Source: Endobacter medicaginis
Lineage (GTDB): Bacteria; Pseudomonadota; Alphaproteobacteria; Acetobacterales; Acetobacteraceae
Assembly (NCBI RefSeq): GCF_014192375.1
Contig: NZ_JACHXV010000003.1
Span: 1-64,000 of the forward strand
Direction: 5' to 3'
Length of the DNA: 64,000 nucleotides
Positions 1-64,000 of this stretch are shown here, piece by piece. Both the position numbers and the translations under genes were made by a program. The first letter of the stretch is position 1; the number at the start of each line of letters is the position of its first letter. A model generated the notes under the pieces. The model was not told the origin of the DNA. It searched no databases and saw nothing but the letters and a program-made list of their open reading frames with translations.

Positions 1-585
1 ATCGTCGGCGTCGAGATCAAGGGGCGCAAGGGCACCGAGACCTTCGCCACCGACGAGGCGCCGCGTCCCGACACCACGGTGGAGACGCTCGCCAGGCTGA
101 AGCCCGCCTTCCGTCGCGACGGCACCATCACCGCCGGTAACGCGCCGGGTCTGAACAGCGGCGCGAGCGCGATGATCGTCGCCGACCGCGCCGCCGCCGA
201 GGCCGCCGGCATCGCCCCGCTGGGCCGTCTGGTGGCCGGCGGTGTGGGTGCGGTGGAGCCGGGCCTGTTCGGCATCGGCCCGGTGCCGGCGGTGCGCCAG
301 GCGCTGGCACGTGCCGGCTGGAGCTTTGCCGATCTCGACCGCATCGAGATCAACGAGGCCTTCGCTGCCGTGCCGCTGGCGGTGGCCAAGGAACTCGGCC
401 TGCCGGAGGACATCGTCAATGTCGAAGGCGGGGCCATCGCCCATGGTCACCCGATCGGGGCGAGCGGTGCCGTGCTGGTCACCCGGCTGCTGCATGCCAT
501 GAAGCGCGACGGGCTGAGGCGCGGCATCGTGACGCTGTGTATCGGGGGCGGGCAGGGGATTGCGCTCGCGCTCGAAGCGGTCTGA
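1..585 (+). CDS. Thiolase (acetyl-CoA acyltransferase), C-terminal part
   Basis: The window opens inside this gene, which reads in frame 1 from the first base. The visible 194 residues are the C-terminal half of a thiolase, which condenses two acyl-CoAs or cleaves a 3-ketoacyl-CoA. Three family signatures are visible: NEAFA, the GHPIGASGA loop with the catalytic histidine, and CIGGGQG with the second catalytic cysteine. The half carrying the acylated nucleophilic cysteine lies outside the window. Degradative FadA-type and biosynthetic PhaA/BktB-type enzymes cannot be told apart from this part. An interspersed repeat follows six bases after the stop. Confidence 0.93.
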   Translation: MVGVEIKGRKGTETFATDEAPRPDTTVETLARLKPAFRRDGTITAGNAPGLNSGASAMIVADRAAAEAAGIAPLGRLVAGGVGAVEPGLFGIGPVPAVRQALARAGWSFADLDRIEINEAFAAVPLAVAKELGLPEDIVNVEGGAIAHGHPIGASGAVLVTRLLHAMKRDGLRRGIVTLCIGGGQGIALALEAV

Positions 586-590
586 TGTTG

Positions 591-705
591 CTTTTTGAAA
601 AAAAGAACCAGAAAACTTCTGTCCCTCGGTCGCGTACGCGCTTGCCTGCTTTCCCCTGAACGGATGGAAGTCTTCTTGCTTCTTTTTCTTCAGAAAAAGA
701 AGAAC
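591..705. repeat. Interspersed palindromic repeat, copy 1 (AAGAACC...GAAAAAGAAG family)
   Basis: The element has an A/T-rich left arm (CTTTTTGAAAAAAAGAACC from 591) and a right arm (about 664-705) that contains its own hairpin, CTTCTTTTTCTTCAGAAAAAGAAG. The two arms are also imperfectly complementary to each other. A second copy lies at 14103-14231. The last 28 or so bases of the right arm are identical in both copies, and the middle differs. The right arm ends a few bases before the next start codon. Confidence 0.8.
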
Positions 706-710
706 CCCCT

Positions 711-1157
711 GTGCTCGAAAACGAAGTCCTCACCACCGGCGCCCATGTCATCCAGCTCGCGCTGACGCCGATCTTCCTGCTCAGCGCGGTGGGCTCGCTG
801 CTCAACGTGTTCTCGACCCGTCTCGGCCGGATCAGCGACCGCATCCACGTCCTCGAGAAGGAAGACAGCAGCGGCGATGGCAGCATCGACGCGATCGAGG
901 TCGCCGGCCTGCACCGTCGCGCCTGGCTGCTCAACGTCGCGGTGATCCTCGCCACCCTGGCAGGCGCAATGACCTGCGTGGCGGCGATCGTGCTGTTCGT
1001 GGGCGTGCTGCGCGATGCGGGCACGGTCAACCTGCTGTTCGGCCTGTTCGGCGGTGCGCTGATCGCGGCGGTCTGCGCGATGTCCGCCTTCGCCTGCGAA
1101 GTCACGGTCGGTGGCAACGTGCTGCGCCGAAAGCTGCACGTCTCGCGTCATCGGTAG
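711..1157 (+). CDS. DUF2721 family membrane protein
   Basis: This 148-residue protein has three predicted membrane helices (about residues 8-30, 75-100 and 105-130) separated by a charged loop with an RLGRISDR motif, the pattern of the DUF2721 family. Its function is unknown. The start is GTG at 711. No classical ribosome-binding site precedes it except the purine-rich tail of the repeat (AGAAGAA), so the repeat may supply the translation signal. No partner gene is apparent; both neighbours point the same way but look unrelated. Confidence 0.8.
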   Translation: MLENEVLTTGAHVIQLALTPIFLLSAVGSLLNVFSTRLGRISDRIHVLEKEDSSGDGSIDAIEVAGLHRRAWLLNVAVILATLAGAMTCVAAIVLFVGVLRDAGTVNLLFGLFGGALIAAVCAMSAFACEVTVGGNVLRRKLHVSRHR

Positions 1158-1206
1158 TTCATTTCAGTGCCATCACGGTTAAGCTCGCCTCTCCTGGGAG
1201 AACGCG

Positions 1207-2283
1207 ATGCGACGGATGCTGTGGTGCGGGCTGATGATGGTGGGATGCGGGTCAGCGATGGCCGCCCCGAAACCGGTCGAAGTGAAGATGGTGGTGGTCG
1301 CCAATTTCGAGACCGGCGCCGATACGGGTGACGCACCGGGCGAGTTCCAGTTCTGGGCCGAGCGCGAGCATCTCGACGAGGTGATTCCGATCCGCGGCGC
1401 GCTGCACCCGCTACGCCGGAACAGGTCGGGGCTCTACGGCATCGTCTGGGGCGGCACCGGCTCGATGATCGGCGGTTCCGCCGAGCAGCTCGAAGCCCTC
1501 GTGCTCGATCCGCGCTTCGATTTCCGCAAGACCTACTGGCTGTTCACCGGCATCTCGGGCACCGACCCGCGCATCGCCTCGGTCGGCAGCGCGGCCTGGG
1601 CCCGCTTCGTGGTGCAGGGCGACACGCTGCGCGAGTTCGACGATCGCGAGATCCCGCCCGGCTGGCCATACGGCCTGTTCGCGATCGGTGCGCAGCGGCC
1701 CGACCAGCTCCCGAGCGACCCGCACAGCTTCGGCTCCGTCACCGATGCCGCGCGGCTCGACATGGCGCTGAAGCTGAATGCGTCGCTGGCGAAATGGGCA
1801 TTCGAGCGCACGAAGGATGTGGCCATCCCGGACACCCCCGCCCTGCGCGCGGCCCGCGCGGTCTGGAAAGGCTTTCCCAATGCACAGCGGCCGCCTTTCG
1901 TGCTGATGGGCGAGACGCTTGGCGCGCTGCGCTACTGGCACGGGGCGCGGCGGACGCAATGGGCCGAGGACTGGGTGCGGCTGTGGACCGGCGGCCAGGG
2001 GGTGTTCGCGATGTCGAACATGGAAAGTCAGTCCCTTGCCGGGGCGATGGTGGTGCTGTCGAGATCCGGGCTGGTGGATCTCGACCGGATGATGGTGCTG
2101 CGCACGGCCTCCAACCAGACCGAGCCGCCTCCGGGCGTGCCGGCCACGCAGAGCGTCGGCGACGAGGGGCCGGGTCAGATCGCGGCCTTCGAGGCGAACT
2201 ATCGTGTCGGTGCTCCGGTGGTGCACGAGATCCTCGCGCACTGGCCGCGCTATCGCGATCACATCCCGCAGGCCGCGCCATGA
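1207..2283 (+). CDS. Purine nucleoside permease/phosphorylase-like (NUP family), exported
   Basis: This 358-residue protein belongs to the NUP family, first described as a yeast purine nucleoside permease and structurally related to nucleoside phosphorylases. It starts with a secretion signal (about residues 1-19). A cysteine in MVGC could be a weak lipobox, so it may be periplasmic or lipid-anchored. Family features visible are the EREHLDEV segment, YWLFTGISGTDPR and the later MSNMESQSL stretch. A GGGAG ribosome-binding site lies just before ATG 1207. Its stop overlaps the start of an exported adenosine deaminase by four bases, which points to joint processing of purine nucleosides outside the cytoplasm. 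Transport versus phosphorolysis cannot be decided from sequence. Confidence 0.82.
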   Translation: MRRMLWCGLMMVGCGSAMAAPKPVEVKMVVVANFETGADTGDAPGEFQFWAEREHLDEVIPIRGALHPLRRNRSGLYGIVWGGTGSMIGGSAEQLEALVLDPRFDFRKTYWLFTGISGTDPRIASVGSAAWARFVVQGDTLREFDDREIPPGWPYGLFAIGAQRPDQLPSDPHSFGSVTDAARLDMALKLNASLAKWAFERTKDVAIPDTPALRAARAVWKGFPNAQRPPFVLMGETLGALRYWHGARRTQWAEDWVRLWTGGQGVFAMSNMESQSLAGAMVVLSRSGLVDLDRMMVLRTASNQTEPPPGVPATQSVGDEGPGQIAAFEANYRVGAPVVHEILAHWPRYRDHIPQAAP

Positions 2284-3803
2284 TCAGACTGCTGTCGCTT
2301 GCATTGCTGGCCTGGCTGTCGGCCGCCGCGATCACGGCCCGCGCTGCGGACCGCGAAGCCGCCGCGGCGGCGCTGTTCGATCGGGTCAGCTCCGATCCCG
2401 CAAGGCTGCGCGTATTCCTCAAGGCGATGCCGAAAGGCGCAGACCTGCACAATCATGTCGACGGCTCACCCTATGCCGAGGCTTATCTCGACTGGGCCGG
2501 ACGCAAGGGTCTGTGCATCGATCGAGCCGCGCTCTCGATCACCGATCCGCCCTGCACGGCACCCGATCGCGTGCCGGCCGCCGGCCTGATTCTCGCCGAT
2601 CCAGTGCTCGAACAGCGCATGATCGATGCCCTCTCCGTGCGCGGCTGGACCGAGGGCGTCGGGCGTGACACCGCATCGGGCCATGACCGCATGTTCGGTG
2701 CGTTCGCGCGCTTTCTCGCGGTCGCACGTCTGGTGCCGGGATCGAGTGTCGCCGAAGTAAGGCGCGTCGCCGCACTCGATCACGTCTCCTATCTGGAGCT
2801 GATGTACAATCCGCTCGGCATCAACCGCTTTGCGCTGACCACGCGCGATGCGGCCTGGAACGACACCGATCTCGAAGGTGCGTTCGCCCGGCTGCAACCT
2901 CTGCTGCCGGAGCTGCTGGCATCGGCGCGGCGCGAGACCGACGCGACCGACGCTGCCGCCCGCGCCGCGCTCGGCTGTGCCACCGGGTCGGCCGAGGCGG
3001 GCTGTGCGGTGCAGTATCGCTATATCGGCTACGGCCTGCGTCTGCTGCCGCCGCCGCAACTGTTCCGCCAGCTCGCGGTGCTGTTCGCGCTGGCCGATGC
3101 GGACCCGCGCTATGTCGGCGTCAACCTCGTGCAGCCGGAAGACGATCCGGTCGCGATCACGCAGTATCGCCTGGCGATGCGGATGGTGGCCTTTCTCGCC
3201 ACCCGCTACCCGAAGGTGCACCGAAGCTGGCATGCGGGCGAGCTCGCCCTGGGTCTGGTGCCGCCGGAAGCCCTCGCCGACCACATCGCCCAGGCGGTGG
3301 GAGAGGGGCGTGCCGAGCGCATCGGCCACGGCACCGACATCGCCTATGAGACCGATGCGACGGCGACGCTGGCGCGGATGGCGCGTGATCACGTCGACGT
3401 GGAGATCAACCTTGCCAGCAACGATGTCATTCTCGGCGTGCGCGGTGCGGAGCATCCCTTGCGCCTGTACCTCGCCGCCGGCGTTCCGGTCACGCTGTCC
3501 ACCGACGATGAGGGCGTGCTGCGCACCGACATGACCGATCAGTATGTCCGTGCCGCCCGCGTGCATGCGCTGTCCTATCGCGATCTCAAACGACTGGCGC
3601 GGGCAAGTCTCGAATATGCCTTCCTGCCGGGCGACAGCCTCTGGGTCGGCCGCCAGCCTGGCGATCCGGTGCCGACGTGCCGCGACCTGACCTCGGCGAG
3701 TTGCACCCGTCTGGCGTCAGGCAGCCCGAAAGCGAGCCTGCAACGCGACCTCGAGCTTCGGCTTGTCGCTTTCGAGACGGAGATCGTTCGACAACGCTTC
3801 TGA
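2280..3803 (+). CDS. Exported adenosine deaminase-family protein
   Basis: This 507-residue protein has a clear signal peptide (hydrophobic residues 3-19, likely cut after ARA at 22). Adenosine deaminase motifs follow in order: HNH (His57, His59), SWHAGE (His318), RIGHGTD (His350) and STDDEG (Asp409/Asp410). All zinc ligands and catalytic residues are therefore present. Typical cytosolic Add is about 330-350 residues. The extra length and the signal recall secreted ADGF/CECR1-type deaminases. It should convert adenosine to inosine in the periplasm. The start ATG overlaps the stop of the NUP-family gene, so the two form one operon. The gene ends directly against the convergent DUF2945 gene with no gap. 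Confidence 0.88.
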   Translation: MIRLLSLALLAWLSAAAITARAADREAAAAALFDRVSSDPARLRVFLKAMPKGADLHNHVDGSPYAEAYLDWAGRKGLCIDRAALSITDPPCTAPDRVPAAGLILADPVLEQRMIDALSVRGWTEGVGRDTASGHDRMFGAFARFLAVARLVPGSSVAEVRRVAALDHVSYLELMYNPLGINRFALTTRDAAWNDTDLEGAFARLQPLLPELLASARRETDATDAAARAALGCATGSAEAGCAVQYRYIGYGLRLLPPPQLFRQLAVLFALADADPRYVGVNLVQPEDDPVAITQYRLAMRMVAFLATRYPKVHRSWHAGELALGLVPPEALADHIAQAVGEGRAERIGHGTDIAYETDATATLARMARDHVDVEINLASNDVILGVRGAEHPLRLYLAAGVPVTLSTDDEGVLRTDMTDQYVRAARVHALSYRDLKRLARASLEYAFLPGDSLWVGRQPGDPVPTCRDLTSASCTRLASGSPKASLQRDLELRLVAFETEIVRQRF

Positions 3804-4010
3804 TCAGCCCTTGCCTAGGCCTTCCGCCTTGTGGATCGCCTGCTTGCCGGTCCTGTCGCTCCTGACCTTGAACTGCGGTGCCTCCTTCGACGCCGTTGCC
3901 GTGTGTCCGGCGATCTTCGTTGTTGAGGTGACTTTCTCGACCACGGTTCCGCTGGCTCTGCCCTGAGGGGTCTTCCAGGTGACGTGGTCACCTTTCTTCA
4001 CGCTGGCCAT
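3804..4010 (-). CDS. DUF2945 (hypervirulence-associated TUDOR-domain) protein
   Basis: This small basic protein of 68 residues begins MASVKKGDHVTWKTPQGRASG and continues with the VVEKVTSTTKIAGHTATAS block typical of DUF2945, a Tudor-like SH3 fold. Its molecular role is not established; homologues are widespread small cytoplasmic proteins. ATG at 4010 was chosen because GAGGA sits about six bases upstream and the conserved domain begins there. It is convergent with the adenosine deaminase gene, and the stop codons abut exactly. Confidence 0.82.
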   Translation of the reverse strand: MASVKKGDHVTWKTPQGRASGTVVEKVTSTTKIAGHTATASKEAPQFKVRSDRTGKQAIHKAEGLGKG

Positions 4011-4136
4011 GTGGTCCTCGTCCGTTCGGTTCGATGCGATGCGATGCCGTGGCGTTCGGGCGAACGGTGGCACGGCTTGCGAAGTTTCCTGCAACCGGAC
4101 GGTCTTGTGGCGTTGTCGCTGCACAGGGAGGGCGCC

Positions 4137-4550
4137 ATGGTGACTGGTTGGATGGTGGCGATCGTCGTGTCGGCGGTCACGATGCTGGTGCTGGACGGGA
4201 TCTGGCTCTCGCTCATGGCATCGCGGCTCTATCGGCCTGGCCTGGGCGGTATGCTGCGCGACAGCTTCGCGCTGCCACCGGCGATTGTCTTCTATGTCGT
4301 CTATGTGATCGGCTTCACGGTTCTCGCCGTGCTGCCGGGCCTGTCTGCGGGGCGCTGGACGGCCGCGTTGTGGCGTGGCGCCGTGTTCGGCTTCGTCGCC
4401 TATGCTACCTACGATCTCACCAACCTGGCCACGTTGCGGGGCTGGCCGTTATCCGTGACGCTGGCCGATCTCGCCTGGGGCACGGTACTGACGGCGCTGG
4501 CCGCGGCGAGCGGAGCGGCTGCGGCCCTGTGGTGGACCTCAAGGCTGTGA
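4137..4550 (+). CDS. DUF2177 family membrane protein
   Basis: This 137-residue protein has four predicted membrane helices. The family pattern MLVLDGIWL in the first helix and YATYDLTNLATLRGW in the third mark it as DUF2177. AGGGAGG seven bases before ATG 4137 fixes the start. The biochemical function is unknown. Such proteins often sit near CFA-type methyltransferases, DUF1295 and DUF1365 genes, as here. Its last 12 bases overlap the 3' end of the convergent methyltransferase gene. Confidence 0.85.
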   Translation: MVTGWMVAIVVSAVTMLVLDGIWLSLMASRLYRPGLGGMLRDSFALPPAIVFYVVYVIGFTVLAVLPGLSAGRWTAALWRGAVFGFVAYATYDLTNLATLRGWPLSVTLADLAWGTVLTALAAASGAAAALWWTSRL

Positions 4551-5573
4551 AGGGCCGGGCGCCAGCAGGTAGTGGCTGACCCCCCAGGGGCGGCCACGGT
4601 CATGGCCGAACAGCCCGGCGGTCGCGAGATAGAACAGGCGCCAGCGACGCAGCCAGAGGCCGGCGTCGCGACCGTAGACATCCTCCAGGATGGTCATGAT
4701 CGCGGCGCGGTTCGCATCGAAGCGCGCCAGCCAGTCGCGTGCCGTGTGCTGATAATGACGGCCGTTCCAGCGCCATTCCTGCTCGACGGTGAAGTGCTCC
4801 GTCATGTGTCGGATCAGGCCGTGGCTGGGCATGATGCCACCGGTGAAGAAATGCTGGCCGATCCAGTCGCTGCTGTCGCGCGCATCGAACCGGTAGGGGT
4901 GCGTGTCGTGGGCGAAGACATGCAGGAACATCCGGCCGTCCGGATGCAACCACCGGCGCGCGCGTGACAGCAGCGCCGGCCAGTTGGCCATGTGCTCGAA
5001 CATTTCCACCGAGACGATCCGGTCGAAACGTCGGTCGGTGACGAAGGCGTTCATGTCGGCTGTCACCACCGCGATATTGTCGAGCCGCTGCTGCCGCGCC
5101 TGATCCTCGATGAACAGGCGCTGCGAGGCGGAGTAGGACACCGCCTTGACCCGCGCCCGCGGGAAGCGAGACGCCATCAGCAGGCTCAGCGAGCCCCAGC
5201 CACAGCCGAGCTCGAGGATCTCCTGGCCGTCCTCGAGGCGTGCATGGCGGATGGTCTCCTCCAGTGCGAGGCGTTCGGCCTCCGCCAGGCTTTCGCGTCC
5301 GGTCGGATACAGGCAGCAACTGTATTTGCGGCGCGGGCCGAGGGTGAGCTCGAAGAATCGCGGTGGCAGTTCGTAATGCTGGCGGTTGGCATCGTCGCTG
5401 TGCTCGGCGATCGGATAGGCCGCCATGTCGGCGGCGAACACGGCCTCCGCCGCCGGCGTGTCGCGCAGAGCGCGCTGTCGGCTCCCGACGAGCGCGAAAA
5501 TCGCGGCGCGGGTAATCGGATCGGGAACCGCGATGCGCTCGAACGCACGGATGGTGGACGCGATGACAGTCAT
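4539..5573 (-). CDS. CFA-family SAM-dependent methyltransferase (first of two in the locus)
   Basis: This 344-residue cytosolic protein has the S-adenosylmethionine-binding motif ELGCGWGS at residues 121-128 and the cyclopropane-fatty-acid-synthase fold: YSCCLYP before the motif, FDRIVSVEMFEHM after it, and a HFFTGGIMPS segment. Unlike classical Cfa it lacks the long N-terminal domain and more resembles the shorter CFA-like methyltransferases related to plant N-methyltransferases. The likely substrate is an unsaturated acyl chain of membrane phospholipid, inferred from the neighbours. AAAGGAG precedes ATG 5573. The start overlaps the stop of the upstream DUF1295 gene by four bases, so the two are co-transcribed. 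It differs clearly from the CFA-type enzyme at 8607-9803. Confidence 0.85.
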   Translation of the reverse strand: MTVIASTIRAFERIAVPDPITRAAIFALVGSRQRALRDTPAAEAVFAADMAAYPIAEHSDDANRQHYELPPRFFELTLGPRRKYSCCLYPTGRESLAEAERLALEETIRHARLEDGQEILELGCGWGSLSLLMASRFPRARVKAVSYSASQRLFIEDQARQQRLDNIAVVTADMNAFVTDRRFDRIVSVEMFEHMANWPALLSRARRWLHPDGRMFLHVFAHDTHPYRFDARDSSDWIGQHFFTGGIMPSHGLIRHMTEHFTVEQEWRWNGRHYQHTARDWLARFDANRAAIMTILEDVYGRDAGLWLRRWRLFYLATAGLFGHDRGRPWGVSHYLLAPGPSQP

Positions 5574-6379
5574 GACGAACTCCTTTCGCCGCGTCGTGGC
5601 AGAGCCGGCCAGAAAGCGCTGATGCGGGCCTGTATGCGTCCATAGGCGGCGCCACGCGAGCGCAGCATATGCGCCTCCAGAAGTGGAATCCCCGAGACAT
5701 GTACCAGCAGCACATAGATCAGGACCGGCCCGATCAGGCCAAGCCACCCGGCCGGGCGGCCGCCATCCGGTCCGATCGAGATGACTGCGAGACCGGACCA
5801 GACCAGCCATTCACAGAAATAGTTCGGATGGCGCGACACCGACCACAATCCGCGATCACACACCTGCCCGGCATGGGCGCGCCCGGCGCGGAAACGGCGC
5901 AACTGCTCGTCAGCCAGCGCCTCGCCGCCGATCCCGCACAGCACGACCGCGCTGCCCGCCACATCGCTCCACGCCCAGACGGGCGACGGATTCCGGGCCG
6001 CAGCCCAGACCGACACCACGAGTGCGGTCGCACACGCAGCCTGCACCATCAGCAACAGGAAACTCCGCCAGGCATAGGCCGCGCCCCAGCGCTGGCGCAG
6101 TTCCACATAGCGCGGATCATCGCCCCCCGATGCCGTCCGCCGGGCGATCGCGCCGCCGAGCCGCAGAGCCCAGATCCCGACCAGCCCGGCGACCAGCAGC
6201 GCACGCGGCCTGATGCCGCCATCGTCCAGTGCCACGGCGACCGACGCCAGACCGACCGAGCCGGACCAGATCGCGTCGATCCAGCCGGAGTGGCCCGGCC
6301 TGAGTGTGATCGCCCAGGCGAGACTCATGACCAGTGCCTCGAAACCTGCGATCGCCACCAGCCACGCATCGTTGCTCAT
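5570..6379 (-). CDS. DUF1295 family membrane protein (steroid-5-alpha-reductase/ICMT fold)
   Basis: This 269-residue polytopic protein has about seven hydrophobic segments. It carries the DUF1295 signature near the C-terminus, LWSVSRHPNYFCEW followed by a terminal domain with GIPLLEAHM, shared with isoprenylcysteine methyltransferases and steroid reductases. The homologue in the mycobacterial sigK locus (Rv0446c) has the same context. A membrane-lipid reductase role is inferred, not shown. ATG 6379 is the first start compatible with the conserved N-terminus. It is divergent from the FAD oxidoreductase gene across a short control region and overlaps the CFA-like gene downstream. Confidence 0.85.
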   Translation of the reverse strand: MSNDAWLVAIAGFEALVMSLAWAITLRPGHSGWIDAIWSGSVGLASVAVALDDGGIRPRALLVAGLVGIWALRLGGAIARRTASGGDDPRYVELRQRWGAAYAWRSFLLLMVQAACATALVVSVWAAARNPSPVWAWSDVAGSAVVLCGIGGEALADEQLRRFRAGRAHAGQVCDRGLWSVSRHPNYFCEWLVWSGLAVISIGPDGGRPAGWLGLIGPVLIYVLLVHVSGIPLLEAHMLRSRGAAYGRIQARISAFWPALPRRGERSSS

Positions 6380-6408
6380 GTGCGAGGATACGGGCGGCGG
6401 CATCGGAC

Positions 6409-6444
6409 GGATGCATTCAACTTGTCGACAGCGGCCCGGCATCC
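6409..6444. promoter_or_regulatory. Inverted repeat in the divergent DUF1295 / FAD-oxidoreductase control region
   Basis: GGATGC (6409-6414) is mirrored by GCATCC (6439-6444) in the roughly 95-base gap between two divergent genes of the lipid locus. The hexamer CCGAAT at 6443-6448 equals the -10 I remember for mycobacterial SigK, but no matching -35 lies 16-17 bases before it. This is a weak lead only. Confidence 0.25.
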
Positions 6445-6514
6445 GAATCGCCTTCGGGCACGTAGAGGCAGCGTGAGCCAACCCAACGCCTGTGGTGGGA
6501 GAGACGTGTCGGGC

Positions 6515-7834
6515 ATGCCATCATCGTGTCTCGACATCGCCGTCATCGGCAGCGGGATCGCGGGGCTGTCCGCCGCGTGGCTGCTCGCCACGCAACATCG
6601 CGTCACGCTCTTTGAGGCGGCCGGGCGGCTGGGCGGACATACCAGCACCCGGCATGTCGATGGCTGCCCGGTCGATACCGGCTTCATCGTCTACAACGAG
6701 CCGAGCTATCCTAACCTCACCGCACTGTTCGCCCATCTCGGCATCGACACCACGCCCAGCGAGATGAGTTTCTCGGTCAGCCTCGATGACGGACGGCGCG
6801 AATACAGCGGCAGCGGCCTGTCGGGGCTGTTCGCGCAGAAGCGCAACCTCGCCTCGCCGCGCTTCTGGTCGATGCTGCGCGATCTCGAACGCTTCTACCG
6901 CCGCGCCCCGCGCGACCTCCCCGGTCTCGGCGACATTTCGCTCGGCGCGTATCTCGACCGGCTCGGGTGCGGCCGCGCCTTCCGTGACGACCATCTGTAT
7001 CCGATGGCCAGCGCCATTTGGTCATCTCCTGCGGCCGACATCGCCGGCTTCCCCGCTGCCGCCTTCATCCGGTTCTGCGACAATCACGCCTTGCTGGAAC
7101 TGGGGCGACGCCCGGTCTGGCGCACGGTGGCGGGCGGGGCGGCCACCTATGTCGCCGCCATGGCGACGGCGCTCTCCGGCCGCATCCGCCTGTCGAGCCC
7201 GGTGCGTGCGATCCGCCGCGATCTCGCCGCCGTCACGGTCGCGACCGACACGGAGTCCGCCCGCTTCGATCAGGTGGTGATCGCCGCCCATGCCGACCAG
7301 GCGCTGGCGATGCTCGACGACGCCGACGACACCGAGCGCCGTCTGCTCGGCGCGTTCTCCTACACGCGCAACGACGCCATCCTGCATTCCGACCCCGCCC
7401 TGATGCCGAAGCGCGCGCGGGTCTGGTCGAGCTGGAACGCTCTCGCCGCACCGGGCGGCGGTGCCGGCGCCCCGTCACTGACCTACTGGATGAACCGGCT
7501 CCAGTCGCTGGCGACACCGGCGCCGCTGTTCGTCTCGCTCAACCCCGCCCGCATGCCCGTCCGGATCCATCACCAGGAGACCTTTCACCATCCGCTGGTC
7601 GATGCGCGATCGGAACGCGCCCGTCAGCAGCTGTGGTCGCTCCAGGGCCAGCGGCGGACCTGGTTCTGTGGTGCGCATTTCGGCGCCGGCTTCCATGAGG
7701 ACGCCCTGCAGTCCGGTCTCGCCGTGGCCGAGCAGCTCGGCGGCCTGCGCCGACCGTGGCGGGTCGCGGACGAATCGGGTCGCATCGCGATCCACGCGCC
7801 CGCGGGTGCGGCGGTACCGCGGCAGGCGGCATGA
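6515..7834 (+). CDS. FAD-dependent amine-oxidase-like oxidoreductase (COG2907 type)
   Basis: This 439-residue flavoprotein has the dinucleotide-binding motif IGSGIAGLSAAW from residue 11, the GRLGGHT second FAD contact, and the DTGFIVYNEPSYPNL segment typical of COG2907 proteins. It is cytosolic or membrane-peripheral. Homologues are found next to DUF1365 and CFA genes in mycobacterial sigK loci and in RpoE-ChrR regulons of photosynthetic bacteria. A role in oxidising or desaturating lipid acyl chains is inferred. The start is uncertain: ATG 6515 begins just before the domain, but in-frame GTG codons at 6506 and 6473 are possible, the latter after AGAGG. The stop overlaps the next start by four bases. 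Confidence 0.88.
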   Translation: MPSSCLDIAVIGSGIAGLSAAWLLATQHRVTLFEAAGRLGGHTSTRHVDGCPVDTGFIVYNEPSYPNLTALFAHLGIDTTPSEMSFSVSLDDGRREYSGSGLSGLFAQKRNLASPRFWSMLRDLERFYRRAPRDLPGLGDISLGAYLDRLGCGRAFRDDHLYPMASAIWSSPAADIAGFPAAAFIRFCDNHALLELGRRPVWRTVAGGAATYVAAMATALSGRIRLSSPVRAIRRDLAAVTVATDTESARFDQVVIAAHADQALAMLDDADDTERRLLGAFSYTRNDAILHSDPALMPKRARVWSSWNALAAPGGGAGAPSLTYWMNRLQSLATPAPLFVSLNPARMPVRIHHQETFHHPLVDARSERARQQLWSLQGQRRTWFCGAHFGAGFHEDALQSGLAVAEQLGGLRRPWRVADESGRIAIHAPAGAAVPRQAA

Positions 7835-8616
7835 ACCCTCAGTCCGCGCTCTATGTCGGTCAGGTGATGCACCGTCGCACGCGGCCGCGACGCCATCATC
7901 TGCGCTACCGGCTGTTCAGCCTGCTGGTCGATCTCGACGAATTGCCTGCCCTGGATGCGCGACTGCGCCTGTTCTCGCACAACCGCTTCAACCTGTTCTC
8001 GCTGCACGACCGTGACCATGGCGACCGCAGCGCGACCCCGCTGCGCCCCCGCATCGAGGCGATGTTGCGTGAGTATGGTTTCGACTTCCGGCCGGGGCCG
8101 ATCCGGCTGCTGACCATGCCGCGCATCCTCGGCTATGCCTTCAATCCGCTGAGCCTGTTCTTCTGCCATGACGGCGATGGCCGGCTGCGCGCCATCGCCT
8201 GGGAGGTCAGCAACACCTTCGGCGAGCGCCACACCTATCTGCTGGCCACCGATCCGGCGCGTGCCGACATCCGCCAGCGCTGCGTCAAGACATTCCACGT
8301 CTCGCCGTTCCTGCCGATGACGCTGAGCTACGGCTTTCGCGTCCGGCCGCCCTCCGCCGCGCCCGGCCAGGAGGCGCTGGTGGTGGCGATCACCGCCGCC
8401 GACGCGCAGGGCGAGCTGCTCACCGCGGTGCAGACCGCCCGGCGGGCGCCCCTGTCCGACCGCATGCTGGCGCGGCTGTTCGTCACCCATCCGCTGCTGA
8501 CCGCCAAGGTCTCGGCGGCGATCCTGTGGGAGGCGCTGCACCTGTGGCGACGACGCATCCCTGTGCATCCACATCCGCGGCCCGAGCGGCAACCCGGCGT
8601 GACCGCATGCACCTGA
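7831..8616 (+). CDS. DUF1365 family protein
   Basis: This 261-residue protein has the DUF1365 pattern: LYVGQVMHRRTRP at the N-terminus, YRLFSLLVDLDEL, the GYAFNPLSLFFC block, and VKTFHVSPFLPM. No catalytic activity is established. The family is almost always encoded beside a COG2907 flavoprotein and a CFA-type methyltransferase, as here. It overlaps both neighbours: ATGA with the upstream gene, and ten bases with the downstream ATG at 8607. Tight translational coupling suggests the three proteins act together on membrane lipids. Confidence 0.9.
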   Translation: MNPQSALYVGQVMHRRTRPRRHHLRYRLFSLLVDLDELPALDARLRLFSHNRFNLFSLHDRDHGDRSATPLRPRIEAMLREYGFDFRPGPIRLLTMPRILGYAFNPLSLFFCHDGDGRLRAIAWEVSNTFGERHTYLLATDPARADIRQRCVKTFHVSPFLPMTLSYGFRVRPPSAAPGQEALVVAITAADAQGELLTAVQTARRAPLSDRMLARLFVTHPLLTAKVSAAILWEALHLWRRRIPVHPHPRPERQPGVTACT

Positions 8617-9803
8617 GCGCGCCGCCCGTCCGTCCGGCCGCAGGCCTGCGCGGCACCTGGCTGCTGAGGATGCTGCTGCGGCAGCTCTCCCGCGGGTCGC
8701 TGCGCGTGGTGTTGCCCTCGGGGGCATGGATCGAGCACCGGGCCGGCGCGGACGGGCCGCAGGCGGTGCTGCTGCTGCACCGCAGCCGGGCCCTGCGCCG
8801 CCTGCTGACGGGGGGTGATCTCGGCTTCGCGCAGGCCTATCTCGACGGGGACTGGTCTTCGCCCGATCCGGTGGCGCTGATCGGGCTGGCGGCGGCCAAC
8901 AGCGCGGCCCTCGAGGCGCGTTTCTCCGGTCTCGCCCCGCTCAGGCTATGGCGCCGGCTGCGTCACCGACGCCGCGACAACACGCCGCGCGGCAGCCGGC
9001 GCAACATCGCCTTCCACTATGATCTCGGCAACGCGTTCTATCGGCTGTGGCTCGACGAGAGCATGACCTATTCGGCGGCGCGCGCGCTGCCGCCCGGCGG
9101 GTCGCTCGAGGCCGCGCAGCGCGACAAGCGGGCGCGGGTGATCGAACTGCTTCACCTGGAGCCCGGCGCCTCGGTGCTGGAAATCGGCTGCGGCTGGGGC
9201 GCGCTGGCGTGCGACATGGCGGGGCAGGGCGCGCGGGTGACCGGCATCACGCTCTCACGCGAACAGCTCGCCTGGGCGCGCGAGGCGGCGGGCCCGGCGC
9301 CGATCGAGCTGCGTCTTCAGGACTACCGCGCCGTTGTCGGCCGCTTCGAACGCATCGTCTCGATCGAGATGATCGAGGCGGTCGGCGCGGCCTACTGGCC
9401 GGCCTATTTCGCCATGCTCGGACGCTCGCTCGCACCGGGCGGCCGCATCGTGCTGCAGGCGATCACCATCCGCGAGGACCGCTTCGAGTCGTATCGCCGC
9501 CGGCCCGACTTCATCCAGACCTGCATCTTCCCCGGCGGCATGCTGCCCACCGCGACGATCATCGCCGCGCAGGCTCAGGCGGCCGGGCTGCGCGTGGTGG
9601 AGTGCGAGACGTTCGGCGCGGGCTATGCCGACACGCTCGCCGCCTGGCGCGAGCGCTTCGAGGCGTCGCTCGATGCGGTGCGTGCGCTCGGTCTGCCGGA
9701 GCGCTTCATCCGCATGTGGCGCTACTATCTGTGCTACTGCGAGGCAGGTTTCCGCGACGGCGTGATCGATGTCGGGCTCTATGTCATGGAGGCCGGGCGA
9801 TGA
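8607..9803 (+). CDS. Cyclopropane-fatty-acid synthase-family methyltransferase (UfaA1/UfaM-like)
   Basis: This 398-residue full-length member of the CFA family has an N-terminal lipid-binding region (about 1-150), then FHYDLGNAFYRLWLD, the SAM motif EIGCGWG at residues 192-198, FERIVSIEMIEAVG, and TCIFPGGMLPT near the C-terminus. It transfers a methyl or methylene group from SAM to double bonds of membrane phospholipid chains. The exact product (cyclopropane, 10- or 11-methyl, or furan precursor) cannot be read from sequence. In Mycobacterium the equivalent gene is ufaA1 of the sigK locus. Related enzymes in Rhodobacter make the methylated precursor of furan fatty acids. ATG 8607 overlaps the DUF1365 stop. 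Confidence 0.9.
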   Translation: MHLSAPPVRPAAGLRGTWLLRMLLRQLSRGSLRVVLPSGAWIEHRAGADGPQAVLLLHRSRALRRLLTGGDLGFAQAYLDGDWSSPDPVALIGLAAANSAALEARFSGLAPLRLWRRLRHRRRDNTPRGSRRNIAFHYDLGNAFYRLWLDESMTYSAARALPPGGSLEAAQRDKRARVIELLHLEPGASVLEIGCGWGALACDMAGQGARVTGITLSREQLAWAREAAGPAPIELRLQDYRAVVGRFERIVSIEMIEAVGAAYWPAYFAMLGRSLAPGGRIVLQAITIREDRFESYRRRPDFIQTCIFPGGMLPTATIIAAQAQAAGLRVVECETFGAGYADTLAAWRERFEASLDAVRALGLPERFIRMWRYYLCYCEAGFRDGVIDVGLYVMEAGR

Positions 9804-10471
9804 ACCCGCCCTTGCCGGGCCTGGGGCGCCGCCTGCTGCTCGCCTCCCTGACGACATCGCCGCTCGCCCCGCGCGGCGTGCGCGCTACGACGCTGCCGGT
9901 GCCGGCCGGCGACAGACTCGGCTTCGACGTAATGCGCCGCGGCGCGCGGCTCGGCGAGCATGTGCTGACCTTCCACAGGACCGGCGAGACGCTCGACGTG
10001 ACCATCCGCGTCGCCGTCGCCTACAGCATCGGTCCGATCACGCTGTATCGCTATCGCCACGAGGCCCAACTGCGCTGGCAAGGTGCGCGCGTGGTGGCGA
10101 TCGACAGCCGCACCGACGACAACGGCACACACGACTGGATGAACGCCCGGCCTGGCGGCGGGGCGGGGCTGGTCGTGCAGGGGGCGACGGTGCCGCGCTA
10201 CACGGCGCCGCCGGACGCCGAGCCCTCCACGCACTGGAACCGTGTCGAACTCTCCGCGCCCTGGATCAACACCCAGACCGGCCGGCTGATGCGCCCGACG
10301 GTGACCCCCACCGGCCGACAGTCGATCCCCACCGTCTCCGGCACCATCGCGGCCGAGGGCTACCTGCTCACCGGCGACGTCGATCTTCGCCTGTGGTACG
10401 ATGCCGCCGGCTGGGCCGGGCTGGAGTTCAGCAAGAACGGCACACCGGTGAGTTACCTCAGACAGGCCTGA
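9800..10471 (+). CDS. Exported DUF6134/DUF3108-like protein
   Basis: This 223-residue protein has an N-terminal signal-like stretch (LLLASLTTSPLAPRGVRA, about residues 13-30) and a beta-rich body of the type FDVMRRGARLGEH...TIRVAVAYSIGPITLYRYRHEAQLRW...TDDNGTHDW. That is the pattern of DUF6134 and the related periplasmic DUF3108. The fold suggests a ligand-binding beta-barrel, perhaps for lipid, but no function is established. ATG 9800 overlaps the CFA stop, making it the fourth gene of the FAD-DUF1365-CFA operon. The family assignment is from memory of the pattern and should be searched. Confidence 0.68.
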   Translation: MNPPLPGLGRRLLLASLTTSPLAPRGVRATTLPVPAGDRLGFDVMRRGARLGEHVLTFHRTGETLDVTIRVAVAYSIGPITLYRYRHEAQLRWQGARVVAIDSRTDDNGTHDWMNARPGGGAGLVVQGATVPRYTAPPDAEPSTHWNRVELSAPWINTQTGRLMRPTVTPTGRQSIPTVSGTIAAEGYLLTGDVDLRLWYDAAGWAGLEFSKNGTPVSYLRQA

Positions 10472-10481
10472 ACGATCCGCC

Positions 10482-10841
10482 TTGGACCAGACGCCTCCAT
10501 TCCCCGGCGATACCGATCTCGCCCTGTTCGACCAGCGTCGCGATGCGCTGCTGGCGAGATTGCCGGCGCGGCTCGGCCGCTCCGTCGCCTGGCTGCTCAC
10601 GCCCCGGCGCCGCTGGTTGCGCATTCCGGCCGGGCTGCTGCTGCTGCTTGGCGGGCTGCTGTCGTTCCTGCCGGTCCTGGGGGTGTGGATGCTGCCGCTG
10701 GGCATGCTGCTGCTCGCCGAGGATATCGCACCGATGCGGCACCTCGTCGCGCGCAGCCTCGGCTGGATCGCGCGCCGCCATCCGCAGTGGCTCGGGCAGA
10801 ACGGGTCTCGCCCTACGCCGTCGCCCCCATCCGCCCGCTGA
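10482..10841 (+). CDS. Small membrane protein (PGPGW-like)
   Basis: This 119-residue protein has two closely spaced hydrophobic helices (about residues 48-64 and 66-82) joined by a tight turn, FLPVLGVWMLPLGMLLLAED. The pattern resembles the PGPGW small transmembrane family. No function is known. The start is TTG at 10482, ten bases after the previous stop. The C-terminus is low-complexity, and its coding region overlaps the 3' end of the convergent anti-sigma gene by 29 bases. Position suggests it is the last gene of the lipid operon. Confidence 0.65.
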   Translation: MDQTPPFPGDTDLALFDQRRDALLARLPARLGRSVAWLLTPRRRWLRIPAGLLLLLGGLLSFLPVLGVWMLPLGMLLLAEDIAPMRHLVARSLGWIARRHPQWLGQNGSRPTPSPPSAR

Positions 10842-11517
10842 GGATCACCGGCCCGGTCGGGTGATCACCCGGCGCGCCGCCCGCCGGCTCCAGCGAGAGC
10901 GCGATCGTCACCCCTGCCCCCATTGCCTTCGCAGCACCCGGCGGAGCGGCCATCCAGCCCGGCGTATCGGCCGGCATCACCCCCAGCGCGCGCGGCCGTC
11001 CATCCGCCGGGATCACCCACAGCTCCGGCGTGCGCCCGCCGGTGCGCAGCCGATCCGGGACCACCGTCAGCCGCGTCGTGGCCGGGTCGTAGCTGACGCT
11101 CACCACCCCGTCCGCACCCGACAGCAGTGCCACCATCGGCGCCTGCAACGCGCCCGCCACCGGCCCCGGTCCGGCCAGAGGCAGCGCCTGCGTCACCAGC
11201 ACCGCTGCGAGCACGCAGGCCACGGCACCCGATACCCAGCTCGCCACCTGCCAGCGTCGCAGCCGTGACGTCATGTCGGCGGCAGCGTCATTGGCCGGCA
11301 GCGACGCCTCGATCCGCCGCCACAGCGACGGGCGCGGCGTCTCCGCGAGCCCGTCGAACAACCCGGCTGCCCAGCCGAGCCAGCGCGCATAGGCGTCGGC
11401 GAACCCCGCATCGTCGTGCAGCCGCGCCTGCCCGGCCTGCCGTTCCGCCTCCCCGGCCAGGCCGAGCGCCAGCTCCGCCGCCGCCAGCTCGTCCTCCTCG
11501 GTCAGGGGCGCGCTCAT
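10813..11517 (-). CDS. rskA: Anti-sigma factor, RskA type
   Basis: This 234-residue protein has an N-terminal cytoplasmic anti-sigma domain (residues 1-85, with LALGLAGEAERQ and FADAYARWLGWAAGLFDGL), a single membrane helix at about 91-112, and an extracytoplasmic RskA domain (about 120-234) with TPELWVIPADGRPRALGV. RskA proteins hold their ECF sigma factor at the membrane and release it by regulated proteolysis. The ATG at 11517 overlaps the sigma stop (ATGA), so stoichiometric co-translation is expected. I see no zinc-binding HxxxCxxC motif, so it is not a ChrR/ZAS anti-sigma factor. Confidence 0.88.
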   Translation of the reverse strand: MSAPLTEEDELAAAELALGLAGEAERQAGQARLHDDAGFADAYARWLGWAAGLFDGLAETPRPSLWRRIEASLPANDAAADMTSRLRRWQVASWVSGAVACVLAAVLVTQALPLAGPGPVAGALQAPMVALLSGADGVVSVSYDPATTRLTVVPDRLRTGGRTPELWVIPADGRPRALGVMPADTPGWMAAPPGAAKAMGAGVTIALSLEPAGGAPGDHPTGPVILSGRMGATA

Positions 11518-12080
11518 TGCAGGCAGGCCCGAAGCTTGAGCAGCGCGCGTCGGATGCGGCTCTTGACCGTGCCGAGCGGCGTCTCGATGCGCTCGGCCAG
11601 CCCGGCATAGCTCAGCCCCTCGAAGAACGCCGTGCGGATCAGCCCGGCATCGCCGGTCTCGAGCTGGTCGAGGCATTCGGCGAGCCTGCCCTGGGCCTGG
11701 CCGGTCTCGATCAGATCGCTTGCCAGCGGCGCGGGATCGACGACCGTCTCGACGAGGCCGGTCGCGTCCGCGGTCTCGCGGGCCACGCCCCGAGCGCGCA
11801 GGCGGTCGATGGCGCGGTTGCGCGTCAGCGTGATGAGCCAGGCCATCGCGCTGCCGCGCGCGGCGTCGAAACTGGCCGCCCGCCGCCAGATCGACAGATA
11901 GGCGTCCTGCAACACGTCCTCTGCCTCCGCCCGGGCCGGCAGGATGCGCAGGCACACCCCGAACAGCTGCGCCGAGGTCAGCCTGTAGAGCTCCTCGAAC
12001 GCCGCACGGTCGCCGCGCGCCACGGCCCGCAGCGCATCGTCGAGAGGGCGGGGGGACAGGGTCGCGGTGTCGTGGCCCAT
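11514..12080 (-). CDS. sigK: ECF sigma factor, SigK type
   Basis: This 188-residue group-4 sigma factor has region 2 at about residues 24-95 (AFEELYRLTSAQLFGVCLRIL, DVLQDAYLSIWRRA, WLITLTRNRAIDRLR) and region 4 at about 135-186 (LSYAGLAERIETPLGTVKSRIRRAL). Pairing with RskA and the adjacent DUF1295, COG2907, DUF1365 and CFA genes reproduces the mycobacterial sigK locus. It probably directs transcription of these lipid genes. ATG 12080 was chosen because AGGA lies five bases before it; ATG 12086 is the alternative. A candidate ECF-type promoter lies about 60 bases upstream. Confidence 0.88.
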   Translation of the reverse strand: MGHDTATLSPRPLDDALRAVARGDRAAFEELYRLTSAQLFGVCLRILPARAEAEDVLQDAYLSIWRRAASFDAARGSAMAWLITLTRNRAIDRLRARGVARETADATGLVETVVDPAPLASDLIETGQAQGRLAECLDQLETGDAGLIRTAFFEGLSYAGLAERIETPLGTVKSRIRRALLKLRACLQ

Positions 12081-12140
12081 GCGCATCCTGAGTGTGCGTC
12101 TGCACGTAGATGAGGGAGCGACATCCGCCGCGACCGGTAT

Positions 12141-12166
12141 AACGCCGGCTGTCGTCATGCGGTTCG
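12141..12166 (-). promoter_or_regulatory. Candidate ECF-type promoter of sigK-rskA
   Basis: Read on the minus strand, CGAAC (12166-12162) is followed after 17 bases by CGTT (12144-12141). This is one mismatch from the alphaproteobacterial general-stress (EcfG) consensus GGAAC-N16/17-CGTT. It would give a leader of roughly 50 bases. It could mean control by EcfG or autoregulation. Confidence 0.4.
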
Positions 12167-12182
12167 TCCGAGGGACATCGTC

Positions 12183-13100
12183 ATGGTTCGGACGCTCGGG
12201 CGACAGTCTCACGGCCTGCTGCTGGTCCTCGTCGCCGTGCCCCTGCTGGGGGTGCTCGGCATCGCCCTGGCGCTGGCCGTCGCCCCGCTGCGCAGCTTCA
12301 ATGCGCTGGTGCCGTATGACCGGGCCTCGCGCCTCGTCGCCTCGGGCGAGGCGTTCGGCGCCGATCCGCGCCAGCGGCTCGATCTCTATGCACCGGCGCG
12401 TTCCGCATCCAGGCCCTGGCCGGTCATCATGTTCATCCATGGCGGCGCGTGGCGGTCCGGCGACCGCCGCGCCTATGGCTGGGTCGGCCGGGCGCTGGCC
12501 GCGCGCGGCTTCGTCGTCGCCGTGGTCGGCTACCGGCTGGTGCCGCAGATCCGCTACCCGGCCTTCCTCGCCGACAATGCCGCCGCCTGGTCCTGGCTGC
12601 GCGCGAACGTGTCGCACTTCGGCGGCGATCCCGCCCGCATGGTGCTGGCCGGCCACTCCGCGGGCGCCTATGACGCGGCGATGCTGGCCCTCGACCCGCG
12701 CTGGCTCGGCGGCCCCGGCAGCCCCGATCGCGGCGCCCTGCGCGGCTGGATCGGCCTCGCCGGGCCCTATGATTTCCTGCCGTTTGAGGGGGAGACGGTG
12801 CGGGCGGCCTTCGCCGGCGTCGACGACCCGCGCGCGACGCAACCCGTCGCGCATGTCGCCGCCTTCGACCCGCCCGCACTGCTCGCCACCGGCAGCGAGG
12901 ACCGCACCGTCCGCCCGGCCAACAGCGACAGCCTCGCGCGCCGCCTGCGCGCCGTGGGGGTCCCGGTCGAGCGACGCGTCTATCCCGGGCTCGCCCATGC
13001 CGGGCTGGTCACCACGCTCGCCATGCCGCTGCGCTGGCGCGCGCCCGTGCTCGACGACATCGCCGCGTTCGCGCATCGCGTGACCGGGGGCGGCGGCTGA
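12183..13100 (+). CDS. Alpha/beta-hydrolase (esterase), membrane-anchored
   Basis: This 305-residue protein has an N-terminal hydrophobic anchor (about residues 11-35) and a carboxylesterase-type alpha/beta-hydrolase domain. The oxyanion motif HGGAW is at 86-90, the nucleophile elbow GHSAG at 157-161 (Ser159), the likely acid Asp240 in SEDRTV and the catalytic His272. The triad is complete. The closest type is the HGG-motif (kynurenine formamidase/BD-FAE-like) family, and the physiological substrate is unknown. It diverges from the sigK gene, sharing a control region of about 100 bases, so it may belong to the same regulon. Confidence 0.86.
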   Translation: MVRTLGRQSHGLLLVLVAVPLLGVLGIALALAVAPLRSFNALVPYDRASRLVASGEAFGADPRQRLDLYAPARSASRPWPVIMFIHGGAWRSGDRRAYGWVGRALAARGFVVAVVGYRLVPQIRYPAFLADNAAAWSWLRANVSHFGGDPARMVLAGHSAGAYDAAMLALDPRWLGGPGSPDRGALRGWIGLAGPYDFLPFEGETVRAAFAGVDDPRATQPVAHVAAFDPPALLATGSEDRTVRPANSDSLARRLRAVGVPVERRVYPGLAHAGLVTTLAMPLRWRAPVLDDIAAFAHRVTGGGG

Positions 13101-13135
13101 CGCCGTGGCTTATGTGCGCCCGCCAGACGTGTAAA

Positions 13136-13167
13136 CCGGTCATGTCCGACCGGCGCGGGGCATTTTT
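13136..13167 (+). terminator. Possible terminator or operator hairpin upstream of fpr
   Basis: CCGGTC (13136-13141) pairs with GACCGG (13148-13153), with a six-base loop and a five-T run at 13163-13167. The T run does not directly abut the stem, so it is an imperfect intrinsic terminator for the esterase gene. It could instead be a regulatory palindrome in front of fpr. Confidence 0.3.
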
Positions 13168-13227
13168 CTCTGGCACTCGGGGTGCGGGCAGCCTAGATGA
13201 CCCCCGTTTGACGACGAGACGGGAGAG

Positions 13228-14094
13228 ATGCCTGCGATGACCGAGTCCGCCCTCATCCGCGACCAGATTTCGGGTGCGGATGGCGATGCCGAGATCGTGC
13301 TGTCGCCACCGTCGAAAACCTACGGCCATCTCAACGCCGAGACCGTGACCGACGTCCATCACTGGACCGACCGGCTGTTCAGCTTCAAGACCACGCGCGA
13401 CCCTTCGCTGCGCTTCGCCAACGGCCAGTTCGCGATGATGGGCCTCGAGGTCGGTGGCAAGCCGCTGCTGCGCGCCTATTCCATCGCGTCCGCCAATTAC
13501 GAGGATCACATCGAGTTCCTGTCGATCAAGGTCGAGGACGGACCCCTCACCTCGCGTCTGGCGCATGTCCGCCCCGGCGACATCGTGCTGGTGGGCCGCA
13601 AGCCGACCGGCACCCTGCTGCTCGACAATCTGCGCCCCGGCCGCACGCTCTACATGCTGGCCACCGGCACCGGCCTCGCCCCGTTCATGAGCCTGATCCG
13701 CGATCCGGACGTCTACGAGCGTTTCGAGCACGTCATCCTCACCCACACCGTGCGGCAGGTCGACGAGCTCGCCTATGGCGACTACATCCGGCACGAACTG
13801 CCCGAGCACGAGTTCCTCGGCGAGTTCCTGCGCGGCAAGCTGCGCTACTACCCCACCGTCACCCGCGAGGAATTCGAGACCAAGGGCCGCATCACCGACC
13901 TGATCGAGAGCGGCAAGCTGTTCACCGATCTCGGCCTGCCGGCGCTCGACCCCGAGCACGATCGGGTGATGATCTGCGGCTCCACCGCGATGCTGACCGA
14001 CACCGAGAACCTGCTGGTCAAGCGCGGCTTCGACGAGGGCAACGCCAACCGCCCCGGCGCTTACGTCGTCGAGAAAGCCTTCGCGGAGCGTTGA
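13228..14094 (+). CDS. fpr: Ferredoxin--NADP(+) reductase
   Basis: This 288-residue cytosolic flavoenzyme exchanges electrons between NADPH and ferredoxin or flavodoxin. The FAD-binding RAYSIAS motif is at residues 82-88, followed by the GTGLAPFMS NADP-binding loop and VMICGSTAMLTDT near the C-terminus. Length and end (FAER) fit bacterial Fpr of the alphaproteobacterial type, with a somewhat long N-terminus. ATG 13228 and ATG 13237 are both possible; GGGAG lies only two bases before the first. An oxidative-stress role is common for this family. The glutathione reductase gene follows after a repeat. Confidence 0.93.
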   Translation: MPAMTESALIRDQISGADGDAEIVLSPPSKTYGHLNAETVTDVHHWTDRLFSFKTTRDPSLRFANGQFAMMGLEVGGKPLLRAYSIASANYEDHIEFLSIKVEDGPLTSRLAHVRPGDIVLVGRKPTGTLLLDNLRPGRTLYMLATGTGLAPFMSLIRDPDVYERFEHVILTHTVRQVDELAYGDYIRHELPEHEFLGEFLRGKLRYYPTVTREEFETKGRITDLIESGKLFTDLGLPALDPEHDRVMICGSTAMLTDTENLLVKRGFDEGNANRPGAYVVEKAFAER

Positions 14095-14102
14095 GCTTTC
14101 TT

Positions 14103-14231
14103 GTTCTTTCTTGAAAGAAAGAACCAAAGAACTTTTATCCGATTCGAGCGGTTCGCCATGATGCGGCCGCCTCGGACCGTGCCCGAACCGGACGAAGTCT
14201 TTTTGCTTCTTTTTCTTCAGAAAAAGAAGAA
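14103..14231. repeat. Interspersed palindromic repeat, copy 2 (AAGAACC...GAAAAAGAAG family)
   Basis: Second copy of the element at 591-705. The left arm has its own hairpin (TTCTTTCTTGAAAGAAAGAA) and continues AACCAAAGAACTTTT. The right arm at about 14191-14231 carries GAAGTCTT and the hairpin CTTCTTTTTCTTCAGAAAAAGAAG. The middle is unrelated in sequence to copy 1. The right arm again ends shortly before the next start codon, and AAGAAGAAAGGA could act as the ribosome-binding site of gor. Confidence 0.82.
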
Positions 14232-14245
14232 AGGAACCTCAGACC

Positions 14246-15619
14246 ATGCCCGAATACGACGTCGACCTGTTTGTCATCGGCGGCGGCTCGGGCGGCGTGC
14301 GCTGTGCGCGCATCGCGGCGACGCATGGCGCGCGGGTGGCGATCGCCGAGGAGCGCTACTGGGGCGGCACCTGCGTCAATGTCGGCTGCGTGCCGAAGAA
14401 GATCCTCGTCCAGGCCAGCAATTTCGGCGAGGACGTGATCGATTCGCACGGGTTCGGCTGGAACACGCAACCCGGCACCAATGACTGGTCGGCGCTGATC
14501 GCGCGCAAGGATGCCGAGATCGCCCGACTCAACGGCATCTATATCAAGCTGCTCGAAGGCGTCGGGGTCAGGCATTACGACGGCCGCGCGCGCCTGGCCG
14601 ATGCGCATACCGTGGTCGTGAGCACCGCGACCGGCGAGATCGCCGTGCGGGCGGAGCGGATCGTGATCGCCACCGGCGGCCGTCCGACCCTGCCCGACAT
14701 CGAGGGCGCAGGGCTCGGTGTGGTGTCGGATGCGCTGTTTCACCTGTCCGACCGCCCGCAGCGCATCGCCATCCTGGGCTCGGGCTATATCGGGGTGGAA
14801 TTCGCCGGCATCTTTGCCGGGCTGGGCAGCACGGTGGACCTGATCTACCGCCAGGATCTGCCGCTTCGCGGTTTCGACCATGAATTGCGCGAGGCGCTGG
14901 TCGGTGCGATCGACGCGCGCGGCATCCGCCAGCACCGGAGCGCCACCATCACCCGGCTGCGCGAGGGCGCGGAGGGCGCGCGGATCGTCACACTCGACAA
15001 CGGGGAGGAACTCACCGTCGATCTGGTGCTGTTCGCGACGGGCCGGCACCCCAACACCGAGGGGCTCGGGCTGGACGCGCTCGCGGTCCGGCTCGATGAC
15101 GGCCGCGTGGTGGTCGATGACGAACAGCGGACTTCCGTCGGCCATATCTACGCGATCGGCGACGTGACCGACCGCATCAACCTCACCCCCGTCGCGATCG
15201 CCGAGGGGCACAATCTGGCCGACCGGCTGTTCGGTCCGCCGCCGCCGCGGGAATGGTCGATCCCCACCACGCCGAAGGCGGTGTTTTTTACCCCGCCGCT
15301 GGCGAGCGTGGGCCTGACCGAGGAGGAGGCCGTCGCGCGCGGCACCACCGACATCTACACCACCTCGTTCCGGCCGATGCGTCACACGATGAGCGGGCGC
15401 GAGCGGCGCAGCCTGATGAAGCTGGTGGTCGACCACGCCAGCGGCCGCCTGCTCGGCGCGCACATGCTGGGCGACGACGCCCCCGAGATGATGCAGGCAC
15501 TGGCGGTGGCGGTCACCGCCGGGCTGACCAAGCACGACCTTGACCGCACCGTCGGCATCCACCCGACCTCCGCCGAGGAATGGGTGACGATGCGCAGCCT
15601 GACCCGCACGGTCGGCTAG
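14246..15619 (+). CDS. gor: Glutathione-disulfide reductase
   Basis: This 457-residue flavoprotein reduces oxidised glutathione with NADPH in the cytoplasm. The FAD motif GGGSGGVRCARIAA begins at residue 12, and the redox-active disulfide lies in GGTCVNVGCVPKK (Cys43/Cys48). The NADPH-binding GSGYIGVEFA, the ATGRHPNTEG motif and the C-terminal HPTSAEEW with the catalytic His-Glu pair are all present. Length is normal for the family. AAAGGA lies about 11 bases before ATG 14246, within or next to the repeat's right arm. It is next to fpr, consistent with a redox-defence grouping. Confidence 0.94.
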   Translation: MPEYDVDLFVIGGGSGGVRCARIAATHGARVAIAEERYWGGTCVNVGCVPKKILVQASNFGEDVIDSHGFGWNTQPGTNDWSALIARKDAEIARLNGIYIKLLEGVGVRHYDGRARLADAHTVVVSTATGEIAVRAERIVIATGGRPTLPDIEGAGLGVVSDALFHLSDRPQRIAILGSGYIGVEFAGIFAGLGSTVDLIYRQDLPLRGFDHELREALVGAIDARGIRQHRSATITRLREGAEGARIVTLDNGEELTVDLVLFATGRHPNTEGLGLDALAVRLDDGRVVVDDEQRTSVGHIYAIGDVTDRINLTPVAIAEGHNLADRLFGPPPPREWSIPTTPKAVFFTPPLASVGLTEEEAVARGTTDIYTTSFRPMRHTMSGRERRSLMKLVVDHASGRLLGAHMLGDDAPEMMQALAVAVTAGLTKHDLDRTVGIHPTSAEEWVTMRSLTRTVG

Positions 15620-15630
15620 GTTCGTCATCG

Positions 15631-16284
15631 ATGGACGGCAAGGTTCCGTCCGGGATCGGCACGGCGCAGGCTGCGCTCCTGGTCGGACTGGCGGGCTTCA
15701 CCGATGTGATCGGCTTTCTCGCGCTCGATCACCTGTTCCTGTCGTTCATGAGCGGCAACACCACCCAGCTCGGCATCGCGGTGGTGTCGGGCGACCGGCA
15801 GACGCTGTCGGTGCTGGCGATGATCGTCGCCTGCTTCGTCGCGGGCACCGTCTGCGGCCCACTGCTGCGCGCGGTGCCGACGCGCCTGCCCCTGATCCTG
15901 CTCGTCGAGCTCGGCTGCTTCGCGCTGGCCCGCTGGCCAGGCTGGCTGGTCGCCTGCGCCTTCGCGATGGGTGTGCAGAACGCCATCCCGCGCCAGCTCG
16001 GCGGCCTCGCACCGGCCAGGACCTTCATGACCGGCACGCTGGTCAGCTTCGGCCAGAGCCTGGGTGAATCGCTGTTGCAGCGAACCCCCGGCTCTCGCCG
16101 TGAGAAGCTCGCGCTGGCCCGCGCCTACGGCCTGACCTGGGCCCTGTTCCTGGCTGGCGGTCTCGCCGGCGCCGCCTCGATGCGCTTCCTCGGCGGCCTG
16201 CCCGGCGCGCTCGATGTCGGGATGGGGGTGCTGTGTGCGCTGATCCTCAGCGCCCTGGTCTGGCCCGGCCGCAGCCGGGCCTGA
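15631..16284 (+). CDS. DUF1275 (YoaK-type) membrane protein
   Basis: This 217-residue protein has about six membrane helices. The DUF1275 hallmarks are present: GFTDVIGFLAL in the first helix, FLSFMSGNTTQLG after it, and VQNAIPRQLGG and TFMTGTLVSFGQSLG in the middle. The transport substrate, if any, is unknown. ATG 15631 is the first start compatible with the domain. It begins 11 bases after gor and converges on the DUF2501 gene with a seven-base gap. Confidence 0.87.
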   Translation: MDGKVPSGIGTAQAALLVGLAGFTDVIGFLALDHLFLSFMSGNTTQLGIAVVSGDRQTLSVLAMIVACFVAGTVCGPLLRAVPTRLPLILLVELGCFALARWPGWLVACAFAMGVQNAIPRQLGGLAPARTFMTGTLVSFGQSLGESLLQRTPGSRREKLALARAYGLTWALFLAGGLAGAASMRFLGGLPGALDVGMGVLCALILSALVWPGRSRA

Positions 16285-16291
16285 GCTGGCC

Positions 16292-16756
16292 TCAGAGCAG
16301 GGACTTGGCGTGGTTCAGCATCAGGCTGCACACCTTCGACTTCACCTGACCCTTGAGGCTGTCGAGTGAGAAGCTCTGGCCCTGGCCGGTGACCAGCGTG
16401 CCGCTCTGGCCCTGGGTGTAGGCATTCGATCCGGTCACGCCCTGCTGCTGGCTCAGGGACGACACGGTGGACGTTGCCGCTGCCTGCTGCGCCCCGCCGA
16501 GAAGCTGGTTCTGCACGCAGTAGCTCAGGATGCCGGCGGCGTTCGAGCTGCCCGTGGAGCCGATCGCCGAGCCGAGACCTGGCAGCCCCCCGCCGCCGAG
16601 CAGGTTGGATGCGGCGCCAGCGAGGCCGCCGGTGCTGCTGCCGGAGGTCGAGCCCGACAGGCCGGGGAACTGGCCGAGCTGCGCATGCGCGGGCAGGGCG
16701 GTGCCGATTGCGACGGCGCCGATCGCGGCGAGGCAGGACAGGCGGGTGATGGACAT
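16292..16756 (-). CDS. DUF2501 family exported protein
   Basis: This 154-residue protein has a signal peptide (about residues 1-25, ending PAHA). The mature part is Gly/Ser-rich at first, then carries the DUF2501 core: ILSYCVQNQLL with a conserved cysteine, and VKSKVCSLMLNHAKSLL at the end with a second cysteine. These two cysteines may form a periplasmic disulfide. Function is unknown (E. coli YjjA is a member). AAGGA lies seven bases before ATG 16756. It appears monocistronic. Confidence 0.85.
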   Translation of the reverse strand: MSITRLSCLAAIGAVAIGTALPAHAQLGQFPGLSGSTSGSSTGGLAGAASNLLGGGGLPGLGSAIGSTGSSNAAGILSYCVQNQLLGGAQQAAATSTVSSLSQQQGVTGSNAYTQGQSGTLVTGQGQSFSLDSLKGQVKSKVCSLMLNHAKSLL

Positions 16757-16847
16757 GGATCGATCCTTGGAACCGTTGGTCTGCGGGACCGTCGGTACCG
16801 CCCCGCGATGGCGAAAATGCGTCAGCGGCGAGGTCGTTTCACGCGGC

Positions 16848-17015
16848 TCAGTTCGCACCGCCATTGGGATCGTCGGGATTTTTCGGCAGGTTGTCGGGCG
16901 AAGGCGTCGGCGGACCGGCGACATAGAACGGGCTGTCGTGGGCCGGCTGCGGTTTTGGCGCGCAGGCAGACAGGATGGTGGCGACGGCAGCTAGGGCGAG
17001 GCAGGTCCGGATCAT
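16848..17015 (-). CDS. Small outer-membrane-type lipoprotein
   Basis: This 55-residue protein has a signal sequence ending in the lipobox LSAC (cysteine at 18), followed by a short proline- and asparagine-rich tail (PPTPSPDNLPKNPDDPNG). The mature lipoprotein would have fewer than 40 residues and no folded domain. Its ATG at 17015 overlaps the stop of the DUF167 gene, so it is translated from the same transcript. I do not recognise a family; it may be an entericidin-like or linker lipoprotein. Confidence 0.65.
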   Translation of the reverse strand: MIRTCLALAAVATILSACAPKPQPAHDSPFYVAGPPTPSPDNLPKNPDDPNGGAN

Positions 17016-17332
17016 GGGCTGTTCCGTTCGGCGAGTGCATCCAGAAGCGGGCCGACGCGCTCGGCAGCGGCGGCGACGAACAGCAGTTTCTCGCGCGAAG
17101 CCCCGCCGCTGCGCAAGCTGACCGACCGCGCCGGCAGGTCGAGGCTGGCCGCCAGCGCGCGACACACCGCCTCGCTGGCGCGCCCGTCTTCGGGCGCTTC
17201 GGTGACACAGATGCGCAGCCGCGTGCCGTCCGGCCCGAGCCCGCCGACGCTCGCGCGCCGTGCCCGCGGCTGGGCACGCACCGCCACCACCACACCCGCG
17301 CCATCCTCGCGCCAGCAGGCCCCCGAGCGCAT
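17012..17332 (-). CDS. DUF167 (YggU-type) protein
   Basis: This 106-residue protein has the DUF167 pattern: VVVAVRAQPRARR near the N-terminus, LRICVTEAPEDGRASEAVCRALA and VSLRSGGASREKLL, a small alpha/beta fold of unknown function. ATG 17332 lies one base after the stop of the EamA transporter gene, and its own stop overlaps the lipoprotein start. The order transporter, DUF167, lipoprotein suggests a single transcript running leftward. Confidence 0.82.
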   Translation of the reverse strand: MRSGACWREDGAGVVVAVRAQPRARRASVGGLGPDGTRLRICVTEAPEDGRASEAVCRALAASLDLPARSVSLRSGGASREKLLFVAAAAERVGPLLDALAERNSP

Positions 17333-17333
17333 C

Positions 17334-18227
17334 TCAGACCGCTTCGAGCACGGGCGCGTTGCGGCGCGTGCCCAGCGTCGCACCGGCCGAGGCGGTGATC
17401 AGCAGCGCGATCGCCAGCATCTGCAGGCCGCTGAGCTGCTGGCCGAGCAGAACATACCCCATCAGCCCCGACACGGCCGGCTCGGTGCTGACCAGCATGC
17501 CGTAGTTGCGCGCCGGCATCCGGGCGAGGGCGTAGATTTCCAGCGCATAGGGGATCGCGCCTGCCAGCAGCCCGACCGCGATCGCCGTCGGCCAGATCGC
17601 GGGCGCGAACAGGGCCGCGCCATGCCGGGCGAGGGCGATCGGCAGCGTGATCAACGTGGCCATCGCCAGCCCGAGGGCGGCAGCACCCCCGCCATGGCTG
17701 GCTCCGGCACGCTGGCCGAGCAGCATGTAGCCCGCCCAGGCCGCGCCGGCGGCGAGCGCGTAGATGATCCCGTGCCAGTCGAGCCGCAGGGCGGATCGTG
17801 CCGGCCCGGCGAGCCGGTCGCTGACCTCGGGGGTGATCAGCGCGATGCCGATCGCCGCCAGCACCACCCAGAAGAACTCCGATCTGCGGCGCGAGGCGAG
17901 CACCGTCACCAGCAGCGGGCCGGTGAACTCGATCGCCACCGACAGCCCGATCGGCAGGGTGAGCAGCGAGCGGTAGAACAGCTCGTTCATCAGCCCGAGC
18001 AGCATGCCGTAGCCGGCGACGGTGATCCATTCGCGCCGGCTCATGCGCAGGCTCGGGCGATAGACCTCCAGCAGCACCGCCGCGCCGACCAGATTGCGCA
18101 GGCCCACCGCGCCCTCGGGGCCGATGGCGGAAAACAGGGTCTGGGCGATGCTGTTGCCGGCGCCGATGGTCAGGATGGAGCCGAACAGCGCGGCGATCGC
18201 GAGCGGCGGAATGGAGGCGGCGGTCAT
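17334..18227 (-). CDS. EamA/RhtA-type inner-membrane exporter
   Basis: This 297-residue protein has ten predicted membrane helices in two EamA repeats (about residues 10-140 and 150-285). Segments such as GLMNELFYRSLLTLPIGLSVAIEFTGPLLVT and PAVSGLMGYVLLGQQLSGLQ match the RhtA (threonine/homoserine/amino-acid exporter) group. The exported substrate is inferred, not shown. ATG 18227 is the first methionine in frame with the conserved N-terminus. It is divergent from the class II DAHP synthase gene. Confidence 0.85.
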   Translation of the reverse strand: MTAASIPPLAIAALFGSILTIGAGNSIAQTLFSAIGPEGAVGLRNLVGAAVLLEVYRPSLRMSRREWITVAGYGMLLGLMNELFYRSLLTLPIGLSVAIEFTGPLLVTVLASRRRSEFFWVVLAAIGIALITPEVSDRLAGPARSALRLDWHGIIYALAAGAAWAGYMLLGQRAGASHGGGAAALGLAMATLITLPIALARHGAALFAPAIWPTAIAVGLLAGAIPYALEIYALARMPARNYGMLVSTEPAVSGLMGYVLLGQQLSGLQMLAIALLITASAGATLGTRRNAPVLEAV

Positions 18228-18353
18228 CGCGACCGAAAATGCGCAGGAGGGGTGTCGTTGCGCAACCGGTGGCGGTGTCGGCTGCACGCAATCCGGCGAT
18301 GCGTCGATCGCGCTTTCTCCGATGGCACAAACTGTGGATAAAGGCTGCCTTCG

Positions 18354-18403
18354 GGGACGGAAACGGTGGCGCGGCATGGCACCTGTGCGACATTTTCCGT
18401 CCC
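18354..18403 (+). promoter_or_regulatory. Long inverted repeat in the leader of the DAHP synthase gene
   Basis: GGGACGGAAA (18354-18363) is perfectly mirrored by TTTCCGTCCC (18394-18403), with a 30-base loop, about 60 bases before the start codon. A ten-base arm can arise by chance a few times in a window this size, so a regulatory role (attenuation or operator) is only suggested by position. Confidence 0.3.
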
Positions 18404-18464
18404 TGCGTCGAAGTACCGCCAAGCCGTGAGCGCGGATGGGCGCTCCGTTTTTCAGGACCCGACC

Positions 18465-19907
18465 ATGAGCCTGCTGTCCCCGTTCGCCCCCGAAGGCACC
18501 TCTGCAGCCCTGCCGCGGCTCGATCCGAGCTGGTCGCCGTCGAGCTGGCGCGCCCGGCCGATCGCGCAGGCGCCGGTCTATGAGGACGCGGCCGCACTGG
18601 AAGCGGTCGAGGCACGGCTGCGCCGCTATCCGCCGCTGGTGTTCGCGGGCGAGGCGCGCCGGCTGAAGGCGCAGCTCGCGCTGGCCGGCGAAGGCCGCGC
18701 GTTCGTGCTGCAGGGCGGCGACTGCGCGGAGAGCTTCTCGGACTTCACCGCCGACGTCATCCGCGACACCTTCCGGGTGCTGCTGCAGATGGCGGTGGTG
18801 CTGACCTGGGGGGCCAAGACGCCGGTGGTCAAGCTCGGCCGGATGGCCGGGCAGTATGCCAAGCCACGCTCGTCGGCCACCGAGACGCTGGTCGGCGCGG
18901 ACGGCATCGAGCGCACGCTGCCGAGCTATCGCGGCGACAACATCAACGGTCCCGAATTCGACGCGGCGGCCCGCCGGCCCGATCCGGCGCGCATGGAGAT
19001 GGGCTATTTCCAGTCGGCCGGCGCGCTCAACCTGCTGCGCGCCTTCGCCCAGGGGGGGTATGCCAACCTGCAGGAGGTGCATCGCTGGAATCTCGGCTTC
19101 GTCGCCCGCTCGCCGCTCGCCGCGCGCTACCAGACGCTGGCGGCACGGATCGACGAGACGCTGGAATTCATGCGCGCCTGCGGCCTGACCGAGGTCAACA
19201 CGCCGCAGTTCAACGAGACCGATTTCTACACCAGCCACGAGGCCCTGCTGCTGCCCTACGAACAGGCGCTGACCCGCGTCGATTCGACCACCGGCGAGTG
19301 GTATGGTTGCTCGGCGCATTTCCTGTGGATCGGCGACCGCACCCGTCAGCCCGATGGCGCGCATGTCGAATGGTGTCGCGGCATCCGCAACCCGATCGGC
19401 ATCAAGGTGGGTCCGTCCACCGAGATCGACGCTCTGGAACGCCTGCTGGACACGCTCAACCCGACCGACGAGGCGGGTCGCATCACGCTGATCTCGCGCA
19501 TGGGCGCGGGCAAGGTGGCTGCCCATCTGCCGGGGCTGGTGCGTGCGGTGAAGGCGTCCGGTCGGCGCGTGACCTGGCTGTGCGATCCGATGCACGGCAA
19601 CACGGTCTCGACCGCCAGCAAGGTCAAGACGCGCAACTTCGACTCGATCCTGTCGGAGGTGCGCGCCTTTTTCGACATCCATCGCGCCGAAGGCACCCAT
19701 GCCGGCGGCGTGCATGTCGAGATGACCGGCCGCGACGTCACTGAATGCGTTGGCGGCGCGCATCAGCTCACCGAGGCCGACCTCGCCGGGCGCTACGAGA
19801 CGTTCTGCGATCCGCGGCTGAACGCCGAGCAGTCCCTGGAACTGGCCTTCCTGCTCGCCGAGGCGCTCGGCGACGCCGCCCGCGCGGGTGGCGAGCAGGC
19901 GGCGTGA
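18465..19907 (+). CDS. 3-deoxy-7-phosphoheptulonate synthase, class II
   Basis: This 480-residue plant/actinobacterial-type (class II) DAHP synthase catalyses the first step of the shikimate pathway, condensing phosphoenolpyruvate and erythrose-4-phosphate. Motifs seen are [10 protein letters not shown] with the metal-binding cysteine, [44 protein letters not shown] with the metal-binding His, and [18 protein letters not shown]. Length is normal. A weak AGGA lies about eight bases before ATG 18465. Feedback regulation cannot be inferred from sequence. The stop overlaps the nicotinate phosphoribosyltransferase start (GTGA). Confidence 0.94.
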
Positions 19908-21043
19908 GCGGCCCGGCCGAGCCGGTCCTGTCGGATGCGGACATCACTGCCCGCACCGACGCCTACTTCAACCGCACCCGCGCCATCGTCAGCCGCTTCG
20001 GCGATGTGCGCGTCACCTATGCGTTCTTCCTGCGCCGTCCGGTCATCGCCGCCACCGGGCTGATGACCGCCTGGCTGCGTGAGACCGCCGAACGACGCGG
20101 GCTCGCGATCGAGCTGCGCGAGATGTTCGCAGAAGGCTCCTGGGTCGGGGCCGGCGAGCCGCTGCTCTATGTCACCGGCTCGTTCGCAGGCCTGGTCGAT
20201 CTGGAAACCCTGCTGCTGCAGAAGCTCGGCCCGGCCTGTGTCGCCGCCCACAACGCCTATCAGATGTGTCTCGCCCTGCCAGCCGTGCGGTTCCTGGCGA
20301 TGGAGGCGCGGCACTGTGCGGGCTTCGACATGCAGCGGATGATGGGCTACGCGGCCGGCGTCGGCTCGCGCGCCGCCCAGGCCGAGGGGGCCACCGGCTT
20401 CGTCGGCTGTGCGAACGACGCCACCGCGCCGTTCTTCGGCACGTCCGCCGGGCTCGGCACCATGCCGCATGCGCTGATCGGTTACGCCGGCAGCACGCTG
20501 CGCGCCGCCGAAATGTTTCACGAGACCTTCCCCGACCAGCCGATCACCGTGCTGTCGGACTATTTCGGCCGCGAGATCACCGACACGCTCGAGGTCTGCC
20601 GGGCCTTCCCCGGGCTGGCCGCCGAGGGACGGGTCGGCGTGCGGCTCGACACCCATGGCGGGCGCTTCCTCGAAGGGCTCGACCCGGCGGCCTCCTATGC
20701 GGTGCTGGAACGTCAGGTGCCGGGCGCGATCCGACGCTACCGCAGCGAGACCGAGCTGCGCCACCTGGTCGGCACCGGCGTCTCGGCGGCGGCGATCTGG
20801 CGGATGCGCGAGGCGCTGGATGCGGCTGGCTTCCCGCGTGTCACCATCATCGCCTCGTCGGGATTCGGGGTGGAGAAGTGCCGGGTGATGGCGGACGCAA
20901 AGGCGCCGATCGACGTGGTCGGCACCGGCAGCTTCATCCCCGACCACTGGTCGGAGACCTACGCCACCGCCGACATCGTCGCCTATGATGGTGCCCAGCG
21001 GGTCAAGGTCGGGCGCGAATTCCTGCTCGGCAAGCTGGATTGA
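19904..21043 (+). CDS. pncB: Nicotinate phosphoribosyltransferase
   Basis: This 379-residue enzyme of NAD salvage couples nicotinate to PRPP in the cytoplasm. Visible features are [12 protein letters not shown], the [15 protein letters not shown] segment, [39 protein letters not shown], and the phosphate-binding [12 protein letters not shown] and [10 protein letters not shown] loops near the C-terminus. It belongs to the shorter alphaproteobacterial form. GTG 19904 overlaps the DAHP synthase stop, and this start keeps the whole domain. Coupling with aromatic synthesis is positional only. Confidence 0.88.
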
Positions 21044-21069
21044 GCCGGGCGGAATGCTAGATAAAGGCG

Positions 21070-21555
21070 ATGACTGACGAGACCCTCCCCGCCGCCACCA
21101 CGATCCCCGTCGTGCGCCTGATCGACCTGTCGGCCGAGTCCGACGACGACCGCGTGGTCGAGACGGTGTCGGGCTTTGCCTCGCCCGACCATGCCAACGC
21201 CTTCGCCCGCGCCTATGTGCGCGACAGTCTCGAGCGCTGCCGGACCGGTGACGAGGCGGCTTCCGAGGTGCTCGGCGCGTGGCGGGCGTTCGGTGAGGAT
21301 GCCGAAGTGGTGGACGCGTCCGGCGAGGTGCCCGATGGCGCCTGGCACAGCACGTCCGAGGCCGCGACCTTCGCCGCCAGCCCGGCCAGCCCGATGGAGC
21401 GCGACTGGCGCGCGCTCGACCCGCGCGGCTCTGCCGCCGGCGAGGGCGAGGGCGGCCATGATCCCGATGTGGATGGCGACGACGACGATGCGGTCGACGA
21501 GGACATGATCCCGCCGACCATCCTGGTCGACCTGCCGCCGCGCCGTCCGCACTGA
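21070..21555 (+). CDS. Hypothetical acidic protein
   Basis: I do not recognise this 161-residue protein. It has a structured-looking N-terminal half (residues 10-75, including SPDHANAFARAYVRDSLERC), a linker, and a strongly acidic stretch (DPDVDGDDDDAVDEDM) before a C-terminal PPTILVDLPPRR. There are no membrane helices or signal. ATG 21070 follows TAGATA by six bases without a Shine-Dalgarno sequence, so the message may be leaderless. It lies between pncB and gltX on the same strand. Confidence 0.7.
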   Translation: MTDETLPAATTIPVVRLIDLSAESDDDRVVETVSGFASPDHANAFARAYVRDSLERCRTGDEAASEVLGAWRAFGEDAEVVDASGEVPDGAWHSTSEAATFAASPASPMERDWRALDPRGSAAGEGEGGHDPDVDGDDDDAVDEDMIPPTILVDLPPRRPH

Positions 21556-21570
21556 TCGCCGAACCCTGCG

Positions 21571-22914
21571 ATGAAGCTCCGTTTCGCCCCCAGCCCGACC
21601 GGGCTGCTGCATGTCGGCAATGCGCGCCTGGCCCTGATCAACGCCCTCTATGCGCGGCGTCACGGCGCCGATTTCCAGCTCCGTATCGACGACACCGACC
21701 CCGAGCGCTCGCGCCCCGAATACGAGGCGGCGATCCGCGAGGATCTGGGCTGGCTCGGCATCGGCTGGTCGGAGAGTTTCCGCCAGTCCGAGCGTCTGCA
21801 CCGCTACGCCGAGGCGGCCGAGCGGCTGAAGGTGACCGGGCGGCTCTACCCGTGCTTCGAGAGCGCCGACGAGCTGCGCGTCAAGCGCGAGCTGCGGCTC
21901 AAGCAGGGCCGCGCACCCGTCTACGACCGCGCGATGCTCAAGCTCACCGCCGAGCAGCGCGCGCAGGCGGAGGCCAACGGCAAGGTGCCGTACTGGCGCT
22001 TCCGCCTGTCCGACACGGTGATCTCCTGGCCCGACCTGGTCGGCGGTGAGCGTCAGGTGAAGCTCACCGCGGTGTCGGACCCGGTGCTGATCCGTGCCGA
22101 CGGCACGGTGCTGTACGGTTTCGCCTCGGTGGTGGACGATCTCGAAAGCGGGGTCACGCATATCCTCCGCGGCGAGGATCACCTCACCAATACCGGCGTG
22201 CAGATCGACCTCGCCGACGCGCTGGTCGAGGCCGGGGCCGCGCGGCGGCGGCGGTTTCATTTCGGCCATGTGCCGCTGCTGCTCGATTCCGAGGGAGGCA
22301 AGCTGTCGAAGCGCTTCGAGGGGCTTTCGCTGCGCACCCTGCGTCATGACGGTATCCTGCCGGAGGCGCTGGCGGGCTATCTGGCCCGGCTGGGCACGGC
22401 GGATGCGCCGGTCGCGGCGAGCCTCGACGAACTCGCCGGCACCTACGATCTCGGTCGGGTCTCGTCATCTGCGGCCCGGTTCGACATGTCGCATCTCCTC
22501 GCCCTCAATCGCCTGCGGCTGCGCGCGACGCCGTTCTCCGACATCGCCACGCGCCTACCCGAGGGCGCGACCGAGCCGTTCTGGCTGGCGATCCGTGACA
22601 ATATCGACCTGCTCGACGAGGCGCGGCATTGGTGGTCGGTGGTGGCGGGCGACATCGCCGTCCCGGTCGGCGAGGCTGATCCCGCCTTCCTCGCCGAAGC
22701 CGAGGCGCTGCTGCCGCCCGAGCCGTGGGACGAGGGCGCTTGGGGGGCGTGGACGGCGGCGCTGCGACAGGCGAGCGGACGGTCGGGGCGCGCCCTGTTC
22801 CACCCGCTGCGGCTGGCGCTGACCGCCGAGGAACAGGGGCCGGAGCTGCGTCTGCTGCTTCCGCAGATCGGCCGGCAGCGTGTTATCGCCCGTCTGAGGG
22901 CCGCAGCGAGCTAG
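21571..22914 (+). CDS. gltX: Glutamate--tRNA ligase
   Basis: This 447-residue class I aminoacyl-tRNA synthetase charges tRNA with glutamate. The HIGH-type motif reads HVGN (residues 14-17) in FAPSPTGLLHVGNARLAL, the KMSKS-type motif reads KLSKR (244-248), and ILRGEDHLTNT lies between them. Alphaproteobacteria often have two GltX paralogues, one charging tRNA-Gln for GatCAB. Which one this is cannot be told here. The TAG stop lies exactly at the left end of a palindromic element, whose first base is the last base of the stop codon. Confidence 0.94.
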   Translation: MKLRFAPSPTGLLHVGNARLALINALYARRHGADFQLRIDDTDPERSRPEYEAAIREDLGWLGIGWSESFRQSERLHRYAEAAERLKVTGRLYPCFESADELRVKRELRLKQGRAPVYDRAMLKLTAEQRAQAEANGKVPYWRFRLSDTVISWPDLVGGERQVKLTAVSDPVLIRADGTVLYGFASVVDDLESGVTHILRGEDHLTNTGVQIDLADALVEAGAARRRRFHFGHVPLLLDSEGGKLSKRFEGLSLRTLRHDGILPEALAGYLARLGTADAPVAASLDELAGTYDLGRVSSSAARFDMSHLLALNRLRLRATPFSDIATRLPEGATEPFWLAIRDNIDLLDEARHWWSVVAGDIAVPVGEADPAFLAEAEALLPPEPWDEGAWGAWTAALRQASGRSGRALFHPLRLALTAEEQGPELRLLLPQIGRQRVIARLRAAAS

Positions 22915-23057
22915 AGGGTGTTATGAACCCGCGTTTTCTGGCCTGCAAACCGCGCATGTCCTGCGCTTCGATGCTCATGGCCGATCACGGCCACTCCGCT
23001 TCGATGCTCGAAAACGCACGGTTTTCGGCTCAGACTCCGCAAGCTCATAACACCCTC
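22914..23057. repeat. Palindromic element A with 13-bp terminal inverted repeats
   Basis: This 144-base element is bounded by GAGGGTGTTATGA (22914-22926) and its exact reverse complement (23045-23057). The centre (22960-23010) contains the direct repeat CGCTTCGATGCTC twice around a small GGCCGATCACGGCC dyad. That centre is related to the centre of element B at 47454-47596. It contains no gene, and it starts on the last base of the gltX stop codon. Confidence 0.8.
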
Positions 23058-23218
23058 CAGGGTGGCGCCACTCCCAGTTTGTTACGAATTTGACTGTTGC
23101 GTATTACAGTTTCATGCCACCCTTCAGGTGGGCGCAGTGCCATTGACGATTTGATAACGGACGTATCGTAGACCGGAGCGGATGACCCGATGAGGTCAGC
23201 CTGCGGAGTATAAATCGG
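23058..23218 (+). promoter_or_regulatory. A/T-richer control region before the glycosyltransferase pair
   Basis: This stretch is noticeably poorer in GC than the rest of the window and contains no gene. A possible promoter is TTGACG at about 23151 with TATCGT 15 bases later, though the spacing is short. CGGAG lies about 11 bases before the start codon of the following gene. The composition hints at acquired DNA or a strong control region. Confidence 0.35.
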
Positions 23219-24181
23219 ATGGCCAGCGTTCTGGTCGTGACCATGCAGCGTGACGAGGGGGCGATGCTCAGCCGCTGGCTGGCACATTACGCCTCGCTCT
23301 TCAGCATGACCAACCTTGCCATCGTCGATAATGGCTCGACCGACACCATGACCCTCGAACTGCTTGGCTTCGCGGAGCGGTCCGGGGCTCGGGTATTGCG
23401 TCACTATGCGACCGACCTGGATTTTCTCGAAAAAGGGCGGGTGGTCACCGAGGTCATCCACACCCTCGAGGCGGACGCTCATCGTCGTTGGCAACGATAC
23501 GATTTCATCATTCCCGTCGATTGCGACGAGTTGCTCGGCGTGTTCACCCGCGATGGCGTCAGCCTGACACCGGACGACATCCATGCCGAGTTCCATGCCT
23601 GGCGCGGGATCGACCGCGTCCTGCGGGTAGGCATGTCCCTGTTCAACGTGCCCGGCCAGGACGGGTGGTTCTCGCCGAACAGGTCGTTCCACAAGGGCAT
23701 TGTCCCCGGCGGCGAGCTCATGGCGCTCGACAAGGGCTTCCACAGCCCGGTGCTGCGCTCGGGCGACGCCCATGAACGCACGCGACTGACCTATCTGCAC
23801 TATCACAATGCTCCGTTCGCGGTGCTCAGACGCAAGGCTCGCCTCAAGCTCCAGGAGCCCTATGCGGCCTGCACCGATCTCGAGCAGCTGCGCCGATACG
23901 CCCGTGATCCTGCCGTTCCGGGCAATCATCTGATCGCCGACCTGCTGCTCACCGAAGCCGAATACGAGGCGATCTATGACCACGAACTGCGGATCATGGT
24001 GAACCCGGCCAGTCCGACGCTGCTGTATTCGCCGGCGGGACTGGTGCGCTGGGATGCCGAGGCCTATCTCGCGCTCAACCCCGATGTGCGCGAGTACGGG
24101 CTCGGGCCACTCGAGCATTATGTCGCCTGTGGCTGGACGGAAGGCCGCGCTCTGAGTCCCGCCGCCGCCATGAGCGGCTGA
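23219..24181 (+). CDS. Glycosyltransferase (GT2/GT92-like) with C-terminal NPDV module
   Basis: This 320-residue protein has a GT-A fold: VTMQRDEGAMLSRWLAHY at the N-terminus, the nucleotide-sugar contact DNGSTD at 37-42, the DxD-type motif DCD at 101-103, and NVPGQDGWFSP in the acceptor region. It fits the Glyco_tranf_2_4 group of polysaccharide-modifying enzymes. Residues 278-311 form a separate module of the form W-D-x-x-x-Y-L-x-x-N-P-D-V...PLEHY...GWTEGR, known from surface and calcium-binding proteins. No signal or membrane helix is seen. The next gene is a paralogue with the same architecture. Donor and acceptor are unknown. Confidence 0.82.
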   Translation: MASVLVVTMQRDEGAMLSRWLAHYASLFSMTNLAIVDNGSTDTMTLELLGFAERSGARVLRHYATDLDFLEKGRVVTEVIHTLEADAHRRWQRYDFIIPVDCDELLGVFTRDGVSLTPDDIHAEFHAWRGIDRVLRVGMSLFNVPGQDGWFSPNRSFHKGIVPGGELMALDKGFHSPVLRSGDAHERTRLTYLHYHNAPFAVLRRKARLKLQEPYAACTDLEQLRRYARDPAVPGNHLIADLLLTEAEYEAIYDHELRIMVNPASPTLLYSPAGLVRWDAEAYLALNPDVREYGLGPLEHYVACGWTEGRALSPAAAMSG

Positions 24182-24291
24182 ACGCCGCCCTGCCGCCCCT
24201 TCCCGATGCCCAATGCCCGCCGGGTGATGATTGCAGGGGTGGGTGGGCTGCCATAGTCTTCACCCGTCTCTCCTCGACAGGAAAATCAGCT

Positions 24292-25245
24292 TTGTCCGCA
24301 GTCCCCCGAATTCGCGTGGTGGTAATGCAGAAAGACGAAGCGGAGCTTTTGCTTGCCTGGCTCAGTCACTACGGCAACCTGTTCGGCTATCGCAATCTCA
24401 CCATCTACGACAACGGCTCCACGGAGCCACGCACACTGGCCATCCTTCAGCATGCCATGCGCCTCGGCGTCGTCATCTCAACCGGCTACGACCAGCCACA
24501 CGATTTTCATCAGAAGGGCTATCATTTCGCCAACCTGATCCGGGAGTGGGACCGGCAGAGTGACTACGATTTCGCGCTGCCGGTCGATTGCGACGAATTC
24601 CTGGCCGTGTTCGAGGACGACCGGATCTCGACCTCGCGCGACGCCATCCTCGCCGAGCTCAACCGCTATGTCGGTTCCGAGCGTGCCCTGCGGATGGACA
24701 TGTCCCTGTTCAACGTGCCGGGCCAGGAAGGCTGGTTTTCGCCGGACAGGAGCTTTCACAAGGGCATGCTGGCCGCCGGCACGGTGGCAGAGATCGATAA
24801 CGGGCAGCACGAACCCAGGACGATCGCCGGTGGCCACATCACCACCCGACTGACCTATCTGCATCGGCATAACCGGCCGTTCGACGCCTATATCGAGCGC
24901 ACGCGTGCCAAGCTCGATCCGAGCTGTCGCCATCTGACCGACCCCGACGAGATCCGCCGTCTGGCGGACGATCCGCTCGTGCCGGGCAACCATCTGCTGA
25001 GATCCCTGCTGCGCAGCGAGGAGGACTACCACCACCAATACGCGCGGGAGCTCCGCATCCGGGTCGATGACCTGTTTGGCAGCGGCGTCGAACTGGCCGA
25101 CGCAAACGGCCCGATCCACTGGGATACGAACACCTATCTGGCCCGGCACCCGGATGTCCGCCGCCACGAGCAGGGTCCGCTGCACCATTATCTGCGCTTC
25201 GGCTGGCTGGAGGGCCGTGACGTCGGTGCCATGCGCGCGGCCTGA
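24292..25245 (+). CDS. Glycosyltransferase, paralogue of the upstream gene, with NPDV module
   Basis: This 317-residue protein is clearly homologous to the preceding one over its full length: VVMQKDEAELLLAWLSHYG, DNGSTE at 40-45, DCD at 99-101, FNVPGQEGWFSPDRSFHKG, and the C-terminal module from Trp277 (YLARHPDV...PLHHY...GWLEGR). The pair presumably arose by tandem duplication and then diverged, giving related but not identical specificities for a surface glycan. The start is TTG 24292, with AGGAAAA about six to twelve bases upstream. The 110-base gap upstream contains TTGCAG-N17-TAGTCT (from 24231), a possible separate promoter. Confidence 0.82.
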   Translation: MSAVPRIRVVVMQKDEAELLLAWLSHYGNLFGYRNLTIYDNGSTEPRTLAILQHAMRLGVVISTGYDQPHDFHQKGYHFANLIREWDRQSDYDFALPVDCDEFLAVFEDDRISTSRDAILAELNRYVGSERALRMDMSLFNVPGQEGWFSPDRSFHKGMLAAGTVAEIDNGQHEPRTIAGGHITTRLTYLHRHNRPFDAYIERTRAKLDPSCRHLTDPDEIRRLADDPLVPGNHLLRSLLRSEEDYHHQYARELRIRVDDLFGSGVELADANGPIHWDTNTYLARHPDVRRHEQGPLHHYLRFGWLEGRDVGAMRAA

Positions 25246-25275
25246 CGCGCCCGTCTGCCGCCTGCGTCTGGGCGC

Positions 25276-25304
25276 TTGCGCGCCGGCGGGCGCTCCCGCA
25301 TTAA
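25276..25304 (+). promoter_or_regulatory. Candidate promoter of cysS (leaderless)
   Basis: TTGCGC (25276-25281) and CATTAA (25299-25304) are 17 bases apart. Transcription would begin at about 25311, the A of the cysS start codon. No Shine-Dalgarno sequence is present, consistent with a leaderless message. Confidence 0.35.
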
Positions 25305-25310
25305 ACGCGC

Positions 25311-26687
25311 ATGTCCAGCCACAGCCCGGCGCGCCTGCGCCTGCATGACAGCCGCCAACGCCGGATCGTCGACTTCCAGCCGATCGATCCCGGCCATGTG
25401 CGGCTATACTACTGTGGCCCGACCGTCTACGACCTCGCGCATCTGGGCAATCTGCGCGCCAACCTGACGGCCGACCTGCTGGTGCGGCTGCTGCGGGTGC
25501 TGTATCCGCGCGTCACCTATGTCCGCAACGTCACCGACGTGGACGACAAGATCAACGCCCGCGCCGCCGAGCTCGGCATCTCGATCGGCACGCTGACCGA
25601 CGCCACGCTGGCGGACTTCCATGCCGATCTCGCTGCGCTCGGCGTGCTGCCGCCCGATATCGAGCCCTGCGCCACCGCCCATGTCGGCGAGATGATCGCG
25701 ATGATCGCGCGGCTGGTCGAGGATGGTCATGCCTACGAGGCCGAGGGTCACGTGCTGTTCTCGGTGCGCGATTTCCCAGGTTATGGCCAGCTCTCCGGGC
25801 GCGACCCGGAGGCGCTGCTGGCCGGTGCGCGGGTGGAAGTCGCACCCTACAAGCGCGATGGCGGCGATTTCGTGCTGTGGAAGCCATCCCCCGCCGAACT
25901 GCCGGGATGGGACAGCCCCTGGGGTCGCGGCCGGCCGGGCTGGCACATCGAGTGCAGCGCGATGTCGCACCGCTATCTCGGCGAGAGCTTCGACATCCAT
26001 GGCGGCGGCACCGACCTGATCTTTCCGCATCACGAGAACGAGCGCGCGCAGAGCCTGTGCGCGCACCCGCACGGCGAGTTCGCGCGGTTCTGGGTGCACA
26101 ATGCGATGCTGCTCGTCGACGGCGAGAAGATGAGCAAGTCGCTGGGCAACTTCCTCACCATCCGCGACATCCTGGCTCGCGCCCCGGCGGAGGCGATCCG
26201 GCTGCTGCTGATGCGCACCCATTACCGCTCGGTGCTGGATTTCTCCGATGCCGGGCTGATCGAGGCGCGTCGCGAGCTCGACCGTTTCTATCGTGGACTC
26301 GAGGCGCATCCGGGCGTGGTTGCGGGTGCTCTGCCCGACAGCGTGCTCTCGGCCCTGACCGACGATCTCAACACGCCTGCGGTACTGGCGGCGATGCACC
26401 GTCTGGCCGACGCGGCGATCGCCGGCGATGCCCGCGCCGCGTCGGGGCTGAGGGCGGCCGGTGCGCAGCTCGGCCTGCTCGCGCTCGACCCGTCCGAATG
26501 GTTTCGCGGCGGCGAGGATGCGGTCGAGATCGAGGCGGCGATCACCGCGAGGCTGGAAGCGCGCCGTGTACGCGACTTCGCCCGCGCCGACGCGATCCGC
26601 GCCGAGTGGCTCGCCCGCGGCGTGGCGATGGAGGACGGTCCCGCCGGGACCACCTGGCGGCGTGTGCCGGCGGGAGGGACCGCATGA
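25311..26687 (+). CDS. cysS: Cysteine--tRNA ligase
   Basis: This 458-residue class I synthetase is slightly short but complete. It has the zinc cysteine in YYCGPTVYD (Cys35), the HIGH-type HLGN at 44-47, HIECSAMS and GGGTDLIFPHHENE with further zinc ligands, and KMSKSLGN at 273-280. It charges tRNA-Cys in the cytoplasm. No ribosome-binding site precedes ATG 25311. The stop overlaps the trmJ start by four bases, so the two genes form an operon for tRNA function. Confidence 0.95.
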   Translation: MSSHSPARLRLHDSRQRRIVDFQPIDPGHVRLYYCGPTVYDLAHLGNLRANLTADLLVRLLRVLYPRVTYVRNVTDVDDKINARAAELGISIGTLTDATLADFHADLAALGVLPPDIEPCATAHVGEMIAMIARLVEDGHAYEAEGHVLFSVRDFPGYGQLSGRDPEALLAGARVEVAPYKRDGGDFVLWKPSPAELPGWDSPWGRGRPGWHIECSAMSHRYLGESFDIHGGGTDLIFPHHENERAQSLCAHPHGEFARFWVHNAMLLVDGEKMSKSLGNFLTIRDILARAPAEAIRLLLMRTHYRSVLDFSDAGLIEARRELDRFYRGLEAHPGVVAGALPDSVLSALTDDLNTPAVLAAMHRLADAAIAGDARAASGLRAAGAQLGLLALDPSEWFRGGEDAVEIEAAITARLEARRVRDFARADAIRAEWLARGVAMEDGPAGTTWRRVPAGGTA

Positions 26688-27496
26688 CCGGGCGCGATGG
26701 TGGCGCCGAACTGAGCCGGGATCCAGCAGCACCGGTGGTGATCCTGGTGCGCCCGCAACTGGCCGAGAATGTCGGATCGGCGGCGCGTGCCATGGCCAAT
26801 GGCGGCCTGTTCGACCTGCGGCTGGTCGCCCCGCGTGACGGCTGGCCGCAGGACCGCGCCTGGCGCTCGGCCTCGGGTGCGGATAGGATCCTGGAGAACG
26901 TCCGCGTGTTCGGGACGGTTGCCGAGGCAACCGCCGACCTGCATCGCGTCCTCGCCACCTGCCCGCGGCCACGCCACATCATCAAGCCGGTGATGACGGC
27001 GCGCGGTGCGGCTGCCGAGATGCGGGTCTGTGCGGCGGGCGGGCTACGCTGCGGGGTGCTGTTCGGCCCGGAGCGCGCCGGTCTCGACAATGACGACATG
27101 GCGGCGGCGGACGCGCTGGTGCGCTATCCCCTGAACCCCGAATTCATGTCCCTCAACCTCGCGCAGGCGGTGATGATCGTGGCCTATGAATGGTGGATGG
27201 CAGCCGACGACACCCCCGCCTCCCGGCTGATGACCAACGAGACCGAGATTGCCACCAAGGGCGAGCTGGACAATTTCCTCTCCCATCTGACGCGTGAGCT
27301 CGACGAGAGCGGTTTCCTGCGCAACGCGCAGAAGCGGCCGGGCATGGTGCGCAACATCCGCCATCTGTTCCAGCGCGGACAGGTGACGGAACAGGAGCTG
27401 CGCACCCTGCACGGCATGATCACCGAACTGGCCCGCGGGCGGCACATGCGTCGGCCGGCGTCCGCAGGCCCGGTGGTCGCGCCGCGGGAGGGTTAA
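26684..27496 (+). CDS. trmJ: tRNA (cytidine/uridine-2'-O-)-methyltransferase TrmJ
   Basis: This 270-residue SPOUT-class methyltransferase modifies position 32 in the anticodon loop of tRNAs. The motif-1 region reads ILVRPQLAENVGSAARAM. The trefoil-knot SAM site is LFGPERAGLDNDD with YPLNPEFMSLNLAQAVMIVAYEW. A C-terminal helical extension (about residues 185-250) with LTRELDESGFL and HLFQRGQVTEQEL is characteristic of TrmJ rather than TrmL. ATG 26684 overlaps the cysS stop. Confidence 0.92.
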   Translation: MTGRDGGAELSRDPAAPVVILVRPQLAENVGSAARAMANGGLFDLRLVAPRDGWPQDRAWRSASGADRILENVRVFGTVAEATADLHRVLATCPRPRHIIKPVMTARGAAAEMRVCAAGGLRCGVLFGPERAGLDNDDMAAADALVRYPLNPEFMSLNLAQAVMIVAYEWWMAADDTPASRLMTNETEIATKGELDNFLSHLTRELDESGFLRNAQKRPGMVRNIRHLFQRGQVTEQELRTLHGMITELARGRHMRRPASAGPVVAPREG

Positions 27497-27556
27497 TTTC
27501 TCGCTAACGGCGTCCGGCCGTGGCAGGATCGCTGCCGCGCGGGAAGGAGGCGTCGG

Positions 27557-27748
27557 ATGCCGTTCGACGGGAGCAATTTTGATCTGGGCCACAACGCTCC
27601 GGAGCCCGAGAAGCTGCCGCCCCGGCCGGTGGCGCCCGATGACCGCACCATCGCCAATCTCGTCCTGCTGGTCGGCATCTGTGCCCTGTGCACGCCGATC
27701 TCGGTGACAGCGCTGGTCGACATCGTGACGTTCCTGCTGGGCGCCTGA
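27557..27748 (+). CDS. Small single-pass membrane protein
   Basis: This 63-residue protein has a proline-rich cytoplasmic start (residues 1-30) and one hydrophobic segment, about 33-60 (IANLVLLVGICALCTPISVTALVDIVTFLL). GGAAGGAGG lies six bases before ATG 27557, an unusually strong ribosome-binding site for this window, which supports a real gene. I do not recognise a family. It is convergent with the che operon. Confidence 0.65.
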   Translation: MPFDGSNFDLGHNAPEPEKLPPRPVAPDDRTIANLVLLVGICALCTPISVTALVDIVTFLLGA

Positions 27749-27787
27749 GACGGCGCCGGACGCGCGCGACGTCGCCGTGGCGGAGGC

Positions 27788-28144
27788 TCAGAACAGTTCC
27801 ACCTCGCCCTCCCGCTGATCGGCGGGCGATGTTTGCTTCTGCGACAGCGTGGCTGCGAGCCCGGACAGCCGGATGTTGCCGATCGCGGCGCCGATGTCCA
27901 CCTCATAGCCCGCCGACAGCGTGTCGCAGAGATCGATGATGACCCCGCCGATCGCTTCGAGTTTCTGGGTCAACAGGTCGCAGGTCTGGATGGTCCGCGA
28001 CAGACGCGGGTCGGCGCCCGGGCCGGAGCAGGCCAGCGCCAACACCGGCTGCAACCCCTCGGCGATCCCTGCGAGCGAGCTGATCTCGCCGCCGAGGATC
28101 GAGAGCACTTCGGCCAGGCTTCTGATTGTCGTGCCATCCTCCAT
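27788..28144 (-). CDS. cheT: CheT-like chemotaxis protein (DXXXQ motif)
   Basis: This 118-residue, mostly helical protein is the last gene of the che operon, directly after cheD (TGATG overlap). Residues 56-60 read DLLTQ inside TIQTCDLLTQKLEAIGG, the DXXXQ phosphatase motif of CheZ (DLTGQ in E. coli). The gene order mcp, small gene, cheY1, cheA, cheW, cheR, cheB, cheY2, cheD, this gene is that of Sinorhizobium meliloti, where the last gene is cheT. CheT there is reported to speed dephosphorylation of the sink regulator CheY1 and to bind CheR. The acidic tail ends GEVELF. Overall similarity to CheT is inferred from motif and position, not from an alignment. Confidence 0.72.
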   Translation of the reverse strand: MEDGTTIRSLAEVLSILGGEISSLAGIAEGLQPVLALACSGPGADPRLSRTIQTCDLLTQKLEAIGGVIIDLCDTLSAGYEVDIGAAIGNIRLSGLAATLSQKQTSPADQREGEVELF

Positions 28145-28713
28145 CAGAAGAACTCCACGCTGCCTCGTGCGGTGGACGAAGGCAGTTGTCGTGGTTCCTG
28201 TCTCTGGACGTCGAGGGTCGCCTCGGTGGCGAGCATGATCTGACGGGCACGGCCGCTCACCGGCCAGAACTCGATGCGTCGGCCGCGATCGCCACGCAGA
28301 TCGCCACCAACGATCGGAATGCGTTCCGCCTGCAGGAAGCGCTCGGCGAAGGTGGCGTTCTGTTCGCCGATATCGGTCAAGCCCTTCATCATGCGTGCTC
28401 CTCCGAAAATCTTGGCCGTCAGCCTCCCGCGCTGTGCACCGCGCTGAAGCAATGCGTTGACCAGCAGCTCCATCGCATGCACGGCATGGCGCTCGGCGTC
28501 GGTGCTGCCTCTTGACGCCTCGCGCGAAAGCGGGCCGGGAAGCAGGAAGTGGTTCATCCCGCCGATGCCGGCCATGGGATCACGCAGGCATGCAGCGACG
28601 CAGGAGCCCAGGATGGTCGTGATGACGGCGTGAGGGTCATGTTCGATGCTCTGCTCGCCCTGCACGATATGGATCCGGCGTGTATTCGCCCGGTTCGCGA
28701 GCGCCATGGTCAT
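28144..28713 (-). CDS. cheD: Chemoreceptor glutamine deamidase CheD
   Basis: This 189-residue cytosolic protein deamidates glutamines on chemoreceptors. The catalytic triad is visible: Cys38 in ILGSCVA, His55 in GGMNHFLLPG, and Thr32 six residues before the cysteine, with the spacing of Thermotoga CheD. A FGGARMM segment follows. There is no CheC in the window; a CheT-like gene follows instead. The C-terminus ends GSVEFF, resembling the tail of the CheT-like protein. ATG 28713 overlaps the cheY2 stop by four bases. Confidence 0.92.
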   Translation of the reverse strand: MTMALANRANTRRIHIVQGEQSIEHDPHAVITTILGSCVAACLRDPMAGIGGMNHFLLPGPLSREASRGSTDAERHAVHAMELLVNALLQRGAQRGRLTAKIFGGARMMKGLTDIGEQNATFAERFLQAERIPIVGGDLRGDRGRRIEFWPVSGRARQIMLATEATLDVQRQEPRQLPSSTARGSVEFF

Positions 28714-29105
28714 GTGAGCGGTCCGATCACCATCTCGATCTTCTCGCGCAGGGACACGGTGGTGAAAGGCTTGATGAGGTAGTTGTTGGCCCCGAGGCTG
28801 CGCGCCTTGATCACCAGCTCGCGATCGGCATGCCCCGTCAGCATGATGAACGGGACTTTCTGAAGCGGCGGATGCACCCTGATCGCGCGAAGCAGCGTCA
28901 GGCCGTCCATGTTCGGCATGTGGTAGTCCGAAATGATGAGGTGCGGCGGTTCCTTCTCCTTGAGCAGGACGCGCAGGGCGGTCTCGCCATCCAGCGCCTC
29001 GGTGATGTCGACCACGCCGAGGCGCTTGAGGTTGTCGCGCAGGACGATGCGGATCGTCATCTGGTCGTCGACGGTGAGGATTCTGAGCTGTGAGGCCTGC
29101 GTCAT
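28710..29105 (-). CDS. cheY2: Chemotaxis response regulator CheY2
   Basis: This 131-residue single receiver domain has the acidic pair Asp13/Asp14, phosphoacceptor Asp60 in ISDYHMPNMDG, Thr90 and Lys112 in place. In operons of this order the second CheY is the flagellar-motor regulator, so this is probably the output protein, by analogy with S. meliloti CheY2. It overlaps cheB upstream and cheD downstream by four bases each. Confidence 0.92.
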   Translation of the reverse strand: MTQASQLRILTVDDQMTIRIVLRDNLKRLGVVDITEALDGETALRVLLKEKEPPHLIISDYHMPNMDGLTLLRAIRVHPPLQKVPFIMLTGHADRELVIKARSLGANNYLIKPFTTVSLREKIEMVIGPLT

Positions 29106-30133
29106 GGCACTGCCTTCGTCATGGCGTTGGTGATCTGGACAAGTCGTTCCCCGATCCGCTCGATGGGCAGCTGTCGGCAGACGGCGCCGCGCTCGAATGC
29201 GGCCCGGGGCATGCCGTAGACGACGCTCGTCGCCTCGTCCTGGCCGATCGTCTCGGCGCCGGCCTCGCGCATCCTCGACAGCCCCTCGGCGCCGTCATTG
29301 CCCATGCCGGTCAGGATGACGCCGACCGCCCTCGGGCCGAGCGTGCGCGCCACCGAGGCGAACATGACGTCCACCGAGGGGCGGTGGCCGTTCACCTTCG
29401 GTGCGTCGGACAGGCGGCAGCGTGGCTGTCCGACTGAGGTGAGTTCCAGATGCCTCCCTCCGGGGGCCAGATAGACCTGCCCGACGCGCAGCGGGCATCC
29501 CGTCTCGGCCTCGACGATGCTCGGCGCGCAGATCCGGTCGAGCCGAGCGGCGAAGGTGGTCATGAACAGCGGCGGCATGTGCTGGGTGACGATGGTGGGC
29601 GGACAGTTGGCGGGAAATCGCGACAGCACGGCGGTCAGCGCTTCCACCCCGCCGGTCGAGGCGCCGATGGCGATCACGGTATCATCCGGCTCGAAGGCGT
29701 GATCGGCCGATGGCGTGGGCGCGGAGAGCGCGCGAGTCTGCCGCAGCCTCGCGCGCGCCGCCGTCCTGACCCTGGCCGGAAGGTCGGCAAAGCCGTCCGG
29801 CCGCCCGACCGTCGGTTTGGTCACGAAATCGATCGCGCCGAGCTGAAGGGCGCGGATCGTCGCCGGCGCGCCGGCCTCGGTCAGTGTCGAGACCATGACC
29901 ACCGGCATCGGGCGCAGCCTCATCAGCCGCTCGAGAAAACTCAGCCCGTCCATGCTCGGCATCTCGACATCGAGCGTGATCACGTCCGGCGACAGCGCCT
30001 TGATCGCCGCCCGCGCCTGATGCGGGTCGCCGGCTTCTCCGACGACTTCGATCCCGCCATCCTGCGTAAGCGCGTGGATGATCAGCCGGCGCATGGTGGG
30101 GGAGTCGTCGACGACCAGAACCCTCACACTCAT
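29102..30133 (-). CDS. cheB: Protein-glutamate methylesterase CheB
   Basis: This 343-residue two-domain protein has a receiver domain (about 1-125, Asp9/Asp10 and phosphoacceptor Asp55) and a C-terminal methylesterase domain with the catalytic serine in GASTGGVEAL, the histidine in TQHMPP and the aspartate in GMGNDGAEG. It removes methyl groups from chemoreceptors and is activated by CheA phosphorylation. The linker (about 125-160) is rich in Arg and Ala. It overlaps cheR and cheY2 by four bases each. Confidence 0.95.
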   Translation of the reverse strand: MSVRVLVVDDSPTMRRLIIHALTQDGGIEVVGEAGDPHQARAAIKALSPDVITLDVEMPSMDGLSFLERLMRLRPMPVVMVSTLTEAGAPATIRALQLGAIDFVTKPTVGRPDGFADLPARVRTAARARLRQTRALSAPTPSADHAFEPDDTVIAIGASTGGVEALTAVLSRFPANCPPTIVTQHMPPLFMTTFAARLDRICAPSIVEAETGCPLRVGQVYLAPGGRHLELTSVGQPRCRLSDAPKVNGHRPSVDVMFASVARTLGPRAVGVILTGMGNDGAEGLSRMREAGAETIGQDEATSVVYGMPRAAFERGAVCRQLPIERIGERLVQITNAMTKAVP

Positions 30134-31026
30134 CGCTGCCCCCGTCGCGGAGCGTGATCCGCAGGTCGATAGGTGGTGATTCCATCAAGATGGAGGAGGC
30201 CGGCGGCTGGCCCGCAGACACGCTCGGAGTGGCCGATATAGAGGGCGCCGTCATCGCTCAGCAGCGGCACCATCCGTGCCCAGATCTGGGACTGCGTCTC
30301 GTGGTCGAGATAGATCATGACGTTGCGGCAGAAGATGGCCTGGAACCTGGCGCGCATCGGCCATGTCCTGACGAGATTGAGGGTGCGGAAGGCCACCAGG
30401 GCGCGCACGTCGTCGGACATGGCAAAGCAGTCCGGTCCCGCGTTGCTGGCCACGATTCCGCGGCGTCGCAGGTCGGGCGGTATCTCGCCCGCCAGGTTCC
30501 TGGGATAGACGCCGCGTCTGGCAGTCTCGAGGATATCGTTGTCGATATCGGTTGCAAGGATGCGGATATCGAAACTGCCGGCATCGGGCATCAGGCACAG
30601 CAGGGTCAGCGCGATCGAGTACGGCTCCTGGCCGCTTGAGCAGGCCGATGACCACAGCCGCACCCGCGCGCCTCGCCTTGCGGCCTGGATCGCAGGTGGC
30701 AGGATGGTGGTGGCGAGGTGATCGAAATGGTGCTTCTCGCGAAAGAAGCTGGTGACGTTCGTGGTCAGGGCATTGAGCAGGTGGCCGCGCTCCTCGCCGC
30801 CCTGCGGCGAGCGCACGAAGGCGCAATAGGTGCCGAAATCGGTCATCCGCAGGGCGCGCAGGCGCTTGGCGACGCGCGAGTAGACCAGCATGACCTTGTT
30901 TTCGCCCAGGACGATCCCGGAATCGGCGTAGATCAGTTCGGCGATGGCAGCGAAATCCGCTGCTGTCATCGCAAAGTCGCCAGCACCGACATCCGCCGCC
31001 GGTCGGATGGGTGATACGACGCTCAT
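30130..31026 (-). CDS. cheR: Chemoreceptor methyltransferase CheR
   Basis: This 298-residue protein has an N-terminal helical CheR_N domain (about 20-80) and a SAM-dependent catalytic domain: VRLWSSACSSGQEPYSIA, ILATDIDNDIL, and FQAIFCRNVMIYLD. It methylates glutamates on the receptor. The mcp at the head of this operon ends in a CheR-docking type pentapeptide, so both halves of the tethering system are present. ATG 31026 overlaps the cheW stop by four bases. Confidence 0.95.
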   Translation of the reverse strand: MSVVSPIRPAADVGAGDFAMTAADFAAIAELIYADSGIVLGENKVMLVYSRVAKRLRALRMTDFGTYCAFVRSPQGGEERGHLLNALTTNVTSFFREKHHFDHLATTILPPAIQAARRGARVRLWSSACSSGQEPYSIALTLLCLMPDAGSFDIRILATDIDNDILETARRGVYPRNLAGEIPPDLRRRGIVASNAGPDCFAMSDDVRALVAFRTLNLVRTWPMRARFQAIFCRNVMIYLDHETQSQIWARMVPLLSDDGALYIGHSERVCGPAAGLLHLDGITTYRPADHAPRRGQR

Positions 31027-31496
31027 GCCGCCTCGGGGATGTTCGAGGGCAGGACGCGGTCGAGATTGAGCAGGCTGATCATGCGGCCTTCCACCGGCAG
31101 CAGGCCCTCGACGAACATCCTGATCTGCTCGGACACCGCGACGTCAGGGGTCGCCTGGATCAGCGTTTCGTCGACGGTCAGGATATCGGAGACCGCGTCG
31201 ACCAGCAGGCCGATCGTCTGACTGCCGATCTGGGCGACGATGACGACGTGACGCGCCGAGGGCGCGCTTTCGGCAAGTCCGAGCCTGCGGGCGAGATCAA
31301 CGATCGGCAGCACGGCGCCGCGCAGGTTGATGACACCACTGACGAAGGCCGGGGCGTGCGGGATCGCCGTCGCCGGTGTCCATCCGCGCAGTTCGCGCAC
31401 GGTCATGATGTCGATGCAGAATTCCTGCGCGCCGACCCGGAAGGCCATCAGCATCAGGCCCTGCCTCTGGCCCGCGAAGGCGAGATCGTTGGTCAT
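31023..31496 (-). CDS. cheW: Chemotaxis adaptor CheW
   Basis: This 157-residue protein has a single CheW domain: FRVGAQEFCIDIMTVREL, the GVINLRGAVLPIVDLARRLGL motif, and VDAVSDILTV. It couples receptors to CheA in the chemoreceptor array. It lies seven bases after cheA and overlaps cheR. It is the only CheW gene in this operon. Confidence 0.94.
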   Translation of the reverse strand: MTNDLAFAGQRQGLMLMAFRVGAQEFCIDIMTVRELRGWTPATAIPHAPAFVSGVINLRGAVLPIVDLARRLGLAESAPSARHVVIVAQIGSQTIGLLVDAVSDILTVDETLIQATPDVAVSEQIRMFVEGLLPVEGRMISLLNLDRVLPSNIPEAA

Positions 31497-31503
31497 TGTT
31501 GTG

Positions 31504-33690
31504 TCACCTTGTCAGCAGGGTTTCAGGTTCGTGTCGGGGCGTGGGGGAGCGGCCAGCAGCCGGGATCTCGGCCCGGGACGCGGCGATCAGCGCATCGACG
31601 TCGACGATGAGCGCAACCCGGCCATCGCCCATGACGGTCGCAGCCGAGATGCCGTCGACCGCACCGTAATTGGCTTCGAGGCTCTTGATGACGATCTGCC
31701 GCTGGCCCTGCAGTTCATCGACCTCGAGAATGATGCGATCGCCGTTTTCTCCCTCGACGAGGAGCGCCACGACCTGCTCGGGGGTCTCGTCCTGACCGCG
31801 AAACCCAAGCAGCACACCGGTATCGACGATCGGGATATAGCCGCCGCGCAGCGCCATGACGCGGCTCTGCGCGCCGAGCCGGTGCGTCTGCCCGGGCGCG
31901 GGGCGGAGGGTCTCGACGATCGGGCCGAGGGGAACCACCAGCACATGCCCCGCGACGCTGACCACCATTCCGTCGAGCACGGCCAGCGTCAGCGGCAGGC
32001 TCAGAGTGAAGGTGGAGCCGCGACCGGGTTGTGATGCAATGGAGATGCGTCCACCGAGCGAGTGGATCGACTGCTTGACGACGTCGAGGCCGACGCCGCG
32101 CCCGGAAATGTCGGACAGCGTCGCCGCAGTGGAGAAACCGGGCATGAAGATGAGATTGTCGGTCTCGTCGTCGGTCAGCGGCGCATCGGCGGCGATGAGG
32201 CCTTTCTCGACCGCCTTGGCGCGGATCCGGGCGCGATCGAGACCGGCGCCGTCGTCGGAGACCTCGATGACAATCTTGCCGGAGCGATGGATGGCCGACA
32301 GACGCACCGTGCCCTCTGCCGGCTTGCCATGCTCGATTCGTGTCTGTGCAGTCTCGAGGCCGTGATCGATGGCGTTGCGGATCATGTGCGTGAGCGGATC
32401 GCTGAGACGTTCTATGACCGTCTTGTCGATCTCGGTCTCCTCGCCCTCGCAGATCAGCCGGACGGTTTTGCCGGTCATGGCCGCGACCTCGCGCACCAGG
32501 CGGGGCATGCGCTGGAATACCGAGCGGACCGGCTGCGCACGGATGGCCATGACGCTGTGCTGGATCTCCCGGGTCAGCTGCGACAGGCTTTCCATCGTGT
32601 TGGCGAGACCGGCCGCACGCGCGAGGCCGGCCGCGGTCAGATGCTGGGTGAGCATGGCTTCGTTGATGACCAGCTCTCCGACGAGATTGGCCAGCCGGTC
32701 GATCCGCTGCAGGTCGACGCGGATGGTCGTGGCCTGTTCCGCGCGCTTGTCGGTGACGGCGACGGGGGACGCTGATGCGGAAGGCAGCGCAGGCGGGGCC
32801 GGTATGGGGGCGCCCGCAGGGGGCGCGGCGGCCGGTGCTTCCGCGGCCTCCTGGCTGATCCGCGCCAGCAGGGCGCGCAGCCCCTCATCCGTGTCGGTTG
32901 CCGGGGGCGCCGACGGATCTGTCGCCTCGTCGATGTCGAGTGCGCAATGGTCTTCGACCCATTCGAAGGCCTGGCGGATTTGCGCCCGGTCGCATTCGGT
33001 CTCGATGTGGATGGTCCAGGAGAAGTAGGCGCCCTCGGGATCGAGGGCATCGAGCGCGGGCAGGGCATCGGCATCGAGCCGGACGTCGATCGTTCCCAGC
33101 CGCGCGAGTTCGCGCAGGATCAGTCCGGGCTCGTTGGCATGCGCATACATCTCCGCCCGCGGGGTGAAGCGGATCACCCATGTCCGCCTGGCCTCCGGCA
33201 GGGGTGCCGGCGTGGCGGGAGCGGGCGTGGGGGTGGTGTCGAGCTGGACGCGTTCAAAGACGATGTCGTCGAGATCGTCGACCGGGGCGGGGGCCTGTGC
33301 GGTGGCGGCGCCGGTGAGCGCAGCCAGCTCCGCTGATGCTGACGCGACCCGGCCATGGTCGTGCCCGGAACCGTCGCGGGCGGCACGCACCAGATCCGCG
33401 AGCACATCCGCGGCGCGCAGCATGATGGCGGTCGCGGCCGAATCGACCTCGATCGTGCCGGAGCGCAGGCCGTCGAGGCTGGTTTCGAAGACATGCGCGA
33501 AGCGGACGAGGTCCTCGAGAGCGAAGATGCCGCCGCCGCCCTTGATCGAGTGCACGGCCCGGAACACCGCGTTGATGGTGTCTGCCTCTGCGGTGCCGTT
33601 TTCCAGGGCCACGAGACCACGCTCGAGCTCGCCGAGCTGTTCTTCACACTCGACGAAGAAGGTTTCCCGGATTGCCGCCATCGGATCCAC
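31504..33690 (-). CDS. cheA: Chemotaxis histidine kinase CheA
   Basis: This 728-residue kinase has an N-terminal HPt domain with phospho-histidine His47 in VFRAVHSIKGGGG, a P2-like regulator-docking domain at about 165-260, a proline/alanine-rich linker, the dimerisation helices (about 335-395, DRLANLVGELVINEAMLTQ), and the ATP-binding domain with HMIRNAIDHGLE, DDGAGLD and ISGRGVGLDVVKQ. A C-terminal CheW-like domain follows. GTG 33690 was chosen because AAGGAG lies seven to eight bases upstream and gives the usual MDP start. An in-frame codon at 33723 is less likely. Confidence 0.94.
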   Translation of the reverse strand: MDPMAAIRETFFVECEEQLGELERGLVALENGTAEADTINAVFRAVHSIKGGGGIFALEDLVRFAHVFETSLDGLRSGTIEVDSAATAIMLRAADVLADLVRAARDGSGHDHGRVASASAELAALTGAATAQAPAPVDDLDDIVFERVQLDTTPTPAPATPAPLPEARRTWVIRFTPRAEMYAHANEPGLILRELARLGTIDVRLDADALPALDALDPEGAYFSWTIHIETECDRAQIRQAFEWVEDHCALDIDEATDPSAPPATDTDEGLRALLARISQEAAEAPAAAPPAGAPIPAPPALPSASASPVAVTDKRAEQATTIRVDLQRIDRLANLVGELVINEAMLTQHLTAAGLARAAGLANTMESLSQLTREIQHSVMAIRAQPVRSVFQRMPRLVREVAAMTGKTVRLICEGEETEIDKTVIERLSDPLTHMIRNAIDHGLETAQTRIEHGKPAEGTVRLSAIHRSGKIVIEVSDDGAGLDRARIRAKAVEKGLIAADAPLTDDETDNLIFMPGFSTAATLSDISGRGVGLDVVKQSIHSLGGRISIASQPGRGSTFTLSLPLTLAVLDGMVVSVAGHVLVVPLGPIVETLRPAPGQTHRLGAQSRVMALRGGYIPIVDTGVLLGFRGQDETPEQVVALLVEGENGDRIILEVDELQGQRQIVIKSLEANYGAVDGISAATVMGDGRVALIVDVDALIAASRAEIPAAGRSPTPRHEPETLLTR

Positions 33691-33738
33691 GCGCTGGTCT
33701 CCTTCGATCTGGGGTGTGAGCAAGAGGTGAGGGGCGGT

Positions 33739-34107
33739 TCAGGCGGAGACGCGCCGGACGGCGTGGACGAGCTTGACCGGATCGAATGGCTTGACGATCC
33801 ACCCGGTGGCGCCTGCCTGGCGCGCCCGAGCCTTCTTGTCGGTATCGGACTCGGTGGTGAGCACCAGGATCGGCGTCGAGCGATGCGCCTGGTCCCGGCG
33901 CATGGCCTCGATGAAGCCGAACCCGTCCATGCGCGGCATGTTGATGTCGGTGATCACCACATCAGGGACCGCACCCGCGAGGACTTCCAGCCCGTGGACG
34001 CCGTCCTCGGCCTGGAGCACCACGAAGCCGGCATGTTCGAGGGAGATGCGCAGCATATCGCGCATCGTGCGGCTGTCATCGACCGTGAGGATCGTCTTGG
34101 TCGTCAT
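33739..34107 (-). CDS. cheY1: Chemotaxis response regulator CheY1
   Basis: This 122-residue receiver domain has Asp10/Asp11, phosphoacceptor Asp54 in ITDINMPRMDG, Thr84 and Lys106. Its position just before cheA matches CheY1 of S. meliloti, which acts as a phosphate sink drained with help from neighbouring accessory proteins. That role is inferred by synteny. ATG 34107 overlaps the STAS-protein stop by four bases. Confidence 0.92.
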   Translation of the reverse strand: MTTKTILTVDDSRTMRDMLRISLEHAGFVVLQAEDGVHGLEVLAGAVPDVVITDINMPRMDGFGFIEAMRRDQAHRSTPILVLTTESDTDKKARARQAGATGWIVKPFDPVKLVHAVRRVSA

Positions 34108-34427
34108 GAGGTGGCATCTTCCGGATGAAAGAGGAATGGCGTCGCGCCGAGTTGCGCGACCGCCGCCAGCATGTGTTCGGAGGCATTCTCGACGACTAGG
34201 GAGTGCCCTTCTGTCGCCCAGCTTCGCCTGGCTGAGATCAGGATCTGCAGGCATTGCGCGCCGAGACGGCCGACCTCGGATCCGTCCAGCGCAAGATCCG
34301 ACCCGCGCAATTCGGTGAGGGTCCGGGCGAGGGAGGCAGCGGCGCCGAGATCGAGCACGGGGGCGAGCGTGAGCCTCTCCGGCGAAGGATCGGGCTCGCC
34401 GACGGCCACGCAGACACCCGGGCTCAA
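34104..34427 (-). CDS. STAS-domain protein at the cheS position
   Basis: This 107-residue protein has an STAS-like fold: LTLAPVLDLGAAASLARTL, then LALDGSEVGRLGAQCLQILI with an Asp-Gly-Ser at the usual phosphorylation loop, and a C-terminal LGATPFLF. It sits between the receptor gene and cheY1, where S. meliloti has cheS, a small CheA partner that promotes CheY1 dephosphorylation. Whether CheS and this protein are homologous needs a profile search. TTG 34427 overlaps the mcp stop; a GTG at 34415 is the alternative start. Confidence 0.75.
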   Translation of the reverse strand: MSPGVCVAVGEPDPSPERLTLAPVLDLGAAASLARTLTELRGSDLALDGSEVGRLGAQCLQILISARRSWATEGHSLVVENASEHMLAAVAQLGATPFLFHPEDATS

Positions 34428-35944
34428 AACTCGGTCCAGTCTTCGGCGGTCGCAGCAGCCATGGCGGCCGGGCGGATGCTGGCGCGAGGGACGCTGTGCA
34501 GCGACATGACCTTGCCGCAGGCGAGGCCCTGGCGTGGGGGCTGGCGCTGTTCGGCCGGACGCGGCGGCGCGACTGCGGCGTGACCGACGTCGAACTGGCT
34601 GATCATGCCGTTGAGCCGTTGCGCCTCGTCATAGAGGTTGCGGGTCGCGGCGGTCGCCTGCTCGACCATCGCGGCATTCTGCTGCGTGACCTGATCCATC
34701 TGATTGACGGCGAGATTGACCTCGGCCAGCCCGGTGGACTGCTCCTGTGCGGACGATGCGATCTGCACGATGACGTCGTTGAGATCGCCGACCTGGGAGA
34801 TGATGCGCTGCAGGGCGGTGCCTGTCTGACCGACCCGTTCCACTCCGGCCTCGACCTGTCGGGTCGAGGTGGAGATGAGGGCCTTGATTTCCTTGGCGGC
34901 GTCGGCGGATCGCTGGGCGAGGGCGCGGACCTCGGAGGCGACGACCGCGAAGCCGCGCCCGGCCTCACCGGCTCGGGCCGCCTCGACACCTGCATTGAGG
35001 GCGAGCAGGTTGGTCTGGAAGGCGATCTCGTCGATGACGCCGATGATCTGGCCGATCTGGCCCGAGGAATTCTCGATGCCGGTCATGGCCTCGACCGCCT
35101 CGCGCACGACGGCCTCGCCATGCTCGGCGTCGGTCCGGGCGGTGGTCATGAGATCACGGGCGAGGGAGGCGCCTTCGGCGGTCTTGCGCACGGTCGCGGT
35201 GATCTGGTCGAGGGCGGCGGCGGTCTCCTCGAGGCTGGCGGCCTGTTGCTCCGTCCGCCGGGACAGGTCGTCGGAGGCGGCGGAAAGCTCGTTGGTGCCG
35301 GAGGTGATGGTCGCGACGGCGCTCGTGACAGGGGTCATGCCGTCGCGCAGCTGCTCGACCGCTGCGTTGAAGTCGGTGCGAAGCTTTTCATATTGTTCGG
35401 CGAACGGTTCGCCGAGATGGATCGTGAGCGAACCCTGGGACATCTGGCCGAGGCCATCGCCGAGCGCGGCAACGACCTGGCTGATCTCGCGCTGGGCGAG
35501 TTCGCGACTGTGTTCGGTTTCCTTGCGGGTGTGCTCGACAAGTTCCGCCTGGCGGGCGGCCTCGGCTTCGGCGGCAGCCTTGGAGATCGCGTTTTCCTTG
35601 AAGACCTGCATCGCCTTGGTCAGCCGGCCGACGCAGTCGGTGTTTTCGGAGTAGTGAACCTCCGTTTCGAGATCGCCCGCCGCGAGCTGCTCCATTCGCG
35701 CCACGGTGGCAACGAATGGCACGACGAGCTCGTTGCTCATGCGCATCGCCGCGCTCACGGCGGCGGCGAAGGTGACACCGCAGATGGCGCAGATGACGCC
35801 CGTATGGAGCCCCAATGGGCCGGCGGCGATGGCGACGGCAGAGCAGATCGCGATGGCGGTCGCCTGCGAACTGACCAGGATCGTCATTTTCTTCCGGATC
35901 GGAAAGATGGTGCCAAACCGTCGGAACATTTGGGGCGCTTTCAA
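34424..35944 (-). CDS. Methyl-accepting chemotaxis protein without a periplasmic sensor domain
   Basis: This 506-residue receptor has two membrane helices (about 20-42 and 46-66) separated by only a few residues, so it has no extracellular ligand domain. A HAMP region (about 68-125) and long signalling coils follow, with the conserved tip EAGRGFAVVASEVRALAQRSADAAKEI. The C-terminus is EDWTEF, the xWxxF pentapeptide that docks CheR and CheB. It probably senses membrane or cytoplasmic state, or works within mixed receptor arrays. The start is uncertain: TTG 35944 or ATG 35929. A palindrome (CTCCAGCCCGGCTGGAG, 35965-35981) lies just upstream. Confidence 0.9.
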   Translation of the reverse strand: MKAPQMFRRFGTIFPIRKKMTILVSSQATAIAICSAVAIAAGPLGLHTGVICAICGVTFAAAVSAAMRMSNELVVPFVATVARMEQLAAGDLETEVHYSENTDCVGRLTKAMQVFKENAISKAAAEAEAARQAELVEHTRKETEHSRELAQREISQVVAALGDGLGQMSQGSLTIHLGEPFAEQYEKLRTDFNAAVEQLRDGMTPVTSAVATITSGTNELSAASDDLSRRTEQQAASLEETAAALDQITATVRKTAEGASLARDLMTTARTDAEHGEAVVREAVEAMTGIENSSGQIGQIIGVIDEIAFQTNLLALNAGVEAARAGEAGRGFAVVASEVRALAQRSADAAKEIKALISTSTRQVEAGVERVGQTGTALQRIISQVGDLNDVIVQIASSAQEQSTGLAEVNLAVNQMDQVTQQNAAMVEQATAATRNLYDEAQRLNGMISQFDVGHAAVAPPRPAEQRQPPRQGLACGKVMSLHSVPRASIRPAAMAAATAEDWTEF

Positions 35945-35964
35945 CAGGGTTGTTGCTTCAGCAG

Positions 35965-35981
35965 CTCCAGCCCGGCTGGAG
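35965..35981 (-). promoter_or_regulatory. Palindrome in the che operon leader
   Basis: CTCCAGCC-C-GGCTGGAG is an eight-base perfect dyad about 20 bases before the mcp start. It could be a protein-binding site or an RNA hairpin near the translation start. A second small dyad of A/T bases (GTTAAAGACGGTTTAAT, about 36018-36034) lies further upstream. No sigma-28 or sigma-54 promoter is evident. Confidence 0.35.
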
Positions 35982-36136
35982 TGACGAGCCCGATCATGCC
36001 CCGGTGACTGTTAAAGACGGTTTAATGCGTTAGACGAAAGCGGTGGTCCGGTGGTGTCGGCCGGGCAGGCGGCCCGCATGGTGTTTCGCAGCACGCATGA
36101 CGATCCGGCCGACTGTGGGGGAAGGGCGCGTTTTCG

Positions 36137-36165
36137 TTGACACGGGCGAGTGCCGGGCCTATAGG
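36137..36165 (+). promoter_or_regulatory. Housekeeping promoter of rpsD
   Basis: TTGACA (36137-36142) and TATAGG (36160-36165) are separated by exactly 17 bases, the best match to a primary-sigma promoter in the window. Transcription should begin near 36172, giving a leader of about 165 bases before rpsD. Confidence 0.75.
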
Positions 36166-36200
36166 CGCCGGCTACTGCCGGGAACGTGGACGAACGGCTT

Positions 36201-36221
36201 CCTGCCACGAAATGTGGCAGG
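36201..36221 (+). promoter_or_regulatory. Hairpin in the rpsD leader RNA
   Basis: CCTGCCAC (36201-36208) pairs with GTGGCAGG (36214-36221) around a five-base GAAAT loop, about 30 bases after the predicted transcription start. No T run follows, so it is not an intrinsic terminator. It may be an S4-binding autoregulatory element or an RNA-stabilising hairpin. The rest of the 393-base gap between the che operon and rpsD shows no gene. Confidence 0.4.
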
Positions 36222-36337
36222 GTGTGCGTGCGCGCCCGTCGCTGGACATCGTCCTGCGGCCTACCGGTGCAACAAGCGGAGACAAGATGCGTCCGTTCCG
36301 GCGGAGCGCATGCCGCAGATAATGAAGGAGCGATTGC

Positions 36338-36955
36338 GTGAGCAAGCGCCTCGAAAGCAAGTTCAAGATCAATCGCCGCCTCGGCGTCAATCTTTGGGGC
36401 CGCGCGAAGTCGCCGGTCAACAAGCGCGAATACGGGCCCGGGCAGCATGGCCAGCGCCGTAAGCAGAAGCCGTCGGACTTCTCGGTCCAGCTGATGGCCA
36501 AGCAGAAGCTCAAGGGTTATTACGGCAACATCTCCGAGAAGCAGTTCCGTCGGTATTACGACGAGGCCGTGCGTCGCAAGGGCGATACCTCCGAGAACCT
36601 GATCGACCTGCTGGAGCGCCGGCTGGATGCGGTGGTCTACCGCCTCAAGTTCGTGCCGACCCCGTTCGCCGCCCGTCAGTTCGTCAACCATGGTCATGTG
36701 CTGGTCAACGGCCGCAAGGTGAACATCCCGTCGTTCCTGGTGCGCGATGGCGATGTCATCGAGGTCCGCGAGAAGTCGCGCCAGCTCGCCGTGGTGCTTG
36801 ATGCCGCGCAGAGCGCCGAGCGTGACACTCCGGAATACCTCGAGGTCGATCACCGCGCCATGAAGGGGCGCTTCGTGCGCACCCCGAAGCTGTCGGACGT
36901 GCCGTACCCGGTGGCGATGGAGCCCAACCTCGTCGTCGAGTTCTACTCCCGCTAA
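36338..36955 (+). CDS. rpsD: 30S ribosomal protein S4
   Basis: This 205-residue primary 16S rRNA-binding protein has an N-terminal domain with [20 protein letters not shown] (the zinc-free form) and the S4 RNA-binding domain at about 95-160 ([33 protein letters not shown]). It ends NLVVEFYSR as usual. The start is GTG 36338 with AAGGAG seven bases upstream. In alphaproteobacteria rpsD is often a solitary gene with its own promoter, as here. Confidence 0.97.
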
Positions 36956-37150
36956 GGGAAAATCCGCCTCGTTGGCCATCCGATGGCGATCTGCTGCGCT
37001 CCGGTGCTTGCAGATCACCACCGGCCGGCGTCGCTGTCGCGGCGCCTCTCGCTCAACGGGACGAATTTTCCGGCCCCGTCGGGCTGGACGAAATTCACGG
37101 GCGGCGTCGAACACTCGGTTCGGCGCCGCTTCTGTCTTGAGGGATGGGAC

Positions 37151-38695
37151 ATGAGTGAAGCCCGTACCGTCGCCAGGCTGCATGACGAGATCGCGCGTCG
37201 GCGGACGTTTGCGATCATCTCGCATCCCGATGCCGGCAAGACCACGCTGACCGAGCGGCTGCTGCGGGCGGGCGGGGCCATCCAGCTCGCCGGCAATGTC
37301 CGCGCCAAGGGCGAGCGGCGGCGCACGCGGTCCGACTGGATGGGCATCGAGCGCGACCGCGGCATCTCGGTGGTCACCTCGGTGATGACGTTCGAGTATG
37401 GCGGCTGCATCTTCAACCTGCTCGACACGCCCGGCCACGAGGATTTCTCCGAGGACACCTACCGCACGCTGACCGCGGTCGATTCCGCGGTGATGGTGAT
37501 CGATGCCGCCAAGGGCATCGAGGACCGCACCCGCAAGCTGTTCGAGATCTGCCGGCTGCGCGACATCCCCATCGTCACCTTCATCAACAAGATGGACCGC
37601 GAGGCGCGTGACCCGTTCGAGCTGCTCGACGAGATCGCCTCCACCCTCGCCCTGGACACCGCGCCCGCCACCTGGCCGGTGGGGCGTGCGGCGCAGTTCG
37701 CAGGCACTTACGACCTGCGCACCCGCGACCTGCGGCTGACGAGCGAGATCGGCCAGTCCGACCCGCGGATGGAGGCGTTGGGCGAGGAGCTCGACCTGGT
37801 GCGCGGCGCGCTGCCGGAGTTCGACCTCGACAGCTTCAATGCCGGGCATCTGACCCCGGTGTTCTTCGGCTCGGCGATGCGCGAGATCGGCGTGCTCGAC
37901 CTGCTCGATGCGCTGGTCGCCTTCGGACCCGCCCCGCGCGCCCAGGCCACCGACACCCGGATCGTGCAGGCCGACGAGCCGAACCTGACCGCGCTGGTGT
38001 TCAAGATCCAGGCCAACATGGACCCCAACCACCGCGACCGGATCGCCTTCGCCCGCATCTGCTCGGGGCGGCTGGAGCGTGGCATGCGGCTCAAACAGGT
38101 GCGCACCGGCAAGCAGATCCCGCTGCACGCACCGCAGTTCTTCTTCGCCCGCGACCGCCAGCTCGCCGAGGAGGCCTATGCCGGCGACGTGGTCGGTATC
38201 CCCAACCACGGCACGCTGCGCATCGGCGACACGCTGAGCGAGAGCGAGGATGTCCGCTTCACCGGGGTGCCGCATTTCGCTCCCGAGATCCTGCGCCGGG
38301 TGCGGCTCGACGATGCGATGAAGGCCAAGAAGCTGCGCTCCGCCCTCACCGAACTGGCCGAGGAAGGGGTGGTGCAGCTGTTCCGTCCCGCCGATGGCAG
38401 CCCGCCGATCGTCGGCGTGGTCGGCACCCTGCAGCTCGACGTGCTGGCGGCGAGGCTGGCGGGCGAATACGGCGTGGCGATCGGCTTCGACTCGACGCCT
38501 TATTCACTCGCCCGGTGGGTGAGCGGCGAGAAGACGAAGCTGGAGGCCTTCAGCACCGCGCAGCGCAGCGCGATGGCCGAGGATCTGGACGGCGATCCGG
38601 TGTTCCTGGCGTCCTCGGCGTTCATGATGCGGCGCACGGCGGAGATGAACGAGGCCTTGACCTTTCGCGACATCAAGCAGATCGGTACGGTTTAA
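37151..38695 (+). CDS. prfC: Peptide chain release factor 3
   Basis: This 514-residue translational GTPase recycles RF1 and RF2. The P-loop is HPDAGKTT (residues 25-32), followed by [10 protein letters not shown] in switch [17 protein letters not shown] in switch II, and FINKMDRE. The RF3-specific C-terminal part includes [19 protein letters not shown]. Length is slightly below E. coli RF3 (529). ATG 37151 follows GGGATGGGAC. An in-frame upstream extension (from about 36983) has no conserved residues and was rejected. Confidence 0.96.
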
Positions 38696-38708
38696 AGGGA
38701 CGCACGTC

Positions 38709-39320
38709 ATGGACACCCTGGCCGCCGATCTCCACCCGGATGCAGCCTGGCTTGCGGATTATCTGCGCCAGTCGGCCGAGACAATGGCCCGGCTGGTGTC
38801 GGACAAGACACAGGGCGCGGCCATTGCCCGGATCGCGCTGCTGATCGAGCGTTCAATGGCGGCCGGCGGCAAGCTGCTGGTGGCCGGCAATGGCGGCAGC
38901 GCGGCCGATGCGCAGCATATCGCGGCGGAATTCGTCGGCCGGCTGATGTATGACCGCGCGCCGCTGCCGGCGATCGCGCTGACCACCGACAGCTCGGCCT
39001 TCACCGCGATCGGCAACGATTATGGCTTCGAGGCGGTGTTTGCGCGCCAGGTGAGCGCGCTCGGCCGGCCGGGCGACGTGTTCATAGGCATCTCCACCTC
39101 GGGACGCTCGCCCAACATCCTGCGGGCGATCGATGCGGCTCGGCTCGGCGGGATGGTGACGGTCGGCCTGACCGGCGAGACCCCTGCCGCGATGGCCGGC
39201 TGCGATGCGCTGTTCTGCGCGCCCTCGGGATGGACGCCCCTGATCCAGCAGATGCACATCACCGCGGCCCACGCCGTCTGCGGGCTGGTCGAACGCGCGC
39301 TGCGGCCACAGGGCGGCTGA
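38709..39320 (+). CDS. gmhA: Phosphoheptose isomerase (sedoheptulose-7-phosphate isomerase)
   Basis: This 203-residue SIS-domain enzyme converts sedoheptulose 7-phosphate to D-glycero-D-manno-heptose 7-phosphate for lipopolysaccharide core or S-layer heptose. Signatures are [51 protein letters not shown], and the C-terminal [10 protein letters not shown]. No other heptose genes are in the window. The two downstream glycan genes run in the same direction and support a cell-surface role. Confidence 0.93.
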
Positions 39321-39403
39321 GCCCGTCACCGGCGTGTTCCGGGTGCAAGATTGCGCCGGACGATGCGAAGGCCCATGATCCGACGCAGGGACGAAACAGG
39401 GAA

Positions 39404-41809
39404 ATGACCCGTATGGCAGCCGGAACCCTGGCTCTGTTCACCATCTGCTCCAACAATTACGTGCCGATGGCCAAGGTCTGGGCGGACAGCGCGCGCCGGT
39501 TCCACCCGGAGGCGGAACTGTTCCTGTGCCTGGCCGACAGGCGCGTCGAGGAGCCGGGATTCTATCCCGACGGCGTCAGGGTGATCGAGGCGCAGGCGCT
39601 GCCGATCGAGGATTTCGCCGAGTTCGCGTTCCGCTACGACATGATGGAGTTCAATACGGCAATCAAGCCGTTCATGTTCCGTTTCCTGCTCGATCGCCGG
39701 TTCGATGCCGTGCTGTATTTCGACCCCGACATCGAGATCTTCGCTCCCTTGACGCCGGTTCTCGATCCGATCCTGCGGCACGGTGCGTCGCTGGTGCTCA
39801 CCCCGCACCTGACGCAGCCGTCCGAGGGCGATGCCTTCCCCGACGACATCGGCATCATGCAGGCCGGGATCTACAATCTCGGCTTCCTTGGCGTCGGCGC
39901 GGGTGCCGAGAGCGAGCGGATCCTGCGCTGGTGGTCGCGCCGGCTGCGCTACGACTGCATCAACGCCCAGGAGCGCGGCGTCTTCGTCGACCAGAAATTC
40001 ATGGACCTGGTTCCGGGGTTCGGCGACCGGGTCGTGGTGCTGCGCGATACCACCTGCAACGTCGCCTACTGGAACCTCTCGCAGCGCCGCCTCGGGGGCT
40101 CGCCCAAGACCGGCTGGACGGTCGATGGCGCACCGCTGACCTTCTTCCATTTCTCCGGCATCTCGCCGCAGCACCCCCATCGCCTGTCGAAATACACGCT
40201 GGGCTTCACCGGCGACGCCATCACCCCGCCGCTCGCCTCGCTGATGCACGAGTATGCCGCGCGCCTGCTCGCGCACGGATACGGCCGCACGCCGGCGCCG
40301 GGCTATGCCTACGGGCGTTTCGCCTCCGGCACGCCGATCCCGGCCGCGGTGCGGCGGATGTTCCGCGAGCGCCATGTCGCCTGGGCGGGGGGCGATCCGT
40401 TCTCGACCTATGAGCGGTTCCTCGACCTGCCGATACCGCATCAGTGGAGCGGCGATCCGCGGGCCTGCATCACCCATCTGATGGAGGATGCGCGCCAGCG
40501 CGACCCCGAACTGCTGCGTCGCTTCAGTCCAACGACACGCGAAGGGGTGGTCGAATACACCCGCTGGTTCATCCATCACGGCCAGGACCGGATCGAGGAG
40601 CGGCGGCTGCTCGAGCCGGTGGTCGCGCGCTGGAGCGAGTCCGCGGGCCGCACGCGGTCCGCCGGGCCGGTCGTGAGTCTGCCGCGGGTCGACCTGATCG
40701 GATATCTGCGCCTCGCCCTGGGCATCGGCGAGGCCGGTCGCCAGTTGCTGCGCGCGGTGCGTCACAGTGGCGCGCCGGTGCGCGCCCTGCCGGTGGCGCT
40801 GAACTCGCAGTCGACGGTGATCGAGACCGGGCTGGAGGACCTGTTCGTCGAGCGCGCCGATGCGCCGATCGAGATCTACAGCATCAATGCCGACCAGCTC
40901 CCGCAGGTGATCGACCATCTTGGCGACCGCGTCTCTGGCGATGCGTATCGCATCATGATGCCGTTCTGGGAACTCGAGAGCTTCCCGCAGCCCTGGTGCG
41001 AGGCGTTCGATCTTGTCGATGAGATCTGGGCGCCGACCCGCTTCATCCAGGCCGCCCTCGCCCGCTCGACGCGGCGGCCGGTGCACCACATGCCGCTGCT
41101 GCTGGATTTCGAGGCGGTGCCGCACGCCGACCCGGCCGGCGCGCGCGCACGGTTCGGGCTGCCGGCCGACACGTTCCTGTTCTTCTTCGCCTTCGACTAC
41201 TTCTCGTTCATCGACCGCAAGAACCCGCAAGGGGCAGTGGAGGCGTTCCGCCGCGCCTTCGCCGGTCGCCGCGACGTGGCGATGGTGATGAAGACGCAGA
41301 ACTTCGCAGCCCAGGGGGCGGCACGCGACCTGCACGATCTCATCGAGGACGACCCGCAGTTCATCCATGTCGACTGCACGCTGAGCCGCGAGGACACGCT
41401 TGCGCTGCTGTCGTGCTGCGATGCGGTGGTGTCGCTGCATCGCAGCGAGGGGCTGGGCCTGCTGGTGGCCGAGGCGATGGCACTGGGCAAGCCGGTGGTG
41501 GCGACCGACTACTCGGCGACCAACGATCTGGTCAGCGAGACGACCGGATGGCCGGTGGATTTCCGTCTGGTCGCGCTGCGCGAGGGTCAGTATCCGTTCG
41601 CCGATGGCCAGGTCTGGGCGGAGCCCGATCTCAACCACGCCGCCTGGCAGATGCGCCGCGTCGTCGTCGATGCCGATGAGCGCGCCCGGCGCACGGCGGC
41701 GGCACGCGCGCATCTGACCCGCGAATACGGGCTGCAGGCCTGCGCGGCGCGGGTCCGCGCCCGTCTGGCGCGGATCGCGGCCGCACCCGCGCGGATGAGG
41801 CAGCGGTGA
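39404..41809 (+). CDS. Two-domain glycosyltransferase (GT-A plus GT4)
   Basis: This 801-residue protein looks like a fusion. The N-terminal domain (about 5-330) has a GT-A look: LALFTICSNNYVPMAKVWADS and YFDPDIEIF with a DPD motif at 107-109, as in nucleotide-diphospho-sugar transferases. The C-terminal domain (about 425-801) is GT-B/GT4: LIGYLRLALGIGEAGRQL, FAFDYFSFIDRKNP, and the donor-binding HRSEGLGLLVAEAMALGKPVVATD with Glu682. Two activities in one chain suggest addition of two successive sugars to a surface polysaccharide. ATG 39404 was taken because the domain starts at once. The end overlaps the FkbM-type gene. Confidence 0.85.
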   Translation: MTRMAAGTLALFTICSNNYVPMAKVWADSARRFHPEAELFLCLADRRVEEPGFYPDGVRVIEAQALPIEDFAEFAFRYDMMEFNTAIKPFMFRFLLDRRFDAVLYFDPDIEIFAPLTPVLDPILRHGASLVLTPHLTQPSEGDAFPDDIGIMQAGIYNLGFLGVGAGAESERILRWWSRRLRYDCINAQERGVFVDQKFMDLVPGFGDRVVVLRDTTCNVAYWNLSQRRLGGSPKTGWTVDGAPLTFFHFSGISPQHPHRLSKYTLGFTGDAITPPLASLMHEYAARLLAHGYGRTPAPGYAYGRFASGTPIPAAVRRMFRERHVAWAGGDPFSTYERFLDLPIPHQWSGDPRACITHLMEDARQRDPELLRRFSPTTREGVVEYTRWFIHHGQDRIEERRLLEPVVARWSESAGRTRSAGPVVSLPRVDLIGYLRLALGIGEAGRQLLRAVRHSGAPVRALPVALNSQSTVIETGLEDLFVERADAPIEIYSINADQLPQVIDHLGDRVSGDAYRIMMPFWELESFPQPWCEAFDLVDEIWAPTRFIQAALARSTRRPVHHMPLLLDFEAVPHADPAGARARFGLPADTFLFFFAFDYFSFIDRKNPQGAVEAFRRAFAGRRDVAMVMKTQNFAAQGAARDLHDLIEDDPQFIHVDCTLSREDTLALLSCCDAVVSLHRSEGLGLLVAEAMALGKPVVATDYSATNDLVSETTGWPVDFRLVALREGQYPFADGQVWAEPDLNHAAWQMRRVVVDADERARRTAAARAHLTREYGLQACAARVRARLARIAAAPARMRQR

Positions 41810-43521
41810 TGGGCGCGATGATGGCGGCGACAGGCGAGGCGTTCGTCTCCTACAGTCTCAACTGCGAGGACGTGCTGATCCATCGCGCGTTCCGCGATGT
41901 CGCGCGCGGCTTCTATGTCGATGTCGGGGCCTGGCACCCGCGGGACGACAGCGACACGCGCGCGCTGTACGAGCGCGGCTGGAGCGGGCTGTGCATCGAG
42001 CCGCTGTCCGAATTTGCGCCGCTTTATGCGGCGGAGCGGCCGCGCGACGTGTTCCTGCCGGTCGCGCTGTCGGATCACGAGGGCGAGATCGTGCTGCACG
42101 AAATCCCGAGCACAGGCCTGTCGAGCGTCGATGCGTCGGTGGTCGACGCCCATCGCGCCAGCGGTCTGACCCCGGTCGAGCGTCGGGTGCCGGCGCGCAC
42201 CCTCGCCTCGGTGCTGGCCGAGCACGGGGTGGATGCGATCGACCTGCTGAAGGTGGATGCCGAAGGCGCCGAGGAGGCGATCCTCGATGGCAATGACTGG
42301 ACGCGGTTCCGTCCGCGTCTGGTGGTCGTCGAGGCGACGCTGCCCCAGACGCCGCAGCGACGCGAGACCGGTATCGCCGCTGCGATGGCCGCGCGCGGCT
42401 ACCGGCATGTGCATTTCGACGGGCTGAACGATTTCTACGCCGAGCGCGATTTCGCGCTGCCGGACGATTTTGTCCTGCCGCCCAACGTGTTCGACGGCTT
42501 CGTGCCCGCCCGGGTCGACGCGCTCGAGGCGCAGACCCGCTCGGTGCAGGATTATGCGAAGTCGCTGCGGTCGAGCCTGGATGCCCAGCAGCACGAGCTC
42601 GAGAACGTGCGCGAGGCGCAGAGCCGGCAGACGGGATCGTCGCAGCGCCAGATCGAGGACTTGCAGACCGCCTATGTAACGTCGCGCGATTACGCGCATT
42701 CGCTCGAGGCCGAGCGCGACCGTGCCCTGCAGCAGATCGCCGCGCTGACCGAGGAGAATGCCAGGCTGGCGCGCGAGCGCACCGGTTTCGTCGCCCGCCT
42801 CGAGGTCATCCAGTCCGAGTGCAGCCGGCTGGCGACGGCCGAGGCGACGGCGCGGTCGCGCGCCGGCACCATCGCCGCCGTCGCCCGCCGCGTTCTCGGC
42901 CTCCATTCGCCGGGCGGCCGGCCAGACCCAAGCATCAGGAGAGACGAGATGGATGCAGCCGAACAGGGGGCTGCGCTGAGTGAGGCGGACGGTCTCGATC
43001 CGTTCGTGCGCGAGTGTATCGAGCACGTCCAGACCCGCGCCGAGCGGTTGCAGCTCGATTGCGACGATCTCACCGTCGAGAACCGCCGCCTGCGCGCCGC
43101 GGTCGCGCAGCTTCGTGCCGAGACCAATTCGCTCAACGTCGCCCTGGCCATGCACCAGCGCCACCCCGTCGACGGCCTGCCGGTGCAGCCCTCCCCCGAA
43201 GCCGGTCCGGCGGCGGTGGCGTCTGCCTCTGTGCCGCCCGAGTTGCTGACCGAGGCACGCGACGAGATCGACGCGCTGACGCAGGAACGCGCCCGGCTCG
43301 CCTCGCGCCTCGAGGAGACCGGCGAGAAACTCTCCGCGGCCCTCGCGCAGGTGGTCCGGCTGCGACTGCGGCTGGAGGCGACCTATCTCTCGTCGTCGTG
43401 GAGATTGACCCGGCCCCTGCGCGGCCTGTCGCGTGGCCTGCGGCGTCAGCAGGGTCCGGACTGGGACTGGGAGTGGGAAGACGACGCGGCCGAGGCACCG
43501 GCAGCCACGCCGAGGCCCTGA
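41806..43521 (+). CDS. FkbM-family methyltransferase with C-terminal coiled coils
   Basis: This 571-residue protein has an N-terminal FkbM methyltransferase domain (about 15-215: YSLNCEDVLIHRAF, GFYVDVGAWHPRDDSDT, IDLLKVDAEGAEE). A long region of heptad-like sequence follows (about 235-350 and 400-505), and the short basic SSSWRLTRPLRGLSRGLRR tail is often seen at the end of polysaccharide-synthesis proteins. FkbM enzymes O-methylate sugars or peptides; methylation of a glycan made by the preceding gene is likely. The coiled coils may act as a molecular ruler or oligomerisation region. GTG 41806 overlaps the upstream stop; ATG 41809 is equally possible. Confidence 0.83.
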   Translation: MMGAMMAATGEAFVSYSLNCEDVLIHRAFRDVARGFYVDVGAWHPRDDSDTRALYERGWSGLCIEPLSEFAPLYAAERPRDVFLPVALSDHEGEIVLHEIPSTGLSSVDASVVDAHRASGLTPVERRVPARTLASVLAEHGVDAIDLLKVDAEGAEEAILDGNDWTRFRPRLVVVEATLPQTPQRRETGIAAAMAARGYRHVHFDGLNDFYAERDFALPDDFVLPPNVFDGFVPARVDALEAQTRSVQDYAKSLRSSLDAQQHELENVREAQSRQTGSSQRQIEDLQTAYVTSRDYAHSLEAERDRALQQIAALTEENARLARERTGFVARLEVIQSECSRLATAEATARSRAGTIAAVARRVLGLHSPGGRPDPSIRRDEMDAAEQGAALSEADGLDPFVRECIEHVQTRAERLQLDCDDLTVENRRLRAAVAQLRAETNSLNVALAMHQRHPVDGLPVQPSPEAGPAAVASASVPPELLTEARDEIDALTQERARLASRLEETGEKLSAALAQVVRLRLRLEATYLSSSWRLTRPLRGLSRGLRRQQGPDWDWEWEDDAAEAPAATPRP

Positions 43522-43534
43522 CCGCCCGCCCGGC

Positions 43535-44296
43535 TCAGGGCGTCCGTCCGGCGCGGCACTCTGCGACCAGGTGCTGCAGCAGCAGCCGCGCGGTCGGCAG
43601 CCACGACGGCTCGTGCGCGAGCCGTTCCTGCAACGATCCCAGTGCCACGGTTTCGAGCGCGTCGTATTCGGGATCGGCGAGGCGGGTGAACCGCTGCCGC
43701 AGCTCGGCGGCGGTGCAGACGGTGCGGGCCAGAAGGCCGATGTCGACGACATGGGTGGTCGGGTGCTCGATCGCCAGTATCGGCCGCGCGGGGCGCAGTT
43801 CGTGCGGTTCGATGCCGAGCTCCTCCTCCGCCTCAGCGGCAAGCTGTGCGTCGAGCCGGATCGTCCCGGCCGGCTCGTCGCCGCGGTCCTCGACGCTGCC
43901 CGCGGGCGGGGTCTGCCAGCGGCCGGGCAGGTAGATGGCGCGCGGATGGCGACGTGCGACCAGCACATGGTCGTCGGCGGTCACCACCACGCCGTTGACC
44001 GCCAGCGCGCGCAACGGCGGATCGAACAGAGACGGCTCGCGCAACTGCGCGTGGGCGCGGCGGTAGCCCGTCCAGCGTCCCTGCGCGCCGTTCGCGTCGA
44101 TCCGGTCCAGCACGAAGATGCGGCCATCGAACATCGACGGGCGTTCGGCACAGGCTTGCTGCCAGAGCCGGTCCACACGTGCCGCGCGCTCCGCGTCCAG
44201 CGGCGGTGCCTCCCCCGAGGCGGTGACGCCGAAACCCGCCGCAAGCCCGATCCACGGCCATTTCGGCGGGGTGCTTGAAGACGCAGGCGTTTTCAT
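43535..44296 (-). CDS. Nudix-like hydrolase
   Basis: This 253-residue protein has a central Nudix-type domain: VTADDHVLVARRHPRAIYLPGRWQTPPAGSVED, then LAAEAEEELGIE. The latter approximates the Nudix box G-x5-E-x7-REUxEExGU, with the conserved RE replaced by AE, so activity is plausible but not certain. The N-terminal 80 residues resemble a proline/glycine-rich lead and a helical region. The substrate is unknown. It is divergent from the MFS transporter with a 30-base gap. Confidence 0.72.
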   Translation of the reverse strand: MKTPASSSTPPKWPWIGLAAGFGVTASGEAPPLDAERAARVDRLWQQACAERPSMFDGRIFVLDRIDANGAQGRWTGYRRAHAQLREPSLFDPPLRALAVNGVVVTADDHVLVARRHPRAIYLPGRWQTPPAGSVEDRGDEPAGTIRLDAQLAAEAEEELGIEPHELRPARPILAIEHPTTHVVDIGLLARTVCTAAELRQRFTRLADPEYDALETVALGSLQERLAHEPSWLPTARLLLQHLVAECRAGRTP

Positions 44297-44326
44297 TTCA
44301 CACTCTTAACAGAAGGGGGAAACAAA

Positions 44327-45625
44327 ATGGCATCTACCACGTCCGGCGACAGACCCGATCAGGGCATCGCCGAAAGCGCCTGGGCGAATGACCCGGCCCT
44401 GCGCAAGCGCGCGATCCACGCGATCGTGTCGTGCTATCTGGGCTGGACGCTCGATGCGTTCGATTTCTTCATCATGGTGTTCGTCTTCGACGAGGTTGCG
44501 CGCACGTTCGGCGTGTCGGAACAGTGGGCGGCGTTCGCCGTGACCGCGACGCTGGCCTGCCGCGTGTTCGGCGCCTTCGTGTTCGGCCGCATCGCCGACC
44601 GCTACGGGCGGCGGCTCACTCTGATGATCAACATCTTCACCTATGCGGCGCTCGAGTTCCTCTCCGGCGTGGCACCCACGTTCTGGACGTTCATGATCCT
44701 GCGCGCGCTCTATGGCGTGGCGATGGGCGGCGAATGGGGGATCGGCGCGTCGCTGGCGCTGGAAAGCGTGCCGGCCAAGTGGCGCGGCATCGTCTCGGGC
44801 ATGCTGCAGTCGGGCTATCCGTGCGGCTATCTGCTGGCCTCGTTGCTGTTCTACTTCGAGCCCTATCTCGGCTTCTTCGGCATGCCGGCCTGGCGCGGGA
44901 TGTTCATCATCGGCGCGCTGCCGGCCTTCCTGGTGCTGTATATCCGCTCCTCGGTCGACGAGAGCCCGGACTGGCAGGCCCATGCCGAGCGCGGCGAGAC
45001 CCGGATCGGCTTCTTCCGCACGCTCACGCACAACCTGCCGCTCGCGCTGTTCTGCGTGGTCATGATGACCGGCTTCAACTTCTTCAGCCACGGCTCGCAG
45101 GACGGCTATCCAAAACTCTATCTCGCCCAGCAGCGGCATCTGTCGCATGACGACATCACGCTGGTGATGGTGATCGCCAATATCGGCGCGATGATCGGTG
45201 GCGTGGTGGTGGGGCTGCTGTCGCAGCGCATCGGACGCAAATGGGCGATCGTGCTGTCCTGCGTGCTGGCTTGGCCGGCGATCGCGATCTGGGCCTGGAC
45301 CGACCAGCTCCCCTTCGTTGCACTCGGCGCGTTCCTGCTGCAGATCTGCGTGCAGGGGGCGTGGGGCGTGGTGCCGGCCTATCTCAACGAGGTCTCGCCG
45401 GCGGCGATCCGCGCGACCTTCCCCGGTACCGTCTACCAGATCGGCAATTTCGCCGCCTCGTTCAACCTCAACCTCCAGGTCTGGCTCAAGCACCATTTCG
45501 GCGGCGACATGCGCTACGGCATGACGCTGGTGGTCGCGGCCGCCGCGCTGGTGATCGCCGCCACGGTGCTGATCGCCGGGCGCGATACCCGCAGCGTTCG
45601 CATGGGCCGCGATCTGCTCGAATAA
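44327..45625 (+). CDS. MFS carboxylate transporter (sialate:H+ symporter family type)
   Basis: This 432-residue protein has 12 predicted membrane helices. Diagnostic segments are LGWTLDAFDFFIM in the first helix, GRIADRYGRR in loop 2-3, ALYGVAMGGEWGIGASLALE in helix 4-5, and GVVVGLLSQRIGRKWAI in the second half. These fit the lactate/pyruvate and sialate carriers (Jen1/NanT group), so a monocarboxylate:H+ symporter is likely. AGAAGGGGGAA lies a few bases before ATG 44327. No catabolic genes accompany it, so the substrate stays open. Confidence 0.86.
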   Translation: MASTTSGDRPDQGIAESAWANDPALRKRAIHAIVSCYLGWTLDAFDFFIMVFVFDEVARTFGVSEQWAAFAVTATLACRVFGAFVFGRIADRYGRRLTLMINIFTYAALEFLSGVAPTFWTFMILRALYGVAMGGEWGIGASLALESVPAKWRGIVSGMLQSGYPCGYLLASLLFYFEPYLGFFGMPAWRGMFIIGALPAFLVLYIRSSVDESPDWQAHAERGETRIGFFRTLTHNLPLALFCVVMMTGFNFFSHGSQDGYPKLYLAQQRHLSHDDITLVMVIANIGAMIGGVVVGLLSQRIGRKWAIVLSCVLAWPAIAIWAWTDQLPFVALGAFLLQICVQGAWGVVPAYLNEVSPAAIRATFPGTVYQIGNFAASFNLNLQVWLKHHFGGDMRYGMTLVVAAAALVIAATVLIAGRDTRSVRMGRDLLE

Positions 45626-45639
45626 GCCGGACCGCCGGC

Positions 45640-46338
45640 TCACTGGCTCGCCCAGGCGACCCTGTGCAGCCGCAGCAGGACCACCCCGTCGGAGACGGTC
45701 GGGTGGTCCTGCGTGGCCCCGTCGAGCGGCGCGCAGCCGCCGCCCGGCTCGATCACGCGCACCAGCCCCACGCCGGCGCTGTCGAACCGCAGCGCGATGT
45801 CGCCCACCTGTGGTTCCGCCTCGGGATCGACCACCAGCAGGCTGCGCGGCCGGTACAGCGGCGCGTGGCCCGCCTCGAGTCCTACCACGTAGTTGCCGGG
45901 CGCGGCGGGGGCCGGGAGCTCGATATCGCCCCAGAGCTCTCCCTGCGGATGGCCGTCCGCATCGAACAGGCCGGGCTGGTCGAGCCGCTCGATCGGCAGC
46001 ATCGGCAGCCGCCCCGGCGCGACCGCACCGGAGGGTTTCGCGGCCGCGGCGTGTGGCCCGGGCAGGGTGCGCGCACCGCCGACCAGACGTGCGAAGGCGT
46101 CGAGCGGGGTGGCGGTGGCACCCAGCACCGCCGACAGCGTCGCCAGCGTCGGCCAGCGCGGCGCGCCGGAGCGAGGATCGTGGCGCTTGGACGGGTTGAA
46201 GGCCGTGGCGTCCAGCCCGGCCTCGCGGGCCAGGCCCGAGGGACTCAGCCCGTGCTCGGCGGCCAGCGTGTCGATGGCCCGCCACAGCGCCTCATGGTCG
46301 AAGGCGACGGGCGGGTGCGGCTCAGCCGGTCCGGCCAC
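45640..46338 (-). CDS. HTH transcriptional regulator with S24/LexA-like C-terminal domain
   Basis: This 232-residue protein has an N-terminal XRE-type helix-turn-helix (about 12-70: LAAEHGLSPSGLAREAGLDATAFNPSKR) and a C-terminal S24-like domain (about 110-215: YVVGLEAGHAPLYRPRSLLVVDP, VGDIALRF). In active repressors the GDSMEP-type loop supplies the catalytic serine. Here the equivalent loop reads AGHAPLYR, so self-cleavage is unlikely. Related proteins occur throughout alphaproteobacteria. It overlaps the small upstream gene by 17 bases, suggesting co-transcription. The target is unknown. Confidence 0.8.
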   Translation of the reverse strand: MAGPAEPHPPVAFDHEALWRAIDTLAAEHGLSPSGLAREAGLDATAFNPSKRHDPRSGAPRWPTLATLSAVLGATATPLDAFARLVGGARTLPGPHAAAAKPSGAVAPGRLPMLPIERLDQPGLFDADGHPQGELWGDIELPAPAAPGNYVVGLEAGHAPLYRPRSLLVVDPEAEPQVGDIALRFDSAGVGLVRVIEPGGGCAPLDGATQDHPTVSDGVVLLRLHRVAWASQ

Positions 46339-46585
46339 GGGCAGGGACGCCTTGACGGAGGATCTCGCTGCGATGGCGCGCCTCCCCGGCCGCGGTCGCG
46401 TGCCAGCGTCCGGCCGCGTCCTCCCGGGCCAGCCCCAGCCCCTCCAGCCGGGCCAGGCATCGCGCGTCCTTGACCACGGTCAGTTCGGCCACCGGCGGGC
46501 GTCCGCGCGCGTCGCACAGCGTCAGCCGGTGCAGCGCCGAGCGGCAACAGGTCTCGAGATACGGTTCGTCATCCCACATGCGCAT
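46322..46585 (-). CDS. Hypothetical small protein upstream of the HTH regulator
   Basis: I do not recognise this 87-residue protein, which starts MRMWDDEPYLETCCRSALHRL and looks like a small winged-helix: LTVVKDARCLARLEGLGLAREDAAGRWHATAAGEARHRSEIL has the helix-helix-wing rhythm of DNA-binding proteins. Starts at 46591, 46579 and 46630 are alternatives; no clear ribosome-binding site decides. The gene overlaps the HTH/S24 regulator and diverges from pdxJ. It may be a regulatory partner. Confidence 0.6.
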   Translation of the reverse strand: MRMWDDEPYLETCCRSALHRLTLCDARGRPPVAELTVVKDARCLARLEGLGLAREDAAGRWHATAAGEARHRSEILRQGVPARGRTG

Positions 46586-46674
46586 GACCATCGCGACGGA
46601 ACGTGCGGCGCGCAAGGCCGCCTGTCGCATTTGCCGGGCTGTTCAACCCTGTCGCGCGTGATAGCGTCCGCCGC

Positions 46675-47454
46675 ATGACAAACGTCTTCGCGCGTCCGCC
46701 GGCCCTGAGCGTCAATCTCAACAAGATCGCCCTGCTGCGCAATTCACGCGACAGCGGCGTGCCCGATCTGCTGCCGTTCGTCCATGTCGCGCGCGCGGCC
46801 GGCGCGGTCGGCATCACGCTGCATCCGCGTCCCGACGAACGCCACATCCGCCCCGCCGACGTGACCGCGATCGCCGAGACGATGGCGCCCTGGCGCCCCG
46901 GTTTCGAACTCAGCCTCGAGGGCTATCCGGAGGCGCGCTTCTTCGACATCTGCGCCGAGGTGCGTCCCGAGCAGGTGACCCTGGTGCCCGATGCGCCCGA
47001 GGCGCGAACCTCCGATCATGGCTGGGTGATGGACGAGCGCGAGCGTGCCGTGATCGCTGCGGCCATGGCGCGGCTGCGCCCGCTGGGCTGCCGGATCGTG
47101 CTGTTCGCCGAGACCGATGCCGCCGCGATCGAGCGTATCGCCGATGCGGGAGCCACGGGGATCGAGCTCTACACCGGCCCCTATGCCAATTCGTTCCGCC
47201 GCGGCGAGGCCGTGGAGGCGATGCTCGAGACCTTCACCGAGGCCGGCCGCGTCGCCCAGCGCAGGGGGCTCTCGGTCAATGCGGGGCACGATCTCAACCT
47301 CGCCAACCTGCCCGCGCTGGTCGCCCACCTGCCTCATCTCGCCGAGGTGTCGATCGGCCACGAGCTGGTCGCCGACGCGCTGCTGTTCGGCATGCGCGAC
47401 GCCATCGTGGCGTATCGGTCCGCCCTCGGCCAGCCAATCGAGGAACACCCGTAG
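46675..47454 (+). CDS. pdxJ: Pyridoxine 5'-phosphate synthase
   Basis: This 259-residue TIM-barrel enzyme performs the last ring-forming step of the DXP-dependent vitamin B6 pathway. Signatures are LSVNLNKIALLRNSR at the N-terminus, GITLHPRPDERHIR, ELSLEGYPE, VTLVPDAPEARTSDHGW, GIELYTGPYA, and VNAGHDLNLANLP with the catalytic His. All are standard. The TAG stop sits exactly at the left border of palindromic element B, as gltX does with element A. Confidence 0.95.
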   Translation: MTNVFARPPALSVNLNKIALLRNSRDSGVPDLLPFVHVARAAGAVGITLHPRPDERHIRPADVTAIAETMAPWRPGFELSLEGYPEARFFDICAEVRPEQVTLVPDAPEARTSDHGWVMDERERAVIAAAMARLRPLGCRIVLFAETDAAAIERIADAGATGIELYTGPYANSFRRGEAVEAMLETFTEAGRVAQRRGLSVNAGHDLNLANLPALVAHLPHLAEVSIGHELVADALLFGMRDAIVAYRSALGQPIEEHP

Positions 47455-47596
47455 AGATCATCGTGGAATGCGCATGGAACGGCCATCTGACGCGCCTGCG
47501 CTGTGCTTCGCTGCTCACGACCGCCAAGGTCGCTCCGCTGCGATGCTCGCGCAGGCACGCCATCTGACCATTCCAGACACAGTCCATGACGATCTC
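47454..47596. repeat. Palindromic element B, related to element A
   Basis: This roughly 143-base element is bounded by GAGATCATCGTGGA and a right arm whose complement reads GAGATCGTCATGGA (right end 47596; two differences). The core (47495-47549) matches the core of element A (22960-23010): both have CCTGCGCT, TGCTCA, a small GACC/GGTC-type dyad, CTCCGCT and CGATGCTCG in the same order. As in element A, the first base is the last base of a TAG stop codon. Confidence 0.72.
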
Positions 47597-47616
47597 TTCA
47601 CCGTCGGGCGGCGGGG

Positions 47617-48672
47617 ATGAGCGCGCAGGACCTGGCCCTCGCCGCCTTGCGGCGGATCGATCCGGAACGGGCGCATCGACTGGCGATGGCCGGGCTGTCG
47701 CTGGGGCTCGCGGGGACGGACCTGGCGCCGACGCCCGCGCTTGCGACCACCGCGTGCGGGCTCGCCTTCGCCAATCCGATCGGGCTGGCGGCGGGGTTTG
47801 ACAAGCAGGCGCAGGCGGTGCGTCCGCTGATGCGGCTGGGGTTCGGCTTCGTCGAGATCGGCACCGTCACCCCGCGCCCGCAATCCGGCAATCCGCGCCC
47901 GCGGCTGTTCCGGCTGCCCGAGGAGCGGGCGGCGATCAATCGCTTCGGGTTCAACAGCGACGGGATCGAGGCGGTGTGTGCGCGTCTGCGCCGGCTGCGG
48001 GCCGGCTCGCGGCTGCCGGCGCCGCTCGGCGTCAATCTCGGCATCAACAAGCAGGACGCCGACCCGGTGCGCGACTACGCGGCCCTCGCACGCGCCTGCC
48101 AGCCGCATGCGGACTACCTGACCGTCAACCTGTCCTCCCCCAACACGCCGGGCTTGCGCGACCTGCAGACGGCGAAGCGGATCGGGGCGATCCTGTCGGC
48201 GATCGGCGCCGTCAACCGCCTGCCGGTGCTGGTCAAGCTCGCTCCGGACCTCGCCGACGACGACCTGCCTGACCTGCTGGCCGCGATCGCCGAGGGGGGT
48301 GCGGCCGGATTGATCGTGGCGAACACCACCATCGCCCGGCCCGAGGGTCTGCGCGGCGTGCATGCGGGCGAGACGGGCGGGCTGTCCGGCCGGCCGCTGC
48401 GCGAGCGGTCATGCGCGATGCTGGCGCTGGTCGCCCGCCTGGCCGCGAGGCGCGCGGAGACCTCGTCGCTGACACTGATCGGCGCCGGCGGGCTGTCGGA
48501 CGCGTACGACATCATCACCCGCGTCGAGGCCGGCGCGCATCTGGTGCAGCTCTACACCGCCTTTGCCTATGACGGCCCGGCTTTGCTGCCACGTCTGAAA
48601 TCCGACCTCGCCACCGACCTCGCCCGGCGCGGCATCGCCCGTCTCGCCGATCTGCGCGGTTCGGCACTCTAG
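47617..48672 (+). CDS. pyrD: Dihydroorotate dehydrogenase (quinone), class 2
   Basis: This 351-residue membrane-associated flavoenzyme oxidises dihydroorotate to orotate with quinone in pyrimidine synthesis. Class 2 features are the N-terminal amphipathic helix region (residues 1-40), NPIGLAAGFDKQAQ, VEIGTVTPRPQSGNPRPRLFRL, NRFGFNS, the catalytic serine region VNLSSPNTPGLRDLQ, and LIGAGGLSDAYDII with VQLYTAF. ATG 47617 begins 21 bases after element B; GCGGGGATGA is upstream. Confidence 0.95.
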   Translation: MSAQDLALAALRRIDPERAHRLAMAGLSLGLAGTDLAPTPALATTACGLAFANPIGLAAGFDKQAQAVRPLMRLGFGFVEIGTVTPRPQSGNPRPRLFRLPEERAAINRFGFNSDGIEAVCARLRRLRAGSRLPAPLGVNLGINKQDADPVRDYAALARACQPHADYLTVNLSSPNTPGLRDLQTAKRIGAILSAIGAVNRLPVLVKLAPDLADDDLPDLLAAIAEGGAAGLIVANTTIARPEGLRGVHAGETGGLSGRPLRERSCAMLALVARLAARRAETSSLTLIGAGGLSDAYDIITRVEAGAHLVQLYTAFAYDGPALLPRLKSDLATDLARRGIARLADLRGSAL

Positions 48673-48686
48673 AGACGGACAGGGGA

Positions 48687-48761
<75 letters not shown>

Positions 48762-48787
48762 AGGGTCCAAGATGGGCAGGCGCCGGG

Positions 48788-48816
48788 GTCATAGCGGAGG
48801 TGGGCGGGTAACGCAA
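48788..48816 (-). promoter_or_regulatory. Promoter of tRNA-Thr
   Basis: On the minus strand TTGCGT (48816-48811) and TATGAC (48793-48788) are 17 bases apart, about 27 bases before the mature tRNA 5' end. Position and spacing fit a stable-RNA promoter. Confidence 0.55.
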
Positions 48817-48973
48817 CCGGACATTGCCCTCCCCGGGGCCGCATCTGCGGGGGAAGCGGGGCGTTTGGCGGCTCGCAACGAAATCTTTATGTCTTGGTGG
48901 TCAACATACCCGCTGGGCAGTGTCAGGGAGACGGGATGGTCGCGGTTTGAGTGGCGCTCTGCGCACTCTGTGG

Positions 48974-50419
48974 ATGGTCGAAGGCTGCTGCGAGTGCCCG
49001 TCCTGCGGGCTGATGCAGCGATTGCCGACGATGCGGGTGGCGCGGGTGGCGGAATGCCAGCGCTGTGGTGCCCATCTGCGGCGTACACGCCCGGCCGTGG
49101 GGCTGGACGGGACGCTTGTCTTTGCCATCTGTTCGGCGCTGCTGTTCGTGCTGTGCTGCCTGACGCCCATCATGGAGCTCAATGTCTACGGGCGCGAGCG
49201 CGAAGTCAGCCTGTTCACCGGGCCGATCGAGATGGCGCGCGAGGGTTTCGTGCTGACCGGGACACTGGTGGCGATTGCCACCCTGGCGATGCCGGCGTTG
49301 TCGATCGCGCTGATGCTGTTCGTCCAGCTCCGCATCCGCGCGCAGGATTTCGGGCCCAGGGTCGGCGAGGCCATGCGGCTGTACGAGAAGATCCGGCCCT
49401 GGTCGATGATCGAGGTCTACATGCTCGGCATCTTCGTCGCCTATACGAAGCTGGTCGATCTCGCGACGGTGAACCTGAACGTCGCGGTCTATGCGCTGGC
49501 CGCCCTGATGCTGACCCAGGCGGCAACGGATTCGGCGCTCGATGCGCATCTCGTATGGGCGCGGATCGGGCAGACGCGCGGACTTGCCTCGGATGCCTGT
49601 CGGGTGGCGGACGTCGATCCGCCGCCGGCGGATGACCTCGAGCGCACCATGCAGGCCGGCCTCACCCTGGGTGATGCGCATTATTTCTGCGGCTGCGACG
49701 GTTGCGGCGCACTGCTGTGCGACCGCCTGCCCGATGATCCGGTCGATCGGCCGTTCGACGACAAGGCGCCCTATCGCTGTCCGCGCTGCGACGTCGCGCT
49801 CGAACATCGGCGCAGCAATCCGCAGGTTCGCGCCGTCGCCCTGCTGCTGGCGGCGATCGCGCTCTATGTGCCGGCCAACGTGCTGCCGGTGATGCAGACC
49901 TACAAGCTCCAGTCCGGCGGCGGCCACACCATCCTGCATGGCGCGATCGAGCTCTGGCAGGACGGGATGTGGCCGCTCGCCCTGCTGGTGCTGTTCGCCT
50001 CGATCACCGTGCCGGTGCTCAAGATCGGCGCGCTGCTGTGGATGACCATCGCCACCATCCTGGGCACCCCGCGCGGGCTCGTGGGCCGCACCAAGCTGTA
50101 TCGGGTGGTGGTGATCATCGGGCGATGGTCGATGATCGACGTGTTCATGATCTCGATCCTGGTGGCGGTGGTGCGCTATGGCGCGCTCGCCAACATCAAG
50201 GCCCTGCCGGGGGTGGCGTGTTTCGCGGCCGTGGTGGTGCTGACCATCTTCGCCGCCGACCTGTTCGATCCGCGGCGCATGTGGGACGTTGCCGGCTATA
50301 ATGCCGCCGAGCTGCGCCGCCCGCCGATGGCGCGGCAGTGGCACAAGCGCGCAGCGGCGATCAGGGCGGAACTGAGGGCCCGGGGCAAGCTCCGGACGAA
50401 GAGGAATGTGAGCGTTTGA
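48974..50419 (+). CDS. pqiA: Paraquat-inducible protein A (PqiA), envelope lipid transport
   Basis: This 481-residue inner-membrane protein has two PqiA repeats. Each begins with a four-cysteine zinc-finger-like cluster (CPSCG...CQRCG near the N-terminus; CGCDGCG...CPRCD in the middle) followed by four membrane helices. Motifs such as LYEKIRPWSMIEVYMLGIFVAYTKL and GRWSMIDVFMISILVAVVRYG are conserved. PqiA partners the MCE protein PqiB in moving lipids between the membranes. The start is uncertain: ATG 48974 or TTG 48947; neither has a strong ribosome-binding site. pqiB follows after 50 bases. Confidence 0.9.
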   Translation: MVEGCCECPSCGLMQRLPTMRVARVAECQRCGAHLRRTRPAVGLDGTLVFAICSALLFVLCCLTPIMELNVYGREREVSLFTGPIEMAREGFVLTGTLVAIATLAMPALSIALMLFVQLRIRAQDFGPRVGEAMRLYEKIRPWSMIEVYMLGIFVAYTKLVDLATVNLNVAVYALAALMLTQAATDSALDAHLVWARIGQTRGLASDACRVADVDPPPADDLERTMQAGLTLGDAHYFCGCDGCGALLCDRLPDDPVDRPFDDKAPYRCPRCDVALEHRRSNPQVRAVALLLAAIALYVPANVLPVMQTYKLQSGGGHTILHGAIELWQDGMWPLALLVLFASITVPVLKIGALLWMTIATILGTPRGLVGRTKLYRVVVIIGRWSMIDVFMISILVAVVRYGALANIKALPGVACFAAVVVLTIFAADLFDPRRMWDVAGYNAAELRRPPMARQWHKRAAAIRAELRARGKLRTKRNVSV

Positions 50420-50469
50420 CAGATGACCCGGCCCGACCTGCCGCCACGCCCGATGCAGGATCCCATGAC

Positions 50470-52143
50470 ATGACTGACCCTCCGGCAGGCAGTGACCTGC
50501 CGGAGGCGAAGACCCGACGGACACGCTTCTCGATCGTCTGGCTGCTGCCGATCATCGTCGGCGTGATCGCGGTCTGGCTGGCCTGGCAGCAACTGTCGCG
50601 TCGCGGCCCGCTCGTGACCATAACCTTCCAGACCGCGGACGGGCTGACTTCCGGCCAGACCGAGGTCAAGCACAAGGCGGTCTCGCTCGGCACGGTGGAG
50701 TCGATCAAGCTCGCCGACGACCTCAAATCGGTGGTGGTGCGGGTGCGCATGACCGACGAGGCGGTGCCGCTGCTGACCGATCACGCCCGGTTCTGGGTGG
50801 TGCGGCCGCGGCTGAGCGGGGCGAGCGTGTCCGGTCTCGAGACCCTGCTTTCGGGGGCGTACATCTCTGTCGATCCCGGTGATCCGGGGGGCACCTACAC
50901 CACCTCGTTCAAGGGGCTGGAGACGCCACCCGGCGTGCGGTCCGACGAGCCGGGACGCACCTACACGCTGATGGCGGGGTCGGTCGGCTCGATCAGCGAG
51001 GGCTCGCCGGTGTTCTTCCGCGACGTGGTGGTGGGCGAGGTGCTCGGCTACAAGATGCCCCCCGGCGGCCGCGGGCCGATCCCGGTCAGCATCTTCGTGC
51101 GTGACCCCTACGACACCTATCTGCGGACCGACTCCCGTTTCTGGGACGTCTCCGGCGTGCGCTTCGTCGCCGGGCCGACAGGATTCCATGTGCAGCTCGA
51201 ATCGCTGCAGGCGGCGATCTCCGGGGGCGTGGCCTTCGGTCTGCCGAAGCGCCGACGCTCGATGGACGCGCCGGAGGCGCCCGACAATTCATCGTTCAAG
51301 CTTTATGACAGCGAGGACGATGCCGATGCCGCCGGCTACACGGAGCGCATCCCGGCCATCACCTACATCAGCTCCTCGGTCAAGGGACTGGCGGCCGGTT
51401 CCCCGGTGACGATGTTCGGCATCACCGTCGGCGAGGTGCAGGACACAAGGCTGATCGTCGATGCGAAGGCTGGCACCGCCCGCGTGCGGGTGAATTTCGA
51501 GATCCAGCCCGAGCGGGTCGACCTCGACAACAAGGAAAAGCCCTTCGACCGCGTCGCGGCCGCCCGTGCGATGGTCCATAACGGGCTGCGCGCCAGTGTC
51601 GATTCGCAGAATTTCCTCACCGGCAGCTCGATGATCTCACTGGGGTTCGTGCCCAATGCGGAGCCTGAGGAGGCGACGGTGGAGAACGGCGTCATCGTCA
51701 TTCCCAGCCATGCCGGCGGTCTGGCCGGGATCACCGAGACCGTGTCCGCGATCGCATCGAAGATCGAGGCGATGCCACTGACCCAGATCGGCGAGCATCT
51801 CAACGATCTACTGGCCAATGCCTCGGCGACGATCGGCGGCCCGGAGGTCAAGCAGTCGCTGCGTGACCTGCAGAAGACCCTCGCCAGCGTCCAGCACCTC
51901 GCCAACAACGCCGATCGCAAGATGCAGCCGTTCCTCGACCGCCTGCCGGCGATGTCGGACCAGCTCCAGCAGACGCTGACCCGCGTCAACGGCACGGTCG
52001 GCGCCTATGGCGGCGATTCCGACTTCCAGCGCAATCTCCAGCAGACCCTGGGCCAGCTCAACGACACTGCCCGCGCCATCCGGCTGCTGGTCGACTACCT
52101 GAACCGGCATCCTTCGTCGCTGATCACCGGGAGGCATCCGTGA
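50470..52143 (+). CDS. pqiB: MCE-domain lipid-transport protein PqiB
   Basis: This 557-residue protein has an N-terminal membrane anchor (about 20-45) and a periplasmic part with three MCE domains, beginning near TITFQTADGLTSGQTEV, TLMAGSVGSISEGSPVFFR and TYISSSVKGLAAGSPVTMF. A long helical tail follows (about 430-550) that in E. coli PqiB forms a needle across the periplasm. E. coli PqiB is of similar length (546). It forms the tunnel between PqiA and the outer-membrane lipoprotein PqiC. Its stop overlaps the pqiC start. Confidence 0.93.
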   Translation: MTDPPAGSDLPEAKTRRTRFSIVWLLPIIVGVIAVWLAWQQLSRRGPLVTITFQTADGLTSGQTEVKHKAVSLGTVESIKLADDLKSVVVRVRMTDEAVPLLTDHARFWVVRPRLSGASVSGLETLLSGAYISVDPGDPGGTYTTSFKGLETPPGVRSDEPGRTYTLMAGSVGSISEGSPVFFRDVVVGEVLGYKMPPGGRGPIPVSIFVRDPYDTYLRTDSRFWDVSGVRFVAGPTGFHVQLESLQAAISGGVAFGLPKRRRSMDAPEAPDNSSFKLYDSEDDADAAGYTERIPAITYISSSVKGLAAGSPVTMFGITVGEVQDTRLIVDAKAGTARVRVNFEIQPERVDLDNKEKPFDRVAAARAMVHNGLRASVDSQNFLTGSSMISLGFVPNAEPEEATVENGVIVIPSHAGGLAGITETVSAIASKIEAMPLTQIGEHLNDLLANASATIGGPEVKQSLRDLQKTLASVQHLANNADRKMQPFLDRLPAMSDQLQQTLTRVNGTVGAYGGDSDFQRNLQQTLGQLNDTARAIRLLVDYLNRHPSSLITGRHP

Positions 52144-52763
52144 ACCGCTCGCCGTCTCGCCTCTCCCGCGCCATCGCGCCCCTTGGTCTGGCCTGCGCGG
52201 CCCTGCTCGGCGGCTGCGGCTCGGATCCGACCTGGTATCAGGTCATGCCCGTCGCAGGGGCCGCGCAGTCTGGCGGCCCGTCGCCGGTGGAGGTCCGCTC
52301 GGTCAGCTTTCCGTCCGCGCTCGACCGCGACCAGATCGTCACCCGCGCGGGCGATCGGCTGACGCTCGACTCGCATGCCGCATGGGGCGAGGCGCCGGCG
52401 GCCTTGATCGGACGCGCGCTCGCCGCCGATCTCGCCCAGCGCCTGCCCGGCAGCATGGTGTTCCTTCAGGGCAGCGCCATCGCCACCGATCCGCTGGTTC
52501 TGGTCGAGCTGAACGTCAGCCAGTTCAGCGGCGATGCGCAGGGGCAGGCCGTGCTGGCCGGAACGCTTGTCATCCATTGCAAGGGCGCGCTCGGCCAGGC
52601 GGCTTCCGTGCCGGTGCATCTGGTGGCGCCTGCGGGGACCGGCACGCAGGCTCTCGTCGCCTCGCTCAGCGCGCTGGTCGGGCAGCTCGCCGATCAGGCG
52701 GCGGTGCAGATCAGGGCGATGCCGGTGGTGCTGGTGCCTGCGGGGCCGGATCTGCCGGCGTAG
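52140..52763 (+). CDS. pqiC: PqiC-type outer-membrane lipoprotein
   Basis: This 207-residue protein has a signal sequence ending in the lipobox LLGGC (cysteine at about 26) followed by the PqiC/ABC-aux domain: WYQVMP, VEVRSVSFPSALDRDQIVTRAGDRLTLDSHAAWGEAP, and VLVELNVSQFSGDAQGQAVL. It should sit on the inner leaflet of the outer membrane as the receiver of lipids from PqiB. GTG 52140 overlaps the pqiB stop (GTGA). The last 53 bases overlap the convergent AbrB-family gene. Confidence 0.88.
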   Translation: MNRSPSRLSRAIAPLGLACAALLGGCGSDPTWYQVMPVAGAAQSGGPSPVEVRSVSFPSALDRDQIVTRAGDRLTLDSHAAWGEAPAALIGRALAADLAQRLPGSMVFLQGSAIATDPLVLVELNVSQFSGDAQGQAVLAGTLVIHCKGALGQAASVPVHLVAPAGTGTQALVASLSALVGQLADQAAVQIRAMPVVLVPAGPDLPA

Positions 52764-53853
52764 CCCGATCCGCCGGCCGGGCGCCGGGCAGACGTGCGGC
52801 GACAGCGCGCGCGATCATCGGCGTGAAGATCAGCACGAGCACGAACCGCAGGGTCTGCAGCGCGGTGACGAACGGCAGGTCGACATTCGACGAGGCGGCG
52901 ATGATCGCCACCGAATCCATCCCGCCCGGGCTGGTGGCGAGATAGGCGGTCAGCGGGTCGATGCCGAGCGCGATGTGCAGCAGCCAGGCCAGCGCCATGC
53001 CGAAGCCGATCAGCACCACGATCGAGCCCGTCACCGGCAGCAGCGCGTGGGCCGCGGCGCGCAGGATCGCGGGCGTGAACCACAGACCGATCCGCCAGCC
53101 GAGCAGCGCGTAGCTCGCCGCCAGCAGCGGTCGCGGCAGCACGATCGGCAGGCCCGCCACCGCATGCAGCAGGGCGGCGGCGGCCATCGACAGCAGCATC
53201 GGTCCGGCCGGCAGGCGCGAACGCCGGCCCAGCCAGGCGGCGAGGCCGATCAGCGCCAGCGTGAGCGCCAGGGCCAGCGGCGGAACGGGGGCGAACCAGG
53301 CCGGCGCGGCCGGGGCGGCCGCATGGCCCGGATGCGGCCACAGCCGGGCGATCAGCGAGGCGGTCACCGCGACGAACACCACGCGCAGATACTGCATGAA
53401 GGCGACCAGCCGGGCATCGGCGCCGAATGCCTCGGCGATCAGCATCATCGCCGAGGCAGCCCCGGGCGAGGAGCCCCAGATCGCGGTGCTGCCCGGCAGC
53501 AGCCGCAGTTTCGACATCGCCCAGCCGAGCAGGGTGGAGAGCGCGATCGTCGCCAGCACGATGAGGGCGAACAGCGGCAGATGCTGCCAGGCGGTGCGCA
53601 GGATCGAGCCGTCGAGCGTGCGGCCGAGCATCGCGCCGATCACCGCCTGGGCGAGATTGATCCAGACCGGCGGCACCGCGATCGGCGCCAGCCGACCGGC
53701 GCCCAGTGTGGCCACCAGCACCGCCGCCGCCATCGGCCCGAGCAGCAGCGACGCTGGCAGGCCGGTCAGGTCGAGTGCGGCGCTGGTCGGCACGGAGACC
53801 GCCAGCAGCACCGCCCAGGCGAACAGCCGTTCCTGACGGTCTGCCGCGTTCAT
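52711..53853 (-). CDS. AbrB/AidB-family inner-membrane protein
   Basis: This 380-residue protein has about ten membrane helices arranged as two AbrB-type repeats. The repeated signature is GLPASLLLGPMAAAVL and LLPGSTAIWGSSPGAASAMMLIAEAFGAD in the first half, and YLATSPGGMDSVAIIAASSNVDLPFV in the second. The family (PF05145) is often misnamed ammonia monooxygenase; its substrate is unknown. It lies six bases after the isochorismatase-type gene, so the two are probably co-transcribed under the nearby TetR regulator. Confidence 0.85.
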   Translation of the reverse strand: MNAADRQERLFAWAVLLAVSVPTSAALDLTGLPASLLLGPMAAAVLVATLGAGRLAPIAVPPVWINLAQAVIGAMLGRTLDGSILRTAWQHLPLFALIVLATIALSTLLGWAMSKLRLLPGSTAIWGSSPGAASAMMLIAEAFGADARLVAFMQYLRVVFVAVTASLIARLWPHPGHAAAPAAPAWFAPVPPLALALTLALIGLAAWLGRRSRLPAGPMLLSMAAAALLHAVAGLPIVLPRPLLAASYALLGWRIGLWFTPAILRAAAHALLPVTGSIVVLIGFGMALAWLLHIALGIDPLTAYLATSPGGMDSVAIIAASSNVDLPFVTALQTLRFVLVLIFTPMIARAVAARLPGARPADRATPADPAPQAPAPPASP

Positions 53854-53859
53854 CGCCGC

Positions 53860-54420
53860 TCAGCCGAGGGTGATCGCCTCGCTGTCGCGCAGCCGGGCGA
53901 TGCGCGGGAGGGTTCGGGTGACGGAAAACGCATGCAGCCCCTCGCCGGGCGCCGAGCAGGCATCCGGCGCGATCACCACGTTGTAGCCGAGCTCCCAGGC
54001 GTTGCGCGCGGTCGATTCGACGCCGATCGTGGTGGCGATGCCGGCCAGCACGATGGTGTCGACCTGCAGCCGGCGCAGCCGCAGGTCGAGTTCGGTGCCG
54101 GTGAAGGCACCCCAGTGGCGCTTGAGCACCACGATGTCGCCGGGCCGCTCGAGACCGTCGGCGAGCACGGCGAAATCCGCTGGCGGCGGCCCGGCCATCG
54201 GCTGGTCGACGAGCTGGCTCGGCGGGGCGGCGGCCAGATCGACATGCACCAGAACCACCGGCGCCCCCGCCGCGCGGAACCGCTCCGCCAGCGCGGTGCA
54301 GCGCGACAGCACCTCGTCGGCACTGTGCGGGGTCAGGCCGGGCAGGGCGAGGATGCCGCGTTGCAGGTCGATCAGCACCAGGGCGGTGCGCCGGGGGTCG
54401 AGGGTGAGGCGATCGGTCAT
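53860..54420 (-). CDS. Isochorismatase-family hydrolase, YecD type
   Basis: This 186-residue cytosolic protein has Asp18 in LVLIDLQRGIL and Lys100 in VVLKRHWGAF, but the usual catalytic cysteine is replaced by Gly133 in GIATTIGVESTARNAWELG. This is the arrangement in E. coli YecD, whose activity is unknown. Without the nucleophile it cannot use the standard nicotinamidase or isochorismatase-like thiol mechanism. It is divergent from the TetR gene and faces two operator-like palindromes. Confidence 0.87.
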   Translation of the reverse strand: MTDRLTLDPRRTALVLIDLQRGILALPGLTPHSADEVLSRCTALAERFRAAGAPVVLVHVDLAAAPPSQLVDQPMAGPPPADFAVLADGLERPGDIVVLKRHWGAFTGTELDLRLRRLQVDTIVLAGIATTIGVESTARNAWELGYNVVIAPDACSAPGEGLHAFSVTRTLPRIARLRDSEAITLG

Positions 54421-54450
54421 CGGGCTTGCTCCGTTGAGGTCGGGGCATTT

Positions 54451-54466
54451 ATGAGGAAGGGCTCAT
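54451..54466. promoter_or_regulatory. TetR operator candidate O1
   Basis: ATGAG-GAAGGG-CTCAT is a perfect five-base dyad in the divergent gap. Compared with O2 (54480-54497) read on the other strand, it shares TGAGGA and GGCTCA. The centres of O1 and O2 are 30 bases apart, about three helical turns. Confidence 0.6.
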
Positions 54467-54479
54467 GAAAGGCAAGATA

Positions 54480-54497
54480 TGTGAGCCAATCCTCACA
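54480..54497. promoter_or_regulatory. TetR operator candidate O2, overlapping the tetR start codon
   Basis: TGTGAG-CCAATC-CTCACA is a perfect six-base dyad that includes the GTG start codon at 54481. Binding here would block the regulator's own gene, the classical autoregulation of TetR proteins. Confidence 0.6.
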
Positions 54498-55137
54498 AAA
54501 CTCTGATCGCCCGCGGCCGCCGCGGCGTTCGCGCGGTACGGCCCGGGTGGCGGCACTGCTGGATTCGGCGGAGCGCGTGTTTGCCACCCAGGGCTATGCG
54601 GCGGCGACGATGACCGCGATCGCTGCCGGGGCGGGCGCATCGATCGGCTCGCTGTACCAGTTCTTTCCCGGCAAGGAGGCGGTGGCGCGCGGCGTGCTGG
54701 AGCGGTGCTTCGGCCAGCTCTACGCCGAACTCGACGCCCTGGCGGGGCAGCCGGTGGATGCGGCCGGGCTGGCCGATGCGCTTTCGACGCTGATGCTGCG
54801 CCACGCGACGGCGCGTGCGGCGGGCATGGCGATGCTCGATGCCGGCTCCGCAGGTCAGTCCGGTGTCCGGGCCGAGATCCGCGCCGGGCTGCGCGAGCGG
54901 ATCGCCCGTGCGCTCTGCCGGTCGGCGCCGGAGCTCGATCCGCACCGCGCGGCGCAGGTCGCGGTGATGATCCTGCAGATGTCGAAGACGGTGATCCTCG
55001 CCCCGGGCGCATCGGGCGAGGTCGAGGGTATCGAGGAGGGTTTTCGCGTCCTGCTGCGGGCGGCGCTGCCGGTCTGGCTGGCGGTCCCGCCCCCCCAGCC
55101 CGGGCCGGGCGAGGCCGGTTCGTCGCGCCAGCGATAG
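54481..55137 (+). CDS. TetR-family transcriptional regulator
   Basis: This 218-residue repressor has an N-terminal helix-turn-helix (about 25-70: LLDSAERVFATQGYAAATMTAIAAGAGASIGSLYQFFPGKEAVA) and an all-helical ligand domain that I cannot assign to a known effector. The start is GTG 54481 inside operator O2; no other start precedes the conserved DNA-binding region. It presumably controls itself and the divergent YecD-like and AbrB-family genes. Its 3' 283 bases are overlapped on the opposite strand by the long C-terminal extension of the metallo-hydrolase gene. Confidence 0.88.
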   Translation: MSQSSQNSDRPRPPRRSRGTARVAALLDSAERVFATQGYAAATMTAIAAGAGASIGSLYQFFPGKEAVARGVLERCFGQLYAELDALAGQPVDAAGLADALSTLMLRHATARAAGMAMLDAGSAGQSGVRAEIRAGLRERIARALCRSAPELDPHRAAQVAVMILQMSKTVILAPGASGEVEGIEEGFRVLLRAALPVWLAVPPPQPGPGEAGSSRQR

Positions 55138-55976
55138 GTCGCGCCCTCCGCCACCACCCGGCCGGCCGACGGGCCAGGAAAATGGCTGCTGCAGACCAGC
55201 GCGTCGCTGCGTTCGGCCAGGGCGAGCATGGCATGGCGCGACGCCGTCGCCTGAAGGGGGTCGGCGCAGAACATCGACGAGTGGTCCGGGTGGGCGACCT
55301 GCACCGGCTGGTGCATGACGTCGCCGGCGAACAGCACGGTCGCGTCGGCGACGTCGAGGCGGACCGAGAAATGATCGACCGAATGGCCCGGGCTCGGCAG
55401 ATAGGTGAAGCCGGGCGGCAGGGTGCCGCCATCCGGACGGCCGGACGCGTCGACGAACACCGCCTGCCCGGTGGCGACCACCGGCTCGATGCTGTCGGCG
55501 AGCAGCCCGGCGTTGCGGTGCGCCTGCCCGATCTCCGAGCGGAAGAACTCATAGCCCGCACGCGGCAGGAAGACGCGGGCACCGGGGAAGCTCGGCACCC
55601 ACTGTCCGTCGACCCGGCGGGTCAGCCAGCCAACATGGTCGGGGTGCAGATGGGTGATGAGCACGTCCGTGATCGTGGACGGTGTCGCCCCCGCCGCCTC
55701 CAGCCGCGCGAGCCAGGGCGTGTCGAGCCGGTCGAAGGCCGGGCTCGGGCGGGTCTTGTGATTGCCGATGCCGGCATCGACCAGCACCTGCCGCGTGCCG
55801 GTCTCGTCCGGCCATGTGACCAGCCAGGCATGCACACTCAGGGTGGCGGTGCCGGAGGCGGCCGCATCCGGCGGCAGCGTGGGCAGCAGCGTGGCGAGCG
55901 GGACATCGAACCCGGTCTCGACGATGCGCGCGATCCGCGCCGGGCCGACCTGCCAGGTCTCGGGCGGGACAGTCAA
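54855..55976 (-). CDS. Metallo-beta-lactamase-fold hydrolase with antisense C-terminal extension
   Basis: This 373-residue reading frame has a complete MBL domain in its first 280 or so residues: THLHPDHVGW with ligands His109, His111, Asp113 and His114, SPGHSVDHF, FAGDVMHQP and CSSHFPGP. The type is close to quorum-quenching lactonase-like and other MBL hydrolases; the substrate is unknown. After about residue 281 the sequence becomes Ser/Arg-rich and simply mirrors the tetR gene on the other strand. The family ends near residue 280, so the original stop codon has probably been lost. A frameshift or sequencing error near 55137 is the alternative. Confidence 0.75.
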   Translation of the reverse strand: MTVPPETWQVGPARIARIVETGFDVPLATLLPTLPPDAAASGTATLSVHAWLVTWPDETGTRQVLVDAGIGNHKTRPSPAFDRLDTPWLARLEAAGATPSTITDVLITHLHPDHVGWLTRRVDGQWVPSFPGARVFLPRAGYEFFRSEIGQAHRNAGLLADSIEPVVATGQAVFVDASGRPDGGTLPPGFTYLPSPGHSVDHFSVRLDVADATVLFAGDVMHQPVQVAHPDHSSMFCADPLQATASRHAMLALAERSDALVCSSHFPGPSAGRVVAEGATYRWRDEPASPGPGWGGGTASQTGSAARSRTRKPSSIPSTSPDAPGARITVFDICRIITATCAARCGSSSGADRQSARAIRSRSPARISARTPD

Positions 55977-55996
55977 GGCGGCGCCGGACAGGGCGG

Positions 55997-56527
55997 TCAG
56001 ACCTTCTCGACCTGACCGAACTCGAGATCGACGGGAGTCGAGCGGCCGAAGATCGACACGCTGACCTTGAGGCGACCCTTCTCCTCGTCGACTTCCTCGA
56101 CGACGCCGTTGAAGCTGGTGAACGGGCCGTCGGCGACGCGGATCTGCTCGCCGATGACGTAGATCACCGCCGGGCGGGCACGTTCGACGCCCTCGGTGCT
56201 CTGCTTCATGATGCGCTCGGCCTCGGCCTCGGTGATCGGCGAGGGGCGGGTCTTGCTGCCGAGGAAGCCGGTCACCTTGGGGGTGTCCTTGACCAGATGC
56301 CAGGCGTCGTCGGTGAGCTCCATCTTCACCAGCACGTAACCGGGGAAGAACTTGCGCTCGGAATTGACCTTCTGGCCGCGGCGGACCTCGATGACGTCCT
56401 CGGACGGCACCAGGACCTCCTCGAAATGGTCGTCGAGGCCTTTCAGAGCGGCCTGCTCCTTGATGGCGGCGGCGATCTTCTTCTCGAAGCCCGAATAGAC
56501 GTGAACGACATACCAGCGCTTGGCCAT
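55997..56527 (-). CDS. nusG: Transcription termination/antitermination protein NusG
   Basis: This 176-residue protein has an N-terminal NGN domain ([52 protein letters not shown]) and a C-terminal KOW domain ([48 protein letters not shown]). It binds RNA polymerase and couples it to Rho or the ribosome. ATG 56527 gives the standard MAKRWYVVH start. It lies ten bases after secE. Confidence 0.97.
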
Positions 56528-56537
56528 GATCCGACCC

Positions 56538-56717
56538 TCAGCCCCCCAGGCCAAACAAAGAACGTACCGCGATGCCGATCAGCTGATCGACGATGAAGAA
56601 GAATGCCGCCGTCAGAGCTGCCATGGCCAGCACCAGCCCGGTGGTGATCAGCGTCTCGCGACGGGTCGGCCAGGTGACGCGCTGTGCTTCGGCACGCACG
56701 TCGGCCAGGAATTTCAT
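56538..56717 (-). CDS. secE: Preprotein translocase subunit SecE
   Basis: This 59-residue protein has the single-helix short SecE form: a basic amphipathic start ([21 protein letters not shown]) and one membrane helix, about 28-50. It clamps SecY in the inner membrane. ATG 56717 was chosen; a TTG at 56732 would add five residues. It lies between tRNA-Trp and nusG, the usual bacterial order. Confidence 0.93.
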
Positions 56718-56876
56718 CGGTGAGACGGCCAAGGTGACGACACCCTCATGACAGCAGACACAGCACAGAGCAGACCGGCGCGCCGGACGGCACGCCGCCC
56801 GACATATCGGTATTCAGACCGCTCCGGGCAGGAAAAGGGCAGGTCGGATCCGTGCGGCGCTCGCCGGTCCGGCCGG

Positions 56877-56953
56877 TGGCAGGGGTGGAGGGTCTCGAAC
56901 CCCCAGCCTCCGGTTTTGGAGACCGGCGCTCTAGCCAATTGAGCTACACCCCT
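56877..56953 (-). tRNA. tRNA-Trp (anticodon CCA)
   Basis: On the minus strand the acceptor AGGGGTG (from 56953) pairs with CACCCCT, the anticodon stem-loop is CCGGTCT-CCA-AAACCGG, and the T-loop is GGTTCGAGACC. The CCA end is encoded. It is placed directly upstream of secE-nusG, probably on the same transcript. Confidence 0.95.
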
Positions 56954-57031
56954 GCAGGACCGAACCCGGCGCCGCAGCGAGCCGTCCGCAGCCAAGCCTG
57001 TCCTGCCTGTCCGCACCCGGCGCGAGCGCCG

Positions 57032-57060
57032 TAAAAAGAACGCGCGGCCGCCAAAGTCAA
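57032..57060 (-). promoter_or_regulatory. Promoter of the tRNA-Trp-secE-nusG unit
   Basis: On the minus strand TTGACT (57060-57055) and TTTTTA (57037-57032) are 17 bases apart. The -10 is followed by a GC-rich CGGCGC discriminator typical of stringently controlled stable-RNA promoters. The mature tRNA starts about 70 bases downstream. Confidence 0.5.
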
Positions 57061-57092
57061 GAGCGGTCGGTCGGTGACGCGCGCAACGGGTC

Positions 57093-57121
57093 TTGCGGGA
57101 CGGTCCGAGACGCGGTTTAAC
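57093..57121 (+). promoter_or_regulatory. Promoter of tRNA-Gly
   Basis: TTGCGG (57093-57098) and TTTAAC (57116-57121) are 17 bases apart, 13 bases before the mature tRNA 5' end. Confidence 0.5.
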
Positions 57122-57134
57122 GCAGGCGTCCGGC

Positions 57135-57208
57135 GCGGGCGTAGCATAGTGGTAATGCAGTAGCCTTCCAAGCTACCGAGGAGGGTTCGATTCCCTTCGC
57201 CCGCTCCA
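57135..57208 (+). tRNA. tRNA-Gly (anticodon TCC)
   Basis: The acceptor GCGGGCG pairs with CGCCCGC, the anticodon stem-loop is GTAGCCT-TCC-AAGCTAC, and the T-loop is GGTTCGATTCC. CCA is encoded at 57206-57208. It is divergent from tRNA-Trp. Confidence 0.95.
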
Positions 57209-57263
57209 GCCTTCCCCCCCATCGCCCTGAGCTACAGACCCGAAGCTGACCCCAAGGTCAGGA

Positions 57264-57292
57264 TTGGCGGCGACCCCGTGCGCTGCTAGCGT
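57264..57292 (+). promoter_or_regulatory. Candidate promoter of the ribose-type ABC operon
   Basis: TTGGCG (57264-57269) and TAGCGT (57287-57292) are 17 bases apart. The pair also fits the alphaproteobacterial pattern TTGACGS-N10-14-GCTANAWC, with GCTAGCGT at the -10. About 60 bases of leader precede the substrate-binding-protein gene. Confidence 0.4.
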
Positions 57293-57353
57293 GGCGCCTG
57301 GACCGGCAAAGCCGGCCACACGACAAGAAAAAAACACCACGGGAAACGTCATC

Positions 57354-58304
57354 ATGGATCGTCGTCTGTTCCTGGGCTCATGCGTCGGCATGGGCTCCCT
57401 GCTGCTGCCGCGTCCACTGCGCGCCGCCCCCGGAGCCGCCGGAGCCGGCCGGCCGAAGATCGGGCTGGTGATGAAATCGCTGGCCAACGAGTTCTTCAAG
57501 GACATGCAGGAAGGCGCGGTCGCCTACGCGGGCAAGCGCGGCGATTTCGATCTGCTGGCGGTCGGCATCCAGTCCGAGACCGATATCGACGGCCAGATCG
57601 CCGCCGTCGAGACGCTGGTGGCGCGCGGGATCAGCGGCCTGGTGATAGCGCCGGCCGACTCCCGCGCCCTGGTGCCCCCCGTCGCGCGGGCGATGCGGGC
57701 CGGCATCAAGGTGATCAATATCGACGTCGCCTTCGATCCGCAGGCGCTGGCGCGCCATCACGTCGACATCGCCTTCGTCGGTCCCGACAACCGCGCCGGC
57801 GCGCGCATGTCGGGCGAGGTGCTGGCGCACGCGCTCGGCCAGGGCGGCAAGGTGGCGATCGTGGAGGGCAACCCGGGGGCGGAGAACGGCGCGCAGCGCA
57901 AGCTCGGCTTCATGGACGCGATCGGCGCCGGCGGCCTCACCCTGCTCGACAGCCGCACCGCGCACTGGGAGACCGAGGAGGCCAATACGGTGTTCTCGAA
58001 CATGCTCACCGCGCATCCCGACATCCAGGGCGTGATGGCGGCCAATGACTCGATGGCGCTCGGCGTGGTCAAGGCGATCGAGGCGAGCGGTGCGCGCGGC
58101 CGCATCAAGGTGGTGAGCTTCGACAACATCCCTGCCATCCGGCCGTTGCTCAAGGATGGCGAGGTGCTCGCCACCGTCGATCAGTTCGGCTCGCAGCTCG
58201 CCGCCGCGGGGCTCGACAACGTGCTCAAGGAGCTCGCCGGTCAGAACCTGACCGGCTGGATCCGCACCCCGCTCAAGCTGGTGACGGGTCGCGACGTCGC
58301 CTGA
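57354..58304 (+). CDS. rbsB: Ribose-type ABC transporter, periplasmic substrate-binding protein
   Basis: This 316-residue protein has a twin-arginine-like signal (DRRLFLG at residues 2-8, hydrophobic core, cut after LRAA at about 27) and a type-1 periplasmic sugar-binding domain: KIGLVMKSLANEFFKDMQEGA, GISGLVIAPADSRALVP, DIAFVGPDNRAGARMSGE, VMAANDSMALGVVKA, and VVSFDNIPAIRPLL. It binds a pentose or related sugar in the periplasm. Ribose is the family default, not proven. GGGAAA lies nine bases before ATG 57354. It heads a three-gene operon. Confidence 0.88.
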   Translation: MDRRLFLGSCVGMGSLLLPRPLRAAPGAAGAGRPKIGLVMKSLANEFFKDMQEGAVAYAGKRGDFDLLAVGIQSETDIDGQIAAVETLVARGISGLVIAPADSRALVPPVARAMRAGIKVINIDVAFDPQALARHHVDIAFVGPDNRAGARMSGEVLAHALGQGGKVAIVEGNPGAENGAQRKLGFMDAIGAGGLTLLDSRTAHWETEEANTVFSNMLTAHPDIQGVMAANDSMALGVVKAIEASGARGRIKVVSFDNIPAIRPLLKDGEVLATVDQFGSQLAAAGLDNVLKELAGQNLTGWIRTPLKLVTGRDVA

Positions 58305-58311
58305 GCCGGCG

Positions 58312-59880
58312 ATGCTCGAGCTGGACGGGCTGACCAAGCGTTTCCCCGGCGTGCTGGCGCTCGACGGCGTGTCGCTGTCGATCGCGGGCGGCGAGATGCA
58401 TGCGCTCGCCGGCGAGAACGGGGCGGGCAAGTCGAGCCTGATCCGCCTGCTGGCCGGCATCCACCGGCCGGACGCGGGCACGATGCGCCTTGGCGGCGCG
58501 CCCTATGCGCCCTCGGTGCCGCTGGATGCGATCCGCGCCGGGCTGCGGGTCGTGCATCAGGAGCTCAACCTGCTGCCTGCGCTCAGCGTGGCCGAGAACC
58601 TGCTCTTCGAGCGCCTGCCGCGCCGCGCCGGGCTGCTCGACCGGCGACGGCTGGACGAGCGCGCCCGCGCCCTGCTCGCCTCGGTGGGGCTGGACGGTCT
58701 CGATCCGCGGCGCCGGGTCGAGACCCTGGGCATCGCGCAGTGCCAGCTCATCGAGATCGCCCGCGCCGTCGGCGGCGGCGAGACCGAAGGCCGTGTGCTG
58801 ATCCTCGACGAGCCGACCGCGACGCTGACACCGCGCGAGAGCGCGCGCCTGTTCGAGCTGATCGAACGGCTGCGCGCGCGCGGCATGACGATGATCTATG
58901 TCTCGCACCACCTCGCCGAGATCTTCGCGCTGTGCGACCGGGTCAGCGTGCTGCGGAACGGCAGGCTGGTCGAGACACGGCCCACGGCGCAGACCGATGC
59001 GTCGGGCCTGATCCGCGCGATGCTCGGGCGCGCGCTTGCCGCGCAGGAGGCGGCGGCCGGGCACCTGCGTCCGCCGCCCGACGCGTCGCGACCGCCCGCG
59101 CTCGAATTGCGCGGGGTGAGGCCGCGGGCTGCGCCCTCCGCGCCCAGGCAGGTCGCCGGCGAGCGGCCGGGCGGCATCGACCTCGTGCTGCGTCATGGCG
59201 AGATCGTCGGCATCGCCGGGCTGGTGGGGGCGGGGCGGACCGAGCTGCTGCGTGCGATCTTCGGTGCCGACGGACGTGCGCCCGGCACGATGCTGCGCGA
59301 CGGGCACGAAGTTCGCATCGCCGCGCCGTCGGACGCGACCCGTCAGGGGATCGGACTGCTGACCGAGGACCGCAAGCGGGAGGGGCTGGTGTTGCCGATG
59401 TCGGCCGCGATCAACACCTCGCTCGCCGCCCTGCGCCGCATCGCGCGGGCCGGCATCCTGCGCCCGGCCGCCGAGCGTGCGGCCTGCATGGAACAGGCGG
59501 GGCGGCTGTCGACACGGCTGAGCGGCCCGGGCCAGAAGGTGGTCGAGCTGTCGGGCGGCAACCAGCAGAAGGTGGTGCTGGCGAAATGGCTATTGGCCGG
59601 GACGCGCGTGCTGATGCTCGACGAGCCGACCCGCGGCATCGATGTCGGTGCGAAGGCGGAGATCCACGACCTGCTGGACCGCCTCGCCGCCTCCGGCCAC
59701 GCGCTGCTGGTGGTCTCGTCGGAGCTGCCCGAGCTGATGCGGCTGTGCGACCGCATCGAGGTGATGTCGCGCGGCCGCATCGCCGGCAGTCTCGAACGCG
59801 CCGAGTTCAGCGAGGAGCGCATCCTCGAACTCGCCTATCGCGGCTTTGTCGATCCCCGCACCTCAGGAGCCGGACCTTGA
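58312..59880 (+). CDS. rbsA: Ribose-type ABC transporter, duplicated ATP-binding protein
   Basis: This 522-residue protein has two fused ABC domains, as usual for sugar importers of the RbsA/MglA/XylG group. The first Walker A is GENGAGKSS (34-42), with the modified signature VETLGIAQCQLIEIARA and ILDEPTATL in Walker B. The second domain has VGAGRTELLRAIF as a degenerate Walker A, then VVELSGGNQQKVVLAKWL and MLDEPTRGIDVGAK. It drives uptake at the inner membrane. ATG 58312 starts seven bases after rbsB. Confidence 0.92.
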   Translation: MLELDGLTKRFPGVLALDGVSLSIAGGEMHALAGENGAGKSSLIRLLAGIHRPDAGTMRLGGAPYAPSVPLDAIRAGLRVVHQELNLLPALSVAENLLFERLPRRAGLLDRRRLDERARALLASVGLDGLDPRRRVETLGIAQCQLIEIARAVGGGETEGRVLILDEPTATLTPRESARLFELIERLRARGMTMIYVSHHLAEIFALCDRVSVLRNGRLVETRPTAQTDASGLIRAMLGRALAAQEAAAGHLRPPPDASRPPALELRGVRPRAAPSAPRQVAGERPGGIDLVLRHGEIVGIAGLVGAGRTELLRAIFGADGRAPGTMLRDGHEVRIAAPSDATRQGIGLLTEDRKREGLVLPMSAAINTSLAALRRIARAGILRPAAERAACMEQAGRLSTRLSGPGQKVVELSGGNQQKVVLAKWLLAGTRVLMLDEPTRGIDVGAKAEIHDLLDRLAASGHALLVVSSELPELMRLCDRIEVMSRGRIAGSLERAEFSEERILELAYRGFVDPRTSGAGP

Positions 59881-60851
59881 CCGATCCCCTCGCACGGCGC
59901 CTGCGCGCCGTGGTGCGCGAGGCCGGCATCGGTGTCGCGCTGCTGCTGGTGGTGGCGTTCTTCGCGCTGTTCGCACCGGGCTTCCTGGGCGAGACCAACC
60001 TGTCGAACATCCTCACCCAGGTCACCATCAACCTGATCCTGGCGACGGGGATGACGTTCGCGATCCTGATCGGGGGCATCGACCTGTCGGTCGGCGCAGT
60101 GATGGCGTTGTGTGCCGTGGTCGGTGGCACGGTGATGCAGGCGCCGTTCCTGCCGCCCTGGGCCGCGGTCTGCGCAGGCATCGCCGCCAGCCTCGCGGTG
60201 GGCATGGTGGCGGGGGCGCTCAACGGCGCGATCAGCGCGTTGTGGGGTATCCCCTCCTTCATCGTCACGCTCGGCATGCTCAACGTGGCGCGCGGCTCGG
60301 CACTGGAGGTGACCGATGCGCGCTCGATCTATGATTTTCCCGATGCCTTCCTCGCCTTCGGCAGTGCGCATCTGTTCGGTCTGCCGCTGATGTTCCTGCT
60401 CGCACTCGGCCTGCTCGCCTTCGGCTGGGTGGTGCTGACGCGTACCGTGTTCGGGCGGATGATCTATGCGATCGGCAACAACGAGGAGGCGGTGCGGCTG
60501 TCGGGGCATCGCACGCTGCGGGTCCGTGTCGCCGCCTTCACCATCACCGGGCTGTGCGTCGGCATCGCGGCGATGGTCTATGTCACGCGGCTGTCGATCG
60601 CCAATCCGATCCTCGGCGTGGGGTTCGAGCTCAACGCGATCGCTGCGGTGATCATCGGCGGCACCTCGCTGTCCGGCGGCCGAGGCTCGCTGTTCGGCAC
60701 GCTGCTCGGCGCGATCGTCATCGGCGTGCTCGGCAACGGGCTGGTGCTGATGGGGATGAGCGATTTCAGCCGCCAGATCGTCACCGGCGCGGTGATCATC
60801 CTCGCCGTGGTGCTCGATTCCTACCGTGCGCGGCTGTCAGCGGCAGGCTGA
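59877..60851 (+). CDS. rbsC: Ribose-type ABC transporter, permease
   Basis: This 324-residue permease has eight to ten membrane helices with BPD_transp_2 family signatures: GMTFAILIGGIDLSVGAVMAL, GIPSFIVTLGMLNVARG, YAIGNNEEAVRLSGHR (the loop docking the ATPase) and IGGTSLSGGRGSLFGTLLGA. The start is TTG 59877, overlapping the rbsA stop, with AGGAG seven bases upstream. The 3' end overlaps the convergent Sel1-repeat gene by 31 bases. No kinase or regulator gene accompanies the operon. Confidence 0.92.
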   Translation: MTDPLARRLRAVVREAGIGVALLLVVAFFALFAPGFLGETNLSNILTQVTINLILATGMTFAILIGGIDLSVGAVMALCAVVGGTVMQAPFLPPWAAVCAGIAASLAVGMVAGALNGAISALWGIPSFIVTLGMLNVARGSALEVTDARSIYDFPDAFLAFGSAHLFGLPLMFLLALGLLAFGWVVLTRTVFGRMIYAIGNNEEAVRLSGHRTLRVRVAAFTITGLCVGIAAMVYVTRLSIANPILGVGFELNAIAAVIIGGTSLSGGRGSLFGTLLGAIVIGVLGNGLVLMGMSDFSRQIVTGAVIILAVVLDSYRARLSAAG

Positions 60852-61573
60852 GGGCGCAGACGTGCGGCGATCTCGCCGGCAAGTCGTTTGAGTTCGGGCG
60901 TGGGTGCGTTCGCGCAGGCAATCGCGGTGACCTGCGCCATCGCGGTAAGGATGTCCTCGGTCGCCTCGGGCAGGGCGGCCTGCCAGAGCCCCACGGCCTC
61001 CTGCCACTGGCCGCGCTCGGCGTGCCAGACGGCGAGGTTGTGGCGGCCGCGATAATCGCCGGCCTCCGCCGACCGGCGATACCACTGCAGCGCGATGGCA
61101 GGATCGCGCGGGCGGTCCCAGCCCTCGTCATGGAAGCGGGCGACGAGGTTCATCGACTTGGCGTGGCCGTCCCGTGCGGCCGCCTCGAACAGCGCATAGG
61201 CCGCGAGGCGGTCGCGCGGCACGCCACGGCCGCGCAGTTGCATGTTGGCGAGGTTGTAGCGCCCCCATGGGTCACCGAGCGCTGCGGCGGCCCGATAGGA
61301 GGCCGCCGCGGCAGCAAGGTCGCGGGTGGTTCCCCAGCCCTGTTCGAGGCAGCGGCCGCGCATGTTGAGGCCCGGCGCATGGCCGGCCCCGGCGGCGATG
61401 CAGAACCAGCTGAAGCCACGCGCCGGATCGCGTGGCTGTCCGGCCGCGCCGTCGAGCAGGGCCTGCGCATACAGCATCTGGGCCTCGACATGCCCGGCCT
61501 CCGCGGCGGCGCGCAGCGCGTCGGGCGGGGCGGGGGCAGGTTTTGCCCGGCGCAGGCGGGAAAGGATTGCCAT
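60821..61573 (-). CDS. Sel1/TPR-repeat protein
   Basis: This 250-residue protein consists of about five Sel1-like repeats (residues 18-200), for example HVEAQMLYAQALLDG, APGLNMRGRCLEQG and GRYNLANMQLRGRG. Sel1 repeats are scaffolds for protein interaction. No signal peptide is obvious, so it may be cytosolic. ATG 61573 is preferred; GTG 61588 would add five residues. It is divergent from the siderophore receptor gene across a Fur-box-like site, and in related bacteria such proteins sit beside TonB receptor/PiuC pairs. An iron-uptake link is inferred. Confidence 0.8.
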   Translation of the reverse strand: MAILSRLRRAKPAPAPPDALRAAAEAGHVEAQMLYAQALLDGAAGQPRDPARGFSWFCIAAGAGHAPGLNMRGRCLEQGWGTTRDLAAAAASYRAAAALGDPWGRYNLANMQLRGRGVPRDRLAAYALFEAAARDGHAKSMNLVARFHDEGWDRPRDPAIALQWYRRSAEAGDYRGRHNLAVWHAERGQWQEAVGLWQAALPEATEDILTAMAQVTAIACANAPTPELKRLAGEIAARLRPQPAADSRAR

Positions 61574-61603
61574 AGGGAAATGTTTCACTTAAGTCGACGC
61601 GAC

Positions 61604-61618
61604 TGAGAAGCGTTATCA
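61604..61618. promoter_or_regulatory. Fur-box-like site
   Basis: TGAGAAGCGTTATCA matches the 7-1-7 Fur consensus TGATAATNATTATCA at about 11 of 14 defined positions. It lies 17 bases before the TonB receptor start, where iron-bound Fur would block expression. It could also affect the divergent Sel1 gene. Confidence 0.6.
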
Positions 61619-61634
61619 ACTGGAGACCGACCCG

Positions 61635-63878
61635 ATGGCAAGCTCAACTCCCACGGTCGGACTGGCGCTGGCCGGCGCGTGGCTGTGGCTGCCGGCAGCA
61701 CAGGCGGCGACACCGCCGGGCGATGCGGCCGCCGACGAGGGCGGCCATCGGCATGGCGGCGAGCATCACCGTCATGACCACGACCATGACCACGACCACG
61801 ATCACCCGGGGACGGAGCATGCCGGCTATGACGGCAGGGTCGAGGAGGAGAGCTATCTGGTGCACGGGGTGCGCGGCTATCAGGAGAAAAGCGCGCATCT
61901 CAGCCGCATCGCCACCCGGCTGGTCGACACCCCGCAGAGCATCACCGTGATCCCGCAGGCGCTGCTCAAGGACCAGGGCACGGTCAACATGCTGCAGGCA
62001 CTCAAGACCGTGCCCGGCATCTCGATCGCCGCCGGCGAGGGCGGCCAGCAGGGCGACAACCTGTCGATCCGCGGCTTCAACGCGCAGAACGATTTCTACC
62101 GCGACGGCATGCTCGATTTCGGCAGCTACTACCGCGACCCGTTCGATCTGGAGTCGATCGACGTGCTCAAGGGGCCGTCGGCGACGCTATTCGGGCGCGG
62201 CTCGACGGGTGGCGTGATCAACCAGACCACCAAGGCCGCCGGCGGCGCGCATACCGAGGCCACCGCCGCCTTCGGCACCGACGGCACCACGCGGGCAACG
62301 ATCGATTACGGCCGCCAGTCGTCGATGCTCGGCGGCTCCGCCTTCCGTCTCAACGCGATGGTGCATGATGCCGGCATGGCGGGCATCGACCTCGCCCGCA
62401 CGCGACGCTACGGCATCGCGCCCTCGCTGGCCTTCGGTCTGAACACCGACACGGTGTTCCGCATCGACTATTTCCGCCAGCAGTCGTTCGATCGCCAGTA
62501 TTACGGCATCCCCTGGATCAACGGCAGCCCCGCGCCGGTGTCGCGGTCGAACTATTACGGCTATCGCGACGACTACCTGCGCTCGATCGTCAATGTCGGC
62601 ACGCTGCGGCTGGACCACACGGTCAATTCGCATCTCCGCCTCCGCGACCAGCTCCGCTACTCGACCTACAATCTCGGCCAGCGCGCCACCGAGCCGCTGA
62701 TCCTCGGCTATTCGCCTTACCAGAACATCGTCAATGCGAACGTGCCGCTGTCGTCGGTCAACATCTCGCGCAACGTGCTCGCACTGACCGGCCCGTCGAC
62801 GCTGCTCGACAACCAGGCCGAGTTCGCCGCCGATTTCGCGACCTTCGGCATCCGCCACCAGATGACCGGCGGCGTCGAGGTGCAGCGCCAGAGCGCGGAC
62901 ATCACCCGCTGGACCTATCTGCCGCGCACTACCACGCCGCTGTTCGACCCCAATACCGGTGCTGCGCTGACCGTGCGGCCGACGCTGCGCTCGATCTCCG
63001 GGACGGTGTCGAACGATGTGGCGCCCTACATCAACGACACACTCAGCTTCGGCCGCCACTGGCAGGTGCTGCTCGGCTGGCGCTGGGACCAGTACACCAC
63101 CGAATACAAGCAGATCGTCGCCCCCGCGGTGCATGTCACCCGCACCGACCAGAAGCCGTCCTGGCGCGGGGCGATCGTCTATCATCCGGTCGACAACGCC
63201 TCGGTCTATGTCAGCGGCGGCACCAGCTTCGATCCCTCGGGCGAGAACGTCTCGCTGACTGCGTCGACTGCGGCGGTGCCGCCCGAGACCTCGGCCACGG
63301 TCGAGCTCGGCGGCAAATGGGATATCGGCCGGCTGTCGCTGACCTCTGCGGTCTATCAGATCCAGATGTACAACGTCCGCGAAACCAACCCGGCCGATGC
63401 GACGCAGACCATCCTCGCCGGCAACTACCGCGCGCGCGGCTTCGAGCTCCAGGCGAGCGGCCACATCACGAGGCGCTGGGAGATTTTCGGCGGCTACAGC
63501 TACAACGACGTCGTTGTGGTCTCCTCGCCGAACCGGCTCGAGCTCGGCAACTCCCCGCCCAACGCGCCCAAGCATACCGTGGCATTGTGGACCGAATACC
63601 ACCTGCCCTGGCTGCCGATGGAGCTGGGCGCGGGCGTGAACTACGTCTCCACCCGCACCGCCAGCTCGCTGCCGATCTCCGGCACCACGGTGATCGAGCG
63701 TGCGCCGGGCTACGCGACGATGCAGTTGATGGCGAAGTATCAGATCACCCCGCGCTTCTCCGGCCAGGTGAACCTCACCAACGTCACCGACACCACCTAT
63801 TACGATGCGCTGCATCCCAGCCATATCGTGATGGGCCCCGCGCGGGCGGCGCTGTTCAGCTTCGACTACAAGCTCTGA
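61635..63878 (+). CDS. TonB-dependent siderophore receptor with N-terminal His-rich segment
   Basis: This 747-residue outer-membrane receptor has a signal peptide (1-24), then an unusual histidine/aspartate-rich segment at 38-62 with a run of His-Asp pairs, a plug domain (about 85-200: DTPQSITVIPQALL, LSIRGFNAQNDFYRDGM, IDVLKGPSATLFGRGSTGGVINQ) and a 22-strand beta-barrel ending in the aromatic LFSFDYKL. It resembles the catecholate (Fiu-type) group. The His-rich segment is probably periplasmic and could hold metal ions. A Fur-box-like site precedes it, and a PiuC-type gene follows with overlapping codons (TGATG). Confidence 0.92.
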   Translation: MASSTPTVGLALAGAWLWLPAAQAATPPGDAAADEGGHRHGGEHHRHDHDHDHDHDHPGTEHAGYDGRVEEESYLVHGVRGYQEKSAHLSRIATRLVDTPQSITVIPQALLKDQGTVNMLQALKTVPGISIAAGEGGQQGDNLSIRGFNAQNDFYRDGMLDFGSYYRDPFDLESIDVLKGPSATLFGRGSTGGVINQTTKAAGGAHTEATAAFGTDGTTRATIDYGRQSSMLGGSAFRLNAMVHDAGMAGIDLARTRRYGIAPSLAFGLNTDTVFRIDYFRQQSFDRQYYGIPWINGSPAPVSRSNYYGYRDDYLRSIVNVGTLRLDHTVNSHLRLRDQLRYSTYNLGQRATEPLILGYSPYQNIVNANVPLSSVNISRNVLALTGPSTLLDNQAEFAADFATFGIRHQMTGGVEVQRQSADITRWTYLPRTTTPLFDPNTGAALTVRPTLRSISGTVSNDVAPYINDTLSFGRHWQVLLGWRWDQYTTEYKQIVAPAVHVTRTDQKPSWRGAIVYHPVDNASVYVSGGTSFDPSGENVSLTASTAAVPPETSATVELGGKWDIGRLSLTSAVYQIQMYNVRETNPADATQTILAGNYRARGFELQASGHITRRWEIFGGYSYNDVVVVSSPNRLELGNSPPNAPKHTVALWTEYHLPWLPMELGAGVNYVSTRTASSLPISGTTVIERAPGYATMQLMAKYQITPRFSGQVNLTNVTDTTYYDALHPSHIVMGPARAALFSFDYKL

Positions 63879-64000
63879 TGCTGGTCGTCCTCGACGACAT
63901 CATCGAGGCCGACGCGCTCGGCGCGATGCGGGCAAGGCTGCGGCGCGACGCGCACTGGCTGGACGGGCGGATGACCGCCGGCCACCAGTCGGCGCGCGTC
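63878..64000 (+). CDS. PiuC-type Fe(II)/2-oxoglutarate dioxygenase, 5' part
   Basis: Only the first 41 residues are present before the window ends. They match the start of PKHD-type hydroxylases (PiuC/YbiX): LDDIIEADALGAMRARL and WLDGRMTAGHQSARV, where the DGRxTAGxQS motif is diagnostic. The family is regularly encoded next to siderophore receptors and induced by iron starvation; the substrate is unknown. The start ATG shares its first base with the receptor's stop codon. Confidence 0.85.
   Translation, partial: MLVVLDDIIEADALGAMRARLRRDAHWLDGRMTAGHQSARV

Follow-up and report, generated by a model that had tools for sequence, protein, structure and literature searches.

The lipid genes of one locus in Endobacter medicaginis are best read as a known pathway, that of furan fatty acid (FuFA) synthesis, placed under a replaced regulator, with promoters changed to match. 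Furan fatty acids are protective, oxygen-containing membrane lipids. The locus lies in a stretch of 64,000 nucleotides (contig NZ_JACHXV010000003.1, positions 1 to 64,000), herein referred to as the window. Taken as a whole, we consider it likely that the locus provides FuFA synthesis as described by Lemke et al. (2020), including a FufM step, and that these genes are directly controlled by an adjacent SigK-RskA pair. This pair would have functionally replaced RpoE-ChrR, which related genomes keep beside the same genes. The observations used are the gene content, orthology judged by gene order and signature residues, the absence of ChrR, the phylogeny of the sigma factor, and promoter sites together with their association with the type of regulator. 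The literature searched contained no account of FuFA genes controlled by SigK-RskA.

All the protein families named by the initial annotation were found at the positions given there, each above its Pfam cut-off. The features of the locus are the following:

4137..4550, forward strand: DUF2177 membrane protein, optional accessory (Pfam DUF2177, 143.7 bits; 12/45 related clusters)
4539..5573, reverse strand: MT1, CMAS-family SAM methyltransferase, candidate FufM (Pfam CMAS)
5570..6379, reverse strand: DUF1295, steroid-5-alpha-reductase-like membrane protein, putative partner of MT1 (Pfam, 208.7 bits)
6389..6414, reverse strand: promoter-like site GCATCC-N16-CGTA toward DUF1295-MT1 (exact match)
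6439..6464, forward strand: promoter-like site GCATCC-N16-CGTA toward ufaD (exact match)
6515..7834, forward strand: UfaD homologue, predicted FAD desaturase of methylated acyl chains (Pfam Amino_oxidase; gene order)
7831..8616, forward strand: UfaO homologue, DUF1365, predicted to add oxygen from O2 for furan closure (Pfam DUF1365, 276.8 bits; function from PMC7380195)
8607..9803, forward strand: UfaM homologue, predicted acyl-chain SAM methylase (CMAS, 259.9 bits)
9800..10471, forward strand: DUF6134 protein, probably exported (Pfam, 131.5 bits; 21/45 clusters)
10482..10841, forward strand: small membrane protein ORF of no family (one hydrophobic segment)
10813..11517, reverse strand: RskA-type anti-sigma factor with one transmembrane segment and no zinc motif (Pfam RskA_C, 50.5 bits)
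11514..12086, reverse strand: SigK-type ECF sigma factor with the SigK cysteine pair (closeness to Mycobacterium tuberculosis SigK; cysteine columns)
12083..12108, forward strand: site GCATCC-N16-CGTA toward the hydrolase (exact match)
12183..13100, forward strand: alpha/beta hydrolase (BD-FAE/Abhydrolase_3) with an N-terminal hydrophobic segment (Pfam; 26/45 clusters)

These genes form divergent units: DUF1295-MT1, ufaD-ufaO-ufaM-DUF6134, rskA-sigK, and the hydrolase. The last of these, omitted by the initial annotation, is a member of the set, and the neighbors of this type in the clusters of relatives encode proteins with 41-52% identity to it. DUF1295 is present in 42 of the 45 alphaproteobacterial clusters and in 69 of 80 MT1 loci. 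The predicted structure of the DUF6134 protein is a spiral beta fold, the closest match being the Brucella DUF1849 protein 6NTR (Foldseek E 1.3e-5, TM 0.59). Together with DUF2177, these proteins may have accessory roles in transport, reduction, or turnover. The small membrane ORF has no counterpart in the related clusters; this ORF and the neighboring fpr, gor, and Hva1_TUDOR genes were rejected as parts of the locus, with zero recurrence across 84 related loci.

Judged by its sequence, the sigma factor is of the SigK type, scoring 123 bits with M. tuberculosis SigK (4NQW) vs. 82 bits with Rhodobacter sphaeroides RpoE (2Q1Z) and falling within the SigK/RskA clade of the sigma tree (SH-aLRT 100). 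It is not filed under the SigK subfamily itself, as its 160.8 bits miss the NCBIfam SigK cut-off of 226 bits. Two of its cysteines align to positions 133 and 183 of M. tuberculosis SigK (ECF18/19), a pair for which conservation figures are available (PMC7509140). This pair was found in 65/67 sigma factors of the SigK/RskA clade and in none of the 19 ChrR-linked ones. The anti-sigma factor has an RskA_C domain, a single transmembrane segment, and a cytoplasmic N-terminus. It lacks an HxxxCxxC zinc motif, and the one cysteine it has sits within the transmembrane segment; a phmmer search with this protein against PDB chains returned no match. Thus, the tree, the cysteine pair, and the missing motif bear out the proposal of the initial annotation that a SigK-like sigma factor is paired here with an RskA-type anti-sigma factor, devoid of the zinc domain. 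The pair occupies the position of RpoE-ChrR in relatives.

ChrR, an anti-sigma factor with zinc and cupin parts, had no TIGR02451 match anywhere in the genome. In related genomes, the same lipid cluster carries RpoE-ChrR and TGATCC-N16-CGTA promoters, and RpoE-type TGATC sites were found in 31/34 and 30/34 of the relatives' divergent regions. No TGATCC-N16-CGTA site was found at the window locus (3800-13200). The window contains only three exact GCATCC-N16-CGTA matches (0.09 expected), all at this locus and facing ufaD, DUF1295-MT1, and the hydrolase. Only seven such sites occur in the whole genome of 3.6 Mb; most of the other four fall within ORFs or antisense to them, and we therefore propose no regulon beyond this locus. 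According to the proposed mechanism, the membrane-bound RskA would release the adjacent SigK-type sigma factor, which would then switch on the lipid genes directly through these three promoters. The strand of sigK itself has no strict site, which gives no support for autoregulation at this locus.

Of 60 alphaproteobacterial SigK-RskA pairs, 16 have the GCATCC-N16-CGTA site ahead of sigK (shuffle mean 0.03), and none has TGATCC there. Among the clusters, GCATCC was found in 12/16 without adjacent ChrR vs. 1/36 with ChrR (Fisher p 1e-7, uncorrected for phylogeny); because there are few independent pairs on well-supported branches, this association loses its significance when phylogeny is taken into account. 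The switch of sigma factor and promoter appears to have recurred among the clusters. RskA_C was found in 10 of the 12 GCATCC genomes, the exceptions being G399 and G314, and full ChrR is missing from 11 of the 12, with the site standing beside ChrR in G396. The main caveat is that Xanthomonadales RpoE-ChrR promoters also read GCATCC-N16-CGTA. The site is therefore not exclusive to SigK, and its value as proof of SigK control is weakened.

These promoters, the three exceptional genomes, and the lack of a strict site in front of sigK would all fit an alternative in which the FuFA genes are real, the SigK-RskA pair is a bystander, and the GCATCC sites are recognized by another ECF sigma factor encoded elsewhere in the genome, such as an RpoE-like one lacking ChrR. 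We regard this explanation as unlikely: ChrR is absent from the genome, the three sites of the locus all flank or adjoin the sigK-rskA pair, and it is exactly this site that recurs at alphaproteobacterial sigK genes. Under direct SigK-RskA control, the signal is probably oxidative or photooxidative. Such a signal is at least as likely as the envelope stress proposed initially because of the SigK cysteine pair and the precedent of Rhodobacter capsulatus, in which a SigK-RskA-like pair (named "RpoE-ChrR") responds to photooxidative stress (PMC7074977).

The assignment of the pathway is based on the joint occurrence of UfaM, UfaD, and UfaO homologues, in the gene order ufaD-ufaO-ufaM of RPA2571-2570-2569 in Rhodopseudomonas palustris. 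In R. sphaeroides and R. palustris, UfaD is a demonstrated desaturase and DUF1365 (UfaO) a demonstrated oxygen-inserting enzyme (PMC7380195). By analogy, UfaM would add a methyl group to the monounsaturated chain of an existing phospholipid, UfaD would turn the methylated product into a conjugated diene by desaturation, and UfaO would add oxygen from O2 and close the furan ring. MT1 may then add the second methyl group, giving a dimethyl-FuFA. A furan fatty acid is the likely product because DUF1365 corresponds to UfaO, the O2-inserting enzyme, and the second methyltransferase is FufM-like. Action on phospholipid acyl chains, as expected in the initial annotation, holds for the characterized homologues; the methylation plus flavin-dependent oxidation proposed there is refined to a probable furan product. 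The structural model of UfaO (pLDDT 89.6) is a beta-barrel resembling nitrobindin/lipocalin-like folds at Z 7; this may be merely a common arrangement, and therefore no cofactor is claimed.

A role as tuberculostearate methylase has been discussed for M. tuberculosis UfaA1. In line with this and with the methyl-branched chains considered in the initial annotation, CFA-like methylation followed by flavin-dependent reduction could give a methyl-branched saturated chain, similar to tuberculostearate. We consider such a product improbable, as the desaturase and oxygen-inserting activities have been demonstrated in R. sphaeroides and in R. palustris, whose gene order is also that of the window, and a reductase leaves DUF1365 unexplained.

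Ordinary cyclopropane fatty acid modification, to which the CMAS family matches could point, is very improbable given the active sites and scores of both methyltransferases. Read against E. coli CFA as the reference, UfaM has Ala and Gln in place of the bicarbonate ligands C139 and H266. The loss of the bicarbonate-binding His, as H266Q, was found in 128/128 cluster-linked UfaM homologues, and C139S/A in 118 of them. Both enzymes score far below the NCBIfam CFA cut-offs, and on these scores and the active-site columns their identity as CFA synthases was rejected. MT1, described initially as a second CFA-like enzyme, instead resembles FufM: its best PDB match is coclaurine N-methyltransferase 6GKV (195 bits vs. 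92 for CFA), and within the CMAS superfamily it belongs to the coclaurine-N-methyltransferase (CNMT/LIME1)-like branch. FufM shares 38% identity with Arabidopsis AT4G33110 (LIME1) (PMC10940516). MT1 is linked to ufaD/O/M in 60-63 of 80 named loci, across phyla, and DUF1365 is present in 9 of 10 MT1 genomes. MT1 is thus a candidate FufM (RPA0924 in R. palustris) by its branch and its linkage.

The FuFA genes belong to the core targets of RpoE-ChrR, and ChrR turnover in turn requires furan lipids (PMC6852236). With the lipid genes kept, ChrR lost, and the promoters of SigK type, the pathway could escape the ChrR feedback loop and come under a membrane anti-sigma factor instead. Tentatively, SigK-RskA might even be a second, general regime for FuFA synthesis that has traded places with RpoE-ChrR repeatedly in both alphaproteobacteria and Xanthomonadales, the sigma/anti-sigma pair being exchanged and the -35 element slightly altered. 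If so, the SigK lipid genes of M. tuberculosis would make furan or methyl-diene fatty acids. These poorly understood genes thereby gain a concrete, testable chemical hypothesis.

Among the known systems, UfaM-UfaD-UfaO (with FufM) of R. sphaeroides and R. palustris (PMC7380195) consists of the same families; the window has all components and the FufM-like gene in one locus, and its regulator is SigK-RskA, not RpoE-ChrR. In the RpoE-ChrR (ECF11) core regulon (PMC6852236), RpoE-ChrR of the relatives is divergent from ufaD and the TGATCC-N16-CGTA promoters occupy the same position, whereas the window genome has a sigma/anti-sigma pair of another family, a GCATCC -35 element, and no ChrR. The M. 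tuberculosis locus Rv0444c-Rv0449c, autoregulated from the Rv0449c promoter (PMC7509140), likewise combines a SigK-type sigma factor carrying the cysteine pair with an RskA_C anti-sigma factor. The gene-for-gene match to this locus proposed initially would be one of gene content and not of layout, with the mycobacterial lipid families taken from the initial account: the window has divergent units rather than one operon, with MT1, DUF6134, DUF2177, and the hydrolase added. In R. capsulatus, also an alphaproteobacterium, a SigK-RskA-like pair stands in the place of RpoE-ChrR as in the window (PMC7074977), but UfaD/UfaO homologues are absent there, whereas the window keeps the lipid genes with SigK-type sites. 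In Xanthomonadales, SigK-RskA was also found upstream of FuFA operons, in sigK-rskA-desaturase-ufaD-ufaO-ufaM-DUF1295-MT1 loci. Although these loci have a single orientation, a membrane desaturase between rskA and ufaD, and mostly no GCATCC before sigK, they contain the same lipid genes, and their SigK proteins are 49-55% identical to that of the window.

The locus of the Endobacter medicaginis window is best read as the known furan-fatty-acid (FuFA) pathway with its regulator exchanged and with promoters that match the exchange. All families named in the initial annotation were found where it had placed them. The genes of the locus and its surroundings are as follows:

2294-3803 (+), candidate adenosine-deaminase-like reading frame, judged by eye
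3804-4124 (-), Hva1_TUDOR domain protein, immediately before DUF2177
6379 to 4539 (-), leftward unit of DUF1295 and the methyltransferase gene MT1
6515 to 10471 (+), rightward unit of ufaD, ufaO, ufaM, and DUF6134
12086 to 10813 (-), leftward sigma and RskA genes
12183-13100 (+), alpha/beta hydrolase, rightward from the sigma gene
13228-15619 (+), ferredoxin-NADP-reductase-like and glutathione-reductase-like genes, after the hydrolase and on the same strand

Both divergent lipid-gene units originate in a 135-bp gap, and stops and starts overlap within them. The hydrolase has 41-52% identity to hydrolases found within the same cluster of relatives. The two reductase-like genes did not recur beside related clusters. 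For the predicted model of the DUF6134 protein (9800-10471, +), Foldseek found similarity to 6NTR, the DUF1849 protein of Brucella (E 1.3e-5, TM 0.59).

The pathway is known from R. sphaeroides and R. palustris. There, UfaM adds a methyl group to phospholipid-bound cis-vaccenate, the FAD protein UfaD forms a conjugated diene that carries this methyl group, and UfaO (DUF1365) introduces an oxygen from O2 to give the furan; in R. palustris, FufM adds a second methyl group (PMC7380195). The R. palustris gene order, ufaD-ufaO-ufaM (PMC7380195), is identical to that of the three families in the window, and the product here would be a furan fatty acid. The window UfaM retains Glu239 and Tyr317 of E. 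coli CFA synthase (6BQC). The bicarbonate ligands of this enzyme, Cys139 and His266, are replaced by Ala and Gln, respectively, and the His266 position is Gln in 128/128 cluster-linked UfaM homologues.

MT1 is a candidate FufM. Among solved structures, coclaurine N-methyltransferase (CNMT) matches it best, with 195 bits vs. 92 bits for CFA. Arabidopsis LIME1 (AT4G33110) is annotated as CNMT-like. FufM has 38% identity to LIME1 (PMC10940516). Homologues of MT1 (E 1e-90 or better) are rare in the class-wide sample, being found in 10 of 289 genomes; DUF1365 was present in 9 of these 10, compared with 141 of all 289. Among 80 named loci of many phyla, MT1 neighbors DUF1295 in 69, ufaM in 63, ufaO in 62, and ufaD in 60.

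In relatives from the same family and class, rpoE is divergent from ufaD in the 34 loci having RpoE, ChrR, and UfaD. No match to ChrR was found in the E. medicaginis genome (estimated completeness 100%). In the tree, the window sigma falls on the side of M. tuberculosis SigK and the RskA-linked sigmas; those linked to ChrR, together with RpoE of R. sphaeroides, lie apart (SH-aLRT 100). It carries the SigK cysteine pair, present in 65/67 RskA-linked and 0/19 ChrR-linked sigmas. Rather than joining the SigK clade of its own family, the window sigma is placed beside SigK of other families, which suggests horizontal acquisition. The anti-sigma was identified by the Pfam RskA_C model and had no sequence match among solved chains. 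The initial annotation correctly described an anti-sigma lacking the zinc domain, and its comparison with the mycobacterial sigK-rskA locus probably holds for gene content; new relative to it are the reading as a furan pathway, the inclusion of the hydrolase, the promoter sites, and the finding that exchange with RpoE-ChrR recurs.

Between rpoE and ufaD of the relatives, TGATC-N16-18-CGTW faces ufaD in 31/34 loci and rpoE in 30/34. The commonest bipartite word upstream of SigK-RskA pairs elsewhere is GCATC-N17-CGTA. The strict form, GCATCC-N15-17-CGTA, was found ahead of sigK in 16/60 pairs (0.03 in shuffles); at this position, both its reversed control and the TGATCC version were found in 0/60. 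Only three exact GCATCC N16 sites occur in the whole window (0.09 expected), facing DUF1295-MT1, ufaD, and the hydrolase, and we infer direct control by the window sigma.

Clusters with MT1 or DUF1295 were split by the presence of adjacent ChrR. The GCATCC site was found in 12/16 clusters without ChrR and 1/36 with it (Fisher p 1e-7). An RskA_C protein is present in 10 of the 12 genomes having the site without adjacent ChrR, and full ChrR is missing from 11. One exception, L173 (genome G396), has adjacent ChrR yet GCATCC sites on both strands. Loci L193 and L195 have such sites, and neither RskA_C nor ChrR was found in their genomes (G399, G314). On the UfaD tree, the GCATCC label changes at least four times on well-supported branches. 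The association is not significant after allowing for phylogeny, because few independent pairs sit on such branches.

In Xanthomonadales, SigK-RskA lies directly upstream of a desaturase-ufaD-ufaO-ufaM-DUF1295-MT1 operon, as placed by sequence overlap or position in Lysobacter and Luteimonas and by position in Xanthomonas, Luteibacter, and Dokdonella; these sigmas have 49-55% identity to the window sigma. RpoE-ChrR takes its place in Thermomonas, Stenotrophomonas, and one Rhodanobacter. Unlike the TGATCC of alphaproteobacterial RpoE-ChrR promoters, those of Xanthomonadales read GCATCC-N16-CGTA before rpoE (loci L370, L372, L373, L374, L377, L379); therefore, the site alone is no proof of SigK control. 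In loci L334, L287, L283, and L291, rskA and ufaD are separated by the gene for a membrane fatty-acid desaturase, which may provide the unsaturated substrate. Genome G334 (L186, L187) provides a second FuFA cluster with an adjoining SigK-RskA pair and has a further ufaD copy elsewhere.

The signal acting on the window pair we likewise infer. A SigK-RskA-like pair also replaces RpoE-ChrR in R. capsulatus, where it is induced by photooxidative stress (PMC7074977). Unlike R. capsulatus, which is without UfaD or UfaO (PMC7074977), the window encodes both.

Follow-up and report, generated by a model that had tools for sequence, protein, structure and literature searches.

The window, a stretch of 64,000 nucleotides from Endobacter medicaginis, contains on its forward strand two consecutive ORFs, GT1 (23219..24181; 320 amino acids, ATG start) and GT2 (24292..25245; 317 amino acids, TTG start). 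As protein labels, GT1 and GT2 designate these two ORFs and are distinct from the Pfam-type families of the same names. Upstream lies the gene for a gltX-type glutamyl-tRNA synthetase (21571..22914, forward strand; Pfam PF00749 and PF19269) and downstream cysS for cysteinyl-tRNA synthetase (25311..26687, forward strand; Pfam PF01406). Between gltX and GT1 there is a palindromic repeat of about 150 bp (22911..23060), recognized from its arms, its folding and its BLAST copies. The two ORFs had originally been predicted to encode tandem glycosyltransferase paralogues, which was confirmed: both are found at the places given, both belong to Pfam family PF13704, and in a pairwise alignment they share 46% identity across 312 aligned residues. 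GT1 was characterized via its ORF, Pfam, an AlphaFold2 model and fold matches, GT2 via its ORF, Pfam and the alignment to GT1.

GT1 (E 3e-9, 37.6 bits) and GT2 (E 4e-10, 40.4 bits) match PF13704 (Glyco_tranf_2_4) alike, both above the curated gathering score of 27.5 bits. The match spans the N-terminal ~110 residues; the remainder of the GT-A domain and the C-terminal module described below lie outside the Pfam model. The AlphaFold2 model of GT1, calculated with a 46-row alignment as input, has a mean pLDDT of 95.4 and a pTM of 0.91, and residues 1 to about 260 of it have a GT-A fold, the matches of a fold search extending over residues 1 to about 195-266. The structures matched were ThuS (Z 13.3), GalS1 (Z 13.0), SunS (Z 12.4), WrtF (Z 11.6) and TarP (Z 10.8), which use other acceptors and are only 8-16% identical to GT1. 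GalS1 is a GT92 member; the resemblance to it is one of fold only, and the Pfam search with an E limit of 1 did not list the GT92 model. Residues 101-104 of GT1 form a DCDE motif (23519..23530, forward strand), each residue of which is kept in at least 90% of the 46-row alignment and to which the DCDE motif of GT2 (24586..24597, forward strand) is aligned. By analogy to other GT-A families, D101, C102, D103 and E104 are the probable metal/nucleotide-sugar site. H194 of GT1 is conserved in all 46 rows. The GT-A fold and an acidic metal motif, looked for as further features of PF13704, are thus present, the former in the GT1 model and the latter in the 46 rows. Residues 205-272 of GT2 gave a weak match to PF20901 (Sf6 terminase small subunit-like), which is below the cut-off, ends before the module and is probably due to chance.

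A recent tandem duplication was considered for the origin of the pair but could not be shown, GT1 and GT2 being 45-46% identical versus 49% between GT1 and a gene of another genome (L025). The tree test neither backed nor rejected GT1 and GT2 as sisters (p-AU 0.379). The gene pair itself is ordinary and belongs to a mostly ordinary enzyme family.

The original prediction had also described a common unit at the C-terminal ends of both proteins. This unit, here called the NPDV module, was indeed found, with a length of about 36 residues: in GT1 it is RWDAEAYLALNPDVREYGLGPLEHYVACGWTEGRAL (residues 277-312; 24047..24154, forward strand), identified by profile matches and the helices of the model, and in GT2 HWDTNTYLARHPDVRRHEQGPLHHYLRFGWLEGRDV (25117..25224, forward strand), identified by profile matches. 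It is followed by 8 residues in GT1 and by 6 in GT2 up to the end of the protein. A profile built from 116 module copies of proteins outside the PF13704 subfamily, with no sequence of the window included, gave 48.1 bits for GT1 (E 4e-13) and 47.1 bits for GT2 (E 8e-13; Z = 10,000), while 10,000 shuffled controls attained at most 13.0 bits (E 0.037). The match is therefore far above chance. Family searches with both proteins revealed no Pfam or NCBIfam model that covers the module.

The conserved positions of the module are F/W, Y, NPD, PL, HY, G and EGR; they look structural, as parts of a hydrophobic core and of turns. In the GT1 model the module consists of helices 280-286, 288-292 and 297-305, which are preceded by two short strands. 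The pLDDT is 94-97 over residues 251-270, 96-98 over 271-310 and 81 over 311-320. The pTM of the model weakly suggests that the module is confidently placed relative to the rest of GT1, since with about 44 badly positioned residues a pTM of at most about 0.90 is estimated. When run with the complete model, the fold searches probed mainly residues 1-260, and the GT-A alignments end before residues 277-312. A sequence profile search of the PDB with the module gave just weak partial matches, all to designed proteins and with E values no better than 0.08. The model of a two-copy module array from Bradyrhizobium was poor (pLDDT 49.5).

The family was followed through other genomes in a scan that started from nine aligned members with the module and used patterns from the core, outside the module. 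It yielded 78 loci, a redundant set with many from near species, 76 of them with Acetobacteraceae titles (one of these, L099, is a bog MAG) and two from Bradyrhizobium. The C-terminal module was present in 71 of the 78, namely in 70 by profile pairing and in L052, which was left unpaired there but was listed with the module by other checks. One of the seven exceptions, L061, has a broken reading frame with the module on the second piece; L063, L067 and L069 represent a single gene type of Acetobacter estunensis whose tail has decayed; and L099, L101 and L102 are without it. Among 60 genomes of relatives, eight had a family match, that of E. medicaginis included. These genomes contain seven further unbroken genes with the module (L013, L014, L016, L017, L020, L021 and L023) and two members from other genera without it (L018 and L019). 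In the broken copies of relatives (L024 of G012; L015/L022 of G021) the module is on the last pieces. The breaks in L015/L022, L024 and L061 (stops, a frameshift, or assembly errors) suggest that some copies of the family are dispensable.

The two Bradyrhizobium relatives lack the module, and four plasmid records (two from E. coli, two from Rhizobium) align to the core only, up to residue 249, with 30-32% identity; the E. coli plasmid relatives match PF13704 and, unlike GT1 and GT2, are without the module. The GT-A fold therefore does not need it. Also no module was detected by the module scan in loci L104-L106, and none that was convincing in L183 and L184, two distant matches of viral contigs to the GT alignment.

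Within the subfamily the module and the catalytic core are conserved to about the same degree, with a mean column conservation of 0.557 for the core (247 columns), 0.28 for the linker (18 columns) and 0.551 for the module (36 columns). Pairwise identities of core and module are correlated (Mantel rho 0.55; none of 500 permutations as high). Both analyses were done with 46 of 50 rows, the module-less L099, L101, L102 and L063_5001 having been removed. The modules of GT1 and GT2 are at best 61% and 58% identical, respectively, to glycosyltransferase modules of other genera, versus 44% and 42% to seven copies found on three further proteins of E. medicaginis. From this correlation and this closer likeness it appears that the module descends with its enzyme. 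On the 50-row core tree the presence of the module requires at the fewest two changes. The module behaves like a constant component of the Acetobacteraceae subfamily, but is not one of the GT-A fold. The view that a single copy on two enzymes is something special is not supported. That the module is an integral part in all homologues, which would speak against a tag, is nearly true of the Acetobacteraceae subfamily but not of the relatives in Bradyrhizobium and on the E. coli plasmids.

The module also occurs on other proteins. At E <= 1e-5 it was found in 113 of 150 genomes of the family and in 35 of 299 genomes of the phylum, the genome of E. medicaginis being counted in both. This genome encodes six module-bearing glycosyltransferases and two small proteins with the module. 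Besides GT1 and GT2, the former are a third PF13704 enzyme (on C5), a 1251-residue protein with the families WbsX, GT1 and GT2 (on C1), a WsaF-type protein (on C17) and a protein of families GT2 and GT1 with weak module copies (on C10). The two small proteins (on C5, L010 5008-5772, and on C44, L012 984-1331, both on the reverse strand) carry two C-terminal modules each, and that of L010 has a Pro/Lys-rich N-terminal part; neither matches a Pfam family.

The partners of the module were counted in 55 module-bearing ORFs without the PF13704 subfamily core (family match at E <= 0.001), from loci that were best matches and thus not a random sample. The commonest recognized partners were glycosyltransferases: 27 of the 55 match such a family, 12 of them WbsX and the rest GT1, GT2, WsaF, RgpF or GT61 (one WsaF match being below the cut-off). 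Surface-type families were matched by five (RTX three, Ig-like one, subtilase one) and other families by three (methyltransferase, nucleotidyltransferase and, below the cut-off, sulfotransferase). For 20 no family was found, which is an upper bound because many ORFs are truncated where short loci end. Two of the 55 have a weak PF13704 match below the cut-off. The original statement that the module is repeated in RTX-like and surface proteins was hence borne out by building a profile and listing the partners, although glycosyltransferases turned out to be the commoner carriers. The same unit of 34-36 residues was found with one profile in WbsX, WsaF and GT1/GT2-family proteins and in the RTX-type arrays of Pseudomonadota. 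The array proteins mostly have 2-8 copies, at either end, whereas members of the PF13704 subfamily have one, at or near the C-terminus. No database name was found for the arrays on these proteins, and no account of the NPDV module in the literature as far as searched, that is in titles and abstract openings with few subscription papers covered. A module that is common, has glycosyltransferases as its most frequent recognized partners and is without Pfam or NCBIfam cover in GT1 and GT2 deserves a name and a test. On E. coli plasmid p13QT31-2 (L185 562-4206) a GT2 family protein with one N-terminal NPDV module adjoins a module-less PF13704 enzyme; a methyltransferase gene lies upstream.

We propose as the explanation with the better chances that GT1 and GT2 are paralogous GT-A, probably metal-dependent, envelope-glycan transferases in which the module is fixed and has been present since about the base of the subfamily. 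The proposal is based on computed properties, namely the predicted fold, the presence in the family, the conservation and the co-variation; the fixed placement, the cytoplasmic location, the glycan target and the role of the module at the acceptor side we infer. The GT-A domain would transfer a sugar from a nucleotide-sugar to an envelope glycan in the cytoplasm, the target being most likely of the LPS core/O-antigen type or an exopolysaccharide. The module would be a small three-helix cap, fixed in position on the catalytic domain, present since about the subfamily base and neither a recent nor a freely hanging tag, and may help to form the enzyme's acceptor side or keep it in place.

The glycan target is deduced from the partners of the module and from GT9-type genes beside relatives, not from the neighbours in the window, where the pair is flanked by tRNA synthetases rather than by glycan genes. 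In 24 Gluconobacter/Neokomagataea loci (between L057 and L097) an ORF of the GT9 cluster ends where the glycosyltransferase match starts, and in seven Bombella/Saccharibacter-type loci such an ORF is found about 1.3-1.4 kb away in the opposite orientation; the link was seen only in these other genera, and the label GT9 (heptosyltransferase family) of the ORF cluster is derived from one scanned member. PF13704 is listed for an Acinetobacter LOS outer-core transferase in a part of PMC10327509.

A second, rather doubtful possibility is that the module is a glycan-binding unit, which as a single copy would keep the growing glycan on a transferase and, in arrays on RTX, Ig-like and subtilase proteins, would bind the glycan of the cell surface. 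Proteins of the RTX, Ig-like and subtilase families are usually exported. If those carrying the module are exported too, its occurrence on them as well as on transferases would be explained more economically by a glycan as the common ligand than by a protein scaffold. The composition of the 55 proteins, with glycosyltransferases foremost and the surface-type families among the rest, fits this; the structural look of the conserved positions does not. The NPDV unit could then tentatively be regarded as an undescribed glycan-recognition module common to cytosolic glycosyltransferases and exported RTX, Ig-like and subtilase proteins; single copies or short arrays would retain the growing envelope glycan on the former, and arrays would anchor the latter to the surface glycan of the same cell. 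Should the module bind glycan or position acceptors, this would account together for a component that recurs in many unannotated transferases and RTX-type proteins. With small enzymes and models of high confidence, the role of the module is easily testable.

The original prediction of a docking tag, by which the module would gather several transferases on one protein scaffold, we regard as improbable. The six glycosyltransferases and two small two-module proteins in one genome could have common partners. The module is, however, modelled with high confidence as part of GT1, which was the outcome of the structure prediction suggested as a check of the idea; it varies with the core in a subfamily most of whose loci carry it; it also occurs on proteins of the exported type; and the modules of GT1 and GT2 are closer to glycosyltransferase modules of other genera than to the compared copies of their own genome.

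The place of the pair was compared with other genomes. In 16 of 36 genomes searched, that of the window included, the gltX and cysS matches are adjacent on the same strand; in the other 20 they are separated, lie on different contigs, or one of the two was missing from the matches. The gap between the two matches varies within the family: among the 15 other genomes with adjacent matches it does not exceed 207 bp in 11 and amounts to 535, 631, 897 and 1533 bp in the remaining four. In the window it is about 2.4 kb and contains the palindromic repeat and both glycosyltransferase genes. From the short gap in most of the other genomes we conclude that the pair is probably a later insertion into a gltX-cysS neighbourhood, and this, as far as the sequence searches reach, from within the lineage. 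No close sister species was present in the searched sets. The gap of 1533 bp (G020, L103) is filled by an unrelated gene, presumably, as judged by eye, that of a PQQ-type sugar dehydrogenase.

The palindromic element noted ahead of the pair is real. It has 45-nt arms that are 73% complementary, a folding z of -5.0 and a first CTAG that overlaps the stop codon of gltX. It is dispersed, with 15 mostly partial BLAST matches at 13 places in the genome, its own included, and at two of the 13 places the reverse strand was matched too. Rfam at gathering scores gave no match in 22000-26500. A copy with 96% identity and CTAG at both ends is located at C6:130862-131011; the other copies are shorter or diverged.

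The DNA of the pair is, as had been noticed, A/T-richer than its surroundings: the G+C content is 63.9% for GT1 and 63.3% for GT2, as compared to 68.9% for the window, and only 4.2% and 3.0%, respectively, of 960-bp windows have a G+C content as low. A recent acquisition argued from this alone is rejected, since in 39 of 42 relatives the family gene is also below the G+C content of its own flanks (mean -4.4 points; 42 of 46 rows, with the two rows of the window and two loci under 8 kb left out). The nearest relative of GT1 in the scan, with 49% identity, is from the Acetobacteraceae; Bradyrhizobium follows with 28%. The closest relatives, which for a horizontally acquired island would be expected outside the family, were hence within it. 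Of the acquisition originally hinted at, there are indications of the insertion between gltX and cysS but none of a foreign source. That the pair is a recently acquired foreign island brought with the palindromic element we consider very improbable, since the interrupted gltX-cysS neighbourhood, the repeat and the lower G+C content that favour it are opposed by a G+C deficit usual in the family, a repeat dispersed through the genome, scan relatives that except for the two Bradyrhizobium loci are all Acetobacteraceae, and a lack of phage matches, with only the four plasmid records, similar over the core, to set against this.

In Ameyamaea a family relative from another subclade lies directly after gltX. 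In the 24 Gluconobacter/Neokomagataea loci mentioned above, thrS and infC lie downstream of the glycosyltransferase gene (one representative of each was scanned). The enzyme family thus recurs beside tRNA synthetase genes, thrS in these 24 loci and gltX in the window and in Ameyamaea.
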